The notes under the pieces are model-generated. The model was not told the origin of the DNA. It did no database searches and saw only the letters and a list, made by a program, of their open reading frames with translations. From Quadrisphaera setariae (GTDB taxonomy: Bacteria > Actinomycetota > Actinomycetes > Actinomycetales > Quadrisphaeraceae), in the NCBI RefSeq assembly GCF_008041935.1, contig NZ_VKAC01000010.1, positions 62,001 through 126,000 of the forward strand: 64,000 nt of DNA. The letters are read 5' to 3'. Made by a program: the position numbers and the translations under genes. Shown here piece after piece: positions 1 to 64,000 of this stretch. The stretch's first letter is position 1. Every line of letters begins with the position of its first letter.

Positions 1-2
1 AA

Positions 3-1316
3 GCGGTTCCCCAGACCGTGCTCAAGGGCAAGCTCTCCACCGGTCAGGCGCAGCTGAGCGCGCTCCAGGCCATCAACGCCAAGCTCGCTTCCCTCACCAC
101 GTCCGCCGCGGCGCTGTCCACCGGCACGGCGCTCAAGACGATGGCCGTCGCCACGACCAGCTCCGCCGACACGGCGACCGCCAAGGCGGTGACTGCCACG
201 GTGACCGGGACGCCGACGGCGGGGAACCTCGCCATCAGGGTCAACGCTCTCGCCGTGGCCGAGAGCCGCGAGTTCACCGGTACGACCGACACCTCGAAGA
301 CCTCCTGGACCCCGCCCTCCGGTGCGACCAGCTTCCCGGTGACGATGACCGCCGCCGGGGTCACCAAGACCTTCTCCGCTGCGAGCTACAGCGCCGCTGA
401 CGTCGCTGCGGCCATCAACGCCAACCACGAGGGCGTCACCGCCGCCGTCATCCCCGACTCCAACGGCGCGGATCACCTGGTCCTCACCGCGAAGAGCGGC
501 AGCTACCCCGACTTCGCCCTGACGCTCACCGACTCGAGCAACGCCTCCGTCGCTTCGGAGAAGGAGAACGGCAATGCCGGAGCCGACGCTGAGATCAGCG
601 TCAACGGCATCACGCAGAAGTCCAAGTCCAACACCTTCACCGGTGTGGTGGCAGGACTCGACGTGACCCTGGGCAGCAGCGCCGCGGTGAACACCACGGC
701 CACGGTGACCACCACGCGCGACGCCGCTGCGACGGCCACCTCCGTCGGGGGTGTCGTCTCGCAGATCGCAGCGGTGCTCGACGACATCGACTTCCACACC
801 ACGGCGCCCGCTCCCCCCGCCAAGGCGTCGTCCGTCAACGGTGGCCTGCTCGCCGGCAACTCGGTGCTGCGCGGCATCTCCGACGCCCTCACCCGAGCGG
901 TCTCCGACGCAGCGGCAGCGGTGGGCGCGACCACGGCCGACACGGGCATCGAGGTGAAGACCGACGGCAGCGTCGCTGTCGACACCACCAAGCTGACGGC
1001 GTTCATCAGCAAGAACCCCGCGATCTCGAGCACGCTGCTCACCCAGCTGGGCACCGCGGTCAACACCGTGGCCAGCCAGGCGAGCCTGTCCGGCAACGAG
1101 ACCAGCCCGACCACCGGCACCGTCAGCCGCCTCGTGGCGGCCATGCAGAGCAGCAACACCAGGCTCGGCAGTGACATCAGCGCCTGGGACGTCCGCCTCG
1201 CCATCCGCTCCAAGACGCTCAACGCCCAGTTCTCGGCCATGGAGACGGCGCTGTCGAAGCTGCAGTCGCAGAGCTCGGCTCTGACGACCGCGCTGAAGCA
1301 GCTCGAGACCAACTGA
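3..1316 (+). CDS. fliD: Flagellar hook-associated protein 2 (filament cap), 5' truncated
   Basis: The reading frame is open from the left edge, and the residues before the first possible start (AVPQTVLKGKLSTGQAQLSA) already match the early part of FliD, so the true start lies upstream of the window. FliD forms the pentameric cap that folds flagellin at the filament tip. The visible 438 residues show the usual layout: an N-terminal coiled-coil segment, a Thr/Ala-rich variable middle with an NGI-type insertion motif near residue 200, and a C-terminal heptad-rich segment (SAMETALSKLQSQSSALTTA). fliS follows after 56 bases, the standard fliD-fliS order. Identification is firm; only the N-terminus is missing. 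Confidence 0.93.
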   Translation, partial: AVPQTVLKGKLSTGQAQLSALQAINAKLASLTTSAAALSTGTALKTMAVATTSSADTATAKAVTATVTGTPTAGNLAIRVNALAVAESREFTGTTDTSKTSWTPPSGATSFPVTMTAAGVTKTFSAASYSAADVAAAINANHEGVTAAVIPDSNGADHLVLTAKSGSYPDFALTLTDSSNASVASEKENGNAGADAEISVNGITQKSKSNTFTGVVAGLDVTLGSSAAVNTTATVTTTRDAAATATSVGGVVSQIAAVLDDIDFHTTAPAPPAKASSVNGGLLAGNSVLRGISDALTRAVSDAAAAVGATTADTGIEVKTDGSVAVDTTKLTAFISKNPAISSTLLTQLGTAVNTVASQASLSGNETSPTTGTVSRLVAAMQSSNTRLGSDISAWDVRLAIRSKTLNAQFSAMETALSKLQSQSSALTTALKQLETN

Positions 1317-1372
1317 CGCTGGCGTCCGCGTCCACAGCACCACCACCTCACCGCTGACGGAAGGGATCTCCC

Positions 1373-1807
1373 GTGCCCGCTCCCGCTTCCATGCGCGCCC
1401 GCTTCCTGCAGGACGGCGCCGCCGGCGCCTCGCCGCAGGTCATGCTGCTCCGCCTCTTCGACCGCCTCCTCGCCGACCTCGCCCGCGGTGCCGCGGGTCT
1501 GCGGGCGGGGGAGCGGGAGGCGTCGCACAAGGCGCTGATGAACGCGCAGAGCATCCTCAACGCCCTGACGGTCGCGCTGGACGGGTCCGACTGGGAAGCG
1601 GCGGACAACCTCCGTGCGCTCTACGCCTTCCTCCTCACTGAGTTGGCCCAGGCCAACGTCAAGCAGGACGCCGAGCGCGTCGATGCATGTTTCGCAGTCG
1701 TCGAGCCCCTGCGCGACGCCTGGAACCAGGCCGCCTCGAGCCTGGTGCTGCCCCACACGGAGACGTCGGTGCAGCGCAGCCTGCCGATGGGAGGGATGAC
1801 CGCGTGA
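1373..1807 (+). CDS. fliS: Flagellin export chaperone FliS
   Basis: 144 residues from a GTG preceded by a purine-rich GGAAGGG about 8 bases upstream. FliS binds the C-terminus of flagellin in the cytoplasm and keeps it unfolded until secretion. The sequence has the family helices: RARFLQDGAAGASPQVMLLR in place of the usual Y...V-SPxxLixMLYdg motif, then an alpha-helical body containing LNALTVALDG and AFLLTELAQANV. It follows fliD, and its stop overlaps the start of the next gene (GTGA), which indicates translational coupling. Length is normal for FliS (120-145 residues). Confidence 0.92.
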   Translation: MPAPASMRARFLQDGAAGASPQVMLLRLFDRLLADLARGAAGLRAGEREASHKALMNAQSILNALTVALDGSDWEAADNLRALYAFLLTELAQANVKQDAERVDACFAVVEPLRDAWNQAASSLVLPHTETSVQRSLPMGGMTA

Positions 1808-2187
1808 GCAGCACCATCGCCCTGCCCGGCAGCAGCGAGCACTGGCGCACCGCCTGGGTGCGGGCGCTGGACGCCCTCGAGCTCGACGTCAACGACGTCG
1901 AGAACCTCCTCGACCACCTGCACTCCGCTGCTGACGCCGCTGCGCAGTCCGATGCCGCTGAGGCCGTCGCGCAGCGCAGCGCGCTGTTCCACCAGCTCGA
2001 CGGCTCCCTCGGACCCGTGCCGATGGAGCTCGCCCACCGCGCCCGCGTGCTGCTGGCCCGCCAGCTCGACGCCGGTGCGTACCTGGCCCGCGCGATGGTC
2101 GCCAACCGCCGCCACGCCCGCGTCGCCGAGGAGACGCAGGTCCGCCCGCACGCCGGGATCCCCATGTACGTCGACGCCGAGGCCTGA
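1804..2187 (+). CDS. Small helical protein, possible FliT-type flagellar chaperone
   Basis: 127 residues from the GTG at 1804, which overlaps the fliS stop. The open frame extends further left, but only into fliS. The protein is almost entirely helical and acidic, with no membrane segment. Size, helix content and position immediately after fliS fit FliT, which chaperones the cap protein FliD. Sequence similarity to classical FliT is too weak to see by eye, so the name rests on position. The stop lies 9 bases before the EAL-HDOD gene. Confidence 0.6.
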   Translation: MSSTIALPGSSEHWRTAWVRALDALELDVNDVENLLDHLHSAADAAAQSDAAEAVAQRSALFHQLDGSLGPVPMELAHRARVLLARQLDAGAYLARAMVANRRHARVAEETQVRPHAGIPMYVDAEA

Positions 2188-2196
2188 GGAACCGCC

Positions 2197-3477
2197 ATGA
2201 CCACCACCCAGCGAGCTGAGACCACCGCTCGCAGCACCCACGGCGCCGGGGCCACCCCCGACGGCACCGTGCTGGTGGTGGTCGCCCGGCAGGCCATCTT
2301 CACGTCCGACCTCGACCTGTTCGCCCACGAGCTGCTCTTCCGCGCCGCTGAGGGGTCCCAGACCTCCGAGCTGACCACCGCGGCCGAGCACGACGCCGCG
2401 ACCTCCCACATCCTCTCGGCGACCTTCACCGACTTCGACCCCCAGGAGATCAGCGGCGGGCTGCCGCTGTTCGTCAACCTCACGCGCTCCTTCGTCGTCG
2501 GCGACCTCCCGCTGCTCACCGGCGCCGAGCGCATGGTGCTCGAGGTCACCGAGGACATCCCCATCGACGACGCCGTGCTCGCCGGCATGCACCGCCTTCG
2601 CGACGAGGGCTACGCCCTGGCCCTGGACGACTTCGAGGGCGAGGAGTGGCGCCTGCCCGCGCTGCCGCTGGTGCAGTACGTGAAGCTCGTGCTCGACCCG
2701 GACCGCCGGGAGCGCGTGGCCGAGCTGGTCGAACTGGTGCGCCGGGAGGCGCCCGAGGCCAAGATCGTGGTCGAGCGGCTCGAGACCGACGACGACGTCG
2801 AGCTGTGCCGCTCGCTGGGCGTCGACCTGTTCCAGGGCTTCGGGCTGGAGCGCCCGCAGACGCTCACCGCCAAGACGCTGCAGAGCTCCCAGCTGGTGGC
2901 GCTGCAGCTCATCGCCGCGCTGACCAACCCCGAGACGCACCTGCGCGAGGTCGAGCGCCTCGTGGAGAACGACCCCGGCCTGAGCATGCGCGTGCTGCGC
3001 GCGGCGTCGTCGTCGATGGTGGCCTCCACCACCAAGGTCTCCTCGGTCCGGCAGGCGATGGTGCTGCTCGGTCCGAAGCCGCTGACGTCGTGGGCCACCC
3101 TGACGGCGCTCAGCCCCACGGGCAGCAGCTCCCAGCAGCGCGTGGTGATGACGCACGTGCTGCACCGCGCGAGCGCCTGCTCGCTCATGGTCCCCTCCGA
3201 CCCGCACACCGCCTACACGGCTGGCCTGCTCTCGGCGACCGCCGAGGTGGTCGGCGTCTCCCCGGCCGAGCTCCTGGCCGACGTGAACGTGGCCGAGGAC
3301 GTGCGCGCCGCCGTCGTCGAGCACCGCGGTGTGGTGGGGCAGGCGCTGAAGGCGCTCATGGCGTGCGAAGGACGCGTGCCCGGTCAGCAGATCGACGGCG
3401 TCGACGACCGCACGGCCACCGCCTACCTGCAGGCGCTCAAGGAGGCCATGGACATCGCGGCCTCCCTCGCCGGATGA
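2197..3477 (+). CDS. EAL-HDOD (YuxH-type) signalling protein
   Basis: 426 residues. The N-terminal half is an EAL phosphodiesterase fold of the YuxH kind: after a short leader come HELLFRAAEG (the EAL signature reads ELL), FVNLTR, LEVTED, ALDDFEGEEW, YVKLVLD and a late QGFGLERP. From about residue 225 an HDOD domain follows (RLVENDPGLSMRVLRAASS, then VRQAMVLLGPKPLTSW). Proteins of this architecture usually lack hydrolase activity and act as scaffolds or c-di-GMP sensors controlling motility. Location between fliT and flgB supports a role in flagellar regulation. The altered EAL triad suggests weak or no catalysis. Confidence 0.85.
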   Translation: MTTTQRAETTARSTHGAGATPDGTVLVVVARQAIFTSDLDLFAHELLFRAAEGSQTSELTTAAEHDAATSHILSATFTDFDPQEISGGLPLFVNLTRSFVVGDLPLLTGAERMVLEVTEDIPIDDAVLAGMHRLRDEGYALALDDFEGEEWRLPALPLVQYVKLVLDPDRRERVAELVELVRREAPEAKIVVERLETDDDVELCRSLGVDLFQGFGLERPQTLTAKTLQSSQLVALQLIAALTNPETHLREVERLVENDPGLSMRVLRAASSSMVASTTKVSSVRQAMVLLGPKPLTSWATLTALSPTGSSSQQRVVMTHVLHRASACSLMVPSDPHTAYTAGLLSATAEVVGVSPAELLADVNVAEDVRAAVVEHRGVVGQALKALMACEGRVPGQQIDGVDDRTATAYLQALKEAMDIAASLAG

Positions 3478-3515
3478 CCTGCTGAACCCTCGTACGAACT
3501 GCTTCACCCGGACGG

Positions 3516-3544
3516 CTCAAGGACTGCGGCGCCGCTGCCGACAA
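3516..3544 (+). promoter_or_regulatory. Sigma-28/FliA-type promoter before flgB
   Basis: CTCA at 3516-3519, then exactly 17 bases, then GCCGACAA at 3537-3544. This matches the motif found upstream of flbD, fliM, flhA, a GGDEF-EAL gene and a chemoreceptor gene in this window, and it resembles the sigma-28/WhiG class (TAAA-N15-GCCGATAA). It lies about 120 bases before the flgB start, in the largest gap of this part of the cluster. Predicted by eye only. Confidence 0.6.
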
Positions 3545-3662
3545 CTCCTTTGAGCGACGGACAGCTCACCAGCGGCCACGGATCGGCCACAGGTCACACC
3601 GGCAGCAAGCACCAGCCCCTCGCGGCAGGCGCCCTCCCGGTCGGCTCGTGGAGGTCTTCCCC

Positions 3663-4004
3663 GTGTTCGACTCCGTCAGCTCCAACGCGCTGCAGAGCGC
3701 CCTCGACGGTCTGGCAGCGCGCCAGCGCGCCACCGCCGACAACATCGCGAACATCAACACCCCCCACTACCTGGCCGCCCGCGTCGATTTCGAGGGCGCG
3801 CTGCGCTCCGCCGTCAACGGCGGCACCGGGGTCGCCCGCGCCACCGAGGGCCGCTCGACGGACCCGACGCGCGAGGACGGGAACAACGTCGACCTCGAGA
3901 CCGAGACGCTGTCCAGCATCGACACGCAGCTGCGCTACCAGCTGCTGACGCAGGCGATCTCGAACAAGCTCACGTCCGTCCAGACCGCGCTGCGCACGAG
4001 CTGA
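3663..4004 (+). CDS. flgB: Flagellar basal-body rod protein FlgB
   Basis: 113 residues. I chose the GTG at 3663 over a longer frame because GGAGG sits at a good distance upstream and the protein then begins MFDSVSSNALQSAL, as FlgB proteins do. FlgB is the most proximal rod subunit. The signature RATADNIANINTPHY (helical N-terminus followed by the NIAN-T/P motif) is present, with a matching C-terminal helix (RYQLLTQAISNKLTSVQTAL). It opens the rod/hook operon and is followed 11 bases later by flgC. Confidence 0.95.
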   Translation: MFDSVSSNALQSALDGLAARQRATADNIANINTPHYLAARVDFEGALRSAVNGGTGVARATEGRSTDPTREDGNNVDLETETLSSIDTQLRYQLLTQAISNKLTSVQTALRTS

Positions 4005-4015
4005 GGCGGCGGACC

Positions 4016-4432
4016 GTGGGACTCTTCGACGCGATGGGCGCTGCGGGCAGCGGCATGACCGTGGCCCGCAAGTGGATGGACGCGATCAGCGACAACCTCG
4101 CCAACATGAACAACGCGTCGCGCACCAGCGGCGACGCCTTCCGGCAGCGCTTCGTCACCGCGCGCGCCGTCGAGTACGGCTCCGACCACGGCAACCAGGC
4201 CGGCGGGGTCCGGGTCACCGGTGTCCAGTTCGGCAGCGGCGCGGGCCGCATGGTCCACGAGCCGGACAACCCGCTGGCCGACGAGAACGGCTACGTCAAG
4301 TACCCCGACATCGACCTGGCCAGCCAGATGGGGCAGCTGATCATGACGCAGCGCGCCTACCAGGCCAACGCCGCCGTGGTGGACCGGGCCAAGAGCTCCT
4401 ACGAGGCCGCGCTGCAGATCGGAAAGAAGTGA
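4016..4432 (+). CDS. flgC: Flagellar basal-body rod protein FlgC
   Basis: 138 residues from GTG. FlgC is the second proximal rod subunit. The N-terminal rod motif (KWMDAISDNLANMNNASRT), the internal HEPDNPLADENGYVKYPDID segment and the C-terminal MTQRAYQANAAVVDRAKSSY helix are all typical. Length is normal for the family. It sits between flgB and fliE, which starts two bases after its stop codon. Confidence 0.96.
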   Translation: MGLFDAMGAAGSGMTVARKWMDAISDNLANMNNASRTSGDAFRQRFVTARAVEYGSDHGNQAGGVRVTGVQFGSGAGRMVHEPDNPLADENGYVKYPDIDLASQMGQLIMTQRAYQANAAVVDRAKSSYEAALQIGKK

Positions 4433-4433
4433 G

Positions 4434-4844
4434 ATGAGCATCCCCGCCCTCGACGGGCTCTCCAGCGTGCTGAACGGGATGCAGGGGCTCGGGTCGACCA
4501 GCGCGACCGGCTCCAGCACCGGTGCGGCAGCGGTCACCTCCCCGTACACCTCCGGCGTCACGGCCACCACCGCCACCTCCGGCACGGGCACCGCGGCGGG
4601 CGTCGGCGCGGTGGGAGCCACGGGCTCCAGCTTCGCGGCGACGCTCAACTCGAGCCTCGAGAACGTGCAGCGCCTCCAGGCCAACGCCTCCGACCTGGCC
4701 GTCCAGGCCGCCACCGGAGACCTGGACGACGTCCACGACTACATGATCGCGGCCGCCAAGTCCTCCATGGCCACTGAGGTCACCGTCGCCATCCGCAACA
4801 AGGCCCTCGAGGCCTTCAACGACATCATGAGGATGCAGGTCTGA
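4434..4844 (+). CDS. fliE: Flagellar hook-basal body protein FliE
   Basis: 136 residues. FliE joins the MS ring to the rod. The first 60 residues are a low-complexity Ser/Thr/Ala/Gly linker; the conserved part is the C-terminal half, with SSFAATLNSSLENVQRLQ and the family ending VTVAIRNKALEAFNDIMRMQV. The stop overlaps the fliF ATG by one base. The N-terminal extension makes it about 30 residues longer than enterobacterial FliE. Confidence 0.93.
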   Translation: MSIPALDGLSSVLNGMQGLGSTSATGSSTGAAAVTSPYTSGVTATTATSGTGTAAGVGAVGATGSSFAATLNSSLENVQRLQANASDLAVQAATGDLDDVHDYMIAAAKSSMATEVTVAIRNKALEAFNDIMRMQV

Positions 4845-6457
4845 TGCCCCCGCAGCTGCTCGACCGGCTCAAGAGCGCCGGCTCGTCCGTCTCCGCCATG
4901 ACGCTGGGTCAGAAGGTCATCGCCGTCATCGGCGTGGCCGTGCTGGTCCTGGGCGCCACCGCCTTCGGCCGGTGGGTCTCCACACCCAGCCTGGTGCCCG
5001 TCTACGCCAACCTCTCCGGCACCGACGGCCAGGCCATCGCCGACATCCTCACCCAGGACGGCGTGCCGTTCGAGGCCACCAACGGCGGCACCGGCATCTC
5101 CATCGCCCGTGAGTCCGTCGACGCCGAGAAGATGAAGATCGCGGCAGCGGGCCTGCCCAGCGACAGCAGCTCCGGCTCGGCGGTCCTCGCCAGCTCGGGC
5201 ATCACCACCTCGCAGTTCATGGAGAAGGCGAACTACCAGCGCGCCATGGAGGCGGACCTCGCCAAGACCATCGAGCAGCTGGACGGCGTGCGCACCGCCG
5301 TGGTGCACATCGCGGTCCCCGAGGAGACGGTCTTCACCGACGACAAGGGCAAGACCACCGCGTCCGTGCTGGTCGAGACGACCCCCGGCAAGACGCTGAC
5401 CGACAGCCAGATCCAGTCGATCCTCAACCTGACCGCGTCGAGCGTGCCGAACCTCGACCCGAGCCAGGTCACCATCAGCGACTCGACGGGCCGGCTCCTC
5501 TCCGCTGCGGGTCAGGGCCTCACGGGCTCCGGCTCCAGCGACGCCCGCACCCAGCAGTACGAGTCCGACAAGGCCGCCTCCATCCAGCAGGTGCTCGACA
5601 AGGTGCTCGGCCCGGGCAAGGCCATCGCCTCGGTGAGCGCGGAGCTCAACTTCGACACGACCAACGAGGTCAAGGAGGAGTTCGACTACCCCAAGCAGCT
5701 CCCGCCGCTGTCTTCGAGCACGTCCACCGAGAAGTACACCGGCACCAACGGCCAGACCGGCGGCGCTCTCGGCACCAACGGCGTCCTCGGCGTCGACGGC
5801 ACCACCACCACCACCAACGGCGGAGCCGGTGGCAACGGGTACGACAAGGAGCAGTCGACCGTCAACAACCCCATCAACAAGACGACGACGACGAGCCAGC
5901 TGGCCCCGGGCACGCTGAAGCGCCAGTCCATCGCCGTGGTGGTGGACGAGAAGGCCGCGAAGGCCATGGGCATGCCGCAGCTGCAGGAGACCATCGCCAA
6001 CGCCGCCGGCGTGCTGGACACCCGCGGGGACTCCCTCTCGGTGACCCAGGCGACCTTCGACACCTCCGCTGCCGACGCCGCCGCCAAGGACCTCGAGGCC
6101 GCCAAGGCCGAGGACGCCAAGGCCGCGCAGACCAAGCTCATCACGCAGGGCGCCGTCGGCCTCCTGGCCCTGGTCTTCCTGCTGGTGGTCTTCATCGCCT
6201 GGCGGCGCGCCGCCAAGCGCCGCCCGTCCCGCGAGTCGCTCGACCTCGGCGAGCTCGAGCGGCTCTACCCTGCTGGTCCGGTCATCGGCCCGGACGGCGT
6301 CGCCGCCCTGGGCGCCCCGGGCGCCCCGCAGCTCACCCCCTCCGCCCCGGACCCCGCCGCGCTGCGTCGCGCCGAGGTCGGCGAGCTGGTCGACCAGCAG
6401 CCGGCCGAGGTCGCCGACCTCCTCCGCGGCTGGCTCGCTGACACCCGGAAGGTCTGA
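4844..6457 (+). CDS. fliF: Flagellar MS-ring protein FliF
   Basis: 537 residues. FliF forms the membrane-embedded MS ring on which the basal body and export gate assemble. A first membrane segment lies at about residues 22-42 (VIAVIGVAVLVLGATAFGRW), followed by ring-building motifs (VPVYANLSGTDGQAIADIL, RTAVVHIAVPEETVF), a Gly/Thr/Asn-rich loop around 300-345, a second membrane segment at about 435-455 and a cytoplasmic tail. The tail (RRAEVGELVDQQPAEVADLL) carries the FliG-binding helix. Spacing to fliG is 3 bases. Confidence 0.97.
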   Translation: MPPQLLDRLKSAGSSVSAMTLGQKVIAVIGVAVLVLGATAFGRWVSTPSLVPVYANLSGTDGQAIADILTQDGVPFEATNGGTGISIARESVDAEKMKIAAAGLPSDSSSGSAVLASSGITTSQFMEKANYQRAMEADLAKTIEQLDGVRTAVVHIAVPEETVFTDDKGKTTASVLVETTPGKTLTDSQIQSILNLTASSVPNLDPSQVTISDSTGRLLSAAGQGLTGSGSSDARTQQYESDKAASIQQVLDKVLGPGKAIASVSAELNFDTTNEVKEEFDYPKQLPPLSSSTSTEKYTGTNGQTGGALGTNGVLGVDGTTTTTNGGAGGNGYDKEQSTVNNPINKTTTTSQLAPGTLKRQSIAVVVDEKAAKAMGMPQLQETIANAAGVLDTRGDSLSVTQATFDTSAADAAAKDLEAAKAEDAKAAQTKLITQGAVGLLALVFLLVVFIAWRRAAKRRPSRESLDLGELERLYPAGPVIGPDGVAALGAPGAPQLTPSAPDPAALRRAEVGELVDQQPAEVADLLRGWLADTRKV

Positions 6458-6460
6458 CCG

Positions 6461-7495
6461 ATGGCATCCACCGCCCTGGCGCCGCTGAACGCGGCGACGA
6501 TGACCGGCCCCCAGAAGGCCGCCGTGATGCTGGTCCAGATGGGCAAGGAGCGCTCCTCCAAGGTGCTCGCCCAGATGGACGAGGAGGAGATCGAGGCCCT
6601 CACCACCGAGATCGTGCTCCTCGGCGAGATCGAGCCCACCACCGCCGACGACGTGCTCGTGGAGTTCTACAACGAGCTCACCGGCACCGGTCAGCTCGGC
6701 ACCGGCGGCATGGGCTTCGCCCGGTCGCTGCTGGAGAGCTCCCTCGGCAAGGACCGGGCCGGTGAGCTGCTCGACCGCGTCACCGCCGGCCAGATCGGGC
6801 AGCCGTTCGACTTCCTCCAGGAGGCCGACGCCCGCCAGGTGCTGACCTTCCTCACCGGCGAGAACGCCCAGACCATCGCGCTGGTGCTCGCCCACCTCAG
6901 CCCGGTGAAGTCCTCCGCGGCCATGACCGGCCTGGCGCCCGACATGCAGGCCGAGGTCGCGCACCGCATCGCCACCATGGAGCGCACCCCGCCGGACGTC
7001 ATCGCGATCGTCGCGGAGACCATCATGCGCAAGGCCTCCACGGTGCTCACCCCGCAGTCGACCGCCACGGTCGGGGGCGTCCAGCCCCTCGTGGAGATCA
7101 TCAACCGCGCGGACCCGGGCACCGGCAAGCACCTCCTCGAGGAGCTGGCCAAGCGCGACCCGGCGCTCGCGGAGATCGTCCGGGCGCAGATGTTCACCTT
7201 CGACGACATCCTCACCCTCGACGACCGCGCCATGCAGATCGTGCTGCGCGAGGTCGACGCCGCCACCCTCGCCGTCGCCCTCAAGGGCGTGCGGACCGAG
7301 CTGCGCGACAAGGTGCTCGGCAACGTCTCGGAGCGGGCCCGCGAGAACCTCCTCGAGGAGATCGAGCTGCTCGGCCAGGTCCGCCTGTCGGCGGCCGAGG
7401 AGGGTCGCGCCGCGGTGGTCTCGGTCATCCGCCGCCTCGAGGAGTCCGGCCAGATCCAGATCCAGAGGGAGTCGGACGATGAGTACGTCGCCTGA
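6461..7495 (+). CDS. fliG: Flagellar motor switch protein FliG
   Basis: 344 residues. FliG is the rotor subunit that takes torque from MotA and switches direction through FliM. N-terminal (LTGPQKAA-type: MTGPQKAAVMLVQMGKE), middle (ALVLAHLSPVKSSAAM; the EHPQ motif is replaced by LAHL) and C-terminal (MFTFDDILTLDDRAMQIVLR) domains are all present. The final segment holds the alternating acidic and basic residues that face MotA. The last 17 bases overlap fliH. Confidence 0.97.
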   Translation: MASTALAPLNAATMTGPQKAAVMLVQMGKERSSKVLAQMDEEEIEALTTEIVLLGEIEPTTADDVLVEFYNELTGTGQLGTGGMGFARSLLESSLGKDRAGELLDRVTAGQIGQPFDFLQEADARQVLTFLTGENAQTIALVLAHLSPVKSSAAMTGLAPDMQAEVAHRIATMERTPPDVIAIVAETIMRKASTVLTPQSTATVGGVQPLVEIINRADPGTGKHLLEELAKRDPALAEIVRAQMFTFDDILTLDDRAMQIVLREVDAATLAVALKGVRTELRDKVLGNVSERARENLLEEIELLGQVRLSAAEEGRAAVVSVIRRLEESGQIQIQRESDDEYVA

Positions 7496-8192
7496 GCTGC
7501 TCGCCCCCTCCATCTCGGCGGCGGTCTTCGCGCCGATCACGGGTCTCCGTCGGGGCCCGGCCGCCGCTCCCGCGGCGCCGGTCCCGGACGCGGCCAGCAG
7601 CGCGGCCGGGTACGCCGCCGGCTGGGCCCAGGGCGTGGCCGCTGCCGCGGCCCGCGAGGCCGACGCGGCGGCGGCAGCCGCAGCCGCCGCGGCCGCCGAG
7701 CGCGCCCAGCTGCGCGCCGCGGTGGCGGTGGCGGTGGCGGCCCTGGAGGCCGCCGCCCAGCAGCTGCGCGAGCGCACCGCCCAGCCGGTGGCGGAGGCCG
7801 CCGACGCGGTGGCCGCCGGCGCCGTCGACCTGGCGGAGGTGCTCATCGGGCACGAGCTCGACGCCGCCGACGCCCGGGCCCGCGCCACGGCCGCCATCTC
7901 CCGGGCCCTGTCGGCCTCGCCGGAGGAGGAGGTGGTGCAGGTCCGCATCAACCCCGGGGACCTGGCCGCGCTGCGCGCCGTGGACCCCGAGCAGGAGGTC
8001 GCCGCGCTGGGAGGCCGCACCGGCGTCGAGCTCACCGCCGACCCGCGCCTGGCCTCGGGCGACGCGGTCGCCGACTTCCCCGGCGGCTCGGTGGACGCCC
8101 GGATCGACACCGCCCTGGCGCGGATGCGCTCGGTGCTCCGAGGTGGCGGCTCCCGCCAGCGCCTCGAGGTGTTCGACGTGGACGACCTGTGA
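7479..8192 (+). CDS. fliH: Flagellar export ATPase regulator FliH
   Basis: 237 residues, starting at an ATG inside the end of fliG. FliH holds the FliI ATPase at the export gate. It is Ala-rich with a predicted long helix at about residues 40-90, preceded by AAGYAAGWAQGVAAA, which corresponds to the GxxxG-rich Y-E-G helix of FliH. The C-terminal half (LAEVLIGHELDAADARARAT, VVQVRINPGDLAALR) is the typical HrpE/FliH domain. Position between fliG and fliI is diagnostic. Confidence 0.92.
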   Translation: MSTSPELLAPSISAAVFAPITGLRRGPAAAPAAPVPDAASSAAGYAAGWAQGVAAAAAREADAAAAAAAAAAAERAQLRAAVAVAVAALEAAAQQLRERTAQPVAEAADAVAAGAVDLAEVLIGHELDAADARARATAAISRALSASPEEEVVQVRINPGDLAALRAVDPEQEVAALGGRTGVELTADPRLASGDAVADFPGGSVDARIDTALARMRSVLRGGGSRQRLEVFDVDDL

Positions 8193-8256
8193 CGGTCCCG
8201 CCCAGCACGCAGACCAGCACCCAGCTCGACGACTGACCTTCCCGGAGAGGAGCACG

Positions 8257-9609
8257 ATGATGACGACGACGACGGCCAGCCCCCTCACCACCGTCCTGCG
8301 CCGCGCCGCCGCCGCGGGCGCCCCCCAGCGCACCGGCTCCGTCCGCTCCGTGGTCGGCCTCACCGTCGACGTCACGGGTGTGCAGGCGGCCGTGGGCGAC
8401 CTGGTCCGGCTGCTGCCCGACGCGCCCACGGCGACCGAGGGCGTCGACGCCGAGGTCGTGGCCGTCGGCCGCGGCGGCGTGCAGTGCATGCCCCTGGGCC
8501 GCAGCGACGGCCTGCACGCCGGCCAGCGGGCCATGGCCCTCGGCCGCTCGCTGCGCGCCCCCGTCGGCGACGGCCTGCTGGGCCGCGTGCTCGACGGTCT
8601 CGGCCAGCCGATCGACGGCCGCGGCCCGCTCGAGGCCAGCAGCTGGGAGTCCGTGGACGCCGCCGCGCCGGACCCGCTGACCCGCCAGCGCGTCGACACC
8701 CCGATCGCCCTGGGCGTGCGCGCCCTCGACACCCTGGTGCCCGCCGGCCGCGGCCAGCGCTTCGGCCTGTTCGCCGGTTCGGGCGTCGGCAAGTCGACGC
8801 TGCTGTCGATGATCGCCCGCGGCACCTCCGCCGACGTCAACGTCATCGCCCTCATCGGTGAGCGAGGCCGTGAGGTCCGCGAGTTCCTCGAGGACGACCT
8901 CGGCCCCGAGGGCCTGGCGCGCTCCGTCGTCGTCGTCGCCACCTCCGACCAGCCGCCGCTGGTGCGCCTGCGCGCCGCGATGGTGGCCACCCGCATCGCC
9001 GAGCACTTCCGCGACACCGGTCGCGACGCCCTGCTGATGATGGACAGCCTCACCCGCTTCGCCATGGCGCAGCGCGAGATCGGCCTGTCGGTGGGGGAGC
9101 CCCCCGCCACCCGCGGCTACCCGCCGAGCACCTTCGCCCTGCTGCCCCGCCTGCTCGAGCGCGCCGGCACCAGCGACACCGGCTCGATCACCGGCATCTA
9201 CACGGTGCTCGTGGACGGCGACGACCACAACGAGCCCATCGCCGACGCCGCCCGCTCCATCCTCGACGGCCACGTGGTGCTCGACAGGGCCCTGGCCACC
9301 GCCGGGCACTTCCCCAGCATCGACGTGCTCGGCTCGGTCTCCCGCGTCGCCACCCGCGTCACCTCCCGCGAGCAGCGCGACGACGCCACGCACGTGCGCC
9401 GCCTCATGGCCGCCCGCCGCGAGGCGCAGGACCTGGTGGACGTCGGGGCGTACGTGCCCGGCGCCAACCCCCTCACCGACGCCGCCATCGCCGCCCGCCC
9501 GCTCATCGACGGCTTCCTGCGCCAGGACGTCGAGGAGCGCACCGGTCTCGCCGACGCCTGGGGCCAGCTGCGCTCCGTCGTCGACGCCACCCCGGTGGTG
9601 GGTGGCTGA
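8257..9609 (+). CDS. fliI: Flagellum-specific ATPase FliI
   Basis: 450 residues from the ATG at 8257, which has GGAGAGG six bases upstream; a longer frame to the left reads into fliH. FliI is the hexameric F1-beta-like ATPase of the type III export apparatus. The Walker A motif GSGVGKST lies near residue 174, followed by IGERGREVREF, Walker B-type LLMMDSLTRFAMAQREIGLS and the VGEPPATRGYPPS loop. The family-length sequence is intact. The stop overlaps the fliJ start. Confidence 0.97.
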   Translation: MMTTTTASPLTTVLRRAAAAGAPQRTGSVRSVVGLTVDVTGVQAAVGDLVRLLPDAPTATEGVDAEVVAVGRGGVQCMPLGRSDGLHAGQRAMALGRSLRAPVGDGLLGRVLDGLGQPIDGRGPLEASSWESVDAAAPDPLTRQRVDTPIALGVRALDTLVPAGRGQRFGLFAGSGVGKSTLLSMIARGTSADVNVIALIGERGREVREFLEDDLGPEGLARSVVVVATSDQPPLVRLRAAMVATRIAEHFRDTGRDALLMMDSLTRFAMAQREIGLSVGEPPATRGYPPSTFALLPRLLERAGTSDTGSITGIYTVLVDGDDHNEPIADAARSILDGHVVLDRALATAGHFPSIDVLGSVSRVATRVTSREQRDDATHVRRLMAARREAQDLVDVGAYVPGANPLTDAAIAARPLIDGFLRQDVEERTGLADAWGQLRSVVDATPVVGG

Positions 9610-10085
9610 TGGCCTTCCGCCTCGCCCAGCTGCTGCGCGTGCGGCAGGTCCAGGCCGACGTCGCCGCCGCGGAGGCCGGCACCGCCACCCGGCGGGCCGG
9701 CACCGCCCGCGCCGCGTCGGTGGGCCGCAGGGCCGTGCTGGCCGAGGCCGGCTTCCCCGAGAGCGGCGGTGAGCGCGCCTTCGCCGCGGCGGTCGCCGCT
9801 CGCGGTGCGATGGCCGCCCGCTACGCCGAGAGCGTCGAGCTGGTGGTCCAGGCCGACGCCGAGGCCCAGCACGCCGCCTCCGTCCTCGCCGCCGCCCGCG
9901 CCCGGGTGAAGGCCCTGGAGCGGCTCCAGGAGCACCACGCCGCCGCCGAGCGCGAGGCAGCTGCCCGCGCCGAGCAGGCGCTGCTCGACGAGCGCGGCAG
10001 CCGCCGCCCCACCGACCCGGTCGAGTCCATCGACCTCACCGACTCCCCGACCGACGACCAGACCGCCCCGGAGGCCTCCTCGTGA
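9609..10085 (+). CDS. fliJ: Flagellar export protein FliJ
   Basis: 158 residues, nearly all helical with long Ala/Arg/Glu heptads as expected for the FliJ coiled coil that couples FliI to FlhA. It starts FRLAQLLRVRQVQAD, equivalent to the F-L-L-R motif of FliJ proteins. The acidic C-terminal 25 residues (SIDLTDSPTDDQTAPEASS) look disordered. It overlaps fliI by one base and the next gene by four, so all three are translationally coupled. Confidence 0.88.
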   Translation: MAFRLAQLLRVRQVQADVAAAEAGTATRRAGTARAASVGRRAVLAEAGFPESGGERAFAAAVAARGAMAARYAESVELVVQADAEAQHAASVLAAARARVKALERLQEHHAAAEREAAARAEQALLDERGSRRPTDPVESIDLTDSPTDDQTAPEASS

Positions 10086-11131
10086 GCGTGCCCACCGTCG
10101 CCGACCCGCTGGCCGACGTCCAGAGCCGCGTGCTCATGGTCCAGCAGCGCATCGCCGCCCTCACCGGTACCGCCCCGGCCGGTTCCCTCGGCACCAGCAG
10201 CGCCCTCAGCGGCACCGGGTCCTCCAGCTCGATGTTCGCCGACGCCCTCGCCCAGGCGCAGGCGCAGATGTCCGGCACCAGCGGCACCAGCGGGGACGAC
10301 ATCGTCAGCGATGCGACGAAGTACCTCGGCGTCCCCTACAAGTGGGGCGGCACCGACCCCTCCACCGGCCTCGACTGCTCCGGCTTCACCCAGCTGGTGA
10401 TGCGCGAGAACGGCATCACGCTGCCGCGCACCGCCGCGCAGCAGGCGAAGGTGGGCACCGAGGTGCCCTCCCTGGACCAGGCGCAGCCCGGTGACCTCGT
10501 GGTGCTCGACGGCGGCTCGCACATCGGCATCTACGTGGGCGACGGCAAGATGATCCACGCTCCGCAGACCGGTGACATCGTGAAGATCTCCAAGGTCTGG
10601 GAGACGCCCATGACCATCCGCCGCGTGACCGGCGGATCGGACGCTTCCACCGCCGGCTCTGCTGCTGACGGCCTCAGCTACCTGCGCTCCTCCGTGCTCC
10701 GCTCGGCCGTCCCCTCCGCGGGCAGCACGGGCACCTCCGCCGCCACGGCCACCGGCCAGTACGGCTCGCTCTTCGCCGCCGCCGAGTCCCGCTACGACCT
10801 TCCCCAGGGCCTGCTGGCCTCCGTCGCCCAGGTGGAGTCCGGCGGCAACGCCCGCGCCGTCAGCCCCGCCGGCGCCCGCGGCCTCATGCAGCTGATGCCC
10901 GGCACCGCCGCGGACCTCGGGGTCAACGCCTTCGACCCCGCCCAGGCCGTCGACGGCGCCGCCCGCCTGCTGAGCAGCCACCTCGACCGCTACGACGGCT
11001 CCGTGCCGCTGGCCCTGGCCGCCTACAACGCCGGCCCGGGCAACGTGGCCAAGCACGGCGGCATCCCGCCCTTCACCGAGACCCAGAACTACGTCCGCAA
11101 GGTCACCGGCCTGCTGAACGGGAGCAACTGA
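10082..11131 (+). CDS. NlpC/P60 peptidase-lytic transglycosylase fusion, FlgJ-like role
   Basis: 349 residues. An N-terminal linker is followed by an NlpC/P60 domain at about 75-195 (YLGVPYKWGGTDP, catalytic Cys in LDCSGFTQLV, His in GGSHIGIYVGDGKMIHAP). An SLT lytic transglycosylase domain follows at about 225-345 (LLASVAQVESGGN with the catalytic Glu, GLMQLMPGTA, LAAYNAGPGNV). No signal peptide is visible, which fits export through the flagellar system as a rod-cap or peptidoglycan-remodelling factor. It sits between fliJ and fliK, where some bacteria keep FlgJ-type hydrolases. Both active sites appear intact. The start overlaps fliJ. Confidence 0.88.
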   Translation: MSVPTVADPLADVQSRVLMVQQRIAALTGTAPAGSLGTSSALSGTGSSSSMFADALAQAQAQMSGTSGTSGDDIVSDATKYLGVPYKWGGTDPSTGLDCSGFTQLVMRENGITLPRTAAQQAKVGTEVPSLDQAQPGDLVVLDGGSHIGIYVGDGKMIHAPQTGDIVKISKVWETPMTIRRVTGGSDASTAGSAADGLSYLRSSVLRSAVPSAGSTGTSAATATGQYGSLFAAAESRYDLPQGLLASVAQVESGGNARAVSPAGARGLMQLMPGTAADLGVNAFDPAQAVDGAARLLSSHLDRYDGSVPLALAAYNAGPGNVAKHGGIPPFTETQNYVRKVTGLLNGSN

Positions 11132-12825
11132 TGACGTTCGTCGCCTCCACCCGCACCACCGCGGTGGTCCCGTCCACGCAGACCGCTCGCCCCTCGGGCG
11201 CCGCCTCGGGCAGCGCTGACGGCTTCGCCGCGCTGCTCGCCGAGCACAGCAGCCAGACCGCCACCTCCGAGCGCGCCGCGGCGGAGCGCGCCTCCTCGCA
11301 GTCCGCCAGCCGTGCCGCCGACCGGGCGGCCGACCGCGCCGCCGAGCGGACCAACGACCGCTCGGCCGTCCGCGACGACGACGCCCCGCGCCGGGACGTC
11401 CGCGACAGCGGCTCCGCGGACCGGGCGGCCGACCGCGCCGCCGAGAAGGCCGCTGACCGCGCTCAGAGCGCCGCCGACCGGGCGGCCGACCGCGCCGCGG
11501 ACAAGGCCGCCGAGCGGGCTGACCGCGCGCAGCGCGACGCCGCTGACGGCTCCCGCCGCGACGACCGCCCGGCGCACCGCGACGCGGCCACCGACGACGA
11601 CAACGACGGCGCACCCTCCGACGCGTCCTCGCGGAAGCTCGGGGCTGTGGACGGCCACGAGGCGACCGACCCCGCACCGGCTGCCACCGGGACCGCCGGG
11701 GTGACGACTCCGGTCGCGACCTCGATCTTCAGCGCCGCCATCGCCGCAGCGCTGGCCCCTGCCGCCGACGCGGCCGCGAAGGGGGCGGCCACCTCGCCGG
11801 CCGTCGCAGGCACCACGACCGCTGCCGCGGGCGCGCCGACCGCGCAGGTCGCCGTCGCTTCCGCCCAGAACCCCGCGGCGCCGACCGCTACCGGCTCCGC
11901 CACCCCGCCGTGGGTTTCGGCCGCCGCCGGTGCCGACGCCTCGGTGGCCGGCGCGAAGGACTCGTCCTCGTCCGCTGCTCCGGCGGGCGCCGGGGAGGGC
12001 ACGGCCTCCGGTGACCGCCTGGCTGCCGCGCTGGCCGGCACGGCTACGGCGACCGCCGCTGCGTCGGGAGACCAGGCCTCGGGGTCGAGCACCGGTGACG
12101 GACGTCCGGGCGCGGAGGGCCGTCAGGCCCCCTCGGCCGCCACGCAGCCCCCTGCGGCCGCGGCAGCGGCGTCGGCGGCCCTGGCCACCTCGCTCGCGAG
12201 CGACCGCGCCGTGCTGTCGGGCGCCACGAGCGCCCCTGCGACCTCGCAGACGCCCAGCAAGGTCGACGGGGCCGCTGGAGCGGCTGGACCGGCCGTGCCC
12301 GCCGCCGTCGTCCTGCCGAGCACCCCCGCCGCCACGTCGACGGCCCCGGCGGCTCCGACGCACTCCACCGCCGCTGCGCACGCCGCGCAGCTCGTGCCGC
12401 AGCTCACGCCCAAGCTCGTGGCGCTCCCGGGCCTGGGGGAGGGCGTGCACCGCCTCACCGTCCAGGTCACGCCGGACGCCATCGGCAGCGTGCGCGTCGT
12501 CGCGGACATCAGCGCCAGCGGCGTGCAGATCACCCTGCACGGCGGCACCGAGGCGGCCCGTGAGGCCCTCAAGCTGGCCGTGGACGACCTGCGCCGCGAC
12601 CTCGCGGCCACCGGCTCCAACGCTTCCCTGGACCTCGGCGACGCCGCGTCGTCGGCCGGGGGACAGGCGCGCGGCTTCGGCGCTTCCGAGGGCGGCCAGC
12701 GCACGTCCTGGAGCGCGAACCGGGGCGCTGACCTGGGCCGACAGGGCGCAGAGGACGTGGCGGACGTGCGGTCGCCGAGGCTGGGGCTTCAGTTCGGGGC
12801 CCGAGCTGTCGATGTCCTCGTCTGA
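11131..12825 (+). CDS. fliK: Flagellar hook-length control protein FliK
   Basis: 564 residues. FliK is secreted as a molecular ruler and switches export specificity. Residues 50-150 are a low-complexity Asp-Arg-Ala-Ala repeat, with a 23-base DNA unit repeated exactly at 11320, 11419 and 11476. The middle is Ala/Thr/Ser/Pro-rich. The conserved C-terminal domain is at about 430-530 (LPGLGEGVHRLTVQVTPDAI, VVADISASGVQITLHGGTEA). It overlaps the previous stop by one base and precedes flgD. A GAGGGCC hairpin follows the stop. Length and composition are typical of actinobacterial FliK. Confidence 0.9.
   Translation: MTFVASTRTTAVVPSTQTARPSGAASGSADGFAALLAEHSSQTATSERAAAERASSQSASRAADRAADRAAERTNDRSAVRDDDAPRRDVRDSGSADRAADRAAEKAADRAQSAADRAADRAADKAAERADRAQRDAADGSRRDDRPAHRDAATDDDNDGAPSDASSRKLGAVDGHEATDPAPAATGTAGVTTPVATSIFSAAIAAALAPAADAAAKGAATSPAVAGTTTAAAGAPTAQVAVASAQNPAAPTATGSATPPWVSAAAGADASVAGAKDSSSSAAPAGAGEGTASGDRLAAALAGTATATAAASGDQASGSSTGDGRPGAEGRQAPSAATQPPAAAAAASAALATSLASDRAVLSGATSAPATSQTPSKVDGAAGAAGPAVPAAVVLPSTPAATSTAPAAPTHSTAAAHAAQLVPQLTPKLVALPGLGEGVHRLTVQVTPDAIGSVRVVADISASGVQITLHGGTEAAREALKLAVDDLRRDLAATGSNASLDLGDAASSAGGQARGFGASEGGQRTSWSANRGADLGRQGAEDVADVRSPRLGLQFGARAVDVLV
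11320..11498 (+). repeat. Internal Asp-Arg-Ala repeats of fliK
   Basis: A 23-base unit starting GACCGGGCGGCC occurs exactly at 11320, 11419 and 11476, with weaker copies between. It encodes DRAADRAA and would form an uninterrupted charged helix. Identical copies on one strand make length change by slippage or recombination plausible. Confidence 0.85.
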
Positions 12826-12843
12826 GGGCCTCGTACGGCCCTC
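12824..12843 (+). terminator. Short hairpin after fliK
   Basis: GAGGGCC, six bases, GGCCCTC directly at the fliK stop codon. The stem is short and lacks a T run, so it may attenuate or process the transcript rather than terminate it. Confidence 0.3.
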
Positions 12844-12888
12844 GACCGACTGGCCGGCCGCCAGGGCCTCGACCCTCCAGGAGGTGCG

Positions 12889-13458
12889 ATGACCGACATC
12901 ACCGCACTCGCCAAGCAGAACGCGCTCGTCAACCTCACCGCCGCCAAGGCGAGCAGCACCCCCAACAGCGTCGCCGTCAACAGCATGAACGGCAGCGCTG
13001 CTGTGGCCAAGGACAAGACGTCCCTCGGCAAGGACCAGTTCCTCCAGCTCCTGGTGACGCAGATGCGCTACCAGGACCCGTCCTCCCCGATGGACTCCAA
13101 CCAGGTCATGGCGCAGACCGCGCAGCTGAGCACCGTCGAGCAGCTCACCGAGCTCGCCACGACGCAGCGCGAGGCGTTCGGCCTGCAGATGCGCCTGTCG
13201 GCGTCGTCGTTCGTCGGCAAGGAGGTCTCCTGGACCGACGCCGACGGCACGAAGCAGAGCGGTCTCGTGGACAGCGCCGACTTCAGCGACGCCACGCCCA
13301 AGCTCGTGGTGGGCAAGCAGACCGTGGCGATCGACCAGATCACCACCGTGAAGCCCGCCACCGCGGCCACCACGACGACGACCACGGCCACCACCGGGTC
13401 GACCTCCGGCTCGTCCAGCGACTCGACGTCCAAGGACGAGGCCGCCCCCACGTCCTGA
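12889..13458 (+). CDS. flgD: Flagellar hook assembly protein FlgD
   Basis: 189 residues from an ATG with a strong GGAGGTG upstream. FlgD is the scaffold cap needed to polymerise the hook. The N-terminal signature (FLQLLVTQMRYQDPSSPMDS, then QTAQLSTVEQLTEL) is clear. The protein ends in a Thr/Ser-rich tail, and the C-terminal tudor/Ig-like domain of larger FlgD proteins is largely reduced to about residues 95-145. flgE follows after 164 bases with no obvious promoter. Confidence 0.94.
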   Translation: MTDITALAKQNALVNLTAAKASSTPNSVAVNSMNGSAAVAKDKTSLGKDQFLQLLVTQMRYQDPSSPMDSNQVMAQTAQLSTVEQLTELATTQREAFGLQMRLSASSFVGKEVSWTDADGTKQSGLVDSADFSDATPKLVVGKQTVAIDQITTVKPATAATTTTTTATTGSTSGSSSDSTSKDEAAPTS

Positions 13459-13622
13459 CGGACACCCCCACGACGGCCCTCGAGGCACCAGCGCCAGGAC
13501 GGCGCCCACGGTGCTCCCGAGGTCCGGCACGGACGCGCACCACCTGCCACGGACGGCATGCACCGCGCCACCCAGCCCGCGACCCCCTTCGCGGCTGGCT
13601 TCCCCGTGAACAGGAGAGACGC

Positions 13623-14996
13623 ATGCTCCGCTCGCTCTACGCCGGCATCTCGGGCCTCCGCAGCCAGCAGACGCTGATGGACGTCACCGGCAACAACATC
13701 GCCAACGTCAACACCACGGCGTTCAAGTCGTCCACCACGCAGTTCCAGGACACCCTGAGCCAGGTCGTCGCTGCCGCCGGCCGCGCCACCGCGGGTGACG
13801 GTGGCACCAACCCCGCGCAGATCGGCCTCGGCGTGCGCGTGGCGGGCATCACCACGAACTTCACGCAGGGCGCCGCCCAGCTCACGGGCAAGAGCACCGA
13901 CATGATGATCCAGGGCGACGGCTTCTTCGTGGTCAACAAGGGCAACGAGCAGATGTACACCCGCGCCGGGTCGTTCTCGTTCGACGCCCTCGGCCAGATG
14001 GTCACCGCCGACGGCGCCATCCTCCAGGGCTGGGCCGCCAACCCCGACGGCTCGGTGCCCACCACCGGCCAGACGACCAACCTCACCATCCCCGCCGGTC
14101 AGCTGCGCCAGCCGCAGGGCACCAAGACCTTCTCCATGGCGGGCAACTTCGCCGACGACGCCCCGGTCAAGGCGGCAGGTACGACCATCACCAGCGGGAC
14201 GACCACGCTGTCGGCCCTCAACACCTCCGACCCCGGCAGCACCTTCGGCCCCGTCACGATGACGGGGTACGACAACCTCGGCAAGGCCGTGCCGGTCAGC
14301 CTCGTCTTCGTGCACAACGCAGGTGGCGGCTCCACCAACGACGAGTGGAAGGCGTACTCGTACAACGCCAGCTCGACGCCGGCCGCCGGAGCGCTGACCG
14401 ACACCGGGGCGAAGGTCACCTTCAAGGCCGACGGCACCCCGGACCTCACCACCGCCGGCGCCACCGTCGGCACCACGACCGTTGCGGCCGGCCAGGCGCT
14501 GGGGCTCTCGGGTGCGCTGGCGTTCGACTGGAAGAACGTGACCGGCTACGCCGGCACCAACGCCGTGAAGAACAACGCCGGTGTGACCACCAGCAGCCAG
14601 AGCACCGGAACGGTCTCGGCGCAGGACGGTGCCCCGGCGGGCTCCATCGCGGCGTTCGCGCTGGGTGCTGACGGCACCATCACGGGCACCTTCGACAACG
14701 GCTTCAAGCAGGTCCTCGGCAAGGTGGCGCTGGCCAACTTCTCCAACCCGTCGGGTCTGACGAAGTCGGGCAACTCCCTGTACTCGAGCACCACCAACTC
14801 GGGCTTCGCCCAGGTCGGGCCGGCCAACGTCGCCGGCCGCGGCTCCATCGCCGGCGGCACGCTGGAGATGTCCAACGTCGACCTCTCCCAGGAGTTCACC
14901 AACCTGATCGTCGCCCAGCGCGGCTTCCAGGCGAACTCCCGCGTCATCACCGCCTCCGACGAGATGCTGCAGGAGCTCGGCAACATGAAGCGCTGA
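13623..14996 (+). CDS. flgE: Flagellar hook protein FlgE
   Basis: 457 residues from an ATG with GGAGAG upstream. FlgE polymerises into the hook. The N-terminal rod/hook motif (MLRSLYAGISGLRSQQ, NNIANVNTTAFKSS), the FlgE/F/G central part (MMIQGDGFFVVNKGNEQMYT) and the C-terminal helix (QEFTNLIVAQRGFQANSRVI) are complete. A near-perfect GC-rich hairpin begins 27 bases after the stop and closes this transcription unit. Confidence 0.97.
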   Translation: MLRSLYAGISGLRSQQTLMDVTGNNIANVNTTAFKSSTTQFQDTLSQVVAAAGRATAGDGGTNPAQIGLGVRVAGITTNFTQGAAQLTGKSTDMMIQGDGFFVVNKGNEQMYTRAGSFSFDALGQMVTADGAILQGWAANPDGSVPTTGQTTNLTIPAGQLRQPQGTKTFSMAGNFADDAPVKAAGTTITSGTTTLSALNTSDPGSTFGPVTMTGYDNLGKAVPVSLVFVHNAGGGSTNDEWKAYSYNASSTPAAGALTDTGAKVTFKADGTPDLTTAGATVGTTTVAAGQALGLSGALAFDWKNVTGYAGTNAVKNNAGVTTSSQSTGTVSAQDGAPAGSIAAFALGADGTITGTFDNGFKQVLGKVALANFSNPSGLTKSGNSLYSSTTNSGFAQVGPANVAGRGSIAGGTLEMSNVDLSQEFTNLIVAQRGFQANSRVITASDEMLQELGNMKR

Positions 14997-15023
14997 CCCT
15001 GACAGCACTGACAGGGCAGTGAG

Positions 15024-15062
15024 CACCGCGGGAGGGCGTCGTCACGACGTCCTCCCGCGGTG
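15024..15062 (+). terminator. Hairpin terminator after flgE
   Basis: CACCGCGGGAGG at 15024-15035 pairs with CCTCCCGCGGTG at 15051-15062, and the inner CGTCGT/ACGACG also pairs, giving a nearly continuous 19-pair stem with a one-base loop. There is no T tract, as is common in high-GC actinobacteria. Confidence 0.75.
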
Positions 15063-15130
15063 TCTCCCGGGTCTCACCCGGGTGGCGTTCACCCGGTCGG
15101 GGAGGGCCCGCAGCCCACCGGCCACAAGCA

Positions 15131-15158
15131 CTCACACACGTCCCGGCGCCGCCGATGG
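15131..15158 (+). promoter_or_regulatory. Sigma-28/FliA-type promoter before flbD-motAB-fliL
   Basis: CTCA at 15131-15134, 16 bases, GCCGATGG at 15151-15158. It lies between the flgE terminator and flbD, with about 45 bases of leader. It matches the other five motif copies in this window. Confidence 0.6.
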
Positions 15159-15209
15159 ACGGACTGACAGGGGTCACGGAAGGCCCCGCAGACTCTAGGG
15201 ACGGATCCT

Positions 15210-15584
15210 GTGATCGTCGTGACGCGCCTGAACGGCCCGCCGTTCGCGGTGAACCCCGACCTGCTGGAGCGTGTGGAGTCCACCCCGGACACCGTGCTCA
15301 CGCTCATCGACGGCACCAAGTTCCTGGTGCAGGAGAGCGTCGTCGACGTCGTGGCCCTCGTGCGCGACTACCGCGCCAGCGTCGTGGCCACGGCTCGCGA
15401 CCTCGGCCGCGCCGCCGCCGAGGCGGAGCTGTCCGCGGAGCAGGACGACGACGCCGCCGTCCCCGCGCCCCGTGCCGGCGAGGCCCACCCGCACCTCACG
15501 CCCGTCGCCTCGCTCACCGAGCGGCTCGCCAGCCGCCAGAGCGCCCACAACCCGACCACCCTGACCACGGAGGAGGAGCACTGA
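15210..15584 (+). CDS. flbD: FlbD-family flagellar protein
   Basis: 124 residues from GTG. The first 65 residues match the small FlbD family (MIVVTRLNGPPFAVNPDLLE, TVLTLIDGTKFLVQESV), usually found next to motA. The remaining 60 residues form an acidic, probably disordered tail not found in the common 60-75 residue form. This is the Pfam FlbD family, not the Caulobacter NtrC-type regulator. The stop overlaps the motA ATG. Molecular role is not well established. Confidence 0.85.
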   Translation: MIVVTRLNGPPFAVNPDLLERVESTPDTVLTLIDGTKFLVQESVVDVVALVRDYRASVVATARDLGRAAAEAELSAEQDDDAAVPAPRAGEAHPHLTPVASLTERLASRQSAHNPTTLTTEEEH

Positions 15585-16351
15585 TGGATCCGGCAAGCCT
15601 CATCGGCCTCGGCATCGCGTTCGGCGCCATCCTCCTGGCGATCATCCTCGAGGGCTCCAGCCCGATGTCGGTGGTCCTCATCCCGCCGATGATCCTCGTG
15701 ATCCTCGGCACCATCGGCGCCGGCTTCACCGGCATCCGCATGGCGGACCTCCCGATCATCATCAACGCCCTCATCAAGGCGCTGACCGGCAAGGCCGTCA
15801 ACATGGAGTCGACCATCGACACCATCGTGTCGCTGGCAGAGAAGGCGCGCCGCGAGGGCCTGCTGGCCCTGGAGGACGCCGCCAAGGACGTCGACGACAA
15901 GTTCCTCAAGGACGGGCTGCAGGCCGCCATCGACGGCGCGGACCCCGAGGACCTGCGCGAGATGCTCCACTCCAAGATCGACACCAAGAAGGCCACCGAC
16001 AAGGTCGGCGCCAACTTCTTCGCCACCGCCGGCGGCTACGCGCCGACCGTCGGCATCATCGGCACGGTCGTGTCGCTGGTGCACGTGCTCGAGAACCTCT
16101 CCGAGCCCGCGAAGCTCGGCCACATGATCGCCGCGGCCCTCGTCGCGACCTTCTGGGGCCTGCTGACCGCCAACATCATCCTGCTGCCGCTGTCCGCCCG
16201 CCTCAAGCGCCTCTCGGAGACCGAGGCCGCGCAGATGGAGCTGGTGGTCGAGGGCCTCATGGCCGTGCAGGCCGGTGCCAACCCGCGCCTGGTCGGCCAG
16301 CGCCTCCGCAGCCTGGTGCCCGAGACGGGCAAGGCCAAGGCGGCGGCCTGA
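15584..16351 (+). CDS. motA: Flagellar motor stator protein MotA
   Basis: 255 residues from the ATG at 15584, overlapping the flbD stop; a longer open frame upstream is not coding. MotA is the membrane stator unit that works with MotB to convert ion flow into torque. Four membrane segments are visible: two near the start (SLIGLGIAFGAILLAIIL, VVLIPPMILVILGTIGAGFT) and two late ones. The cytoplasmic AEKARREGLLALE loop carries the Arg and Glu that contact FliG, and GGYAPTVGIIGTV and NIILLPLSARL carry the conserved prolines. The stop overlaps the motB start. Confidence 0.96.
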   Translation: MDPASLIGLGIAFGAILLAIILEGSSPMSVVLIPPMILVILGTIGAGFTGIRMADLPIIINALIKALTGKAVNMESTIDTIVSLAEKARREGLLALEDAAKDVDDKFLKDGLQAAIDGADPEDLREMLHSKIDTKKATDKVGANFFATAGGYAPTVGIIGTVVSLVHVLENLSEPAKLGHMIAAALVATFWGLLTANIILLPLSARLKRLSETEAAQMELVVEGLMAVQAGANPRLVGQRLRSLVPETGKAKAAA

Positions 16352-17331
16352 TGAGCCACGGCAAGGGCAAGGCCAAGCGCGGCGGCGGCCACGAGGAGGA
16401 GCACGAGAACCACGAGCGGTGGGCCGTCTCCTACGCCGACATGATGACGGTGCTCATGGCGCTGTTCCTCGTGCTCTTCGCCATGAGCTCCATCGACGTC
16501 AAGAAGTTCGAGGAGCTGCGCACCTCGCTGGCGCAGGGCTTCGGCAACGAGGCCCTGCCGCAGACCGGCGGCAGCGGCATCAACGACGGGTCGACCGACT
16601 CCGCCATCGACAACAAGCCGACCTCGCCGATGGTCATCATGGACGCCCCGCCGGCGTCCTCGACCAGCAACCAGTCCAGCACCTCCGTCGCGGGACCCGC
16701 CGCGGGTACCGGCGCCGGTGACGAGCTGGCGGCCCGTGTGGAGGCCGCTCGGCTGAAGGGCCTGCAGGACCAGGTCATCGACGCCCTCGCGGCCAAGGGC
16801 CTGCAGGACGCGGTGAAGACCACCATCACCGAGCGGGGCCTGGAGATCCGGGTGGTCGCCAACGACATCTTCTTCGCCAACGCCAGCGCCGACATCCAGC
16901 CGCGCGGCCTGCAGGTGCTGGACGCCATCGGCCCGGTGCTCGCCCACGAGCAGGGGGGCATCTCGGTGGAGGGCCACGCCAACCACCTCCAGCTCAAGGG
17001 CGGTCCGTACGCCAACAACTGGCTGCTCTCCTCGGCGCGGGCCACCTCCGTGGTGCTCCACCTCACCGACGCCGACGGCGTGGCCGGAGACCGCCTGCGG
17101 GCCACCGGCTACGGCGACACCCGCCCGCTCTTCCCCACCGACAGCCCCGAGGCGATCGACGGCAACCGCCGCGTCGACATCGTCGCCGAGTCCGACCAGG
17201 CCCCCCAGGTCCGCGACCTCGTCCCGTTCTTCGCGGGGACGATCGCGGCCACCTCCGGGAAGGCCAGCACCGCCAGCACCTCCACCACCGCCACCACCGC
17301 CACCACGACCGAGGGAGACACCCATGGCTGA
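16351..17331 (+). CDS. motB: Flagellar motor stator protein MotB
   Basis: 326 residues. A basic and His/Glu-rich N-terminus is followed by one membrane helix (RWAVSYADMMTVLMALFLVL) whose Asp30 is the expected ion-carrying residue. The OmpA-like peptidoglycan-binding domain spans about residues 170-285 (FFANASADIQPRGLQVLDAI, VEGHANHL, LSSARATSVV, GYGDTRPL, NRRVDI). The C-terminal Ser/Thr tail is low complexity. The stop overlaps fliL by 8 bases. Confidence 0.96.
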   Translation: MSHGKGKAKRGGGHEEEHENHERWAVSYADMMTVLMALFLVLFAMSSIDVKKFEELRTSLAQGFGNEALPQTGGSGINDGSTDSAIDNKPTSPMVIMDAPPASSTSNQSSTSVAGPAAGTGAGDELAARVEAARLKGLQDQVIDALAAKGLQDAVKTTITERGLEIRVVANDIFFANASADIQPRGLQVLDAIGPVLAHEQGGISVEGHANHLQLKGGPYANNWLLSSARATSVVLHLTDADGVAGDRLRATGYGDTRPLFPTDSPEAIDGNRRVDIVAESDQAPQVRDLVPFFAGTIAATSGKASTASTSTTATTATTTEGDTHG

Positions 17332-17797
17332 GGCCAGGACCGCAACGCCCGCCAAGGGCGACGCCACCGACGAGGCGGGCGGCAAGAAGGGCAAGAAGAA
17401 GCTGCTCATCATGATCGTCGTGGCCGTGCTCGTGCTCGGCGGCGCCGGCTACTACTTCTTCGTGATGAAGAGCAGCAAGGCCGACGCGGCCCCCAAGGAG
17501 GAGCCGAAGCCCGTGGCCGGTGCGGTGGTCTCCATCGACCCGATCAGCATCAACCTCGCCGAGGGCCACTACCTCAAGCTGGGCCTGGCCCTGCAGCAGA
17601 CCGCCGCGGTGACGGAGAACGTCGACGGCAGCAAGGCGCTCGACACCGCCATCGAGCTCTACAGCGGCATGTCGATGACCGACCTCGCGGACCCCACCAA
17701 GCGCGACGCGGTCAAGAAGGAGCTCACCGAGAAGATCGAGAAGAAGTACGAGGACGAGGTCATGGACGTCTACTTCACCCAGTACGTCATGCAGTGA
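17324..17797 (+). CDS. fliL: Flagellar basal-body protein FliL
   Basis: 157 residues. A Lys-rich cytoplasmic N-terminus (GGKKGKKKLL) leads into one membrane helix at about 26-46, then a periplasm-side FliL domain (SIDPISINLAEGHYLKLGLA, LTEKIEKKYEDEVMDVYFT). FliL rings surround the stator and support torque. It ends the flbD-motAB-fliL unit, and strong hairpins follow. Confidence 0.93.
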   Translation: MAEARTATPAKGDATDEAGGKKGKKKLLIMIVVAVLVLGGAGYYFFVMKSSKADAAPKEEPKPVAGAVVSIDPISINLAEGHYLKLGLALQQTAAVTENVDGSKALDTAIELYSGMSMTDLADPTKRDAVKKELTEKIEKKYEDEVMDVYFTQYVMQ

Positions 17798-17847
17798 CCT
17801 CACCCGCAGGTCTCTGACCTGCAGTTCTACCGAGGACGACCTCCGGC

Positions 17848-17886
17848 GCCCGCCGGGCTGGACCCCCAGGGTCGAGCCCGGCGGGC
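17848..17886 (+). terminator. Hairpin terminator after fliL
   Basis: GCCCGCCGGGCT at 17848-17859 pairs with AGCCCGGCGGGC at 17875-17886; the loop contains a further GACCC/GGGTC pairing. A smaller CAGGTC/GACCTG hairpin precedes it at 17807-17821. The stem stands 18 bases before the fliM promoter motif. Confidence 0.75.
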
Positions 17887-17904
17887 ACGAGGTCACCCGA
17901 TCGG

Positions 17905-17933
17905 CTCAACCTCTCCACCCGTTCTGCCGATGA
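17905..17933 (+). promoter_or_regulatory. Sigma-28/FliA-type promoter before fliM
   Basis: CTCA at 17905-17908, 17 bases, GCCGATGA at 17926-17933. The fliM GTG follows after only seven bases, so if this promoter is used the fliM transcript would be leaderless or nearly so. Confidence 0.62.
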
Positions 17934-17940
17934 CTGGGCT

Positions 17941-18882
17941 GTGACCGTCGAGACACCCGCACCGACCGGCCGGAAGCGCCGGCGTGGCGTCGTCACGCCC
18001 TACGACTTCCGACGACCCACGACTCTCGCCCGCGAGCACACCCGAGCGCTGGAGATGGCGTTCGAGACCTTCGCGCGCCAGTGGTCCACCCTCATGCTCA
18101 CCCGGCTGCGCCAGACCAGCCAGGTGACGCTCACCAGCGTCTCCGCCCGCAGCTACGACGAGTACGTCCGCTCGCTGCCCGGCTACGGCGCCTTCTTCAC
18201 GTTCCGGCCCGACGCCGGCGGCCCCGCGGGCCTCCTGCAGCTGAGCGCCGAGACCGCGTTCTCCAGCCTCGACTTCCTCCTGGGCGGCCACGGCACCGTG
18301 GTGACGAGCGAGGAGCGCGAGCCCACCGAGATCGAGCGCCGGCTCTTCGGCGACCTCGTCACCCGCGTCCTCGCGGAGCTGGCCTACGCCTTCGCCACCG
18401 TGGCGCCCATGAAGCCGGTGCTCGGCACCCTGGAGTCCAGCGCGCAGTTCCTGCAGCTGGCCGCCGCGGCCGACGTCGTGCTGGTGGCGACCTTCGGCAT
18501 CGCCCTCGTCGAGGAGGGCGAGCCCGTCGAGGCGACGATGATGCTGCCGATGGGCCCGCTCATGGCCCGCCTGCACCAGGCCAGCGGCGAGGCCGCCGGC
18601 TCCGAGGACGAGCTGCGCGTGCGCGCCGAGGCGGCGGACACGCTGGGCGTCACGGTGCCCGAGCTGCCCGTCGACGTCTCCGCTCGCATGATCCCCGTCG
18701 TCATGCGCCCCAGCGACGTGCTCGCCCTCGAGGTCGGCGACGTCGTGCGCATCCCCCACCCGACCACCCGCCCCCTGGACGTCGTCACCCACGACGTCGT
18801 CCTCGCCCGCGCCGTGGCCGGCGCGAGCGGCAACCGACTGGCCTGCCTCGTGGTGAGCCCGGACGAGGAGAACGACCGATGA
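17941..18882 (+). CDS. fliM: Flagellar motor switch protein FliM
   Basis: 313 residues from the GTG directly after the promoter motif. FliM is the middle of the C-ring switch complex. The FliM signature starts at once (YDFRRPTTLAREHTRALEMA, FETFARQWSTLM), with a CheC-like middle domain and a C-terminal SpoA domain (ISARMIPVVMRPSDVLALEV-like). The usual N-terminal CheY-binding stretch (L-S-Q-x-E-I-D-A-L-L) is absent; only about 20 Pro/Arg-rich residues precede YDFRRP. The stop overlaps fliN by four bases. Confidence 0.95.
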   Translation: MTVETPAPTGRKRRRGVVTPYDFRRPTTLAREHTRALEMAFETFARQWSTLMLTRLRQTSQVTLTSVSARSYDEYVRSLPGYGAFFTFRPDAGGPAGLLQLSAETAFSSLDFLLGGHGTVVTSEEREPTEIERRLFGDLVTRVLAELAYAFATVAPMKPVLGTLESSAQFLQLAAAADVVLVATFGIALVEEGEPVEATMMLPMGPLMARLHQASGEAAGSEDELRVRAEAADTLGVTVPELPVDVSARMIPVVMRPSDVLALEVGDVVRIPHPTTRPLDVVTHDVVLARAVAGASGNRLACLVVSPDEENDR

Positions 18883-19640
18883 GCACGACGACCTTCACCT
18901 CCGCCACCGCCGAGCAGCTCAGCACGGCCGCTGCCGCCGCTGCCGCGCTGCTGCCCTCCCCGACGCCGCTGGTGCTCGGTCCCACCGACGGGTCGCTCGC
19001 CCCCGACGCGTCGTCCACCACCGGCAGCGCCGTCGTGGTCTCCTTCACGGGTGGTGCCTCCGGCGTCGTCACCGTGATCGTGGACGGCGGCCTGCAGGAG
19101 GCCCTCGCCTCCGCCGAGGGCGGCCCGCTGCCCCTGGCCGACGCGCTCTCCCCGGCGCTGCAGGCGGCCGTCGCCTCCCTCGGCCCGGCGGTCCCCGCCG
19201 CCGCTGAGACCCTGGAGGTCGCCGCGGCGATCGCCCGGGGCGCCGAGGCCGCTGCGGTGTGGGCGCCCCTGGTGGGCGGCGAGGGCGGCGACGTCGTCGC
19301 GTGGCTGGGCCTGTCGCTCGCCGCGACCACCCCCAGCGCCCCCACCGCCACCGCGAGCCCGCTCGCGGCGACCCTCCCGGCCCAGCGCAGCGGCAGCGGG
19401 ATGCACCTGCTGCGCGACGTCGAGATGGTCCTCACGGTCGAGCTCGGCCGCACCCGCATGTCGGTCAAGGAGCTGCTCGCCCTGACCCCCGGCTCGGTCA
19501 TCGAGCTGGACCGCGCCGCCGGCGCTCCGGCCGACCTCATGGTCAACGGCCGGCTGCTGGCCCGCGGCGAGGTCGTCGTCGTCGACGAGGACTACGGCCT
19601 GCGCATCACCGAGATCATCCAGCCCGGCGCCGAGGGCTGA
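18879..19640 (+). CDS. fliN: Flagellar motor switch protein FliN (FliY-like length)
   Basis: 253 residues from the ATG at 18879; the frame is open further left inside fliM. The C-terminal 80 residues are a clear SpoA/FliN domain (DVEMVLTVELGRTRMSVKEL, LTPGSVIELDRAAG, VNGRLLARGEVVVVDEDYGL). The first 165 residues are Ala-rich and resemble a degenerate CheC/FliY-type middle domain (TVIVDGGLQEALA). FliN normally has about 80-140 residues, so the extension is unusual. It completes the switch complex with FliG and FliM. Confidence 0.92.
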   Translation: MSTTTFTSATAEQLSTAAAAAAALLPSPTPLVLGPTDGSLAPDASSTTGSAVVVSFTGGASGVVTVIVDGGLQEALASAEGGPLPLADALSPALQAAVASLGPAVPAAAETLEVAAAIARGAEAAAVWAPLVGGEGGDVVAWLGLSLAATTPSAPTATASPLAATLPAQRSGSGMHLLRDVEMVLTVELGRTRMSVKELLALTPGSVIELDRAAGAPADLMVNGRLLARGEVVVVDEDYGLRITEIIQPGAEG

Positions 19641-19642
19641 CC

Positions 19643-20170
19643 GTGGACCTCGCCGTCACCGCGCTGCGCGTCGCCGCCTCCCTGGCTGCAGTGCTCGGCA
19701 TCATGTGGCTCCTGTACCGGACGATGCGCCGCCGCGGCGCGGGTGCCGGTCTGGACGCCGGCCGCTTCGCCGTGGTGGGGCGCCAGTCGCTCGGCCGCTC
19801 GAGCGGTGTGACCGTGCTGCGCGTCGGCGACGAGGCCCTCGTGCTCGGGGTGACCGAGCAGTCCGTCCAGCTCCTGGCCCGCACGCCGCTGTCCGCGGTG
19901 CTCGAGCCGGAGCCCGTCCGCCCCGCGGTCACCGTCCCCGCCCCCCGCGAGGTGGGCGAGGACGGTGACGGGGACGCGGTCGCCGCCGCCCTCGCGGGGG
20001 AGCCGCGGGGGTGGGGACGCCGCAAGGTCCTGTCCAGCACCACCGGCTCCACCAGCCCGACCAGCCCGACCAGCCAGCGCAGCTCCTCCCCGCTGGCCGG
20101 TACCGCCCTGTCTCCCGCGACCTGGACCCAGGCGCTCGACGTGATCCGTGAGAGGACGACGAGGAGATGA
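19643..20170 (+). CDS. fliO: Flagellar biosynthesis protein FliO
   Basis: 175 residues from the GTG at 19643, two bases after the fliN stop. FliO is a small membrane protein that helps FliP assemble in the export gate. One membrane helix near the start (VAASLAAVLGIMWLLYRTM) is followed by the FliO domain (FAVVGRQSLGRSSGVTVLRV, ALVLGVTEQSVQLLA) and a long Ser/Thr/Pro-rich tail. Position before fliP confirms the call. The stop overlaps fliP. Confidence 0.9.
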   Translation: MDLAVTALRVAASLAAVLGIMWLLYRTMRRRGAGAGLDAGRFAVVGRQSLGRSSGVTVLRVGDEALVLGVTEQSVQLLARTPLSAVLEPEPVRPAVTVPAPREVGEDGDGDAVAAALAGEPRGWGRRKVLSSTTGSTSPTSPTSQRSSSPLAGTALSPATWTQALDVIRERTTRR

Positions 20171-21105
20171 CCGCCAGCACCTCCCCGCTCCGCCGGCTCC
20201 TCGCCACCGCGCAGCGGGCGACCCGCCCTGCCCGCACCCGCTCCGCCGTCGTCCTGCTGGCCCTGGTGCTCAGCGTCCTGGGCCTCGCGGCCACGGCCAC
20301 CGCCCCGACCGCTTCGGCAGCCACGTCGTCGACGACGACGTCAGCCGCCAGCGCTGACCGCGTCGTGCAGCTGCCCCCGCTGGAGCTGGTCGCCGGTGCC
20401 ACCGCCCCCCAGGCGCCCACCGCTCCGACCGAGCCCAGCACCCCCGGGGTCTCGGTGAACATCAACGGCGTCGACGGCAAGCCCAGCTCGACGTTCACGA
20501 TGATCATCGCGATCACGCTGCTCTCGGCGGCCCCGGCGCTGCTGCTCATGTGCACGGCCTTCACCAAGATCATCGTGGTGCTGAGCATCACCCGCAACGC
20601 CCTGGGCCTCATGACGGTCCCGCCCAACCAGGTGCTCGCCGGACTGGCGCTCTTCCTGTCGCTGTTCGTCATGGCGCCGGTGCTCAACGACATCAACCAC
20701 GTCGCCATCCAGCCGTTCCTGGCCGGCACCATGGACCAGCAGACGGCCTACCACCTCGGCGTGGAGCCCCTGCGGACCTTCATGCTCAAGCAGACCCGCG
20801 GTGAGGACCTCGCGCTCATCACCCGCGCCGCCGACCGGCCCAACCCGGCCAACCCGGCCGACGTCCCGCTGCTGACGCTGATCCCGGCCTTCGTGCTCTC
20901 CGAGCTGCGCGCGGCGTTCATCATCGGCTTCGTCATCCTCGTGCCGTTCCTGGTCATCGACATCGTGGTCTCCGGCGCGCTGATGGCGATGGGCATGATG
21001 ATGCTCCCGCCGGTGACCGTGTCGCTGCCCTTCAAGCTGCTGCTCTTCGTCATGGTCAACGGATGGGGCCTCATCGTCACGGCCCTGGTGGGGAGCTACA
21101 CGTAG
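20167..21105 (+). CDS. fliP: Flagellar export-gate protein FliP
   Basis: 312 residues. FliP forms the core of the type III secretion channel with FliQ and FliR. A cleavable signal or first helix at about 22-46 (VVLLALVLSVLGLAATATAP) and a 50-residue low-complexity stretch precede the family core (TFTMIIAITLLSAAPALLLM, FTKIIVVLSITRNALGLMTV, VPPNQVLAGLALFLSLFVMA). The C-terminus (IPAFVLSELRAAFIIGFVIL, MGMMMLPPVTVSLPFKLLLF) is intact. A long N-terminal leader is known in many FliP proteins. Confidence 0.96.
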   Translation: MTASTSPLRRLLATAQRATRPARTRSAVVLLALVLSVLGLAATATAPTASAATSSTTTSAASADRVVQLPPLELVAGATAPQAPTAPTEPSTPGVSVNINGVDGKPSSTFTMIIAITLLSAAPALLLMCTAFTKIIVVLSITRNALGLMTVPPNQVLAGLALFLSLFVMAPVLNDINHVAIQPFLAGTMDQQTAYHLGVEPLRTFMLKQTRGEDLALITRAADRPNPANPADVPLLTLIPAFVLSELRAAFIIGFVILVPFLVIDIVVSGALMAMGMMMLPPVTVSLPFKLLLFVMVNGWGLIVTALVGSYT

Positions 21106-21107
21106 CC

Positions 21108-21380
21108 ATGGACTCCGCAGTCATCGACATCGCCGTGCAGACGATGCTCATCGCCGCCAAGCTCTCCGCTCCGTTCCTCGTGACGGCCCTGGTGATCGGC
21201 TTCGCCATCTCGCTCTTCCAGTCGGTCACCCAGATCCAGGAGCCGACGCTCAGCTTCGTGCCCAAGGCCATCGGTGTGGGCGTGGTGCTCCTCATCACCG
21301 GGCACTGGATGCTGGCGGAGATCACCGGCTTCACCACCGGCCTGTTCGACAGGATCCCCGACCTCCTCGCGCTGGGCTGA
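21108..21380 (+). CDS. fliQ: Flagellar export-gate protein FliQ
   Basis: 90 residues from the ATG at 21108, two bases after the fliP TAG. There are two membrane helices (TMLIAAKLSAPFLVTALVIG and VLLITGHWMLAEITGFTTGL region) with the conserved FQSVTQIQEPTLSFVPKAIG between them. Length is the family standard. Confidence 0.96.
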   Translation: MDSAVIDIAVQTMLIAAKLSAPFLVTALVIGFAISLFQSVTQIQEPTLSFVPKAIGVGVVLLITGHWMLAEITGFTTGLFDRIPDLLALG

Positions 21381-21391
21381 GGCCGGACGCC

Positions 21392-22186
21392 ATGACGCTG
21401 CCTGAGTTCTCGATGCAGGTGCTCACGGGCTACCTGCTGGTGATGCTCCGCATCACCGCGTGGCTCGTGATCGCCCCCCCGTTCGCCCACCGCGCCATCC
21501 CGGCGCGCGTCAAGGCGCTGCTCGCCCTGGCCCTCACGCTGGCGGTCGGCGGCACCATGGACTTCTCCACCCTCTCGCTCGACACCGGAGCGCTGGCCTC
21601 GTCCGCGCTCTGGCAGGTGCTCGTGGGAGCCTCGCTGGGCTTCTGCTGCTACCTCGTCTTCGCGGCGGTGCAGGCGGCCGGCGCGCTCATCGACCTCTTC
21701 GGCGGCTTCCAGCTCACCCAGGCCTTCGACCCTCAGATGCAGTCCGGTGCGGCCGTCTTCGGCCGCTACTACCAGCTGGTGGTGATGACGCTGCTGTTCG
21801 CCAGCAACGGCCACCTCGTCCTGCTCCACGGCATGACCAGCAGCTTCAAGGTGCTCGGCCTGTCCGACCAGCTCTCCTTCGAGGTGGTCTCCCGGGTGGT
21901 CACCGACGGAACGGCCCAGCTGCTCATCTCGTCGCTGCAGATCGCCGGCCCCCTCATCGCCGTCCTCTTCCTCGCCGACGTCGGGCTGGGCCTGCTCACC
22001 CGCGCCGCCCCGTCGCTGCAGGCGTTCTCCCTCGGCTTCCCGCTGAAGATCTTCGTGACGCTCGCCGTCGCCGCTTTCGCCGTCGCCATGCTGCCGGCGG
22101 TCTCCAGCACCCTGACGGAGACCGCTGTCGACACGCAGGTCCAGGTGCTCAGCTCCTCGGCCGCCGCTGCGGCGGCCGCGCCGTGA
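21392..22186 (+). CDS. fliR: Flagellar export-gate protein FliR
   Basis: 264 residues. FliR packs with FliP and FliQ in the secretion pore. Six membrane segments are visible, with family motifs AWLVIAPPFAHRAIPARVKA, FDPQMQSGAAVFGRYYQLV and LLTRAAPSLQAFSLGFPLKI. The Ala-rich C-terminus overlaps the flhB start by four bases. Confidence 0.96.
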   Translation: MTLPEFSMQVLTGYLLVMLRITAWLVIAPPFAHRAIPARVKALLALALTLAVGGTMDFSTLSLDTGALASSALWQVLVGASLGFCCYLVFAAVQAAGALIDLFGGFQLTQAFDPQMQSGAAVFGRYYQLVVMTLLFASNGHLVLLHGMTSSFKVLGLSDQLSFEVVSRVVTDGTAQLLISSLQIAGPLIAVLFLADVGLGLLTRAAPSLQAFSLGFPLKIFVTLAVAAFAVAMLPAVSSTLTETAVDTQVQVLSSSAAAAAAAP

Positions 22187-23292
22187 GCGGGGGTGACGGG
22201 CAGGAGCGCACCGAACAACCCACAGCCAAGAAGCTCAAGGAAGCCCGCAAGAAGGGCCAGTCGGCCAAGACCCCCGACCTCGGCGCCTGGCTGGGTCTCG
22301 CGGCCGCGGTGATGACCGTGCCGATGGCGCTGGACGCCGGGCGCGAGAGGCTGCAGCCGCTGTTCGGCCTGCTCGACGACGTCGCCGCCACCCCAGACCC
22401 AGCGCTCGTCATGCGGTCGCTGGCCATGGCGGGATCGGCCATCGCCTTCATGCTGGGGCCGCTCGCGGCGGTCACCGTGGTGGTCGCCCTCGTCTCCGGC
22501 GCGGCCCAGGGGGGCATGCACCTCGCCACCCAGGCGGCCAAGCCCAACTGGAAGCGGCTCGACGTCATCAAGGGCCTCAAGCAGATGGTCAGCCCGCAGC
22601 AGCTGTGGCAGATGGCCAAGTCGCTGCTCAAGACGGCCATCATCGGCACCGTCCTGTGGATGACCATCAAGGCCGTGCTCCCGGTGCTGCTGACCTCGGA
22701 GATGCTGCCGCTGGCCAACATCGTCACCGCCGTGCAGGGCAGCGCCGTCTCGCTCATCCGCACCGCGGTCATCGCCGGCCTCGCGCTCGCGGTGGTCGAC
22801 TACGCGGTGGCCAAGCGGAAGAACCTCAAGGAGCTGCGGATGACGCGCCAGGAGGTCAAGGACGAGATGAAGTCCTCCGAGGGCAACCCGCTCATCAAGG
22901 GCGCCGTCCGGGCCAAGCAGCGGCAGATGAGCCGCAACCGCATGATGGCCAACGTCGCCACCGCCGACGTCGTCATGGTCAACCCGACCCACGTCGCCGT
23001 GGCGCTGCGCTACGACGCCGAGCGCGGTGCTCCCCGCGTCGTCGCCAAGGGTGCCGGCCACGTGGCCGCGAAGATCCGTGAGAAGGCCGCCGAGCACGGC
23101 GTGCCGATGGTCGCCGACATCCCGCTGGCCCGTGCGCTGCACTCGGCCTGTGAGGTCGACCAGGAGGTGCCGCCGCACCTCTACGTGGCCGTCGCCCAGG
23201 TGCTGGCCTTCGTCATGGCCCTGCGCCAGCGCGGCGCGGCCAAGGGCGTGCACGTCACCCCCCTGGCGGGTGCCCTGCCCGTCCCGGCCTGA
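22183..23292 (+). CDS. flhB: Flagellar export switch protein FlhB
   Basis: 369 residues from the GTG at 22183. The longer open frame to the left overlaps fliR and is not used. FlhB selects between hook and filament substrates. The start (ERTEQPTAKKLKEARKKGQS) is the family hallmark, followed by four membrane helices and a cytoplasmic domain with the self-cleaving motif Asn267-Pro-Thr-His (VNPTHVAVALRYD). A 442-base gap with repeats follows before flhA. Confidence 0.97.
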   Translation: MSGGDGQERTEQPTAKKLKEARKKGQSAKTPDLGAWLGLAAAVMTVPMALDAGRERLQPLFGLLDDVAATPDPALVMRSLAMAGSAIAFMLGPLAAVTVVVALVSGAAQGGMHLATQAAKPNWKRLDVIKGLKQMVSPQQLWQMAKSLLKTAIIGTVLWMTIKAVLPVLLTSEMLPLANIVTAVQGSAVSLIRTAVIAGLALAVVDYAVAKRKNLKELRMTRQEVKDEMKSSEGNPLIKGAVRAKQRQMSRNRMMANVATADVVMVNPTHVAVALRYDAERGAPRVVAKGAGHVAAKIREKAAEHGVPMVADIPLARALHSACEVDQEVPPHLYVAVAQVLAFVMALRQRGAAKGVHVTPLAGALPVPA

Positions 23293-23734
23293 CCGCACGA
23301 CGCCCATGCAGCTGTGCTCCACGACCAGCTCGTCGAGCCCGCCGGTGTGACGCTCAGATGCTTGATCGTCGGGGCGGGGGTGGGGAACCTGAGGCCCGCT
23401 GGGCAGGCTGAGTCCCGGGTCCGGGCCCGGAAGCGGACCTGAGGATCCCCACCGGGCCTCAGGCGCCCCACCGCGGGGCGCGGAGGTGGCGCTCAGGCGC
23501 GTGATCGTCACCGTGATGGGCGGGGAGGCGTGGCGTCCGCGCACGGCGCCTCGGATGGCGCACCATCAGGCCGGGGGAGTGAGCGGAACCCCTCCGTCGG
23601 TGCGCGCCGTTGCTCCGTTCAAGTGAACGGCGGCACCTGCCGATGCACTCTGAGCCAGGACGGCGACGCAGGGCCACGGACAGCCACCGATCGTGCACAC
23701 CCCTCAGGGGTGCGGCGCGAGGACGAGGGAGCGA
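23293..23734 (+). other. 442-base gap between flhB and flhA with diverged repeats
   Basis: I see no gene here. The gap holds two direct repeats (23352-23370 and 23491-23509, 16 of 19 bases alike, both ending TGATCGTC). It also holds two related segments in opposite orientation around CCTGAGGCCCG (about 23381-23412 and the reverse complement of 23440-23475) and a CCTGAGG/CCTCAGG dyad at 23438-23463. A FliA-type motif at 23618 serves flhA. The repeats could be an extragenic repeat family or a terminator/operator array. Confidence 0.5.
23618..23646 (+). promoter_or_regulatory. Sigma-28/FliA-type promoter before flhA
   Basis: TTCA at 23618-23621, 17 bases, GCCGATGC at 23639-23646. The -35 part sits in a GTTCA-AG-TGAAC palindrome. 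About 88 bases separate it from the flhA start. It matches the flgB, flbD, fliM, GGDEF-EAL and chemoreceptor motifs. Confidence 0.58.
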
Positions 23735-25792
23735 GTGACCGTGAACTTCCGCCGCCTGAGCACCCTGGCGCTGCCACTGGGTGTCGTGGGCATCATCCTG
23801 CTGCTGGTGGTGCCGCTGCCGTCGCAGCTGCTCGACTTCCTCATCGCCCTGAACATCGTGCTGGGGCTGCTGATCCTGCTGACGGCGATGTACGTCAAGC
23901 GACCGCTGGACTTCTCCATCTTCCCGTCGCTGCTGCTGGTGGCCACGCTGTTCAGGCTCGGCCTGAACGTCGCCTCCACCCGCCTGATCCTGCGCGACGG
24001 GGACGCCGGCAAGGTCATCCACGCCTTCGGCGACTTCGTCGTCGGCGGGTCGCTGGTCATCGGCCTGGTGATCTTCACGATCCTCGTGGTCATCCAGTTC
24101 CTCGTCATCACCAACGGTGCGGGCCGCGTCGCCGAGGTCGGCGCCCGGTTCACCCTCGAGGCGATGCCCGGCAAGCAGATGGCCATCGACGCCGACCTCA
24201 ACGCCGGCCTCATCGACGAGGAGACCGCCCGCACGCGCCGCGCCGAGGTCACCGCCGAGGCCGACTTCTACGGTGCGATGGACGGTGGTGCCAAGTTCGT
24301 CAAGGGCGACGCCATCGCCGGCATCATCATCATCCTCATCAACCTCATCGGCGGCTTCGTCATCGGCATGGTCCAGAAGGGCATGTCGCCCGCGGACGCG
24401 CTGCACACCTACAGCCTGCTGACGGTCGGCGACGGCCTGGTCACCCAGATCCCGGCGCTGCTCATGTCCGTCGCCACCGGCCTCATCGTGACCCGGGCCA
24501 CCTCCCAGAGCGACCTCGGCACCGACGCCGCGGCCCAGCTGCTGCGCAACCGCACCGCCCTGCGGATCAGCGGTGCCGGCGCCATCGCCATCGCCCTCAT
24601 CCCGGGCCTGCCCAAGCTCCCCTTCCTCGTCCTCGGCGCCGGCATGCTCCTGCTGGCCCAGCGCGTCCCCGCCGAGCAGACCGACGAGAAGGTCATCGAC
24701 CTCGACGCCGCCTCCCCGGCCGCGGCCACCCCGGAGACGCCCGAGCAGCTGATGCAGCAGATGCGCGTCGACCCGCTGGAGATCGTGCTCGCCCCCGACC
24801 TCGTGGACCTGGTCGACACCGCCTCCGGCGGCGACCTGCTCGACCGGGTGCGCTCCCTGCGCCGGAAGATCGCGCTGGAGCTGGGCATCGTCATCCCCCC
24901 GGTGCGCACCCGGGACTCCCTCGACCTGCCGCTGTCCACCTACGCGGTCCGCATCTCCGGTGTCGAGGTGGGCACCGGCCTGGCGCCCGCCGGCAAGGTG
25001 CTCGCCCTGGGCGACCACCTCGACGGCCTGCCCGGCACCTCCACCACCGAGCCGGTGTTCGGCCTGGCCGGCAAGTGGGTGCCCGCGGAGCTGCGCCACC
25101 AGGCGGAGATGACCGGCGCGACCGTGGTCGACAGGGCCTCGGTGCTCGTGACCCACCTGGCGGAGATCGTGCGCACCAACGCCGGCCGCCTGCTCTCCCG
25201 CGAGGACGTCAAGTCCCTCACCGACTCCCTCAAGTCCACCGACGCCGCGGTGGTGGAGGAGCTGGTGCCCGCGTTGCTCTCGCTCGGCGAGATCCAGCGC
25301 GTGCTGCAGGCGATGCTCGAGGAGGGCGTGCCGGTCCGCGACCTCGCCCGCATCTACGAGGGCCTCTCGCTGCGCGCCAAGGTCGGCTCCGACCAGGCCT
25401 CCCTCGTCGAGGCGGCCCGCGCCGCGCTCGGCCCGGCCGTCGCCGCCCCGCACGTCCGCGACGGCAGGCTCCGGGTGCTCACCCTCGACCCGCTGCTGGA
25501 GCACCAGATGGTGGAGTCGCTGCGCATCACCGACGCCGGCCCGCAGCTCTCGCTCGACCCCGGGCGTGTCGAGGCCGTCGTGGACGAGGCAGCCCGTAAG
25601 GTCCAGATGGCCGAGGACGCCGGGTACACACCCGTCCTGGTGTGCGCGCCGGCGCTCCGAGCCCCGCTGCGCCGCCTGGTCGCGATGTCCGCTCCTGCCG
25701 TCGCGGTGCTGTCCTACTCCGAGGTCTCCGGGCCTGAGCTGGTGATCGAGACAGTGGGAGTCGTCCATGGCGCCAACGCGGTTGCTGCTTGA
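23735..25792 (+). CDS. flhA: Flagellar export-gate protein FlhA
   Basis: 685 residues from the GTG at 23735 with GAGGGA upstream (GTG at 23741 is an alternative). FlhA is the large export-gate component that docks chaperone-substrate pairs. Eight membrane helices fill residues 1-320, with the FHIPEP region (FSIFPSLLLVATLFRLGLNV, STRLILRDGDAGKVIHAFGD, FVVGGSLVIGLVIFTILVVI). The cytoplasmic domain follows to the end (LVTHLAEIVRTNAGRLLSRE). The last 26 bases overlap the next gene. Confidence 0.97.
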   Translation: MTVNFRRLSTLALPLGVVGIILLLVVPLPSQLLDFLIALNIVLGLLILLTAMYVKRPLDFSIFPSLLLVATLFRLGLNVASTRLILRDGDAGKVIHAFGDFVVGGSLVIGLVIFTILVVIQFLVITNGAGRVAEVGARFTLEAMPGKQMAIDADLNAGLIDEETARTRRAEVTAEADFYGAMDGGAKFVKGDAIAGIIIILINLIGGFVIGMVQKGMSPADALHTYSLLTVGDGLVTQIPALLMSVATGLIVTRATSQSDLGTDAAAQLLRNRTALRISGAGAIAIALIPGLPKLPFLVLGAGMLLLAQRVPAEQTDEKVIDLDAASPAAATPETPEQLMQQMRVDPLEIVLAPDLVDLVDTASGGDLLDRVRSLRRKIALELGIVIPPVRTRDSLDLPLSTYAVRISGVEVGTGLAPAGKVLALGDHLDGLPGTSTTEPVFGLAGKWVPAELRHQAEMTGATVVDRASVLVTHLAEIVRTNAGRLLSREDVKSLTDSLKSTDAAVVEELVPALLSLGEIQRVLQAMLEEGVPVRDLARIYEGLSLRAKVGSDQASLVEAARAALGPAVAAPHVRDGRLRVLTLDPLLEHQMVESLRITDAGPQLSLDPGRVEAVVDEAARKVQMAEDAGYTPVLVCAPALRAPLRRLVAMSAPAVAVLSYSEVSGPELVIETVGVVHGANAVAA

Positions 25793-27266
25793 GGGGCCGG
25801 CACTAGAGCCGCTCCTCCAGCGGGTGCGCGCTGAGCACGGCTCAGGCGTCCGCATCATCAAGGCCGAGCGGGTGCGGGTCGGCGGGTTCGTCGGCTTCTT
25901 CGCCCGCGAGCAGTTCGAGGTCACCGTCGAGGTCGACACCCCGGCCGTGACGAGCGCGCCCCAGCCCGCCTTCGCCGCTCCCGCCGCCCTCGTGGCCGGC
26001 GGGGGCGGCGCCGCGCTGCGCCCGGCGACCACGGCGCTGCCCGCCGTGCCGAACACCGCCGAGGGGATCGAGCAGCTCCTCGCGGCCGCCGAGGCCGCTG
26101 ACGGGGTGCCCGCCTCGCTGTCCGGGTTCGACAGCATCTTCAACAGCGTCGTCAGCGGCGGCACCCCCACCTCCCCCCTCGCGGCTGCCCCTGCCGCTGC
26201 GCCGGCCCGCCAGCCCGCCGCCCCGCCGCCCGCGCTGACGCCGGTGGCCGAGGTCATCAAGTCCGTGGTCTCCGGTGCGGCAGCGCCCCCGACGGCGGGG
26301 CGCCTGGTGGCGCCTCGGGCCGCACCGCCGACGATCCCCCCGGCAGCGCAGCCTGCAGCCCAGCGCCAGGTGACCGTGCTGCCCGACACGCCCGTGGTCG
26401 CGGTCCCGCCGCCCAGTGCGCACGCCCTGCGGCCCGCCGTCCTCGCCCAGCCGCCGGTCGACCTCCCCGTCGCACCAGCCCCGGCGCCTGCGCCGCACCA
26501 CGTCGCGGCTGCTCCGGTGCACGCCCCGGCCCCCGTCGCAGCGACGCCCGCTCCCGTCCCGCCGGTGACCCCGGCGCACCGCGCGGCCGTCCCCACGGCC
26601 CACCCGCTGGCCGAGCGCCTCGCCGACCTGGGCGTGCCGCAGGAGTGGCTGCACCACCTGCCGTCGGACCGCACCGAGGTGCTGCGGCGCATCGCCGCGC
26701 ACATCGCGGAGCAGCAGGCGAGCAGGCCCCGGCCCGTCACCGGTCCCGCCCCCGTGATCGGCGTGCTCGGCGAGCCCGCGGCCGCGCTGGAGCTGGCCCG
26801 CCGCCTCGGCGCGGGGATGGGCCTGCACGCCGCCGACGTCGCCGTCGTCCAGCGCCGCGCCGCCGCGGGGGCCGTGGTCCTCACCGACGCCCTGGCCGTG
26901 AACGCCGAGGCCCTCAGGGCCCGCGAGGACGGCCGCCCCCTCGTGGTGGCGCTGCCCGCGCCGATCGGCGCCAGCGCCGCGCACCGCGCCGCGATGGGCG
27001 AGGTGCTCGCCGCCCTCGGCGCCGACGAGGTGTGGGCCGTGGTCGACGCCACCCGTCGGCTGCCCGACACCGCCGCCTGGCTGGAGCAGCTGGGCGCCGT
27101 GACGCCCGTCGACGCCCTGGCGCTGGTCAACGTCGACGCCACGAGCGCCCCCGCGGCCGCTCTGGGGCTGCCGCAGCCCGTCGTCGTCCTCGGTGACCGC
27201 CCCGCCTCGCCGCGCGCGTGGGCGCGGGTGCTGGCCAAGCGGCTGCGCGCGCAGGACGCCCGGTGA
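25767..27266 (+). CDS. FlhF-like protein with degenerate GTPase domain
   Basis: 499 residues, starting inside flhA at the position of flhF in other clusters. The first 50 residues look like the FlhF/B-domain start (LEPLLQRVRAEHGSGVRIIK, RVRVGGFVGFFAREQFEVTV). A long Pro/Ala-rich linker occupies about 60-280. The C-terminal part keeps the shape of the SRP-type NG domain (LAERLADLGVPQEWLHHLP, VIGVLGEPAAALELARRLG, EVWAVVDATRRLPDTAAWLE, DALALVNVD), but the P-loop glycine-lysine-threonine and the DTAG motif are absent, so GTP binding is unlikely. Probably a pseudo-GTPase controlling flagellar assembly. Confidence 0.72.
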   Translation: MAPTRLLLEGPALEPLLQRVRAEHGSGVRIIKAERVRVGGFVGFFAREQFEVTVEVDTPAVTSAPQPAFAAPAALVAGGGGAALRPATTALPAVPNTAEGIEQLLAAAEAADGVPASLSGFDSIFNSVVSGGTPTSPLAAAPAAAPARQPAAPPPALTPVAEVIKSVVSGAAAPPTAGRLVAPRAAPPTIPPAAQPAAQRQVTVLPDTPVVAVPPPSAHALRPAVLAQPPVDLPVAPAPAPAPHHVAAAPVHAPAPVAATPAPVPPVTPAHRAAVPTAHPLAERLADLGVPQEWLHHLPSDRTEVLRRIAAHIAEQQASRPRPVTGPAPVIGVLGEPAAALELARRLGAGMGLHAADVAVVQRRAAAGAVVLTDALAVNAEALRAREDGRPLVVALPAPIGASAAHRAAMGEVLAALGADEVWAVVDATRRLPDTAAWLEQLGAVTPVDALALVNVDATSAPAAALGLPQPVVVLGDRPASPRAWARVLAKRLRAQDAR

Positions 27267-28021
27267 ACCCGCAGCGCGCCAGCGCGTCAGCCGCCGACGG
27301 CTCCGACCTCCACGTGCCCGCGCTGGGGGCCTCCGTCCAGCTCTGCGCGCAGGACGGCGCGGACCTCCTCGGCGGCCCGGCCGTGGACACCCGCGTGGAC
27401 GACGTCCGCGACGGCCGCATCGCCGTGCACGCCCCGCCGTCGCGCCCCGGAGACCTCGAGCCGCCCGCTGACGGCACCGCCTTCGAGCTGCGGTGGACCA
27501 CGCCCCGCGGGCTCGTGGTGCTCCCCGTGGTGCTGGCCGAGCGCGTGCGCACGCCCGCGCCGCTGTGGTGGCTCGCGCCGGCCGGTCCTGCCGAGCGCCA
27601 CCAGCGCCGCGACTTCGTGCGCGCCGAGGCGGCCGGACCGCTGCCCGTGCAGGTGGAGGTGCTGTGGGAGCACCCCGAGCCCGGGCGCACCACCGGCGAC
27701 CTCGTCGACCTGTCCGAGGGCGGCCTGCGCGCCCGCATCCGCGCTCCCCGGTGGGCGCTGGGGTGCGCCGAGGGCAGCGCCGTCGCCGTGCGCCTCACCA
27801 TCACCGAGGTCGACGACGACGCCGAGGGCGACCCGCTGGCGCTGCGCGTGGTCGAGCACGAGCTCGGCGGCACCGTGCTGCGCACGGCCGACGCCTCCGC
27901 CGAGGACTGGGACGCCAGCGACTCCGCCGACGTCGTCGTCCAGCTCCACGACGACGTCCGCCAGGGCAACGCCCTGCGGTCCCTGGTGTTCTCGTGGCAG
28001 CGGCGGGCGCGCCGCTCCTGA
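27263..28021 (+). CDS. PilZ-domain c-di-GMP receptor (YcgR-like)
   Basis: 252 residues from the GTG that overlaps the previous stop. The N-terminal half resembles the YcgR/PilZN barrel. The PilZ domain begins near residue 112 with RHQRRDFVRAEA, which contains the RxxxR c-di-GMP motif, followed by DLSEGGLRARI, the D/NxSxxG motif. YcgR-type proteins bind the motor when c-di-GMP is high and slow it. Co-transcription with flhA and proximity to csrA fit this. Both ligand motifs look intact. Confidence 0.85.
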   Translation: MNPQRASASAADGSDLHVPALGASVQLCAQDGADLLGGPAVDTRVDDVRDGRIAVHAPPSRPGDLEPPADGTAFELRWTTPRGLVVLPVVLAERVRTPAPLWWLAPAGPAERHQRRDFVRAEAAGPLPVQVEVLWEHPEPGRTTGDLVDLSEGGLRARIRAPRWALGCAEGSAVAVRLTITEVDDDAEGDPLALRVVEHELGGTVLRTADASAEDWDASDSADVVVQLHDDVRQGNALRSLVFSWQRRARRS

Positions 28022-28145
28022 GGCGCGAGCCGCTGGACCGTTGCAGGAGCGGTGCATCTCGGTGCACATCGGCCCAGACCCCAGCAGACCCCGGCAGAAC
28101 CCCTCCAGATCGGCGCGGCGCACCTCCTCGCCGTGACCGCGCGGC

Positions 28146-28157
28146 TACTGTGGCGGG
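28146..28157 (+). promoter_or_regulatory. Possible leaderless promoter -10 of csrA
   Basis: TACTGT at 28146-28151 followed by six bases and the csrA ATG. This spacing fits a vegetative -10 element driving a leaderless transcript, common in actinobacteria. No clear -35 is visible. Confidence 0.35.
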
Positions 28158-28448
28158 ATGCTGGTCCTCACGCGACGCGCCGGTGAGAGCGTCATGATCG
28201 GTAGCGACGTCACCGTGCGCGTCCTCGAGATCCGCGGGGACGTCGTCCGGGTGGGCGTGGACGCCCCCCGGGACGTGCAGGTGCACCGCGAGGAGGTCTT
28301 CCACGCGGTCCGCGCCGCCAACCTGGAGGCCGCCAGCGCTGCGGCGCCCTCCCCGGCGGTCCTGGCCGGGCTCAGGAAGCGCCCGGCGCCCCCGGTCCCG
28401 GCGCAGTCGGCGGAGCAGGCTCCGGCCGACCCTCCCGCAGCTCCCTGA
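28158..28448 (+). CDS. csrA: Carbon storage regulator CsrA (translational repressor)
   Basis: 96 residues. The first 60 are a complete CsrA fold (MLVLTRRAGESVMIGSDVTV, VRVGVDAPRDVQVHREEVF). It binds GGA motifs in mRNA leaders; in flagellated Gram-positive bacteria it represses flagellin translation and is antagonised by FliW. The Pro/Ala-rich C-terminal 35 residues are an extension. The 3' end overlaps the convergent ligase gene by 77 bases. No fliW is visible in the window; it may lie upstream of fliD. Confidence 0.95.
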   Translation: MLVLTRRAGESVMIGSDVTVRVLEIRGDVVRVGVDAPRDVQVHREEVFHAVRAANLEAASAAAPSPAVLAGLRKRPAPPVPAQSAEQAPADPPAAP

Positions 28449-29595
28449 CCAGGGAGTCCACGACCGCCTTCAGGTCACCGCCGGCGGCGCGCGCCACCTC
28501 GCGCTGCCGCTGGTAGCTCGCGCCGCGCACGGGGATCTGCGCGACCGCCGCCAGCTCCTCGCTGCAGCCCAGGCGCTTCGCCACCGGCTCCAGCCGGGTG
28601 AGCACGTCGTCGAGGTCGTCGGTGACGAGGCGCTCCTCCCCGGCGGCGCTGGTGATGATGATCGCGTCGAGCCCGTACCGGGCGGCGCGCCACTTGTTCT
28701 CCTGCACGTGCCACGGCGGCAGCACCGCTGGCAGCTCACCCGCCTCCAGGCGTGCGTCCAGGTCCACCACGAGGCAGTGGGTCAGCGCCGTCAGCGCCGC
28801 CAGCTCGGCCTCGGTGGGCACGCCGTCGCAGACGCGGACCTCCAGCGTGCCGATGCCCGGGGAGGGCCTGACGTCCCAGCGGACGTCCTTGAAGGAGTCG
28901 ATGACCCCGGTGTGCAGGAGGTCGCCGACGTAGGCCTCCAGCTCCTCCCAGCGGGCGAACTGGAACGGCAGGCCGGCGGTGGGCAGCTGCTGGAACATCA
29001 GCGCGCGGTTGCTGGCGTAGCCGGTGTCGACCCCGCCCCAGAACGGCGAGCTCGCCGACAGCGCCTGCAGGTGGGGGGCGTAGGCCAGCATCGCGTCGAG
29101 CACGGGGAGCACCTTGTGCACGCTGGACATGCCCACGTGCACGTGGACGCCCCAGATGAGCATCTGCCGGCCCCACCACTGGGTGCGCTCGATGAGCTCG
29201 GCGTACCGCGGTCCCTCGGTCATGGTCTGCGCGGACCACTGGGCGAACGGGTGGGTGCCGCTGCACGCCAGCTCCAGGCCCAGGGGCGCCGCGGCCTCGC
29301 GGACCTGCGCGAGCACCGCGTGCAGGTCGGCCACCGCCTCGCCGACGGTGTCGTGGACGCCGGTGACCAGCTCCACGGTGTTGGTGAGGAGCTCGTGGGT
29401 GACCCTCTGGCGGCCGTCGGGGTGCGGGGGTCGGCGGCCGACCGCCTCGAGCACCTCCGAGGCGAACGGGGCGAGGTCCCCGGTGGCGGCGTCCACGAGG
29501 GCCACCTCCCACTCGACGCCCAGCGTGGGGCGCTCGGAGGCGTTGAAGGGCAGCGCGCCGCGGCGCGCGTGCGGCCCGAGGGACGGTGTGGTCAC
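28372..29595 (-). CDS. YbdK-type carboxylate-amine ligase (glutamate-cysteine ligase family 2)
   Basis: 407 residues from a GTG. The family is ATP-dependent and forms gamma-glutamyl or similar amide bonds. Recognisable motifs are TLGVEWEVALVD (ExE-type metal site), TNTVELVTGVHDTVGEAVAD, SGTHPFAQW, GVHVHVGMSS, ASSPFWGGVDTGYASNRALM and HVQENKWRAARYGLDA. Length is normal. The Pro/Ala-rich tail is encoded opposite the csrA tail. The true substrate cannot be told from sequence; a role in low-molecular-weight thiol synthesis is possible but unproven. Confidence 0.88.
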   Translation of the reverse strand: MTTPSLGPHARRGALPFNASERPTLGVEWEVALVDAATGDLAPFASEVLEAVGRRPPHPDGRQRVTHELLTNTVELVTGVHDTVGEAVADLHAVLAQVREAAAPLGLELACSGTHPFAQWSAQTMTEGPRYAELIERTQWWGRQMLIWGVHVHVGMSSVHKVLPVLDAMLAYAPHLQALSASSPFWGGVDTGYASNRALMFQQLPTAGLPFQFARWEELEAYVGDLLHTGVIDSFKDVRWDVRPSPGIGTLEVRVCDGVPTEAELAALTALTHCLVVDLDARLEAGELPAVLPPWHVQENKWRAARYGLDAIIITSAAGEERLVTDDLDDVLTRLEPVAKRLGCSEELAAVAQIPVRGASYQRQREVARAAGGDLKAVVDSLVRELREGRPEPAPPTAPGPGAPGAS

Positions 29596-29673
29596 CCCGC
29601 AACCTCAGCACACGCGGCGCACGGCGCGCTGCCCCTCCCGGCGATCAGGCGACGACGACGTCCGTCGGTTCCG

Positions 29674-29979
29674 TCACAGGCGCGCGGCGAAGAACGCGAG
29701 CGCCGCCGCAGCCACGAGCACCGCGATGACGATCGGCACCACGAGGTTGGTCCGGCGGCTCGGGAGCCTGGGCTCGGGAGCCGACAGGCCCGACGTCCCG
29801 GCCTCCGAGGGCGGTGTGTCGCCGGGTGCCACGCCACCACCGGGCTCCAGGCCAGGGGTCGTCGCGGGGTCGGGATCGGGCACCTCGCTGGCGCTGCCGG
29901 GCCGCTCCCGGTCCGCGCCCTCGTCCCCGTGGCCGCCGTCGGGCCCCCGGCCGGGCCCGCCGCCCAGGTTCGAGCTCAC
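29674..29979 (-). CDS. Small single-pass membrane protein, DUF6480-like
   Basis: 101 residues from a GTG overlapping the stop of the PfpI-like gene. A disordered Pro/Gly/Asp-rich N-terminus contains PDPDPATTPGLEPGGGVAPGD and SGLSAPEPRLP, the signature I associate with DUF6480 proteins of actinobacteria. One membrane helix closes the protein (NLVVPIVIAVLVAAAALAFF). Function is unknown. Coupling to the upstream gene suggests co-expression. Confidence 0.75.
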   Translation of the reverse strand: MSSNLGGGPGRGPDGGHGDEGADRERPGSASEVPDPDPATTPGLEPGGGVAPGDTPPSEAGTSGLSAPEPRLPSRRTNLVVPIVIAVLVAAAALAFFAARL

Positions 29980-30539
29980 GCGCCCGCCGTCGCGGAGCTG
30001 CGGGAGAACTCCTCGACGATCGCCGCGCAGAAGGCCGGCAGGTCACCGGGGTTGCGGCTGGAGACGATGCCGCCGTCGCGGACCACCTCCTCGTCCACCC
30101 ACGTCGCGCCGGCGTTCTGCAGGTCGGTGCGCAGGCTCGGCCACGAGGTCAGCGTGCGGCCCCGCACGACGTCGGCCGTGACCAGCGTCCACGGACCGTG
30201 GCAGATCACCCCGACGGGCCTGCCGGACTCCACGAACCGCTTGACGAAGCTCACGGCCGCCTCGTCCATCCGCAGGTGGTCGGGGTTGGTGGTGCCGCCG
30301 GGCAGGAGCAGCGCGTCGAAGTCGGACGGGTCGGCGCCGGAGACCTCGGCGTCGACGTCGAAGGTGTCCTTCGGCTCCACGTCGTTCTCGTAGGCCTGGA
30401 TGGAGCCGCTCTCCAGCGACAGCAGCACCACCTCGCCACCGGCGTCCCTGATGGCCTTCACGGGCTCGGTGAGCTCAACCTGCTCCACGCCGTCGGCGGC
30501 GAGCACCGCGACCTTCCGTCCCTGCAGCTGATCGGTCAT
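29976..30539 (-). CDS. DJ-1/PfpI family protein (general stress protein 18 type)
   Basis: 187 residues. The DJ-1/PfpI fold is evident: KVAVLAADGVEQVELTEPVK at the start, DALLLPGGTTNPDHLRMDEA in the middle, and the nucleophile-elbow Cys in GVICHGPWTLV followed by SSRNPGDLPAF. Relatives are described as deglycases, glyoxalases or stress proteases. Catalytic Cys and the preceding Glu are present. A strong hairpin separates it from the upstream LCP gene. Confidence 0.9.
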   Translation of the reverse strand: MTDQLQGRKVAVLAADGVEQVELTEPVKAIRDAGGEVVLLSLESGSIQAYENDVEPKDTFDVDAEVSGADPSDFDALLLPGGTTNPDHLRMDEAAVSFVKRFVESGRPVGVICHGPWTLVTADVVRGRTLTSWPSLRTDLQNAGATWVDEEVVRDGGIVSSRNPGDLPAFCAAIVEEFSRSSATAGA

Positions 30540-30597
30540 GGGCTCCCCCTACCCCGAGCGCCACCGCCCATGCCGCCCCCGTACGGCTCCGTGACGA

Positions 30598-30634
30598 CGG
30601 AGGGCCCGCACCCCAGCGGGGTGCGGGCCCTCCG
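30598..30634 (-). terminator. Hairpin terminator of the first LCP gene
   Basis: A perfect 17-pair stem (left arm 30598-30614, right arm 30618-30634) with loop AGC, twelve bases past the LCP stop on the minus strand. Confidence 0.75.
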
Positions 30635-30645
30635 GCCAGCCGGTG

Positions 30646-32391
30646 TCAGCAGGTGGTCGACGGGTCGACGGCCTGGTGCGGGTCGGCTGCGCTGGCCGCC
30701 GGTGCCGGGACCGCTGCGGACGACGACGCCGACGGAGACGCGCTGGCCGCTGCGCTCGCCGCGGTGGCGGGCGCCGGCGGGGCGAGGGCCTCCCGGACCA
30801 TCTCGCGCAGCGCGTCGTAGTCGGGCGAGCCGGTGGAGATGTTGGCGCTGGTGAAGGACAGCGCCCGCAGGTCACCGCCCTTGACGGTCTGCCCGAGGGT
30901 GACGAAGGCGTTGAGCTCGTCGGCGGGGATGTCGGTCTGGATGTTCTTCTCGGCGGCCTTGGCCAGCGAGGGGAAGGCTGCGGCCAGCTGGGCCGGGCCG
31001 TACTGCTTCACGGCGGCGGAGATGACGCACTGCTGGCGGGCCATGCGGTCGTTGTTGTCCGAGCCCTCGCGCGACCTGGCGAACCACAGCGCCTGGTAGC
31101 CGTTGAGCTCCTGGCCCTGGCCCTTCTTGATCCAGCCGGTGATGGGGTACTTGCCGCCGGTCTCGAGGTTGTGGCCGCCGCCGATGGGGATGTCGCGGGG
31201 CACGTTGAGGCTGATGCCGCCCATGGCGTCCACGAGCTGCTGGAAGCCCTCCAGGTCGACCATCGCGTAGTAGTCGACCTCGAGGCCGGTCGCGGTGGCC
31301 ACGGCCTCCTTGGTGGCCTCCACGCCCGGGTCGTTGCCGCCTGCGGTGCCGCCGAACATGTCGGCGTGCTGGGTGCCGAACAGGTAGACGGCGTTCAGCA
31401 TGCAGCCGCCCTCGCCGTCGGCCTTGCACGCCGTGGGCCACGCCTTCGCCGCGGCGCTGCCCTTGGGGAAGGGGACGTCCTCGAGCTGGCGGGGCAGGTT
31501 GAGGAGGGCGGTGTCACCGGTCTTGGTGTCGATGCTGGCGAGCATGATCGTGTCGGGACGGGTGCCGACGCGGTCGGAGCCGGTGTCGGCGCCGAGCATG
31601 AGCACGTTGACGCGCGGCACGTCGGCCCACGGGTTCGCCGAGCCGGTGTCGGGCGCGTTCTCCGAGCGGCTGCCGGAGCCGAAGACGCTTTCGAGCAGGT
31701 CGTGGTTGGCCATGGCGTAGCGGGCCGCGGTGGCGGAGGGGGCCACGACGACGGCCAGCAGCGCGGTGACCAGCAGCAGCGAGCCGAGGCGCTGGGCGCG
31801 GGTGAGGCGGCCGACGCCGGGGGAGCGGCGCAGGCTGACGTGGGTGGCCACGATGACCGCGCACCACAGCAGCGCCCCGACGGCCGCGCCGACGGCGATG
31901 ACGAGCATCGCCTGCGCGTCGAACGCGACGCTGCGCGCCATCGGCACCAGGCGCCCGGTGAGCACCACGGCAGCTGTCGCACCGACCACGGCGAGCACCG
32001 GCAGCAGCACGAGCCAGCCCCAGAAGCGCTTGCCCGCGGCCACGAGGCCCGCGCCGGGCACGGCGGCTCCGAGCACGGTCAGCAGCACGAGGCGGGTGAA
32101 GCCCTCGCCGGAGCTGCTGGCGTGGCGGCCGCGGGGGTCGTCACCGGCGTGGATGAGGGTCACCTCGTTCGCTGCGGACCGCGGCGGCGCGCCCTCGGGC
32201 GCACGGCGCGGGGCGGGCGGTCGCGCGTCCTGCGGCCGCGCGGCGGTGGCCGTGGCGGTGCGGGCGGCCTCGCGGCCTCCCTGCTGGTCGCGGACGTCGC
32301 GCACGTCCCTGACGTCCCGAACGTCTCGGACGTCGCGGGAGGCGCGGACGTCGCGTCGCCGCGGGTAGCTCCCCGGTTCTGTCACGGTCAC
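30646..32391 (-). CDS. LytR-CpsA-Psr (LCP) family cell-wall polymer ligase, paralogue 1
   Basis: 581 residues from the GTG at 32391 (GAGGGGG upstream; an ORF start 36 bases further out is less likely). The N-terminus carries an Arg-Asp-Val repeat. Four hydrophobic helices at about 130-270 precede an extracellular LCP domain at about 300-530 (NVLMLGADTGSDRVGTRPDT, LLNLPRQLEDVPFP, YYAMVDLEGFQQLVDAMGGI, LWFARSREGSDNNDRMARQQ). LCP enzymes attach teichoic-acid-like or arabinogalactan-like polymers to peptidoglycan. A paralogue follows upstream. The extra membrane helices are more than the usual single one. Confidence 0.9.
   Translation of the reverse strand: MTVTEPGSYPRRRDVRASRDVRDVRDVRDVRDVRDQQGGREAARTATATAARPQDARPPAPRRAPEGAPPRSAANEVTLIHAGDDPRGRHASSSGEGFTRLVLLTVLGAAVPGAGLVAAGKRFWGWLVLLPVLAVVGATAAVVLTGRLVPMARSVAFDAQAMLVIAVGAAVGALLWCAVIVATHVSLRRSPGVGRLTRAQRLGSLLLVTALLAVVVAPSATAARYAMANHDLLESVFGSGSRSENAPDTGSANPWADVPRVNVLMLGADTGSDRVGTRPDTIMLASIDTKTGDTALLNLPRQLEDVPFPKGSAAAKAWPTACKADGEGGCMLNAVYLFGTQHADMFGGTAGGNDPGVEATKEAVATATGLEVDYYAMVDLEGFQQLVDAMGGISLNVPRDIPIGGGHNLETGGKYPITGWIKKGQGQELNGYQALWFARSREGSDNNDRMARQQCVISAAVKQYGPAQLAAAFPSLAKAAEKNIQTDIPADELNAFVTLGQTVKGGDLRALSFTSANISTGSPDYDALREMVREALAPPAPATAASAAASASPSASSSAAVPAPAASAADPHQAVDPSTTC
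32288..32347 (-). repeat. Asp-Val-Arg triplet repeat in LCP paralogue 1
   Basis: Diverged nine-base units on the minus strand encode repeated DVR triplets in the cytoplasmic N-terminus (RDVRDVRDVRDVRDV). Third-position differences show the units have been drifting while the peptide is kept. Confidence 0.75.
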
Positions 32392-32703
32392 CAGACCCCC
32401 TCGCGCCCGTGCGACTCGGTCGCGCACGGCGGAAGGCCATCACACCACCGGGGTCACCCAGCCACGCCGGATTCGCCACGTGACGCGCCGGAGCGGTCAC
32501 GTGTGGTAACCACCCGGCGTTCGGCGCGGTGGAAGCGCCGCTCCACCGTCGTGATCATGGGTTTCCCGGAACGGTCGAGCGTCACGCGTGTGAGCACCGA
32601 GCCCTGTCGGGTTCGTGAAGTCCATGATCACTGAGGTGGGGCTCTCCCCGGTCACGTCTCCGGGGCTCCAGGTCGGCGGCCCGCCGACCCGTCAGTCCCG
32701 TCG
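32392..32703. other. 312-base gap between two LCP genes
   Basis: No gene is evident. It contains a 10-base inverted repeat, GTGATCATGG at 32552-32561 and CCATGATCAC at 32622-32631, and a GC-rich hairpin at 32671-32689 ending the upstream LCP gene. The promoter of the first LCP gene should lie here, but I cannot point to one. Confidence 0.5.
32671..32689 (-). terminator. Hairpin after second LCP gene
   Basis: GGTCGGCG, three bases, CGCCGACC immediately beyond the stop of LCP paralogue 2 on the minus strand. Short but very GC-rich. Confidence 0.55.
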
Positions 32704-34443
32704 TCAGGCGGGGCAGACGCTGTCCGCGTCGACCGCCTCGCCGCTGGGGGGCGTCTCGGTGGCGGTGGGCGTGGAGCCGTCGGTCGGTGACGCGGTGGCC
32801 GACGGTCCCGTCGTCGCCGTGGACGGCGCGGGGGAGGACGGCGCGGGCGTCGTCGTCGTGGGGGACGACGACGGCGAGGGCGCCGGCGGCACGAGCGCCT
32901 GCTGCACCAGCTGGTGGACCTGGTCGTAGTCCGGGGAGCCCGTGCTGATGAGCGGCTCGGTGAAGGACAGGGTGCGCAGCGGCGCCTCCTTCACCTTGCG
33001 GCCGAGGTCGACGAACGCCGACAGGCGGCTGGCGGGGATGTCCGTCGTGACGTCCCGCTCGGCCGAGGCCGCCAGCTGCGGGAAGGCGCGGGCCAGGTCG
33101 AGCGCGCTGTACTGCTGGACGGCCGCGTTGATGAGGCAGCGCTGCCGGTTCATGCGGTCGTTGTTGTCGGACTGCCAGCGCGAGCGGGCGTACCACTCGG
33201 CGTGGAACCCGTCGAGCAGCTGGTCCCTGCCCGGCTCGATGTACCCGGTGACGGGGTAGGTGCCCACCACGCGGCCGCTCGCGCTGAGGCGCTCACCGCC
33301 GCCGATGGGGATGCGCCGCTCGACCGTCAGGCGGATCCCGCCCATGGCGTCGATGAGGTCCTGGAAGCCGGCGAGGTTGACCATCGCGGTGTAGTCGATG
33401 TCCATGCCGACGATCCCGGCGGCGGCCTGCTCGGTGGCTCGCAGGCCCGGGTCCGGCGCCCCCGGGAACAGCTGCGGGTTCTGGGTGCCGAAGAGGTAGA
33501 CCGCGTTGAGCCAGCAGCCGCCGGTGCCGTTGGCCTCGCACGCGGTGGGCCACTGCTCCGCGGCGGGGGAGCCCTCCGGGAAGGGGATGTCGGAGAGCTG
33601 GCGCGGCAGGCCGAAGATCACCGTGTCGCCGGTCTCGGTGTTGATGCTGGCCACGATCACCGTGTCGGGGCGGGTCCCGGTGCGGTCCGCGCCGGCGTCG
33701 GCGCCCACCAGCAGCACGTTGACGCGGGGGATGCCCTTCCACGGGTCGGCTGCGGTGCCGGTCGGCTCGTCGCTGGCCCCGTCGCCGCCGCTGGGGAACA
33801 GGGAGGTCAGCAGGGAGCGCGACACCAGCGCGTACTGGACGGTCTTGGCCGCGGGCAGGGCGACGACGGCGAGGAGCGCCACCACCAGCAGCGACGACGC
33901 GACCCGGTGGCCGCGCACCCCGCGGAGGCGCCGCTGCGCGACGTGCGTCCCCACGACCACCGCGCCCCAGGCGAGCGCCAGGGCCACCACCGCCACGGCC
34001 ACGCCCAGCAGGACGTCGGCGTCGAGCAGGTAGCGCTGGGCGACGTCCACGGCGCGGCCGCTGCCCCACACCACCGCGGCGGCCCCCACCGCCATCGCGA
34101 AGGGGAGCAGGGCCAGCCAGCCGAGCACCCGCCGGTGGGCGTTGAGCAGCCCGGCGCCGGGCAGGGCGGTGCCCAGCACCGTCCATCCGGCGGCGCGCCC
34201 GAAGCCGCCCGCGCCGGCGTCCTCACCGCGGTCGCGGTGGCGAGGCGGGGTGGCGGCCGTCGAGCCGGTCCGCGTGGTCCCGTCCAGCGTGGGGTCCTCC
34301 GTCGCTCTGAGCGGCAGGTCGTGCACCTGCCCGACGCCAGCGTGAGGGGTCTGCGCCACGCCGGCGGTGACCATTGCAGCACCTGTTCCTGGGGACTGCT
34401 GCACGCGGAGGACCGGGACGGCGTAGGGTGGCACTGCGCTCAC
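32704..34443 (-). CDS. LytR-CpsA-Psr (LCP) family cell-wall polymer ligase, paralogue 2
   Basis: 579 residues from the GTG at 34443; the ATG at 34374 (MVTAGVAQTPHA) with AGGAACAGG upstream is an equally good start. Layout matches paralogue 1: disordered N-terminus, four hydrophobic helices, then the LCP domain (NVLLVGADAGADRTGTRPDT, IFGLPRQLSDIPFPEGSP, YTAMVNLAGFQDLIDAMGGI, EWYARSRWQSDNNDRMNRQR) and a Ser/Thr/Pro-rich tail ending in a Cys near the C-terminus as in paralogue 1. The pair is probably a tandem duplication. Confidence 0.9.
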   Translation of the reverse strand: MSAVPPYAVPVLRVQQSPGTGAAMVTAGVAQTPHAGVGQVHDLPLRATEDPTLDGTTRTGSTAATPPRHRDRGEDAGAGGFGRAAGWTVLGTALPGAGLLNAHRRVLGWLALLPFAMAVGAAAVVWGSGRAVDVAQRYLLDADVLLGVAVAVVALALAWGAVVVGTHVAQRRLRGVRGHRVASSLLVVALLAVVALPAAKTVQYALVSRSLLTSLFPSGGDGASDEPTGTAADPWKGIPRVNVLLVGADAGADRTGTRPDTVIVASINTETGDTVIFGLPRQLSDIPFPEGSPAAEQWPTACEANGTGGCWLNAVYLFGTQNPQLFPGAPDPGLRATEQAAAGIVGMDIDYTAMVNLAGFQDLIDAMGGIRLTVERRIPIGGGERLSASGRVVGTYPVTGYIEPGRDQLLDGFHAEWYARSRWQSDNNDRMNRQRCLINAAVQQYSALDLARAFPQLAASAERDVTTDIPASRLSAFVDLGRKVKEAPLRTLSFTEPLISTGSPDYDQVHQLVQQALVPPAPSPSSSPTTTTPAPSSPAPSTATTGPSATASPTDGSTPTATETPPSGEAVDADSVCPA

Positions 34444-34483
34444 GGGTGCGCTGCGCGGCGACGCGTGTTCCCGTGTCGCGCAA

Positions 34484-34574
34484 GGAGGTGTCGCCTAGTC
34501 CGGTCTATGGCGCCCGCCTGCTAAGCGGGTTTGGGTGTTAAAGCCCATCGCGGGTTCAAATCCCGCCACCTCCG
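34484..34574 (+). tRNA. tRNA-Ser (anticodon GCT)
   Basis: A 91-base cloverleaf with a long variable arm. Acceptor GGAGGTG pairs with CACCTCC; the anticodon stem CCCGC/GCGGG holds loop CTGCTAA with GCT at 34520-34522; the T arm contains GGTTCAAATCC. CCA is not encoded. It reads AGC/AGU serine codons. Confidence 0.95.
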
Positions 34575-34583
34575 CCCTCCGGG

Positions 34584-34619
34584 CGATGGGGGCCTCGGCA
34601 GCTGCCGAGGCCCCCATCG
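34584..34619. terminator. Bidirectional terminator between tRNA-Ser and lipoprotein gene
   Basis: A perfect 36-base palindrome centred on CAG|CTG. It is placed ten bases after tRNA-Ser and 23 bases after the convergent lipoprotein stop, so it can serve both. Confidence 0.8.
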
Positions 34620-34641
34620 TCGTTCCGGGGCCGTCTGACGG

Positions 34642-36198
34642 CTACTGGTAGCTGACGAACACCGGGCTCGGCTGCTCCGCCACCGTCTGCTGCGCGGTGT
34701 TGGTGGGGGAGTCCTCGTCGTAGAAGTTCTTCCACCCCCACGCCAGGCCCTGCGGCGCACCGGCCTGCAGCGCCCGGTAGGTGGCCTCCTTCTCGCTCGG
34801 GGCCCCTGCGCCGTCGGCGTGCACGACGAACGCCAGCTCGTCGTGGCTGGTGTCCAGCGACGCCCGGCCGGTGACCATCGACGTCCTGAACTGGTGCAGG
34901 AGGAACACCTTCTGCGGCAGCTCCCGGTCCCTCACCAGCTGCGCGAGCCACGCCGAGGTCGCGTCGACCTCCGAGGCCGACACGCTGCCCACCTGGTCCA
35001 GGTGCTGCTGGCCGGGCTGCAGCCGCCACTCCGGGTCGAGCGCCAGGCCGACACCGGGCAGGGCGAGCAGGTCCTCGTAGGCCTTCGCCTGCTCCAGGAA
35101 GGTGGCGCGGCCCGGCTGCAGGTCCAGCACCACCTGCAGGCCGGAGCCCAGCGCCTGCTCGACCAGCGGGCGCAGGTCCTCCACGGGCGTCTCCGTGGAG
35201 TAGTCGCCGTCGGCCCCGGGCGAGCTGCTCGCGACCGTGGCGATGACCTCCAGCGCGGGTGCCGGCGGGAGCGCGTCGAGGCCGGCGTACTGCTGGGCCA
35301 CCTGCCCGGCGCGAGCGATGGTGGCGGTGGCGTCCTGCTCCCCGAGGACGCCGAGGCTCGGGGTGCCGGGGTGGCCGTACAGCGCCACCAGGCGCCGTCC
35401 CGACAGCGGCAGCTGGCCCCCCAGCCCGGCCGGGCCTGGCAGCTGCACCCCGGTGCGCACCACCGCCAGGCGCTCGTCCAGCCGCTCACCGGGGCCGAAC
35501 GCGTCGCCCAGGGCCACCACGGGCACCTGCGGAGCCGCGCCCAGCTGCTGCACGAGCGCCGCGTCCGCGCGCGGGTCGGCCCCGGGCAGCTCCACCGCCG
35601 CCGCCCCGGCGGCCCGCGCCGTCGCCACGGCCGGCCCGCTCTCCGGGCCCCCGGTGGTCAGGACGACGGCGGTGGGCGTCCCCTGCGGGCGGGCGCTCGC
35701 GGCTGCGTCGTCGTCCTCCCCCCGGCCCAGGAGGGTCGCGGAGTCGTCGGCGACGACGAGACCGCGCTGCGCCGCACCGTCCTGGGCGGCGCGCCCGACG
35801 GGCACCACCTGGGCTCCCAGGCGCGCGACCTCCGCGGCGCCCGCGTCGCCGGCCACGAGGACCGGCACCCCCAGGCGCTGCGCCGCCTCCGCCGCGGTCT
35901 GCTGCGCGTCGGTGTCGTCGGCGCCCACCAGCAACGCGCGCCGGGCGCTGGTGAACAGGGCGGCGCTGGCGCCGGCCGCGAGGGCGTCGGCGCTGGCTCC
36001 GGCCACCAGCGTCGACGCCCGCGACGGGACGACGGCCGTGGCGCTGCCGGACCCGTCCAGGGAGGCGGCGGCGCTCGACGGGGGAGCCGAGGGGGCGCCG
36101 TCTGCGGAGCTGCCGGAGGTGCACCCCGCCAGCACCAGGGCTGCCGCGAGGCCCCCGGCGGCGACGGCTGCGGACGGGGACGACGAACGGCGGTGCAC
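34642..36198 (-). CDS. Predicted lipoprotein of unknown function
   Basis: 518 residues from the GTG at 36198, chosen because it gives a short basic N-terminus, a hydrophobic stretch and a lipobox (LVLAGC), with GAGG upstream. The open frame continues 150 bases further left without a signal peptide. The first half has repeated AAEAAQRLGVPVLVAGD-like elements resembling cell-wall-binding repeat 2 units. The second half has conserved-looking motifs (LDLQPGRATFLEQAKAYEDL, GLALDPEWRLQPGQQHLDQV, VFLLHQFRTSMV, GLAWGWKNFYDEDSP) that I recall from uncharacterised actinobacterial lipoproteins; a TIM-barrel-like fold is possible. Function unknown. Confidence 0.75.
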   Translation of the reverse strand: MHRRSSSPSAAVAAGGLAAALVLAGCTSGSSADGAPSAPPSSAAASLDGSGSATAVVPSRASTLVAGASADALAAGASAALFTSARRALLVGADDTDAQQTAAEAAQRLGVPVLVAGDAGAAEVARLGAQVVPVGRAAQDGAAQRGLVVADDSATLLGRGEDDDAAASARPQGTPTAVVLTTGGPESGPAVATARAAGAAAVELPGADPRADAALVQQLGAAPQVPVVALGDAFGPGERLDERLAVVRTGVQLPGPAGLGGQLPLSGRRLVALYGHPGTPSLGVLGEQDATATIARAGQVAQQYAGLDALPPAPALEVIATVASSSPGADGDYSTETPVEDLRPLVEQALGSGLQVVLDLQPGRATFLEQAKAYEDLLALPGVGLALDPEWRLQPGQQHLDQVGSVSASEVDATSAWLAQLVRDRELPQKVFLLHQFRTSMVTGRASLDTSHDELAFVVHADGAGAPSEKEATYRALQAGAPQGLAWGWKNFYDEDSPTNTAQQTVAEQPSPVFVSYQ

Positions 36199-36356
36199 CC
36201 GACGAGCCTCACCCACGTCCCGCGCCGCCGCCAAAGCCCGCAGGTGGGGCGCTCCTGCTGCTGGAGCGCGGTCGGTGTTCGACCGGTGTGCGACCGGGTG
36301 GGGGAACCGGTTCGCGAGCACTCCTGACCGTCGGGTAATGTCTTCCACGCACTCCA

Positions 36357-36429
36357 GCGCCCGTAGCTCAACGGATAGAGCATCTGACTACGGATCAGAA
36401 GGTTGCAGGTTCGAGTCCTGCCGGGCGCG
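36357..36429 (+). tRNA. tRNA-Arg (anticodon ACG)
   Basis: A 73-base cloverleaf. Acceptor GCGCCCG pairs with CGGGCGC; the anticodon arm TCTGA-CTACGGA-TCAGA gives ACG at 36390-36392; the T arm has GGTTCGAGTCC. It reads CGN arginine codons after A-to-I editing. The 3' half is partly duplicated at 38424, suggesting use as an integration target. Confidence 0.95.
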
Positions 36430-36435
36430 CTCGTT

Positions 36436-36495
36436 GAGACAGCGACGCAGAAGGCCCCCGCCCACCACGGCGGGGGCCTTCTGCGTCGCTGTCTC
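36436..36495 (+). terminator. Very long perfect terminator hairpin after tRNA-Arg
   Basis: Two perfect 27-base arms (36436-36462 and 36469-36495) with loop CACCAC, starting seven bases after the tRNA. The right arm (GGCGGGGGCCTTCTGCGT) recurs alone at 38459-38476. Confidence 0.85.
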
Positions 36496-36530
36496 GTCCT
36501 CGTGTCTGTCCCGAGGCTCGCTGGGACCAG

Positions 36531-36593
36531 GAAACCTGCAACAAGCGAAGTTTCCATATTTCAAACCTGGAAAGCCTGCTCGTTGTAGGTTTC
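36531..36593 (+). promoter_or_regulatory. Nested inverted repeats, possible autoregulatory operator
   Basis: Outer arms GAAACCTGCAAC (36531-36542) and GTTGTAGGTTTC (36582-36593) pair at 11 of 12 positions; inner arms TTTCCA (36551-36556) and TGGAAA (36568-36573) pair perfectly. The block is A/T-rich in a very GC-rich genome and ends six bases before the start of a winged-helix protein gene, the usual place for an operator. Confidence 0.45.
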
Positions 36594-36598
36594 TGACT

Positions 36599-38386
36599 GT
36601 GCAAGGAGTTGACCTCGACGCTGTGGTCGCGGCCATGCGAGCCGAGGGCAACGACTTGGCGGACGTCGAGGCGAAGCGGGCCCTGGACGGGTTCCCCGAC
36701 TCCATCGCTGAGACCCTGTCGGCCTTCAGCAACACGCCCGGCGGTGGGCTTCTGGTCCTCGGCCTGGATGAGCGCTCCGGCTTCTCCTCGGTGGGCGTGT
36801 ACGACCACGTCAGGGCTCAGGCGGCCCTGGCGAGTGCCGCTCGGCGAAAGGTCGACCCTCCAGCCACTTTCACCAGTGAGGCCGTCGACTTCGAGGGTCA
36901 TCGGCTCGTCGTGGCGCGGGTCCACGAGGTCTCCTCCGCCCACAAGCCGTGCCGTGTCAAGGCTTCTGGCAGGGCGTACCTGCGTTCTTACGACGGTGAC
37001 TACCCCCTGAGCGCCGTGGAGGAGCAAGCGCTGCTCGCAGGGCGAGGCACCCCCCGCTTCGACGATGAGCCGGTCGCAGGCGCTGCCTATGAAGATCTCT
37101 CGAAGGATCTCGTCGAGTCCTACGTCGAGGCGTGCCGAGCGACACCCGGGCCGCTCGCGACGATGAGCGACCAGGAGGTGCTGTTCCGGACGGGTGTGCT
37201 CGTCGGCGATGAGCGCACGCCCTCGGTGGCTGGTCTCCTGCTGCTCGGCGTCTACCCCCAGCAGTTCCTTCCGAACATCGTCATCCAGGCATCCTCGGCA
37301 CCGCACCCCTCGGACCCTCCAGGAACCAGGGCCGGGGACGCTGCGCGCTTCGACGGGCCGATCCCCAGGATGCTCGACGAGGCGTTGCGCTGGATCCAGC
37401 GCAACACGCGTCGGCGCTTGCGGTCGGGAGCCGACGGTCACAACCGTGACGAACCCGAGTATCCGACCGTCGCCGTCCGTGAGCTCCTGAGCAACGCGCT
37501 CATTCATCGCGACCTGGGCCCGCACGCCATGGCCGAAGCGATCACGGTGAAGCTCGAGCCTCGGCAACTGGTCATCGCCAACCCGGGCGGGCTCTACAGC
37601 CTCACCGTCGACCGCCTCGGGAAGGAGGGGGTCTCATCGCTCAGGAACCAGAGGCTCGCCCGCATCGGCCAGAACGTGCGCATCAGTTCCGGGAACGCGC
37701 GCGTGGTGGAGGCGCTCGCCACGGGGATCCCGACGGTGCTGGCCGAGCTCACCGCGGCGGGCATGACCAAGCCCCGCTTCCACGACCAGGCGATCCGCTT
37801 CGCGGTGCAGGTGCCGAACCACACGCTCCTAGGAGCGGACGACCTGGCCTGGCTCGCGCGGCTGTCCTCCGCTGCTGACCTCAGCGACGTCCATAGGCAT
37901 GCGCTCGTGATCATGAGGCACGGTGGCGAGCTCACGAACCGAGCCCTCAGGGAGACGTTCCCCATGGACTCCCGCGAGGCGCAGGCCACCCTCCGCAGCT
38001 TGGTCGACCTCGGTCTCGTGGACGGCGTCGGTCTGGCGGGCGGCCGCACCTACCGCCTGGCTGCTCGGGCTTCGCTGGCTGGCGAGTCTCTTGCGCACAC
38101 GGACACCACGCCATCGGCGACTGCGACGGAGGTGGCGGTGCCCACTCCCCCCATCCGCGGGAGGCAGGTGGCGCCACGACACCCAGGAGCACGGGCGGAG
38201 AACATCGAGCGGATCCTGGACGTCCTCCGAGCCGGCGAAGCCACGGCCGCTGAGTTGGTGGATCGAGCGGCGCTGACCCCGAACCAGGTGTCGTACGCGC
38301 TGCGGCAGGGGGTTGCGGAGGGCGTCGTGGTGCGCCGCGGAGGCCAGGGACGCCGGACGACCTACAGCACTCCCGCACGAGAGTGA
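36599..38386 (+). CDS. AlbA_2/GHKL ATP-binding protein with winged-helix C-terminus
   Basis: 595 residues from GTG at 36599 (GTG at 36623 also possible); the open frame continues upstream through the terminator and tRNA and cannot be coding there. The N-terminal Schlafen/AlbA_2 domain shows VEAKRALDG, TLSAFSNTPGGGLLVLGLDE and AYLRSYDGDYPLS. A GHKL-type ATPase domain follows at about 285-410 (VAVRELLSNALIHRDLGP, LVIANPGGLY). Two helix-turn-helix-like segments close the protein. The family (COG2865) is described as transcriptional regulators and often occurs in defence or mobile regions. Its GC content is visibly lower than that of its neighbours. Confidence 0.85.
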   Translation: MQGVDLDAVVAAMRAEGNDLADVEAKRALDGFPDSIAETLSAFSNTPGGGLLVLGLDERSGFSSVGVYDHVRAQAALASAARRKVDPPATFTSEAVDFEGHRLVVARVHEVSSAHKPCRVKASGRAYLRSYDGDYPLSAVEEQALLAGRGTPRFDDEPVAGAAYEDLSKDLVESYVEACRATPGPLATMSDQEVLFRTGVLVGDERTPSVAGLLLLGVYPQQFLPNIVIQASSAPHPSDPPGTRAGDAARFDGPIPRMLDEALRWIQRNTRRRLRSGADGHNRDEPEYPTVAVRELLSNALIHRDLGPHAMAEAITVKLEPRQLVIANPGGLYSLTVDRLGKEGVSSLRNQRLARIGQNVRISSGNARVVEALATGIPTVLAELTAAGMTKPRFHDQAIRFAVQVPNHTLLGADDLAWLARLSSAADLSDVHRHALVIMRHGGELTNRALRETFPMDSREAQATLRSLVDLGLVDGVGLAGGRTYRLAARASLAGESLAHTDTTPSATATEVAVPTPPIRGRQVAPRHPGARAENIERILDVLRAGEATAAELVDRAALTPNQVSYALRQGVAEGVVVRRGGQGRRTTYSTPARE

Positions 38387-38423
38387 CGAGGGCTGCGGCT
38401 CTGCCCCTCGTGCGCTCCGGCGC

Positions 38424-38476
38424 CTGACTACGGATCAGACAGCTCCAGTCCGAGCCCTGGCGGGGGCCTTCTGCGT
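38424..38476 (+). repeat. Degenerate duplicate of tRNA-Arg 3' half and its terminator arm (att-like)
   Basis: CTGACTACGGATCAGA (38424-38439) equals tRNA-Arg bases 36384-36399, a weakened T-arm copy follows (CAGTCCGAGCCCTG), and GGCGGGGGCCTTCTGCGT (38459-38476) equals the right arm of the terminator after the tRNA. About 50 bases between are missing relative to the original. Duplication of a tRNA from its anticodon loop on is typical of site-specific integration; no integrase gene lies between the copies. Confidence 0.65.
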
Positions 38477-38724
38477 GGAGGTGTCGGTGGCGGCTCGACA
38501 TGGCGTTCAGCGAGGCGATCCCCCACAGCGGCTCGGCGCTGAGCAGCGTGACAGGAGTTCAGCATCGAAGGGTGGGGCCTTGCGGGGTGAGTCGGGCCAG
38601 TCCGGGATCGAATTCCCCCGGGGGAGTCCTGCCGTGCTCGACGCAGCCGGAGCGAGGCGGTGACCAGCAGCACGTCCCGACGGGGATGGTCCTGAGCGGT
38701 GGTGCAGCTGGTCCAGAGCCACTT

Positions 38725-38761
38725 CCTCCCACGCCCACGCGACTCGCGTGGACGTGGGAGG
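38725..38761. terminator. Hairpin in the gap before the CoA-transferase gene
   Basis: CCTCCCACG pairs with CGTGGGAGG, and CACGCG pairs with CGCGTG around loop ACT, with one two-base mismatch between. No gene ends directly before it, so its role is unclear; it may be a remnant terminator. Confidence 0.4.
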
Positions 38762-38916
38762 CGCCGGTCCAGGCGCACTGCTGAGACGCGCACCGCGTCG
38801 CCCACAGGTTTCTGTGCACTGCAGGAGCACAGAACGAGCTCTTGTGGTGAGCATCAGAACAGTGGCAGCCTGTGCGGGCAGGTCACGAAGGCGGGCTGAC
38901 GTCGAGGGGAGCCGTG

Positions 38917-40146
38917 GTGGCGCGAGCCGAGCGTGAGCTCCCGGCACCGTCAGCCGTGGACGACCAGCTCCCGCTGGCCGACCTCCTCGTCGCTGACTTC
39001 TCCCGGGTGCTGGCGGGCCCGCTGGCCACGATGCACCTGGCCGACCTCGGCGCCCGCGTCATCAAGGTCGAGCGGCCCGGCGCCGGAGACGAGACCCGCC
39101 GCTGGGGACCGCCCTTCGGCGCGACCGGCGCCACCTATTTCGAGAGCGTCAACCGCAACAAGGAGTCGGTCTGCCTGGACCTGGCCACTGAGGGCGACCG
39201 CGCCCTCGCCCGGGAGCTGGCGCTGCGCGCGGACGTCCTCGTGCAGAACTTCCGGCCCGGCGCGATGGAGGCGATGGGCCTGGGCCTGGCCGACCTGCGC
39301 CGGGCCAACCCGCGCCTGGTGACCGTCTCCATCAGCGGCTTCGGTGAGGCGGGTGGTGCGGAGCTGCCGGGCTACGACTTCGTGGTGCAGGCCCTCGGCG
39401 GCCTCATGCACATCACCGGCGAGGCCGGCGGCGAGCCCCAGAAGGCCGGCGTCGCCGTCGTCGACGTCCTGTGCGGCAAGGACGCCGCCCTCGGCGTCCT
39501 CGCCGCCCTGGTGCGCCGCGGGGTGACGGGCCGCGGGGGGCACGTCGAGGTGAACCTCCTCTCCAGCCTGCAGACCGCGCTGGTCAACCAGGTGCAGGCC
39601 GTCGTGGGCGCCGGTGTCGAACCCACCCGCGCCGGAAGCCACCACCCCTCCATCGCCCCCTACGAGCTGCTCGCCTGCGCCGACGGCCAGCTCGCCGTCG
39701 CCTGCGGCACCGACGGCATGTTCCGCCGCCTCGGCGGGGAGCTCGGCCTGCCCGCCCTGGCGGACGACCCCCGCTTCGCGACCAACAGCGACCGCGTCGC
39801 CCACCGCCCCGAGCTGCGCCGCGTGCTCGAGGAGCGCCTGGCCGCAGCCCCCGCCCGTGAGTGGGAGGAGCGCCTGCTCGCCGTCGGTGTGCCCGCCGGC
39901 CGCGTCGCGAGCATCGGCCAGGGCCTGCGCCTGGCGGAGTCGCTGGGCCTGGAGCCGCTCCTCGACGTCGTCGACGGCACCGGTCGCACGGTCGGCCGGC
40001 AGGTGCGCAGCCCCATCACGATCACCCCCTCCCCGCCCGCACCGCGCCGGGCGCCCCCGGCGCTGGGCGAGCACGAGGACCCCCTGCGGACCTGGTTGTC
40101 CGCTCCCCGCGCCACCGTCCCCGCACCGTCGTCCGAGGAGTCCTGA
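38917..40146 (+). CDS. CaiB/BaiF family CoA-transferase (class III)
   Basis: 409 residues from the GTG at 38917 (GTG at 38914 is adjacent); GAGGGGA lies upstream. Class III CoA-transferases move CoA between carboxylic acids through an aspartyl anhydride. Motifs are ADFSRVLAGPLATMHLADLG, ARVIKVERPGAGDETRRWGP, YFESVNRNKESVCLDLAT, and GVAVVDVLCGKDAALGVLAA with the catalytic Asp. Coupling to a glutaryl-CoA dehydrogenase gene by a stop/start overlap suggests a succinyl-CoA:glutarate CoA-transferase role; this is inferred from neighbourhood only. Confidence 0.88.
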   Translation: MARAERELPAPSAVDDQLPLADLLVADFSRVLAGPLATMHLADLGARVIKVERPGAGDETRRWGPPFGATGATYFESVNRNKESVCLDLATEGDRALARELALRADVLVQNFRPGAMEAMGLGLADLRRANPRLVTVSISGFGEAGGAELPGYDFVVQALGGLMHITGEAGGEPQKAGVAVVDVLCGKDAALGVLAALVRRGVTGRGGHVEVNLLSSLQTALVNQVQAVVGAGVEPTRAGSHHPSIAPYELLACADGQLAVACGTDGMFRRLGGELGLPALADDPRFATNSDRVAHRPELRRVLEERLAAAPAREWEERLLAVGVPAGRVASIGQGLRLAESLGLEPLLDVVDGTGRTVGRQVRSPITITPSPPAPRRAPPALGEHEDPLRTWLSAPRATVPAPSSEES

Positions 40147-41399
40147 TGAGCAGCACGCTCGACCGTCCGACCGCCTCCGCCGCCACGACGACCCCGGAGG
40201 TGGCCGCGCAGGCCGCCAAGCCGCCCGCCGAGCCGCGCCCGCACCTGCTGGGGCTGGAGGGCCTGCTCAGCGACGCCGAGCGCGAGGTCAGCCGCACGGT
40301 CGCGGCCTTCGTCGACGCCGAGGTGCGGCCGCACGTCGCCGAGTGGTTCGAGAACGCCCACTTCCCCCGCGAGATCATGCCGCGGCTCGGTGAGCTGGGC
40401 CTGCTCGGGATGCACCTGTCCGAGCAGGGCTGTCCCGGGCGCAGCGCCGTCGAGTACGGCCTGGCCGCCCTGGAGCTGGAGGCCGGGGACTCCGGCCTGC
40501 GCACCGCCGTCAGCGTGCAGGGCTCCCTGGCCATGAGCGCCATCGCCAAGCACGGCTCGGCCGAGCAGAAGGCCCAGTGGCTGCCCGGCATGGCCGCCGG
40601 CCGCATCATCGGCTGCTTCGGCCTCACCGAGCCCACCGCCGGCTCCGACCCCGGCAGCATGAAGACGCACGCCCGCCGCGACGGCGCTGGCGAGCGGGCC
40701 GACTGGGTGCTCACCGGCGCCAAGCGCTGGATCGGGCTGGCCAGCATCGCCGACGTCGCCGTCATCTGGGCCGCCACCGACGAGGGCGTGCGCGGCTTCC
40801 TCGTGCCCACCGACACCCCCGGCTTCACCGCCACCCCGATCCCGGCGAAGCTGTCGATGCGCGCCTCGGTCCAGTGCGACCTCGCCTTCGACGAGGTCCG
40901 CCTGCCCGCCGACGCGCTGCTGCCGGGCGCCCGCGGCCTGTCCGGCCCGTTCTCCTGCCTCAACGAGGCCCGCTACGGCATCTCCTGGGGCGTGCTCGGC
41001 GCGGCCCGCGACAGCTACCTCGAGGCGCTGCGGTACTCCCTGGAGCGCCAGCAGTTCGGCAGGCCCCTGGCCGGCTACCAGCTGACCCAGAAGAAGCTCG
41101 CGGACATGGCCGTGGGCATCGAGAAGGGCTGGCTGCTGGCCCTGCACCTGGGCCGCCTCAAGGACGCCGGCTCCCTGGCGCCGCACCAGATCTCCGTGGG
41201 CAAGCTCGACAACACCCGCACCGCCATCGAGATCTGCCGCGAGGCCCGCACCGTGCTCGGCGGCAACGGCATCACGCTCGACCACGCCGCCCTGCGCCAC
41301 GCCAACAACCTCGAGAGCGTGCGCACCTACGAGGGCACCGACGAGGTGCACACCCTCGTCATCGGGCAGCGCATCACCGGCATCCCCGCCTTCCGCTGA
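40146..41399 (+). CDS. gcdH: Acyl-CoA dehydrogenase, probably glutaryl-CoA dehydrogenase
   Basis: 417 residues from the ATG that overlaps the CoA-transferase stop. FAD-dependent acyl-CoA dehydrogenase motifs are complete: FGLTEPTAGSDPGSMKT, VLTGAKRWIGLASIADVAVI, RYGISWGVLGAARDSYLEAL and the catalytic Glu in VRTYEGTDEVHTLVIGQRIT. The ISWG and RTYEGT-type motifs fit the glutaryl-CoA dehydrogenase branch, which converts glutaryl-CoA to crotonyl-CoA in lysine and tryptophan breakdown. A broad acyl-CoA substrate cannot be ruled out. Confidence 0.85.
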   Translation: MSSTLDRPTASAATTTPEVAAQAAKPPAEPRPHLLGLEGLLSDAEREVSRTVAAFVDAEVRPHVAEWFENAHFPREIMPRLGELGLLGMHLSEQGCPGRSAVEYGLAALELEAGDSGLRTAVSVQGSLAMSAIAKHGSAEQKAQWLPGMAAGRIIGCFGLTEPTAGSDPGSMKTHARRDGAGERADWVLTGAKRWIGLASIADVAVIWAATDEGVRGFLVPTDTPGFTATPIPAKLSMRASVQCDLAFDEVRLPADALLPGARGLSGPFSCLNEARYGISWGVLGAARDSYLEALRYSLERQQFGRPLAGYQLTQKKLADMAVGIEKGWLLALHLGRLKDAGSLAPHQISVGKLDNTRTAIEICREARTVLGGNGITLDHAALRHANNLESVRTYEGTDEVHTLVIGQRITGIPAFR

Positions 41400-41439
41400 G
41401 CAGGACGACGAGGGCGAGGCCGAGAGCGGAGGTGCGCCG

Positions 41440-42372
41440 GTGGACCTGCGCTGGCTGAGGGCTTTCGTCGCGGTGGCCGAGGCGCGGCACTTCGCCCGCG
41501 CCGCCCAGGGGCTGGACACGGTGACGTCCAACGTCAGCGCCCAGCTGAAGGCCCTGGAGGACCACCTCGGCGTCCGCCTCCTGGAGCGCGGCCGCCGCAG
41601 CACGCCCCACCTGACCGCCGCCGGTGAGGTGTTCCTGCCCGAGGCGCGGCGCGTGCTCGCGGCCGTGGAGCAGGCCGAGTCGGTGGGGCGGGCCGCGGGC
41701 CGCGGGCTGCTGGGGCGGGTCCGCGTGGGGTACGTCGCCTCCGCCGCCGCGTCCGGGGTCCTCGCGGACGCGGTCGCCCACGTCGCTGACGGCTCGCAGG
41801 TGGAGGTCTCCATCGAGGAGATGGCCACCCCCGACCAGGTCGAGGCGCTGGTGGCCGGCCGCATCGACGTCGGTCTGCTGCGGCAGCGACCGGAGCTGCC
41901 AGCCGCCCTGGCGAGCACGGTGGTCCTCACCGAGGAGGTGCTGGTGGCCCTTCCCGTGCGCCACCGCACCTGGTCGCCGGACCGCGACGACGACGGCGGC
42001 GGTGTCCCGGCGGCGGCGCTGGCGGGGGAGCGCTTCGCCGTCCCCTCCTTCGGGGAGGCCCACGACGCCCGGGACGAGGTCGCCGCCGTCGCGCGGGCCG
42101 GGGGCCTGGTGCCGCCTCCGGTCGTCGCGGTGCGCGACTACCTGGCCGCCCTGGCCCTGGTGGCGTCGGGCACGGCGGTGGCGCTGGTGCCGGAGTGCTT
42201 CTCGCGGCTGGCCGTGCCGGGGGTGCGCTGCGCCCGGCTGCGCGACGTCTCGCTGCAGACCCGCCTCCTGCTCGTCCACCGTGCCGACGAGCAGGCCCCC
42301 GCCGTCCTGCGCGTGCTGGAGGGCGCCCGCGCCGCCCACCCCTCGGACCCCTCGGCGCCTGCCGAGGGCTGA
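41440..42372 (+). CDS. LysR family transcriptional regulator
   Basis: 310 residues from GTG with GCGGAGG upstream. The N-terminal winged helix is standard (LRWLRAFVAVAEARHFARAA, SNVSAQLKALEDHLGVRLLE, LTAAGEVFLPEARRVLAAVE). The effector domain runs from about residue 90. It follows gcdH on the same strand by 40 bases rather than being divergent, and may control gcdH, the transporter relic after it, or both. Effector unknown. Confidence 0.9.
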   Translation: MDLRWLRAFVAVAEARHFARAAQGLDTVTSNVSAQLKALEDHLGVRLLERGRRSTPHLTAAGEVFLPEARRVLAAVEQAESVGRAAGRGLLGRVRVGYVASAAASGVLADAVAHVADGSQVEVSIEEMATPDQVEALVAGRIDVGLLRQRPELPAALASTVVLTEEVLVALPVRHRTWSPDRDDDGGGVPAAALAGERFAVPSFGEAHDARDEVAAVARAGGLVPPPVVAVRDYLAALALVASGTAVALVPECFSRLAVPGVRCARLRDVSLQTRLLLVHRADEQAPAVLRVLEGARAAHPSDPSAPAEG

Positions 42373-42498
42373 CCCCCAGCGGACTCGCAGCGGTCGTGCA
42401 GGACCCGCGCGCCCGCCCGGGTCGAGAACGGCCGAGGCCCTCGGTGGCCGTGCCGCGGCGCCGGTGCCGCAGGTCGAGCTCGACCGGAGGTGGTGGCT

Positions 42499-43158
42499 GT
42501 GTCTCGTGCGCCCGAGCGGTCCTCGGAGCGGTCCTCGGAGCGCTCTGCGGAGTGGACGGCGGCCCAGCGGCGCACGCTGTTCGCGGGCGTCGGCGCGTCG
42601 GCGCTCGACGCGTTCGACTGCTTCGTGCTCGTGTTCGTCCTCTCGACCCCGGCGACCTCGCTGCACGTGACGGTCGTGACGGCCGCGCTGGCCATCACCT
42701 CCACGCTGCTCGTGCGGCCCGTGGGTGCGGTCCTCTGCGGGCCGCTCGCCGTCCTGCCGGGGTTCGTCCACCAGCTGGGCGACGTCATCGCCTCGCCCGG
42801 CGCGACCCTGCAGGCGTCCACCGCCTCCTCCCGCGGCGGGGACCACGGCCTGGCGCTCGCGGTGGTCGCAGGGGCGGTGGCGGTGGTCATCGTCGTCCTC
42901 ACGTCCTCCAGCCGTGAGACCCGGGGGCGGACCTCGACCGGTCCCGCGGTCGCGCAGCACGCCGGGTCGTCCACCGCGTGGCCGTGGCCGCCCGCGACGC
43001 CACCCGAACGGGCGATCCACCCTCCCCGCGCCGGTGCCGATGCTCATCAGGGGACACCAGGGGAGGTGGAGGAGCATGACGGGCATCACGGGGGCGACAC
43101 CCGGGGCGGCACCTCGTCCGGCGGGGGGCGTCGCGTCGTGGGAGAGGGCCGTGCGTGA
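42499..43158 (+). pseudogene. Relic of an SHS-type MFS carboxylate transporter, middle deleted
   Basis: From GTG at 42499 (GGAGG eight bases upstream), the first 80 residues match the start of lactate/sialate-type MFS permeases (EWTAAQRRTLFA, ALDAFDCFVLVFVLS, ALAITSTLLVRPVGAVL). The frame then jumps at about 42740-42755 to the family C-terminus (VHQLGDVIASPGATLQASTA, GLALAVVAGAVAVVIVVLTS, RETRG). Some 250-300 residues including most membrane helices are missing. Homology ends near 42927 and the frame runs on without meaning to 43158. A working transporter is very unlikely. Confidence 0.75.
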
Positions 43159-43438
43159 TGCCGGCAGCGCCTACGACAGGGCTGCCGAGCGCCTGCGGAG
43201 CTCCACCGTCCCCCCGGGCTCCGACGACGCCGGCGCCCGCGCTCGCGACAACGCCGCGGCGGTGCAGCTCGCCGCCGCCAGGCTCGCCTCCGCCCAGGCG
43301 GCGCTCACCCAGGCCAGAGCGGCCGCCGCCGAGCGCCAGGCCCAGCACCAGGCCCAGCGGCAGGCCGAGGACGTGCGACCGGCCGCGGCTGAGCGCGCGG
43401 AGGGCGCCCCGCAGGGGCGGCTCGACACCTACCTCTGA
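43076..43438 (+). CDS. Small hypothetical Ala-rich helical protein
   Basis: 120 residues from an ATG with an excellent GGAGGTGGAGG ribosome site. From residue 20 the sequence is a continuous charged Ala/Gln/Arg helix (SWERAVRDAGSAYDRAAERL, AAARLASAQAALTQARAAAA), likely a coiled coil, with no membrane segment or known domain. I do not recognise the family. It overlaps the meaningless tail of the transporter relic. Confidence 0.5.
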   Translation: MTGITGATPGAAPRPAGGVASWERAVRDAGSAYDRAAERLRSSTVPPGSDDAGARARDNAAAVQLAAARLASAQAALTQARAAAAERQAQHQAQRQAEDVRPAAAERAEGAPQGRLDTYL

Positions 43439-43485
43439 CAGCGGGGGTGCGGGTGCGGGGCAGCACCAGCACCCGGTCGTCGGCT

Positions 43486-44087
43486 TCAGGAGGTGACCGT
43501 CGCGTCCCGGGGACCGTGGCGCAGCGAGTACTCCACACGGGAGAGCGCGAAGGCGTGGCGTCCCGACGGCCGGTACTCCAGGCGCACCGCCCCGGTCCTC
43601 AGCGCCCTGCGGACGTCGACGGGCGCCCCTGGCTCGGTCCCGAGGCGGACGACCGCCGTTCCCGGGCCGAGGAACGACCCACCCCTCGGCAGGAGGTCCA
43701 CGGCGGGAACGCTGTAGGTGAGGGTGCTCGCGCCTCGTGCTCCACGGCACGACCCCTCACCGCCGTGCGGCTGGGCACCGCGACCAAGGGCTGCCACTGG
43801 TCGGCGTCAGCGCAGCTCACCAGCGCGACGACCTGCACGGTGACCGTCGCTGGACGTGAGGGCGGTGACGGGTCGGGCGCTGCACCCGCGTCCACCGCCA
43901 CGACCCCGGGACCCTGCGGCACCGAGGCGCTGGGCGCCGCGAGGGCGAGCGGCAGCAGGACGACGAGCAGGCCCACGGCGGTCGTGCGGACGACCGACCG
44001 GCGACCGACCTGCGTCGGCCGGTGCGGTCGTCGGACCGACCGACGGTCGCCTCCTGTCGCTCCGGGACGTCGTGCGGGTGGCGCCAT
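43486..44087 (-). pseudogene. Secreted-protein gene with a probable frameshift
   Basis: The ATG at 44087 has a strong GGGAGGACGAGG upstream and begins a basic N-terminus and signal peptide (VVRTTAVGLLVVLLPLALAA), then ATVTVQVVALVSCADADQWQ. Near 43730-43745 the frame loses protein-like character, while the next frame carries a plausible C-terminal part (STLTYSVPAVDLLPRGGSFL, GTAVVRLGTEPGAPVDVRRA, RVEYSLRHGPRDATV). A one- or two-base shift around 43740 would join them into about 200 residues. It may be a true mutation or a sequencing error. No family recognised. Confidence 0.45.
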
Positions 44088-44125
44088 GCCTCGTCCTCCC
44101 TGTCCTTCCGGCCGCGTGGACCGCC

Positions 44126-44269
44126 TCAGTGCTGGGGGAGGAGCAGCGCGGCGAGGAGCACGAGCAGCGCTGCGCACACCGTGCCGGCCTGGAGGCAGGC
44201 GGTGCGGCGCTGGGAGCGGCGGACCCCCTCCGCAGCGGAGGGGGCAGGAGCTGCGGTGCTGGTGCTCAT
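44126..44269 (-). CDS. Possible tiny membrane protein
   Basis: 47 residues: a polar N-terminus (MSTSTAAPAPSAAEGVRRSQ) and one membrane helix (AGTVCAALLVLLAALLLPQ). It is placed directly upstream of, and in the same direction as, the frameshifted secreted-protein gene. No clear ribosome site is visible, so the call is tentative. Confidence 0.35.
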   Translation of the reverse strand: MSTSTAAPAPSAAEGVRRSQRRTACLQAGTVCAALLVLLAALLLPQH

Positions 44270-44593
44270 GGTCGGTGTCCACTTCGTGACGGGATCAGGC
44301 GGTCCCCCCGAGGGTGCGGTGGCGCGGCGCCTGAGCGGATCCGCCTGGGGGCTGCGGGTCGGTCCTCCGGGCCCCGACCCGGGGTGGAGGGCGCGCGACC
44401 GGAGGACGACGCGGCCCGTGCCGCTGGTCGACGCCCGGTGACCTCCACCAGCCGGCGACGACCAGGGTGAGGTGGGCTCGCCGAGGGTGCCGGCCGTCCT
44501 CCTCCTGGGGGCCTCGAGACGTGGGGGATGCTGGGCGGGAGCGTCCGAGCAGCAGTCCGAGCGACTGCTCCTGCCCACCACCGGAGGTGGCGC
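44270..44593. other. 324-base gap before the FAD/Fe-S oxidase gene
   Basis: No gene is supported. About 25-50 bases before the oxidase start there is a GTCCGAGC direct repeat within an imperfect dyad (GAGCAG...CTGCTC, 44547-44570) that could be a regulator site. No promoter consensus is visible. Confidence 0.35.
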
Positions 44594-47491
44594 GTGACCA
44601 GCCCGACCCCGACCCCGCTCGCCGGCCCGGTGACCACCCCGGTGACCAGCCCGGCGCTGCCCACCACCCCGCTGGAGGCCGCATCCGGCACCGAGCGGTG
44701 GGCGCCGGGCCTCACCGCGAGCCGTCGTGAGCTCGACCGCCGCGCCCGCGCCCACGACGCCTCCCACTACCTGCTGGTGCCGCGGGTCGTGGCCACCGCC
44801 CGCGACGCCGCCGGGGTGGCCGCGGCGATGGCCAGGGCCAGCGAGCTGGGGATGTGCGTGACGTTCCGCTCCGGGGGCACGAGCCTGTCCGGGCAGGGCG
44901 TCACCGACGGGCTGCTCCTGGACGTCCGCGCCGGGTTCCGCGGGGTGGAGGTGGGCGACGGCGGGCTCACCGTGCGCGCCCAGCCCGGCGCCACCGTGCG
45001 CGAGGTCAACGCGCGCCTCGCCCGCCACCGGCGCGCGCTCGGCCCGGACCCGGCCAGCGAGGTCGCCTGCACCGTCGGCGGCGTGGTGGCCAACAACTCC
45101 AGCGGCATGGCCTGCGGCACCACCGCCAACACCTACCGGACGCTGCGCGCGATGACCGCGGTGCTCGCCGACGGCACCGTGGTGGACTCCGCAGCTCCCG
45201 ACGCCGACGCGCGCCTGCTGCGAGACCGGCCCGACCTGCACCGCGGCCTGCTCGCGCTGCGCGAGCTGCTCCTGTCCGACCCCGCCGCCGTCGCCGAGGT
45301 GCGGCGGCAGTTCTCGATGAAGAACACCATGGGGTACGGCATCAACGCCCTGCTCGACCACGACACCGCCGTCGAGGTCCTCACCCACCTCGTGGTGGGC
45401 AGCGAGGGCACGCTCGCCTTCGTCGCGGAGGCGACGTTCGACACCGTTCCGGTGCACCCCCACGTCGCCACGGGCCTGCTGGTCTTCACCGACCTCGAAG
45501 GTGCCACCGGTGCCCTGCCGGCGCTGGTGGGCGCCGGGGTGGCCACCGCCGAGCTCATGGACGCCGCCTCGCTGCGGGTGGCGCAGGGGCTGGGCGACGT
45601 CCCGCCCGAGATCGCAGCCGTCGAGGTGGTCGACCACGCGGCCCTCCTCGTGGAGCTGCAGGCGGCCACCCCCGAGGCGCTGGAGGACGCGCGCGGCGCG
45701 CTGGCGCTGGTGCTGGCGGGCCTGCCGCTGGTGAGCCCGGCCGCGCTGACCTCGGACCCGGCGCGGCGCGCCGGCCTGTGGCACGTGCGCAAGGGCCTCT
45801 ACACCGCCGTCGCCGGTGCGCGGCCGTCAGGGACCACCGCGCTGCTGGAGGACGTCGTCGTCCCCGTCGACCGCCTCCTCGACACCTGCCGGGGTCTGAC
45901 GAGCCTGCTGGACGAGCACGGCTACGACGGCTCGGTGATCTTCGGGCACGCCAAGGACGGCAACATCCACTTCCTCGTCAACGAGCGCTTCGACGACCCC
46001 GCCGCCCTGGCCCGGTACCAGCGCTTCACCGCCGACCTGGTCGACCTCGTGCTCGGCGCCGGTGGCTCCCTCAAGGCCGAGCACGGCACCGGCCGGATCA
46101 TGGCGCCGTTCGTGCGGCGCCAGTACGGGCCCTTCCTGCACGACCTCATGCTCGAGGTGAAGCGCCTCTTCGACCCCGCCGGGCTGCTCAACCCGGGCGT
46201 GGTGGTCGAGCACCGCCCCGACGCGTGGCTCCACCACCTCAAGACGGTGCCGACCGTGGAGGAGGAGGTCGACAGGTGCGTGGAGTGCGGCTACTGCGAA
46301 CCCGCCTGCCCCAGCAAGGACCTCACCCTCACCCCGCGGCAGCGGATCGTGCTGCGCCGCGAGGCCGCCGCGGCCCGGGCCGCCGGCGACGACGACCTCG
46401 CCGCCGCCCTCGAGGCCGACTACGACTACGCCGGTCTGCAGACCTGCGCCGTGGACGGGCTGTGCGCCTCGGCGTGCCCGGTCGGGATCAACACCGGCGA
46501 CCTCGTGCGCCGGCTGCGCGCCGAGCAGGCGCCCGCCGCCCTGGACCGCGCCTGGGCGGGAGCCGCCCGTCACTGGGGCGCCGCCACGCGGGCCGGCGGT
46601 GCGGCCCTGACCGCTGCCTCGCTGCTGCCCGCTCCGCTCGTGCGCGCGGCGACCAGCGCCGCGCGCGCGGTGGCAGGCGCCGACCGGGTGCCCTCCTACG
46701 AGCCCGAGCTGCCCCGCGGCGGCCGCGCCCGTCCGGTGCTGGGCGGCGCCGCCCGGTCCGAGCGAGCCGAGGCGGTGCTCTTCGCCGCGTGCCTCGGCGC
46801 GCTGTTCGGGCCCACCGCCGGAGCGCCGGCCCAGCCGCAGAAGCCCGGCGGCGGAGCCGCGCAGGCGCTGGTGGCCCTCGCGGAGCGCGCCGGTGTCGTG
46901 CTCGTGACCCCTGAGCAGCCGGGCTCGCTGTGCTGCGGCACGCCGTGGAAGTCCAAGGGCCTGGCCAGCGGGTACGAGGAGGTCGCCGAGGCGGTGGTCC
47001 CCGCCCTGGTGGAGGCCACCCGGGGTGGCGAGCTGCCGGTGGTGTGCGACGCCGCCTCCTGCGCCGAGGGGCTGGTGCAGCTGCTGCGCTCGCGGGCCCC
47101 GCGGGTGCAGGTGCTCGACGCGACGCAGTTCGCGGCGGACCACCTGCTGGGGCGGCTGGTGGTGCGCCGGCGCCTCGGCTCGGTGGTGCTGCACCCCACC
47201 TGCTCGACGACGACGGCGGGCACCACCGCGGCGATGCGGTCCGTCGCGGAGGCGTTCGCCGACGAGGTGGTGGTGCCGGCTGCGTGGGGCTGCTGCGCCT
47301 ACGCGGGGGACCGCGGGCTGCTGCACCCCGAGCTGACCGCCAGCGCCACGGCCCGCGAGGCGCAGGAGGTGCTGGCGCGCCCCTTCGACGCGCACGCCTC
47401 GGCCAACCGCACCTGCGAGCTGGGCATGACCCGAGCCACGGGCCGGCCCTACCAGCACGTGATGGAGCTGCTGGAGGCCGCGACCCGCTGA
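44594..47491 (+). CDS. FAD-linked oxidase with 4Fe-4S and CCG domains (D-lactate dehydrogenase type)
   Basis: 965 residues from GTG with GGAGGTGG upstream. Order of domains: FAD-binding PCMH (VTFRSGGTSLSGQGVTDG, TVGGVVANNSSGMACGTTAN), FAD-oxidase C-terminal domain (IFGHAKDGNIHFLVN, EHGTGRIMAPFV), two 4Fe-4S motifs (CVECGYCEPACPSKD, CAVDGLCASACPVG) and two CCG-type cysteine motifs (LCCGTPWKSKG, GCCAYAGDRG). This matches the YdiJ/Dld-like quinone-linked D-2-hydroxyacid dehydrogenases. D-lactate is the likely substrate, fitting the ruined lactate-type permease nearby. Twelve-base tandem repeats span the stop codon. Confidence 0.88.
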   Translation: MTSPTPTPLAGPVTTPVTSPALPTTPLEAASGTERWAPGLTASRRELDRRARAHDASHYLLVPRVVATARDAAGVAAAMARASELGMCVTFRSGGTSLSGQGVTDGLLLDVRAGFRGVEVGDGGLTVRAQPGATVREVNARLARHRRALGPDPASEVACTVGGVVANNSSGMACGTTANTYRTLRAMTAVLADGTVVDSAAPDADARLLRDRPDLHRGLLALRELLLSDPAAVAEVRRQFSMKNTMGYGINALLDHDTAVEVLTHLVVGSEGTLAFVAEATFDTVPVHPHVATGLLVFTDLEGATGALPALVGAGVATAELMDAASLRVAQGLGDVPPEIAAVEVVDHAALLVELQAATPEALEDARGALALVLAGLPLVSPAALTSDPARRAGLWHVRKGLYTAVAGARPSGTTALLEDVVVPVDRLLDTCRGLTSLLDEHGYDGSVIFGHAKDGNIHFLVNERFDDPAALARYQRFTADLVDLVLGAGGSLKAEHGTGRIMAPFVRRQYGPFLHDLMLEVKRLFDPAGLLNPGVVVEHRPDAWLHHLKTVPTVEEEVDRCVECGYCEPACPSKDLTLTPRQRIVLRREAAAARAAGDDDLAAALEADYDYAGLQTCAVDGLCASACPVGINTGDLVRRLRAEQAPAALDRAWAGAARHWGAATRAGGAALTAASLLPAPLVRAATSAARAVAGADRVPSYEPELPRGGRARPVLGGAARSERAEAVLFAACLGALFGPTAGAPAQPQKPGGGAAQALVALAERAGVVLVTPEQPGSLCCGTPWKSKGLASGYEEVAEAVVPALVEATRGGELPVVCDAASCAEGLVQLLRSRAPRVQVLDATQFAADHLLGRLVVRRRLGSVVLHPTCSTTTAGTTAAMRSVAEAFADEVVVPAAWGCCAYAGDRGLLHPELTASATAREAQEVLARPFDAHASANRTCELGMTRATGRPYQHVMELLEAATR

Positions 47492-47523
47492 CCGACCTGC
47501 TGACCGACCCGCTGACCGACCGG
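47488..47523 (+). repeat. Three 12-base tandem repeats at the oxidase stop
   Basis: CTGACCGACCTG, CTGACCGACCCG and CTGACCGACCGG lie head to tail at 47488-47523. The first contains the stop codon, so the array extends from the coding end into the gap before furA. Confidence 0.8.
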
Positions 47524-47572
47524 TCGGCGGAGGCTGCGAGGTCACCGCACGTCCACCTCGACGTCCCCCTCA

Positions 47573-47597
47573 GATCTTGACTCGTTCAGGAACAGCG
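47573..47597 (+). promoter_or_regulatory. Possible FurA autoregulatory box
   Basis: The segment GATCTTGACTCGTTCAGGAA just upstream of furA resembles, from memory, the FurA operator of mycobacteria and streptomycetes (ATCTTGACT-type core). TTGACT could also serve as a -35. Its place 20-40 bases before the furA start fits autorepression of furA-katG. Confidence 0.45.
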
Positions 47598-47613
47598 ACC
47601 AGGATCGACCCCG

Positions 47614-50344
<2,731 letters not shown>

Positions 50345-50351
50345 CGGGCAG

Positions 50352-50387
50352 CGACCGCGCCCCGGCCACCCGGCCGGGGCGCGGTCG
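50352..50387 (+). terminator. Hairpin terminator after katG
   Basis: Two perfect 16-base arms (50352-50367 and 50372-50387) with loop ACCC, seven bases past the katG stop. Confidence 0.8.
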
Positions 50388-50421
50388 TGCTCCAGGCGGG
50401 CCCCGTCCCCCAGGATGAGGC

Positions 50422-50757
50422 GTGCCGCTGAGGTCCGCCGCCCTGTTCGCCGTCGCCGCCGCGCTGGAGATCGGCGGTGCCTGGCTGGTCTGGCAGGGGG
50501 TCAGGGAGCACCGCGGCTGGCTGTGGGCCGGAGCCGGCGCGGTCGCCCTCGGCCTGTACGGGTTCGCCGCCGCGCTGCAGCCCAGCGCGGAGTTCGGCCG
50601 GGTGCTGGCGGCGTACAGCGGTGTCTTCATCGCGGGCTCGCTGGCCTGGGCCGCCGTGGCCGACGGCTACCGGCCCGACAGGTACGACCTGGTCGGCGCG
50701 GCGGTCTGCCTGGTCGGCGCCGCTGTGATCGTGTGGGCTCCTCGCGGTGCCGCGTGA
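50422..50757 (+). CDS. YnfA/UPF0060 family membrane protein
   Basis: 111 residues from GTG. Four membrane helices with the family motifs [53 protein letters not shown] and [20 protein letters not shown]. The YnfA family is small, widespread and of uncertain function, sometimes grouped with small multidrug transporters. Length matches the family. Confidence 0.93.
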
Positions 50758-50764
50758 GCGGGCG

Positions 50765-51421
50765 TCAGCAGCCCAGGTCGACGTCGTCCAGGCGCACCCG
50801 CCCGGCGACGACGTCCGCAGCGACCTCCTGGATGGTGGCCCCGGTCGCGAAGGCGTAGGCGCGGAGCCTGGCCAGCGCGTCGGCCTCCCCGAGACCGAGC
50901 CTCACGCGCAGCATCCCCAGCAGCACCGGCAGGTCGTCGGCGGCGACGTCGGCGAAGAGGTCACCGCGCGAGCCGCGTGCCAGCAGCAGCCGCACCAGGA
51001 CGTCGCCGAGGCGCTGCAGCACGAGGACCTCGGCGCTGGTGAAGGGGGCCACGGTGTCGCGGCCCACCGAGAGGACCCCCAGCGCAGCCCTCTCCGACCC
51101 GGGGGAGAGCAGCGGCACGGACGCGGTCGAGCGGACCGGGAAGTCGTCAGGGGCGCAGCTCAGGAGCAGCTGCCACGGTGTCCCGGCGGCGCGCAGGTCG
51201 TCGACGAGCACGGGGGCGCCGCACTGCAGGGCGTCGCGGCAGGGGCCCTGCTCCAGGCTCTCCTGGAAGTTGTCGAACCGCTGGAGCGTGAGGTCGGACC
51301 CCGCCAGCGGCAGCTTGCGCTCGGGGTCGACGACCACCGAGACGGCCACGCGGTCCCAGCCCACCACGGGTTCCACGGCAGCGCACAGGGCCAGCTCCGG
51401 GGAGGTGGCGCTGCGGTGCAC
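50765..51421 (-). CDS. GAF-ANTAR regulatory protein
   Basis: 218 residues from GTG at 51421; the frame is open further left but reads antisense to the STAS gene. A GAF-like sensor domain covers about 1-150 (GWDRVAVSVVVDPERKLPLA, SVPLLSPGSERAALGVLSVG). The last 60 residues are an ANTAR-type RNA-binding domain (LLGMLRVRLGLGEADALARL, AYAFATGATIQEVAADVVAG). ANTAR proteins prevent transcription termination by binding leader hairpins. Divergent from the STAS gene, with 97 bases between. The start lacks a well-placed ribosome site. Confidence 0.8.
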   Translation of the reverse strand: MHRSATSPELALCAAVEPVVGWDRVAVSVVVDPERKLPLAGSDLTLQRFDNFQESLEQGPCRDALQCGAPVLVDDLRAAGTPWQLLLSCAPDDFPVRSTASVPLLSPGSERAALGVLSVGRDTVAPFTSAEVLVLQRLGDVLVRLLLARGSRGDLFADVAADDLPVLLGMLRVRLGLGEADALARLRAYAFATGATIQEVAADVVAGRVRLDDVDLGC

Positions 51422-51518
51422 CCCTCCACCCTGGCACCCGTTGTCGCAGGAGGCGGGGCGGCCTACCGTGGGTGCGGGTCGAGGCAGCGGCCCCGGACGA
51501 CTCACCGGCGAGGCCTCC

Positions 51519-52034
51519 GTGCGACAGCACCCCCTCCAGAACGCCACCCACCACCGCCCGGCCCACCTCGGCCGGCCCGTCCAGCCCGGCCAGCACGCGC
51601 TCCGGTCCGACGGCGGACCCGACGACCTCGCAGCGCCTGCGGCCACCTCCGTCGCCGCCGTGATCCTGCGCTGGTCGGGTGGGCGACCCGTCGTCGGCCT
51701 GTCCGGTGAGGTGGACGTCTCCACGGCCGCCCAGCTGCGCTCGGTCGCAGCACTGCTGGAGCGCCACGGGCACCGGGCCGCGGTCGACGCCTCCGGGGTC
51801 ACCTTCCTCGACGCGGCTGGCCTGCACGCGCTGGTGGAGCTGGCCGGTCCCGGGGGGTCGCTGCTCGTGCTGCGGCCCAGCCCGGCCGTCCTGCGCCTGC
51901 TGGACCTGCTCGAGCTCAGCGGGGTCGGTCCGGCCGTGCTGCGCGCCGGGCCGCGCGAGGAGGCGGTCGTCCTGCGCGAGACCGCAGCGGTGACCGTCCC
52001 GCGACCGTCCCGGGACCGGCCGACCGGCGGCTGA
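51519..52034 (+). CDS. STAS-domain protein (anti-sigma factor antagonist type)
   Basis: 171 residues from GTG at 51519 with GAGG five bases upstream. The conserved part is residues about 48-150: VVGLSGEVDVSTAAQLRSVA, then AAVDASGVTFLDAAGLHALV with a Thr instead of the usual Ser before F-L-D-A. That Ser/Thr is the phosphorylation site in SpoIIAA-like proteins. It is likely a partner of an RsbW-type kinase not seen here. The N-terminal 45 residues are unlike the family. Confidence 0.8.
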   Translation: MRQHPLQNATHHRPAHLGRPVQPGQHALRSDGGPDDLAAPAATSVAAVILRWSGGRPVVGLSGEVDVSTAAQLRSVAALLERHGHRAAVDASGVTFLDAAGLHALVELAGPGGSLLVLRPSPAVLRLLDLLELSGVGPAVLRAGPREEAVVLRETAAVTVPRPSRDRPTGG

Positions 52035-52053
52035 GCCGCCGGCTGCCCGCGGG

Positions 52054-52503
52054 TCAGCCCCGCCCGGAGGCGCTCCGCCCGACCACCAGCGCCTCCAGGC
52101 GGGACAGCGTCTCGGTGTTGCGCGCACCGATGAGCGGCGTCCGCAGGAGCCGGGGCACCAGCCGCCCCGGGCCCTCGACGGCGTCCTCGGTGAGCCGGAC
52201 CAGCGTGCCGCCGTCGCGGGGGACCAGGTCGAAGACCACCCGCGCCCCGCCCAGCGGCCAGCTGCGCGCGGTGAGCACCAGCCGGTGCGGAGCGTCGGCC
52301 TCCTCGCTGGTGGTGCTGCCGCGCCGCAGCAGCGGCCACGCCCCCACCACCGGGTGCAGGCGCGTGCCCGGCCGCGGCCACCCCGGGTCGACCCGCCGCA
52401 CGTGCGCGGAGCCCACCACGAAGTCCGCGTAGCTCCACCCGTCGGCCAGCAGCTCCCACACGGCCTCGGGCGGCGCCGCCACCCAGCGCTCCCGGACGCT
52501 CAC
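52054..52503 (-). CDS. SRPBCC (START-like) family protein
   Basis: 149 residues from GTG. The polyketide-cyclase/SRPBCC fold is suggested by VRERWVAAPPEAVWELLADG at the start, FVVGSAHVRRVDPGWPRPGT in the middle and GTLVRLTEDAVEGPG followed by a long C-terminal helix (NTETLSRLEALVVGR). These proteins bind hydrophobic ligands; the substrate is unknown. The frame runs further left inside the manganese catalase gene and is not coding there. Confidence 0.8.
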   Translation of the reverse strand: MSVRERWVAAPPEAVWELLADGWSYADFVVGSAHVRRVDPGWPRPGTRLHPVVGAWPLLRRGSTTSEEADAPHRLVLTARSWPLGGARVVFDLVPRDGGTLVRLTEDAVEGPGRLVPRLLRTPLIGARNTETLSRLEALVVGRSASGRG

Positions 52504-52531
52504 CTCGTCGCCGCCCTGATCTGGCCGCGGC

Positions 52532-53449
52532 TCAGGTGAGCGCGTCCTTGATCTTGGTGGCGACGTTCTTGGCGCCCTGCACCCGGGCGCCGGCCGCGTC
52601 ACCGGGGGTGCCCGGGCCCTGGTCGCCGTCGTAGGTGGAGAACAGCTCCGGGTCCGGCGGCGGCAGCAGACCGTCGTCGTCGGTGAGGAAGGCGGGCTCC
52701 GGGAGGTACTCGATCGGCTGGTCACCCACCAGCGCGGTCCCGGAGGCCCAGCGGCCCTCACCGGCCGCGCTCCCGTCGAGGGAGAACGACCAGAAGGTGT
52801 GGTTCTGCTGCTGGTCCTCCTCGCTGCCGCGGGAGTCCTCCAGGACGTCGGCCAGGCCGTCGTCGACCAGCTGCTGGATGCCGAGCAGCCACTGCTGCTG
52901 GTGGAAGGTGTCGCGGGCGAGGTTGAACTGGAGCATCGCCTTGACGCCCGGGTCGTCGGTCATGCCGTACAGGCGCGAGGTCTGCAGCCGGCTCTGGGCC
53001 TCGGCGGCGACGTTGGAGCGGAAGTCCGTCAGCAGGTTGCCGGACGCGACGATGTACCCGGCGTTCCACGGCACGCCCTGGCTGTTGGTGGGCATCGCGC
53101 CGCCGCCGGCCACGATCGCGTGGTGCGGGTTCTGTCCGCCGATGACGGCGGCGAGCACGGGGTTGGTGGCCACGGCCTTCTCGGTCACCTCGGCCGGAGC
53201 GCCCTCCAGGAGGCGCGCGACCATGGTGGTCAGCATCTCGACGTGCCCGATCTCCTCGGTCCCGATGTCCATGATCATGTCTTTGTACTTGCCGGGCATC
53301 CGGCAGTTGAAGCCCTGGAACAGGTACTGCATCATCACGGTCATCTCGCCGAACTGGCCGCCGATCAGCTCCTGCACCTTCATCGCGTACAGGGCGTCGG
53401 GCTTCTCGGGCTTGGCGGAGAACTGCAGCTGGTGGGAGTAGCGGAACAC
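52532..53449 (-). CDS. Manganese catalase
   Basis: 305 residues from GTG. The non-heme dimanganese catalase signature is clear: MKVQELIGGQFGEMTVMMQY, DIGTEEIGHVEMLTTMVARL with the metal-binding Glu and His, GYIVASGNLLTDFRSNVAAE and RDTFHQQQWLLGIQQL. It gives heme-independent peroxide protection and complements KatG 3 kb away. The C-terminal tail (GAKNVATKIKDALT) is typical. The neighbouring SRPBCC gene lies 28 bases downstream on the same strand. Confidence 0.95.
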   Translation of the reverse strand: MFRYSHQLQFSAKPEKPDALYAMKVQELIGGQFGEMTVMMQYLFQGFNCRMPGKYKDMIMDIGTEEIGHVEMLTTMVARLLEGAPAEVTEKAVATNPVLAAVIGGQNPHHAIVAGGGAMPTNSQGVPWNAGYIVASGNLLTDFRSNVAAEAQSRLQTSRLYGMTDDPGVKAMLQFNLARDTFHQQQWLLGIQQLVDDGLADVLEDSRGSEEDQQQNHTFWSFSLDGSAAGEGRWASGTALVGDQPIEYLPEPAFLTDDDGLLPPPDPELFSTYDGDQGPGTPGDAAGARVQGAKNVATKIKDALT

Positions 53450-53624
53450 GGGTCCCCCTCGGGACGGGTGGTCCGCGCAGCGCGCGACGGCGGCGTGCGA
53501 GACCCGGGCGGGGCGGGCTGCGGCGGACCGTGGCGGCCGTGGTGTCGACCGCTCCCGACGCTAGGCCGACCACCCCGCTGGCGCACGCCGGGTGCTGCAG
53601 ACGCGGTCCGTCTCCACAGAGGGG

Positions 53625-53652
53625 GTCAAGAAGGAGGGCGGGGCGCCGATGG
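53625..53652 (+). promoter_or_regulatory. Sigma-28/FliA-type promoter before GGDEF-EAL gene
   Basis: GTCA at 53625-53628 (GTCAAG), 16 bases, GCCGATGG at 53645-53652. The -10 octamer equals that of the flbD motif. The gene starts 48 bases further on. This ties the enzyme to the motility regulon. Confidence 0.55.
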
Positions 53653-53700
53653 AGGGATGAGCGCCGCACCCGCTGCGCTCGACCCCCCGGGAGGACGACG

Positions 53701-55950
53701 ATGCGCAGGAGCGAGCAGCGCGACGCCGCTCTCGCCGACCCTCGCCCGCCGGCCGGCCCGGTGCCGCCGCAGGCGCGCGTCGAGACCCTCCCGCCGGCCG
53801 GCCCGGTGCACGGCCCCATGCCCCTCCCCGGTCCCGGCCTGCCCACCGACGAGCGCGTCCAGCGGGCCGTGCTCGAGGCGGGCCTGGCCTCCAGCCGCGC
53901 CACCCTCGTGGTCGACAGCCCCCCGGGGACGCCGGGCCTGGACCACGCGGTGGTCCTGTGGGCCAACACCGCCGCCGGTGAGCTGGTCCGCCGGGAGCCC
54001 TCGGCGCTGCTGGGGCGCGAGGTCGGCAGCTTCCTCGTGCCGCCCCGAGCCGGTGAGCTGCGCCGCGAGGTGCTGCGCGCCTCGCGCAAGGGCAGGTCGG
54101 TCGTCTCCGTCCTCGTCACCGACGCGCCGCCGGTGGAGGTCGAGCTGATCACCCTGCCCTCGCCCTCCACGGGGCTGTGGACCGTGGTGCTGGCGCGGTC
54201 GGGCACGCTCCCCGAGCGCCTGGCGCAGGAGCACGCCAGCGCCCAGGAGCGCCGCTTCGAGACGCTGGTGCGCCACAGCCCGGTGCCCACGATCATCTCC
54301 GAGGCCGGTCTGCGGCTCGCGCACGTCAACGACGCCTTCTGCGAGCTCGTCGGCGCCTCGCACGACGAGCTCCTCGGGCTCTCCTGGACCGCGCACGTGC
54401 TCGGTGAGGACCTGCCCGCTGTGCTCACGTGCGTCGAGCAGGCGCTCGCGGGGGAACCGGCGCAGGCGGAGGTGCGGATCGTCCGCGTCGACGACGAGGA
54501 GCGCTGGGTGCTGCTGCGCCTCGCCCCCGCCGTCAGCCCCGGACACGGCGCCGGGTTCGTCGGCACCGTCGAGGACTTCACCGACCGCCGCGCCTTCGAG
54601 CTGGAGCTGGCCCACCAGGCCCGCCACGACGCGCTGACCGGGCTGCCCAACCGCACCGCGCTGGAGGAGGACGTCGCGGCCCGGCTGCGCGCCGCGGACG
54701 GGCTGGACCCCGACACCTCGGTGATGACCTGCCTCTTCCTCGACCTCGACAACTTCAAGGTGGTCAACGACAGCCTCGGCCACGACACCGGCGACCGGCT
54801 CCTGGTGGCGGTCGCCGACAGGCTGCGCGGGGCGGTGCGCCCGGGCGACTTCGTGGCGCGCTGGGGGGGCGACGAGTTCGTGGTGCTCCTCGAGGGCGCC
54901 GTCGACGACTCCGCCGCGCTCTCGCTCGGGGAGTCCGTGCTGGCCCGCCTGGGGGAGGGGCTGGTGGTCGACGGGCTGCCCTTCAACATCTCCGCGAGCG
55001 TCGGGGTGGCCAGGGCCACGTCGCGCCACTCCAGCGCCGAGCAGCTCCTGCAGGACTGCGACATCGCCATGTACCGGGCCAAGGGCGAGGGGCGCAACCG
55101 GGTGGCCCTGTGCGACGCCGCCGCCCGCGAGGAGGCCCGCGACGCCCTCGCCCTGACGCTCGACCTGCGCGAGGCGCTCAAGGTCGGCAGCCTGCGCGTG
55201 GCCTACCAGCCGGTGGTGTCGCTGAGCGACCCCGCGGCCCTCCCCGCCGTCGAGGCCCTGGTGCGGTGGGACCACCCGGAGCGCGGCCCGGTCTCCCCCG
55301 AGCAGTTCGTGAAGATCGCGGAGGCGAACGGGCTCATCGAGGAGCTCGGGCTCTTCGTGCTCGACCAGGCCTGCTCGCAGCAGGTGGCGTGGAACGCCGA
55401 GCTCGGTGAAGCGGCTCCGCGGAAGGTGAACGTCAACCTCTCCGCGATCCAGCTCAGCTCCCGAGGGGTGGTCGACGACGTCGCCCGCGTGCTGGCGCGC
55501 ACGGGCCTGCCGGCCGCGCAGCTGTGCCTGGAGGTGACCGAGACCGCCCTCGTCCACGACCGCGAGGCCAGCCGCGACCGCCTGCTGCGGCTGCGGGCGA
55601 TGGGCGTGTCGGTGGCCCTGGACGACTTCGGCACCGGGTACTCCTCGCTGGCGTACCTGCGCCAGCTGCCGGTCGACTACCTCAAGGTGGACCGGTCCTT
55701 CGTGGAGGAGCTGCACCGCGGCCACCCCGAGGTCGCCTCCGCCGTCATCGGGCTCGCCCACAGCCTGGGGCTGTCGGCCGTGGCCGAGGGCGTGGAGCAC
55801 CCCGAGCAGACCGAGGCGCTGCGCGCGCTCGGTGCGGACCTCGTGCAGGGCTGGCTGTACGCGCGGGCGATGGCCCCGGCCGACCTGGTCGCCTGGCGCC
55901 GCGACGTCAGGCCGCTGCGCCCCGGACGCCGAGGGGCCGGTGCGCCGTGA
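53701..55950 (+). CDS. PAS-GGDEF-EAL c-di-GMP enzyme
   Basis: 749 residues from ATG with GGGAGG upstream. A first PAS-like region (about 45-165) and a second PAS domain (about 185-300, HSPVPTIISEAGLRLAHVND) precede a GGDEF domain with intact WGGDEFVVLL and the RPGD inhibitory site. The EAL domain follows with VEALVRWDHP, VNLSAIQLS, LEVTETALV, LDDFGTGYSSLAY, LKVDRSFV and AEGVE. Both active sites look intact, so synthesis and breakdown of c-di-GMP are possible, probably gated by the PAS ligand. The stop overlaps the HDOD gene. Confidence 0.94.
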   Translation: MRRSEQRDAALADPRPPAGPVPPQARVETLPPAGPVHGPMPLPGPGLPTDERVQRAVLEAGLASSRATLVVDSPPGTPGLDHAVVLWANTAAGELVRREPSALLGREVGSFLVPPRAGELRREVLRASRKGRSVVSVLVTDAPPVEVELITLPSPSTGLWTVVLARSGTLPERLAQEHASAQERRFETLVRHSPVPTIISEAGLRLAHVNDAFCELVGASHDELLGLSWTAHVLGEDLPAVLTCVEQALAGEPAQAEVRIVRVDDEERWVLLRLAPAVSPGHGAGFVGTVEDFTDRRAFELELAHQARHDALTGLPNRTALEEDVAARLRAADGLDPDTSVMTCLFLDLDNFKVVNDSLGHDTGDRLLVAVADRLRGAVRPGDFVARWGGDEFVVLLEGAVDDSAALSLGESVLARLGEGLVVDGLPFNISASVGVARATSRHSSAEQLLQDCDIAMYRAKGEGRNRVALCDAAAREEARDALALTLDLREALKVGSLRVAYQPVVSLSDPAALPAVEALVRWDHPERGPVSPEQFVKIAEANGLIEELGLFVLDQACSQQVAWNAELGEAAPRKVNVNLSAIQLSSRGVVDDVARVLARTGLPAAQLCLEVTETALVHDREASRDRLLRLRAMGVSVALDDFGTGYSSLAYLRQLPVDYLKVDRSFVEELHRGHPEVASAVIGLAHSLGLSAVAEGVEHPEQTEALRALGADLVQGWLYARAMAPADLVAWRRDVRPLRPGRRGAGAP

Positions 55951-56807
55951 CGGACCCGCTGGACGACGCGCCCGACGGGGCCGGGGACGACGCCCAGCAG
56001 CGTGCTGACGCCGCGCTGGCCGCCCTCGTCGACGTCGTCGACGAGCTCGCCTCCCGGCGCCCGGTGGCGGCGCGCATCGTCACGATGACGGGCGACAGCT
56101 CCGTCGGCTCGCCCGAGCTCGCCGCGGTCCTGAGCGGTGACGTGGCGCTCACCGCCCGCGTGACGCGCCTGGCCAACAGCGTCTTCTACGGGCTCAGCGG
56201 CCGGGTGCGCACCGTCCCCTTCGCGGTCACGGTGGTGGGCTTCGCCGCGGTGCGAGCGATGGCGGCCACCGCGGCGGTGGGCACCGACAGCGAGGGGCTC
56301 CTGCCCGAGGACACCTGGGCGCGCTCCGAGGCGGTGGCCGTGGCCAGCGGCGAGCTGGCACCGCTGTTCGGCGTCCCCGCTCCCGAGGCGTTCTGCCTGG
56401 GCCTGCTCGCGGGTCTGGGGCAGGCGGTGCTGGCCCACGCCGACACCACGGGCTACCGGGCGCTGCTGGAGGACGACGACGTGCGGCGCGGCGGGCGCCA
56501 GGCGCTGCTCGCCGCCGAGCGCACCGCCTTCGGGGTCTGCCACACCGAGGTCTCCGCCGCCGCGCTGAGCGCGTGGCACTTCCCCGACGAGCTGGCCGAG
56601 GCGCTGCACCTGGTCGACGCCGCGGGCCGCACCACGCCGTGGTCGCGCTGCCTGGCCACCGCGCTGGAGGCCGTCGAGCGAGCGGCCGCCCCCTCGGCCC
56701 CGCCGCGCGACCCGTGGCTGCTGTCCTCCGGCAGGGTCAGCGAGGAGAGGCTGCGGGCGCTCTCCGCGCGGCTGACCGTGAGCGCGCCCCCGTCGTCGTC
56801 GTCCTGA
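55947..56807 (+). CDS. HDOD-domain protein
   Basis: 286 residues from the GTG that overlaps the GGDEF-EAL stop. The HDOD fold appears from residue 30 (AARIVTMTGDSSVGSPELAA, VALTARVTRLANSVFYGLSG, VPFAVTVVGFAAVRAMAATA) with no catalytic HD pair. HDOD proteins act as non-enzymatic signalling partners; translational coupling suggests it works with the c-di-GMP enzyme. The C-terminal 80 residues are an HD-hydrolase-like helical remnant. Confidence 0.88.
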   Translation: MTDPLDDAPDGAGDDAQQRADAALAALVDVVDELASRRPVAARIVTMTGDSSVGSPELAAVLSGDVALTARVTRLANSVFYGLSGRVRTVPFAVTVVGFAAVRAMAATAAVGTDSEGLLPEDTWARSEAVAVASGELAPLFGVPAPEAFCLGLLAGLGQAVLAHADTTGYRALLEDDDVRRGGRQALLAAERTAFGVCHTEVSAAALSAWHFPDELAEALHLVDAAGRTTPWSRCLATALEAVERAAAPSAPPRDPWLLSSGRVSEERLRALSARLTVSAPPSSSS

Positions 56808-56877
56808 GCGGGGAGCACCTGAGCCGATCGTGACCCCCGGGGCTCCGCGCACGCCCGGCAGCAGCCACGATGTGCCC

Positions 56878-59601
56878 ATGACCACCAGGCCGGACGCCGA
56901 CTCGACCCCCGGGGCCGCGCTGGACGCGCTGCGCCGCGACATCCGCCTCGTCACCACGATGCTCGGCGAGACCCTCGCCCGCCACGAGGGGCCCGAGCTG
57001 CTCGAGCTGGTCGAGCGGGTGCGGGCGCACGCCAAGGAGCACACCCTCACCGAGCTGCCCGGGTTCGACCTGGAGACGGTGACGCGGCTCGTGCGGGCCT
57101 TCACCGCGTACTTCCACCTGGCCAACACCACCGAGCAGGTGCACCGCGGCCGGGCGCTGCGCGAGGAGCAGGGCGCTGAGGGCGGCTGGCTCCAGCAGGC
57201 GCTGACCCGCATCGCCGACGCCGGGGTGGAGGCCGCCGAGCTGGGGGCGATCATGGAGGAGGTCGCGGTGCGCCCGGTGTTCACCGCGCACCCGACCGAG
57301 GTGGCGCGCCGCTCCACCATCGACAAGCTCCGCCGCGTGGCCTCCCTGCTGGAGGAGCCCGAGGGCCCTCGCCGCACCCGCCGGCTCGCCGAGGCCGTGG
57401 AGCTGCTGTGGCTCACCGACGAGCTGCGCGTGGAGCCGCCGCAGCCCATCGACGAGGCGCGCAACGTCATCTACTACCTCGAGGGCCTGTCGCGGGCGGC
57501 GCTGCCCGACGTGCTGGAGGAGCTGCGCGACCGGCTCGCCGAGCACGGCGTGGCGCTGCCCCCCGCCGTCAGCCCGCTGCGCTTCGGCTCGTGGGTGGGC
57601 GGTGACCGCGACGGCAACCCCTTCGTCACCCCGCAGGTCACCCGTGAGGTGCTCGTGCTGCAGGCGCGCCACGGCATCCACACGCTGCGCGCCGCCGTGG
57701 ACGAGCTGCGGCGCGACCTGTCCGTCAGCGAGGCCGTCAGCCCGGTCTCCCCGGAGCTGGCCGCGCGCACCGCTGAGCTCATCGAGTCGCTGCCGGAGGT
57801 GGAGCCGCGCTACCGCCGGCTCAACGTCCAGGAGCCGTACCGCCTCTTCCTCACCTGCATCGACGTGCGCCTGGCGCTGACCGAGCAGCGCCTGGTCGCC
57901 GACACCCCGCACGTGCCCGGGCGCGACTACCCCGACGACGCCGAGCTGCTCTCCGACCTGCTGCTCCTGCACGCGTCGGTGGCGCAGCACCAGGGCGAGC
58001 TGGTCGCCTCGGGCGAGGTGGAGCGCCTCGTGCGCACCGTCGCCGCCACGGGGCTGGTGCTGGCCACCCTCGACGTGCGCGAGCACTCCGCCAAGCACCA
58101 CGCAGCGGTGGGCGCCCTGCTCGACCGCCTCGCGGGCGGCGACGGCGAGCTGGAGCAGAAGTACTCCGAGCTCACCCAGCCCGAGCGGCTGCGGGTGCTC
58201 TCGCGGGAGCTGGCGTCGGCCCGCCCGCTCGCCCTGCCGCCGCTGCCGCTGCAGGGCGAGACCGCCACCACCGCGGCCGCCTTCGACGCCATCCGGTGGG
58301 CGCAGGACGCCCTGGGTCGCCGCGTGGTGGAGAGCTACATCGTCTCCATGACCCACGACGCCGACGACGTCTTCGCGGCCGTCGTGCTGGCCCGCCAGGC
58401 CGGCCTGGTCGACCTCCCCGCCGGGGTGGCGCGGCTCGACTTCGTGCCGCTGCTGGAGACCGTGGTCGAGCTGGAGCAGACCGAGCGGATCCTCACGTCG
58501 CTGCTGTCCGACCCCTCCTACCGCGAGCTCGTGCGCCTGCGCGGTGACGTGCAGGAGGTCATGCTCGGCTACTCCGACTCCAACAAGGCCGGTGGCATCG
58601 CCGCCTCGCAGTGGCAGATCCAGCTGGCCCAGCGCCGGGCGCGCGACGTGGCCCGCCGCTTCGGGGTCAAGCTGCGCTTCTTCCACGGCCGCGGAGGGTC
58701 CGTCGGCCGTGGCGGCGGCCCCACCTACGACGCGATCATGGCGCTGCCGTCGGGAACCGTCGACGGCGAGGTGAAGATCACCGAGCAGGGCGAGGTGATC
58801 AGCGACAAGTACGCCCTCCCGCAGCTGGCGCGGCAGAACCTCGAGCTGACGCTGGCGGCGACCATCGAGGCGAGCGTGCTCCACCGCACCGACCGCCGCA
58901 CCCCCGAGCAGGGGCAGCGCTGGGACGCGCTGGTGGACAGGTTCGCCCGCGCGGCGCACGACAGGTACCGGTCGCTGGTGGAGGCCGACGGGCTGACCCA
59001 GTACTTCCTCACCGCCACCCCCGTCGACCTGCTCGGCGCGCTCAACGTGGGCTCGCGCCCGTCGAAGCGCCCGGGCGGTGGCGGCATCGAGGACCTGCGC
59101 GCCATCCCGTGGGTGTTCGGGTGGACCCAGTCGCGCCAGATCGTGCCCGGCTGGTTCGGGGTGGGGTCGGGGCTGTCCGCCGTGGTGGAGGCCGACCCGT
59201 CCGCCCGGGACGTCCTGCGCGAGATGTACGAGGAGTGGCGCTTCTTCCGCACGTTCCTCGGCAACGTGTCGATGACGCTCGTCAAGGCCGACCTCGACAT
59301 CGCGAAGGCGTACGTCGAGCTGGCGCCGGAGCCGCTGCGCGGCCTGCTCGACGTGGTGCGCGAGGAGTTCGAGCTCACGGTGACGCAGGTGCTCGCCGTC
59401 ACCGGGGACACCGCGCTCCTCGACCGGGAGCCGGCGCTGCGCACGACCCTGGAGGTGCGCGAGAACTACCTCGAGCCGCTGCACCACCTGCAGACCGAGC
59501 TGCTGGGCCGCTACCGCCGCGGCGAGGACGACCCGAGCCTGCAGCGTGCGCTGCTGCTCACCATCAACGGCATCGCCGCGGGGATGCGCAACACCGGCTG
59601 A
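56878..59601 (+). CDS. ppc: Phosphoenolpyruvate carboxylase
   Basis: 907 residues from the ATG at 56878; a GTG at 56830 would add 16 residues. The ATG is favoured by a -10-like CACGAT six bases upstream, suggesting a leaderless message. The enzyme carboxylates PEP to oxaloacetate to refill the citrate cycle. Active-site motifs are present: VFTAHPTEVARRS (catalytic His), GGDRDGNPFVT, GYSDSNKAGGI, FFHGRGGSVGRGGGPTY and the C-terminal NTG. Full length. Confidence 0.97.
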   Translation: MTTRPDADSTPGAALDALRRDIRLVTTMLGETLARHEGPELLELVERVRAHAKEHTLTELPGFDLETVTRLVRAFTAYFHLANTTEQVHRGRALREEQGAEGGWLQQALTRIADAGVEAAELGAIMEEVAVRPVFTAHPTEVARRSTIDKLRRVASLLEEPEGPRRTRRLAEAVELLWLTDELRVEPPQPIDEARNVIYYLEGLSRAALPDVLEELRDRLAEHGVALPPAVSPLRFGSWVGGDRDGNPFVTPQVTREVLVLQARHGIHTLRAAVDELRRDLSVSEAVSPVSPELAARTAELIESLPEVEPRYRRLNVQEPYRLFLTCIDVRLALTEQRLVADTPHVPGRDYPDDAELLSDLLLLHASVAQHQGELVASGEVERLVRTVAATGLVLATLDVREHSAKHHAAVGALLDRLAGGDGELEQKYSELTQPERLRVLSRELASARPLALPPLPLQGETATTAAAFDAIRWAQDALGRRVVESYIVSMTHDADDVFAAVVLARQAGLVDLPAGVARLDFVPLLETVVELEQTERILTSLLSDPSYRELVRLRGDVQEVMLGYSDSNKAGGIAASQWQIQLAQRRARDVARRFGVKLRFFHGRGGSVGRGGGPTYDAIMALPSGTVDGEVKITEQGEVISDKYALPQLARQNLELTLAATIEASVLHRTDRRTPEQGQRWDALVDRFARAAHDRYRSLVEADGLTQYFLTATPVDLLGALNVGSRPSKRPGGGGIEDLRAIPWVFGWTQSRQIVPGWFGVGSGLSAVVEADPSARDVLREMYEEWRFFRTFLGNVSMTLVKADLDIAKAYVELAPEPLRGLLDVVREEFELTVTQVLAVTGDTALLDREPALRTTLEVRENYLEPLHHLQTELLGRYRRGEDDPSLQRALLLTINGIAAGMRNTG

Positions 59602-59629
59602 CCGCCGTCCAGCAGCCCTCCGGGCCTGG

Positions 59630-60139
59630 TCACACCCGCGGCACGGCGGCGCCCGTGCCGCGGGTGTGCTCGAAGATGATGCTGGTGCGGGTGGAGGAGA
59701 CCTCCGCCCGCGTGGACAGGCCGTCGGCCACGAGGTCGCGCAGGGCCGCGGAGTCGGCGGTGGCCACGTGCAGCAGGAAGTCCTCCTCCCCGCCGAGGAA
59801 GAAGACGCTGAGCACACCGGGCAGTGCGCGGACGTGCTCGGTGAACTCCCTCAGCCTGCCCCGGGCGCCGCCGTGCAGCCGCACGGCCACCATGGCCTGC
59901 AGCGACGCGCCGACGGCGTCGAGGTCGACCGCGGCGTGGTAGCCGGTGATGACGCCGCGGCGCTCCAGCTCGCGCAGGCGCACCGACGCCGTGGACGGTG
60001 CCACCCCCGCGCGGCGGGCCAGCTCGGCGCCGGGTGTGCGGGCGTCGCGGCGCAGCGCCTCGACGATCGTCCGGTCCACGTCGGTCAGGGGAGCGCTCGG
60101 TCGACGGTCGTTCGCCACGGGACCCATCCTGCCGAACAT
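59630..60139 (-). CDS. Lrp/AsnC family transcriptional regulator
   Basis: 169 residues from ATG at 60139; GTG at 60118 (VANDRR) is a likely alternative. The N-terminal helix-turn-helix (DRTIVEALRRDARTPGAELA, RRAGVAPSTASVRLRELERR) and the RAM ligand domain (FFLGGEEDFLLHVATAD) are standard. It is divergent from alanine dehydrogenase with 95 bases between, so it probably activates ald in response to alanine, as AldR-type regulators do. Confidence 0.92.
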   Translation of the reverse strand: MFGRMGPVANDRRPSAPLTDVDRTIVEALRRDARTPGAELARRAGVAPSTASVRLRELERRGVITGYHAAVDLDAVGASLQAMVAVRLHGGARGRLREFTEHVRALPGVLSVFFLGGEEDFLLHVATADSAALRDLVADGLSTRAEVSSTRTSIIFEHTRGTGAAVPRV

Positions 60140-60234
60140 CCGTCAGGAGCTCTGGTGCGAGATCGACCATCCTGCGAGGTTCATCAGCGGAACGGTGCCG
60201 AACGGGTCGGTGCCGGTGAGCCTGGAGGTCTGGC

Positions 60235-61362
60235 GTGTCCGCACCGCTCGTCGTCGGAGTGCCCACCGAGGTCAAGGACAACGAGAACCGCGTGGCCCTC
60301 CAGCCCGACGGCGCCGCCGAGCTGGTCCACCACGGCCACCGGGTGCTCGTCCAGGCGGGTGCCGGAGCCGGCTCCCGCTTCACCGACGCCGAGTTCGCGG
60401 CCGCGGGCGCGGAGGTGGTGGACGGCGCCGACGCCGTCTTCGCCGCAGCCGACCTCATCGTCAAGGTGAAGGAACCCGTCGCCTCCGAGCACCACCGCTT
60501 CCGCGAGGGCCAGCAGCTCTTCACCTACCTGCACCTCGCAGCGGACCGGGAGCTCACCGACTTCCTCCTGGCCCGGCGCATCGACTCCATCGCCTACGAG
60601 ACGGTCCAGACCCCCGACGGCCGCCTCCCGCTGCTCACCCCCATGAGCGAGGTCGCCGGACGCATGGCCGTGCAGGCCGCGGCCCACCACCTCGAGAGCC
60701 CCGCGGGCGGGTCGGGGGTGCTGCTGGGGGGCGTCCCCGGCACGCCCGCGGCCAAGGTCACCATCATCGGCGGCGGCGTCTCCGGCACCGAGGCCGCCAA
60801 GATCGCCGTGGGCATGCGCGCCATCGTGCGGGTCTTCGACACCAACCCCTCCCGGCTGGCGTACCTGTCCGACGTCTTCGAAGGCCGCCTCGACCTCGTC
60901 ACGCCCAACCGCACGCGGCTGGCGCAGTACGTGGCCGAGTCCGACGTGCTCATCGGCGCCGTGCTCGTGCCGGGCGCCAAGGCCCCCAAGATCGTGAGCC
61001 GGGAGATGATCGCCTCGATGCGGCCCGGCAGCGTCGCCGTCGACATCGCCATCGACCAGGGCGGCTGCTTCGAGACGAGCCGCCCCACCACGCACGCGCA
61101 GCCGACGTACGTGGAGGAGGGCGTCGTGCACTACTGCGTGGCCAACATCCCCGGTGCGGTGGCGCGCACCTCGACCCTGGCGCTGACCTCGGCCACGCTG
61201 CCGCACCTCGTCACCGTGGCCGACCGGGGGGTGCGCGGCGCCGCGAAGGCCTCGCCCGCCCTCGCCAAGGGCCTCACCACCCTGGACGGGCAGCTGGTGA
61301 GCGCTCCCGTGGCCGCCGCGCACGACCTGCCCCTGGCCGACGCCGCGGCGCTCCTCGGCTGA
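60235..61362 (+). CDS. ald: Alanine dehydrogenase
   Basis: 375 residues from GTG with GGAGG six bases upstream. The enzyme interconverts L-alanine and pyruvate with NAD. Motifs: [20 protein letters not shown] at the start, [14 protein letters not shown], a Rossmann fold [20 protein letters not shown], and the C-terminal [20 protein letters not shown] and [16 protein letters not shown]. Length and motifs are complete. The divergent Lrp-type gene supports the call. Confidence 0.97.
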
Positions 61363-61371
61363 GGGACGCCG

Positions 61372-61409
61372 GGACGGGAGACGCTCTCAAGCCCAGGCGT
61401 CTCCCGTCC
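61372..61409 (+). terminator. Hairpin terminator after ald
   Basis: GGACGGGAGACGC (61372-61384) pairs with GCGTCTCCCGTCC (61397-61409), loop 12 bases. The loop holds the -35 CTCA and the right arm touches the -10 of the chemoreceptor promoter motif, so terminator and promoter share sequence. Confidence 0.7.
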
Positions 61410-61414
61410 GATGG
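61386..61414 (+). promoter_or_regulatory. Sigma-28/FliA-type promoter before chemoreceptor gene
   Basis: CTCA at 61386-61389, 17 bases, TCCGATGG at 61407-61414. One base differs from the GCCGATGG of the flbD and GGDEF-EAL motifs. The gene starts 57 bases downstream. Confidence 0.5.
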
Positions 61415-61471
61415 ACGGGGTGCAGTGGAAGAGCGACGCTGCTCCTGGCACGCCCCTCAGGGAGTGACCCC

Positions 61472-63058
61472 GTGCTCCACCGTCTCGCCGACCTCCGCAT
61501 CGCGCACAAGCTCTACCTGGGCTTCGGCGTGGTGCTCGCCCTCCTCCTCGTCGTCGCCGGGCTCGCGGGCCTCCGGCTCGCCCAGGCGCAGGGCGACCTC
61601 GACCTCCTCGCCTCCAGCGGCCTGGGCTCGGTCGAGACCTCCGCCCAGACCAGCACCAAGCTCCTCCAGGTCCGCCTCGACCTGGCCAACATCGCCCTGT
61701 CACCCGACGCCTCGGCCTCCGCCCAGGCGCAGGAGGCGCTCCAGGCCGACCAGGCTGCGCTCGACGAGCAGTGGCGCCGCTACCTCACCACCAGCCCCGC
61801 CAGCTCCTCCGCCCAGCAGGAGGAGTTCACCGCCGCACTGGCCACGTACCGGGCCGTGCTGCCGGAGCTGGTGCAGCGCGCCGAGGCGGGCGACCTCGCC
61901 GGTTTCGTCGCGCTGCGCTCCGAGGCCGCCAACCCGCCGGCCAAGCGGTCCTTCGCGGCCCTCGACGACATCGTCACCACCGAGGCGGCAGCGGCCACGA
62001 CCATGGCCGACGAGGGCCGTGCCACCTTCCGCGCCTCCCTGGCGGTGCTCGCCGCCGCCGTCGCGCTGGCGGCCGTCCTCGCCGTGGGCATCGCGGTGGT
62101 GGTGGCCAGGTCGGTGACCCGTCCGCTCGCCCGGGTGGTCGACGTCATGGGCGCCGTGGCCCACGGACGGCTGGACCGCCGCGTCGGTCTGACCGCGAAG
62201 GACGAGGTGGGCCGGCTGGGCACCGCCACCGACGCCTCCCTGGAGGCCCTGGCGGGCACGCTGCGGCAGGTGCGCGAGGAGTCCACCGCCCTGACCGCCT
62301 CCTCGGGGACCCTCACCACCGTGTCCACGCTCATGGCGTCCGGAGCGGAGGAGTCGAGCTCGCAGAGCCAGGTCGTGTCCGCGGCCTCCGAGCAGGTCAC
62401 CGCCTCCATCTCCACCGTCGCCGCGGCGGGGGAGGAGATGACCGCCGCGATCGCCCAGATCGCCACCGCGACGGCGGACGCCTCCGCGATGGCCTCCAAT
62501 GCCGTGGCCGCCGCCGGTCAGGCGGGCGGGGCGATCGAGCGGCTCGGCACCTCCAGCCGGGAGATCGGGGACGTCGTCAAGCTCATCACCTCCATCGCCG
62601 AGCAGACCAACCTGCTGGCGCTGAACGCCACCATCGAAGCCGCCCGCGCCGGGGAGATGGGCAAGGGCTTCGCCGTGGTCGCGGGAGAGGTCAAGGAGCT
62701 GGCCCGCCAGACCGCCCAGGCCACCGAGGAGATCGTCGGCAAGGTGAGCGCCACCCAGGGCGACGCCGCTGCCGCGGCCGCCGCCGTGACGCAGATCGGT
62801 GACGTCATCGGCCGCATCGACGAGGTGCAGGCGACGATCGCCGCCGCGGTGGAGGAGCAGTCCGCCACCACCAGCGAGATGGTCAGGAACGTCACGGAGA
62901 TCTCCACCGGCTCCGGCCAGATCTCCGCCAGCATCGCCAGCATCGCGGCCGGTGCCGAGGAGGGGCGCCGCAGCGCCGACGAGACCTCGTCCACGGCGTC
63001 CTCGCTGGCGCAGACCGCCGGGCGCCTCCAGGAGCTCACCGGACGCTTCACCCTCTGA
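61472..63058 (+). CDS. Methyl-accepting chemotaxis protein
   Basis: 528 residues from GTG. Two membrane helices (about 14-34 and 188-212) enclose a helical four-helix-bundle sensor domain. A HAMP linker follows ([20 protein letters not shown]) and a signalling domain with the invariant hairpin tip ([40 protein letters not shown]). The receptor feeds CheA and CheY and so the flagellar switch. The sensor ligand is not predictable. No che genes are in the window. Confidence 0.96.
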
Positions 63059-63100
63059 GCCTCCTGGGCCCTCCCGAGCAGGGTCGCGGTCACACCGCAG

Positions 63101-63147
63101 GCAGCCGGTGACCAGCGCGTCGACCTCGCGCTGGTCACCGGCTGCCG
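63101..63147 (+). terminator. Hairpin terminator after chemoreceptor gene
   Basis: Two perfect 20-base arms (63101-63120 and 63128-63147) with loop TCGACCT, 43 bases past the stop. Confidence 0.8.
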
Positions 63148-63169
63148 CGCCGCCGCCACCCGCGCCGTC

Positions 63170-63181
63170 TAGCCTGAGCCG
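63170..63181 (+). promoter_or_regulatory. Possible leaderless promoter -10 of LOV gene
   Basis: TAGCCT at 63170-63175 is followed by six bases and GTG, the same spacing as at csrA. No -35 is obvious. Confidence 0.3.
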
Positions 63182-64000
63182 GTGCCGACCGACCGCGCGG
63201 GGCTGCTCGCCTGGGCCCAGCGCTGGGCCGTGAGCGCCGCCGCCGTCGAGGCCGTGCTCGAGCGGGTCGACTCCGGCCCCGCCGTACCGCCTTTCTCGGG
63301 CCTGCCCGACCAGGTGCGCCGCGAGCTCGTCCGGCTGCCGCTGGCAGCCCTGTCCCAGCTGCGGGAGGTCACCGACACCACCCCCGCGGTGCACCGCGCC
63401 GCCGCCCTGGCCCCGGTGCCCGGACGGGCCCCCGCCGCCGCGTGGTCGGTGCTGGACGCCGTCGACCAGGCCGTCTGCGTGGCCGACGTCCGCGCCCCCG
63501 ACTCCCCGATCGTCTACGTCAACCCCGCGTTCACGCGCACCACGGGGTACTCCGAGGCGGACGTGCTCGGGCGCAACTGCCGGTTCCTGCACGACGGCCT
63601 GCTGGAGCCGTCCGCGGACGGCGAGCTCGACGCGCTCGGCACCAGCTCCGGCGAGGTCGCGGCCGCCGTGCAGCGCATCCGCGAGGTCCTGGCCGCGGGG
63701 GAGGCCGGCGTGGTGGTGCTGGCCAACCGCCGCGCCGACGGCCAGCTCTTCGTCAACGAGCTCTCGCTCTCCCCGGTCAACGGTGCTGACGGCGCCCCGG
63801 TGCACTACGTGGCCGTCCAGCGCGACATGACGCCCTACGCCGCGGTGCGCCGCGCCAGGGCGGCGCTCGCCGACGAGCTCGACCAGACCGCCCGCGCCGT
63901 GCAGGCCAGCCTCGTCCCCTCCTCCCTCCCGGACCTGCCGGGCTGGCGCGTGGCCACCGGCTACCAGCCCGCCACCAGCCCCGACGGCCGTCGGGGCGCG
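63182..64000 (+). CDS. LOV/PAS photosensor with PP2C-like phosphatase start, 3' truncated
   Basis: 273 residues are visible; the frame is open to the window end. After about 95 helical residues comes a PAS domain of LOV type (AVCVADVRAPDSPIVYVNPA, TTGYSEADVLGRNCRFLHDG) with the photoactive Cys in GRNCRFL and the Gln in YVAVQRDMT. An insertion of about 14 residues follows GRNCRFLHDG. After a linker helix, LVPSSLPDLPGWRVATGYQP matches the start of SpoIIE/RsbU-type PP2C phosphatases. A blue-light-controlled stress-response phosphatase is likely. Confidence 0.82.
   Translation, partial: MPTDRAGLLAWAQRWAVSAAAVEAVLERVDSGPAVPPFSGLPDQVRRELVRLPLAALSQLREVTDTTPAVHRAAALAPVPGRAPAAAWSVLDAVDQAVCVADVRAPDSPIVYVNPAFTRTTGYSEADVLGRNCRFLHDGLLEPSADGELDALGTSSGEVAAAVQRIREVLAAGEAGVVVLANRRADGQLFVNELSLSPVNGADGAPVHYVAVQRDMTPYAAVRRARAALADELDQTARAVQASLVPSSLPDLPGWRVATGYQPATSPDGRRGA

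Follow-up and report, generated by a model that had tools for sequence, protein, structure and literature searches.

A one-gene islet at tRNA-Arg(ACG) in Quadrisphaera setariae, probably a CIME-like remnant carrying a Schlafen-type gene

In the sections of PMC5704250 and PMC7563491 that describe them, CIMEs are elements with flanking att repeats at the end of a gene but no integrase or transfer genes, and the classical examples from Streptococcus span 1.2-13 kb, carry cargo and undergo tandem accretion with other elements. AICEs integrate at the 3' ends of tRNA genes, tRNA-Arg included, and tandem insertions and a three-repeat case at a tRNA-Arg gene are recorded in the relevant part of PMC3218068. 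Proteins made up of a Schlafen RNase, a minimal histidine kinase and a wHTH domain are described in the portion of PMC12839542 devoted to them from at least 1017 taxa, where they stand next to BREX and related systems.

The window examined here, a stretch of 64,000 nucleotides from a Quadrisphaera setariae contig (NZ_VKAC01000010.1), contains a 2 kb islet beside a tRNA-Arg(ACG) gene, with a single called gene between the tRNA and a partial second copy of its 3' region. The nearest named relative of the window genome (G000) is Quadrisphaera granulorum, and five further Quadrisphaera genomes (G001-G005) were used for comparison, making six in all. The features of the islet are given below, with the GTG start of the gene being an assumption.

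36357..36430, + strand: tRNA-Arg(ACG), attL side and integration target, found with ARAGORN; an integrase gene lies directly downstream in G001, G003 and G004
36388..36449, + strand: att core, beginning in the anticodon loop and delimited by a 62-bp fragment (100% identity) in G004
36436..36495, + strand: intrinsic terminator of tRNA-Arg(ACG) with perfect 27-bp arms
36532..36592, + strand: putative operator, three half-sites (two direct, one inverted) before the GTG
36532-36546: half-site AAACCTGCAACAAGC, direct
36563-36575: half-site AAACCTGGAAAGC, direct
36578-36592: half-site GCTCGTTGTAGGTTT, inverted
36599..38386, + strand: sole islet gene, 595 aa, with Schlafen AlbA_2, GHKL-type ATPase and C-terminal winged helix or helices; GTG at 36599 (assumed), stop at 38386
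38424..38486, + strand: second copy, read as a decayed attR, with an exact 16-base anticodon arm, a degraded T arm and the right terminator arm
38457..38508, + strand: possible relic of an older element beyond the islet, with 53 aligned bases 87% identical to the terminator-integrase end of the G004 element

The second copy begins with an exact 16-base match to the anticodon arm (CTGACTACGGATCAGA; 36384-36399 and 38424-38439), continues through a degraded T arm at about 38445-38460, and ends with an exact 18-base match to the right terminator arm (GGCGGGGGCCTTCTGCGT; 36469-36486 and 38459-38476) that extends to 38486 with 86% identity over 28 bases. The two arms of the original terminator, 36436-36462 and 36469-36495, are perfect over 27 bp each, and the left arm is missing from the second copy. 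The tRNA and terminator matches are colinear with the original, and the longest exact matches seen in 500 dinucleotide shuffles were 14 (tRNA) and 16 (terminator) bases. All three parts had been reported at this position in an earlier note made from the sequence alone.

That note had also described a single gene of lower G+C content between the repeats, and this was confirmed (69.4% for the gene and 74.0% for the whole window), though a G+C content as low was found in 8 of the 208 segments of this size in the window. The third-position G+C of the islet gene is the third lowest among the 41 called genes of at least 200 aa in the window, with the genes at 3935-4714 and 47542-48267 (0.79 and 0.83, respectively) lying below it. 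No integrase, transfer or mobilisation gene was found in the islet, and no relative of the tRNA-Arg integrase found in the congeners was detected in G000 at E<=1e-30, in line with the absence of an integrase noted earlier. The 11 Phage_integrase matches in G000 are of other kinds and located elsewhere in the genome.

Examination of the same locus in the five congeners revealed a Phage_integrase gene directly after tRNA-Arg(ACG), in the opposite sense, in three of them (G001, G003 and G004). Each of the three also holds a tRNA 3' fragment, in no case a whole tRNA, that starts at tRNA base 32 in the anticodon loop. In G004, the fragment is on the same contig, 57.7 kb from the tRNA, while the link between tRNA and fragment in G001 and G003 is inferred, as the fragments sit on other contigs. 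Base 32 corresponds to position 36388, and the exact tRNA match in the window starts 4 bases before this att start. In G002, the terminator of tRNA-Arg(ACG) is intact and a search at E<=0.001 found no further tRNA-Arg 3' fragment, and this is apparently an empty site; a suspect fragment in this genome was rejected as it is a tRNA-Gly gene with its terminator. G005 was left out of the judgement as both contigs end at the tRNA. Relatives of the tRNA-Arg integrase (E<=1e-30) are encoded in four of the five congeners. In a search of 13 genomes of the family, G007 gave only a weak match, to a different tRNA.

The locus comparison that had been proposed thus yielded integrases, an apparently empty site and, in one genome of another genus, different cargo. 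The earlier suggestion of a hotspot whose contents vary is borne out by the integrase next to this tRNA and the 3' fragment in three of the five congeners, in which large, integrase-bearing mobile elements use this insertion site, and by that other cargo. Nor do all relatives carry the gene and the second fragment, which had been named as the finding that would speak against integration, as no ortholog of the islet gene was found in any of the five congeners, two of which have only partial matches (29% and 27%). The other cargo is a one-gene islet at tRNA-Arg(ACG) in G008 (L075:13117-14499), where a gene for a 231 aa protein with an SfLAP match below threshold is followed 1.2 kb downstream by a decayed tRNA 3' fragment (76%). 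Among named genomes, two of the 80 loci listed via the upstream gene hold this tRNA.

Homologs of the islet gene were sought in 394 genomes of the class, including the window genome (E<=1e-40, with up to three candidates scored per genome), and a match was found in 33 of them, giving at least 45 places with the window included (at least 44 others). Flanks were analysed for 42 homolog loci; G312:C49, a partial match, was left out, and G280:C187:80956 lies inside locus L132. A contig scan of named genomes with the islet gene found no close homolog, and distant matches in 69 plasmid and 31 phage records included none covering 80% of the query in one place.

The layout closest to that in the window is in G210, where tRNA-Arg(CCT) is followed by one homolog and then by an exact 43-bp tRNA 3' half. 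In G237 (L288:11942-13469 and L148:1-10478), tRNA-Arg(CCT) is followed by an integrase gene, split over two overlapping frames (or by sequencing error), then by Xis-like (by eye), RepSA-like and FtsK/SpoIIIE genes, other genes, the homolog and a 43-bp attR identical to the tRNA. This is a decaying AICE with the homolog as the last gene before attR. G319 also contains an AICE, with its attR just before the homolog, which is therefore outside the element, and in G100 the homolog appears by eye to be just outside an AICE-like element. Genes of the int, RepSA-type rep and FtsK-type tra kinds are thus present in G237 and G319 but not in the window islet. A tblastn scan of the 42 homolog loci and L160 found AICE-type genes at 4 of 43 (L117, L119, L136 and L148) and none at the other 39.

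At other loci the homolog is associated with different targets. A tRNA fragment of the Gly(CCC) type in G321, and one of the Pro(CGG) type (by eye) in G081, is located 220 to 350 bp after the homolog, and G321 contains, in addition, a complete tRNA-Gly(CCC) gene and a further fragment on a different contig. In G373 (L144:7807-10856), the homolog is inside the ribosomal protein operon between two 557-bp copies (97.7% identity) of a sequence that starts at the stop codon of the homolog and spans part of rplE and the S14 gene. In G174, the end of a polyketide-synthase-type gene is repeated over 153 bp (94.8%). In G328 (L142:5810-14027), the start of an HhH-GPD gene is present in four copies that delimit small islets, one carrying the homolog, one an RHH antitoxin-like gene (just under the cut-off) and one an NYN gene. 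Three 43-bp tRNA-Arg(CCT) 3' fragments in a row were observed upstream of the homolog in G359 (L121:13427-16236), perhaps an array of small insertions.

At 7 of 42 homolog loci, the gene is flanked on either side, at up to 1.2 kb, by direct repeats 35 bp or more in length, compared with 0.96 loci on average and never more than 5 in 2000 draws of random placement in the same loci. A tRNA 3' fragment was found within 700 bp of the homolog at 5 of 42 loci (mean 0.70 and maximum 4 in 2000 such draws), and the fragment scan gave no match on 717 kb of mononucleotide-shuffled sequence. As the two sets share no locus, 12 of the 42 loci have a repeat or a fragment, and the other 30 have neither close by. 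The repeats range from 39 to 557 bp in length. L132, L141 and L142 seem to have the HhH-GPD target in common and are not independent, and the weaker cases are L127, with a repeat of only 39 bp at 90%, and L128, with its fragment on the other strand. A fragment at L155, 5.8 kb from the gene, resembles a chance coding match and was rejected. A full tRNA gene accompanies the homolog at 1 of 29 short loci, by a rough estimate no more than expected by chance, and the association is with tRNA 3' fragments.

We consider it likely that the islet is a CIME-like remnant that has kept its att ends but lost its integrase and transfer genes, and in which the far end has decayed. An integrative element specific for tRNA-Arg(ACG) would have inserted by recombination at the anticodon loop, rebuilding the tRNA from its own copy, so that the original 3' half came to lie at the far end of the element. 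Apart from one cargo gene, the element would then have lost all its functions, and attR would have decayed as well, thus the islet is probably now fixed. The earlier reading of the locus as a minimal cargo islet is supported, as it has one gene and no integrase. G237 and G210 may represent intermediate and parallel forms of the window islet, though the deletion step itself was not seen, as no element with an ortholog was found at tRNA-Arg(ACG) in the relatives. Points against the remnant reading are the match starting 4 bases early, the likeness of the sequence right of the second copy to the G004 element, the homologs outside elements in G319 and (by eye) G100, the 30 plain loci and the 39 loci with no AICE-type gene.

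Like CIMEs, the window islet has direct-repeat ends, with attR decayed, and lacks an integrase and transfer or mobilisation genes. It differs from those in Streptococcus in being actinobacterial, in having a single gene and a decayed attR, and in that the same gene family recurs in such islets at several target genes. The target type, a tRNA-Arg 3' end, is shared with AICEs, but int, xis, rep and tra are absent. The kind of element is already known, and what appears to be new is the single-gene form, the fact that it recurs with one family, and the half-sites upstream of the gene; a literature search, mostly outside subscription journals, found no prior account of this combination. The locus would represent an integrative element that has apparently been reduced to a single gene, with members of the same family left over, or carried, at several target genes unrelated to one another. 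Should the family be a defence or addiction module, its retention in islets would be explained and the question becomes testable.

Comparison of homolog pairs indicated how far DNA homology extends beyond the gene. L130 and L157 (97.2% identity) share 235-245 bases to the left and 1 base beyond the stop, and L125 and L128 (95.6%) share 90 bases to the left and none beyond the stop. Sharing on the right is longer in L126/L128 (56 bases), L117/L119 (83) and L133/L140 (163-190), L132/L137 share 315 bases to the left and 414 to the right, and L124/L126 and L143/L146 have longer common flanks. With the spc operon as a yardstick, the homolog was closer than the operon in 12 of 14 pairs with gene identity above 84%, a selection that favours close genes, and the margin was below 3 points in four. 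Large differences were found for G296/G029 (gene 97.2, spc operon 82.7), G029/G100 (95.6 and 82.7) and G100/G154 (95.6 and 85.0), while the gene was less alike than the spc operon in G174/G193 (84.8 and 94.4) and G174/G100 (85.4 and 90.5). Mismatches in both directions would fit with horizontal transfer.

Two unrelated events could also account for the locus: an older element would have left the second tRNA fragment as its relic, and the gene would have entered afterwards and separately, e.g. by homologous recombination, between the tRNA and this relic. To its right, the second copy is flanked by sequence similar to the int-proximal end of the G004 element, which lies between the terminator and the integrase gene at the same tRNA, thus the fragment may belong to an older element, a possible relic of which is just beyond the islet to its right. 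A second left-end-like relic was also seen by eye after the tRNA fragment in G004 itself, and tblastn matches to an integrase to the right of the islet were found only at E above 2. The homologs just outside AICE-like elements in G319 and G100 agree with a separate insertion, as do homologs at unrelated loci that have only the upstream region and ORF in common. However, G210 has the same layout, one gene between a tRNA and an exact 3' half, at a different tRNA, and the extra relic is equally explained by tandem accretion of remnants of the type described in that section of PMC5704250, making two events rather unlikely. A local duplication or chance repeat beside an ordinary resident gene would suit the short and degraded second copy, but is exceedingly improbable given that the match lengths were never reached in 500 shuffles, that fragments of the same tRNA occur in relatives and that the congeners have no ortholog of the gene.

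The end of homology at the upstream repeats and stop codon in L130/L157 and L125/L128, and gene identities far over those of the spc operon in G296/G029 and G100/G154, raise the question of whether the gene itself is the mobile unit, its movement brought about in trans or by its own product, rather than what is left of a larger element. The targets are varied, including two tRNA-Arg genes, tRNA-Gly- and tRNA-Pro-like fragments, a polyketide-type gene, an HhH-GPD gene and the ribosomal operon. However, the protein includes no recombinase family that could be found, the repeats vary more widely in length than would be expected of one enzyme, and the arrays carry other cargo too. The homolog is ordinary AICE cargo in G237, the common flanks are longer in other pairs such as L132/L137 and L133/L140, and in the two G174 pairs the spc operon is more similar than the gene, thus we regard this explanation as highly unlikely. 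A related proposal, that operator and gene together form a one-gene mobile unit, moved in trans or with the help of its own product and now fixed in the window, is quite unlikely; such a unit would insert, throughout Actinobacteria, at the ends of tRNA genes and of protein genes.

Whether remnant or not, the islet has retained a gene for a protein with Pfam matches above the cut-offs to SLFN_AlbA_2 (E 2.1e-12) and HATPase_c_4 (E 3.9e-13) and a MarR_2 match barely over the cut-off (27.4 against 27). The order of AlbA_2, HATPase_c_4 and winged helix is that of the Schlafen-GHKL-wHTH proteins, and of the Schlafen RNase-minimal histidine kinase-wHTH proteins as described in that portion of PMC12839542, though the window gene stands alone in its islet and the genes described there are adjacent to BREX. 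A profile built from 12 homologs has matches to MarR-like and ArsR-like chains and weak ones to Schlafen chains (E 2.9e-4 to 0.007, with no single stretch passing alone). Further sequence matches were to PDB 3lmm, an uncharacterised protein, for the GHKL part and to PDB 2kyy, a RecG-related protein, for the AlbA_2 part.

Across 42 aligned family sequences, E24, K26 and E58 are kept in at least 98% and the GHKL residues E295 and N299 in all 42, while D19 is kept in at least 90% of a 12-sequence alignment but in less than 90% of the 42. E24, K26, E58 and D19 may be the equivalents of Schlafen catalytic residues. The product is probably a self-regulated bacterial Schlafen-type enzyme, and our best guess, about as apt to be wrong as right, is an ATP-gated, self-repressed RNase, because of the weak Schlafen profile match and the conserved E24, K26, E58 and GHKL residues. 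PADLOC gave only partial matches to pAgo (E 1e-17), Aga_SIR2 and Csa3, and the PHROGs matches were to a 'DNA helicase' family (E 8.8e-49) and a Ren-like exclusion family (E 1e-5). By analogy with its family, the gene may have a role in defence.

As half-site repeats are found upstream of 27 of 43 family members and the proteins have C-terminal winged helices, it is likely that members of this family repress their own promoters via the upstream half-sites, which remain putative. In the window, the Schlafen-type (AlbA_2) putative RNase-GHKL ATPase-winged helix protein would act on 36532-36592 and would be released or activated by stress such as phage infection. The count refers to repeated 10-mers (p<0.05) in the 130 bases upstream, with the window included, and was obtained with 40 shuffles per sequence, for which the smallest possible p is 0.024. 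Repeats were detected in 14 of 168 upstream regions of other genes at the same loci, and 16 of the 43 family members have no significant repeat. From the half-sites, autoregulation of a widespread protein family can be predicted in concrete, clade-specific terms, their sequence varying by clade while the direct-direct-inverted arrangement recurs.
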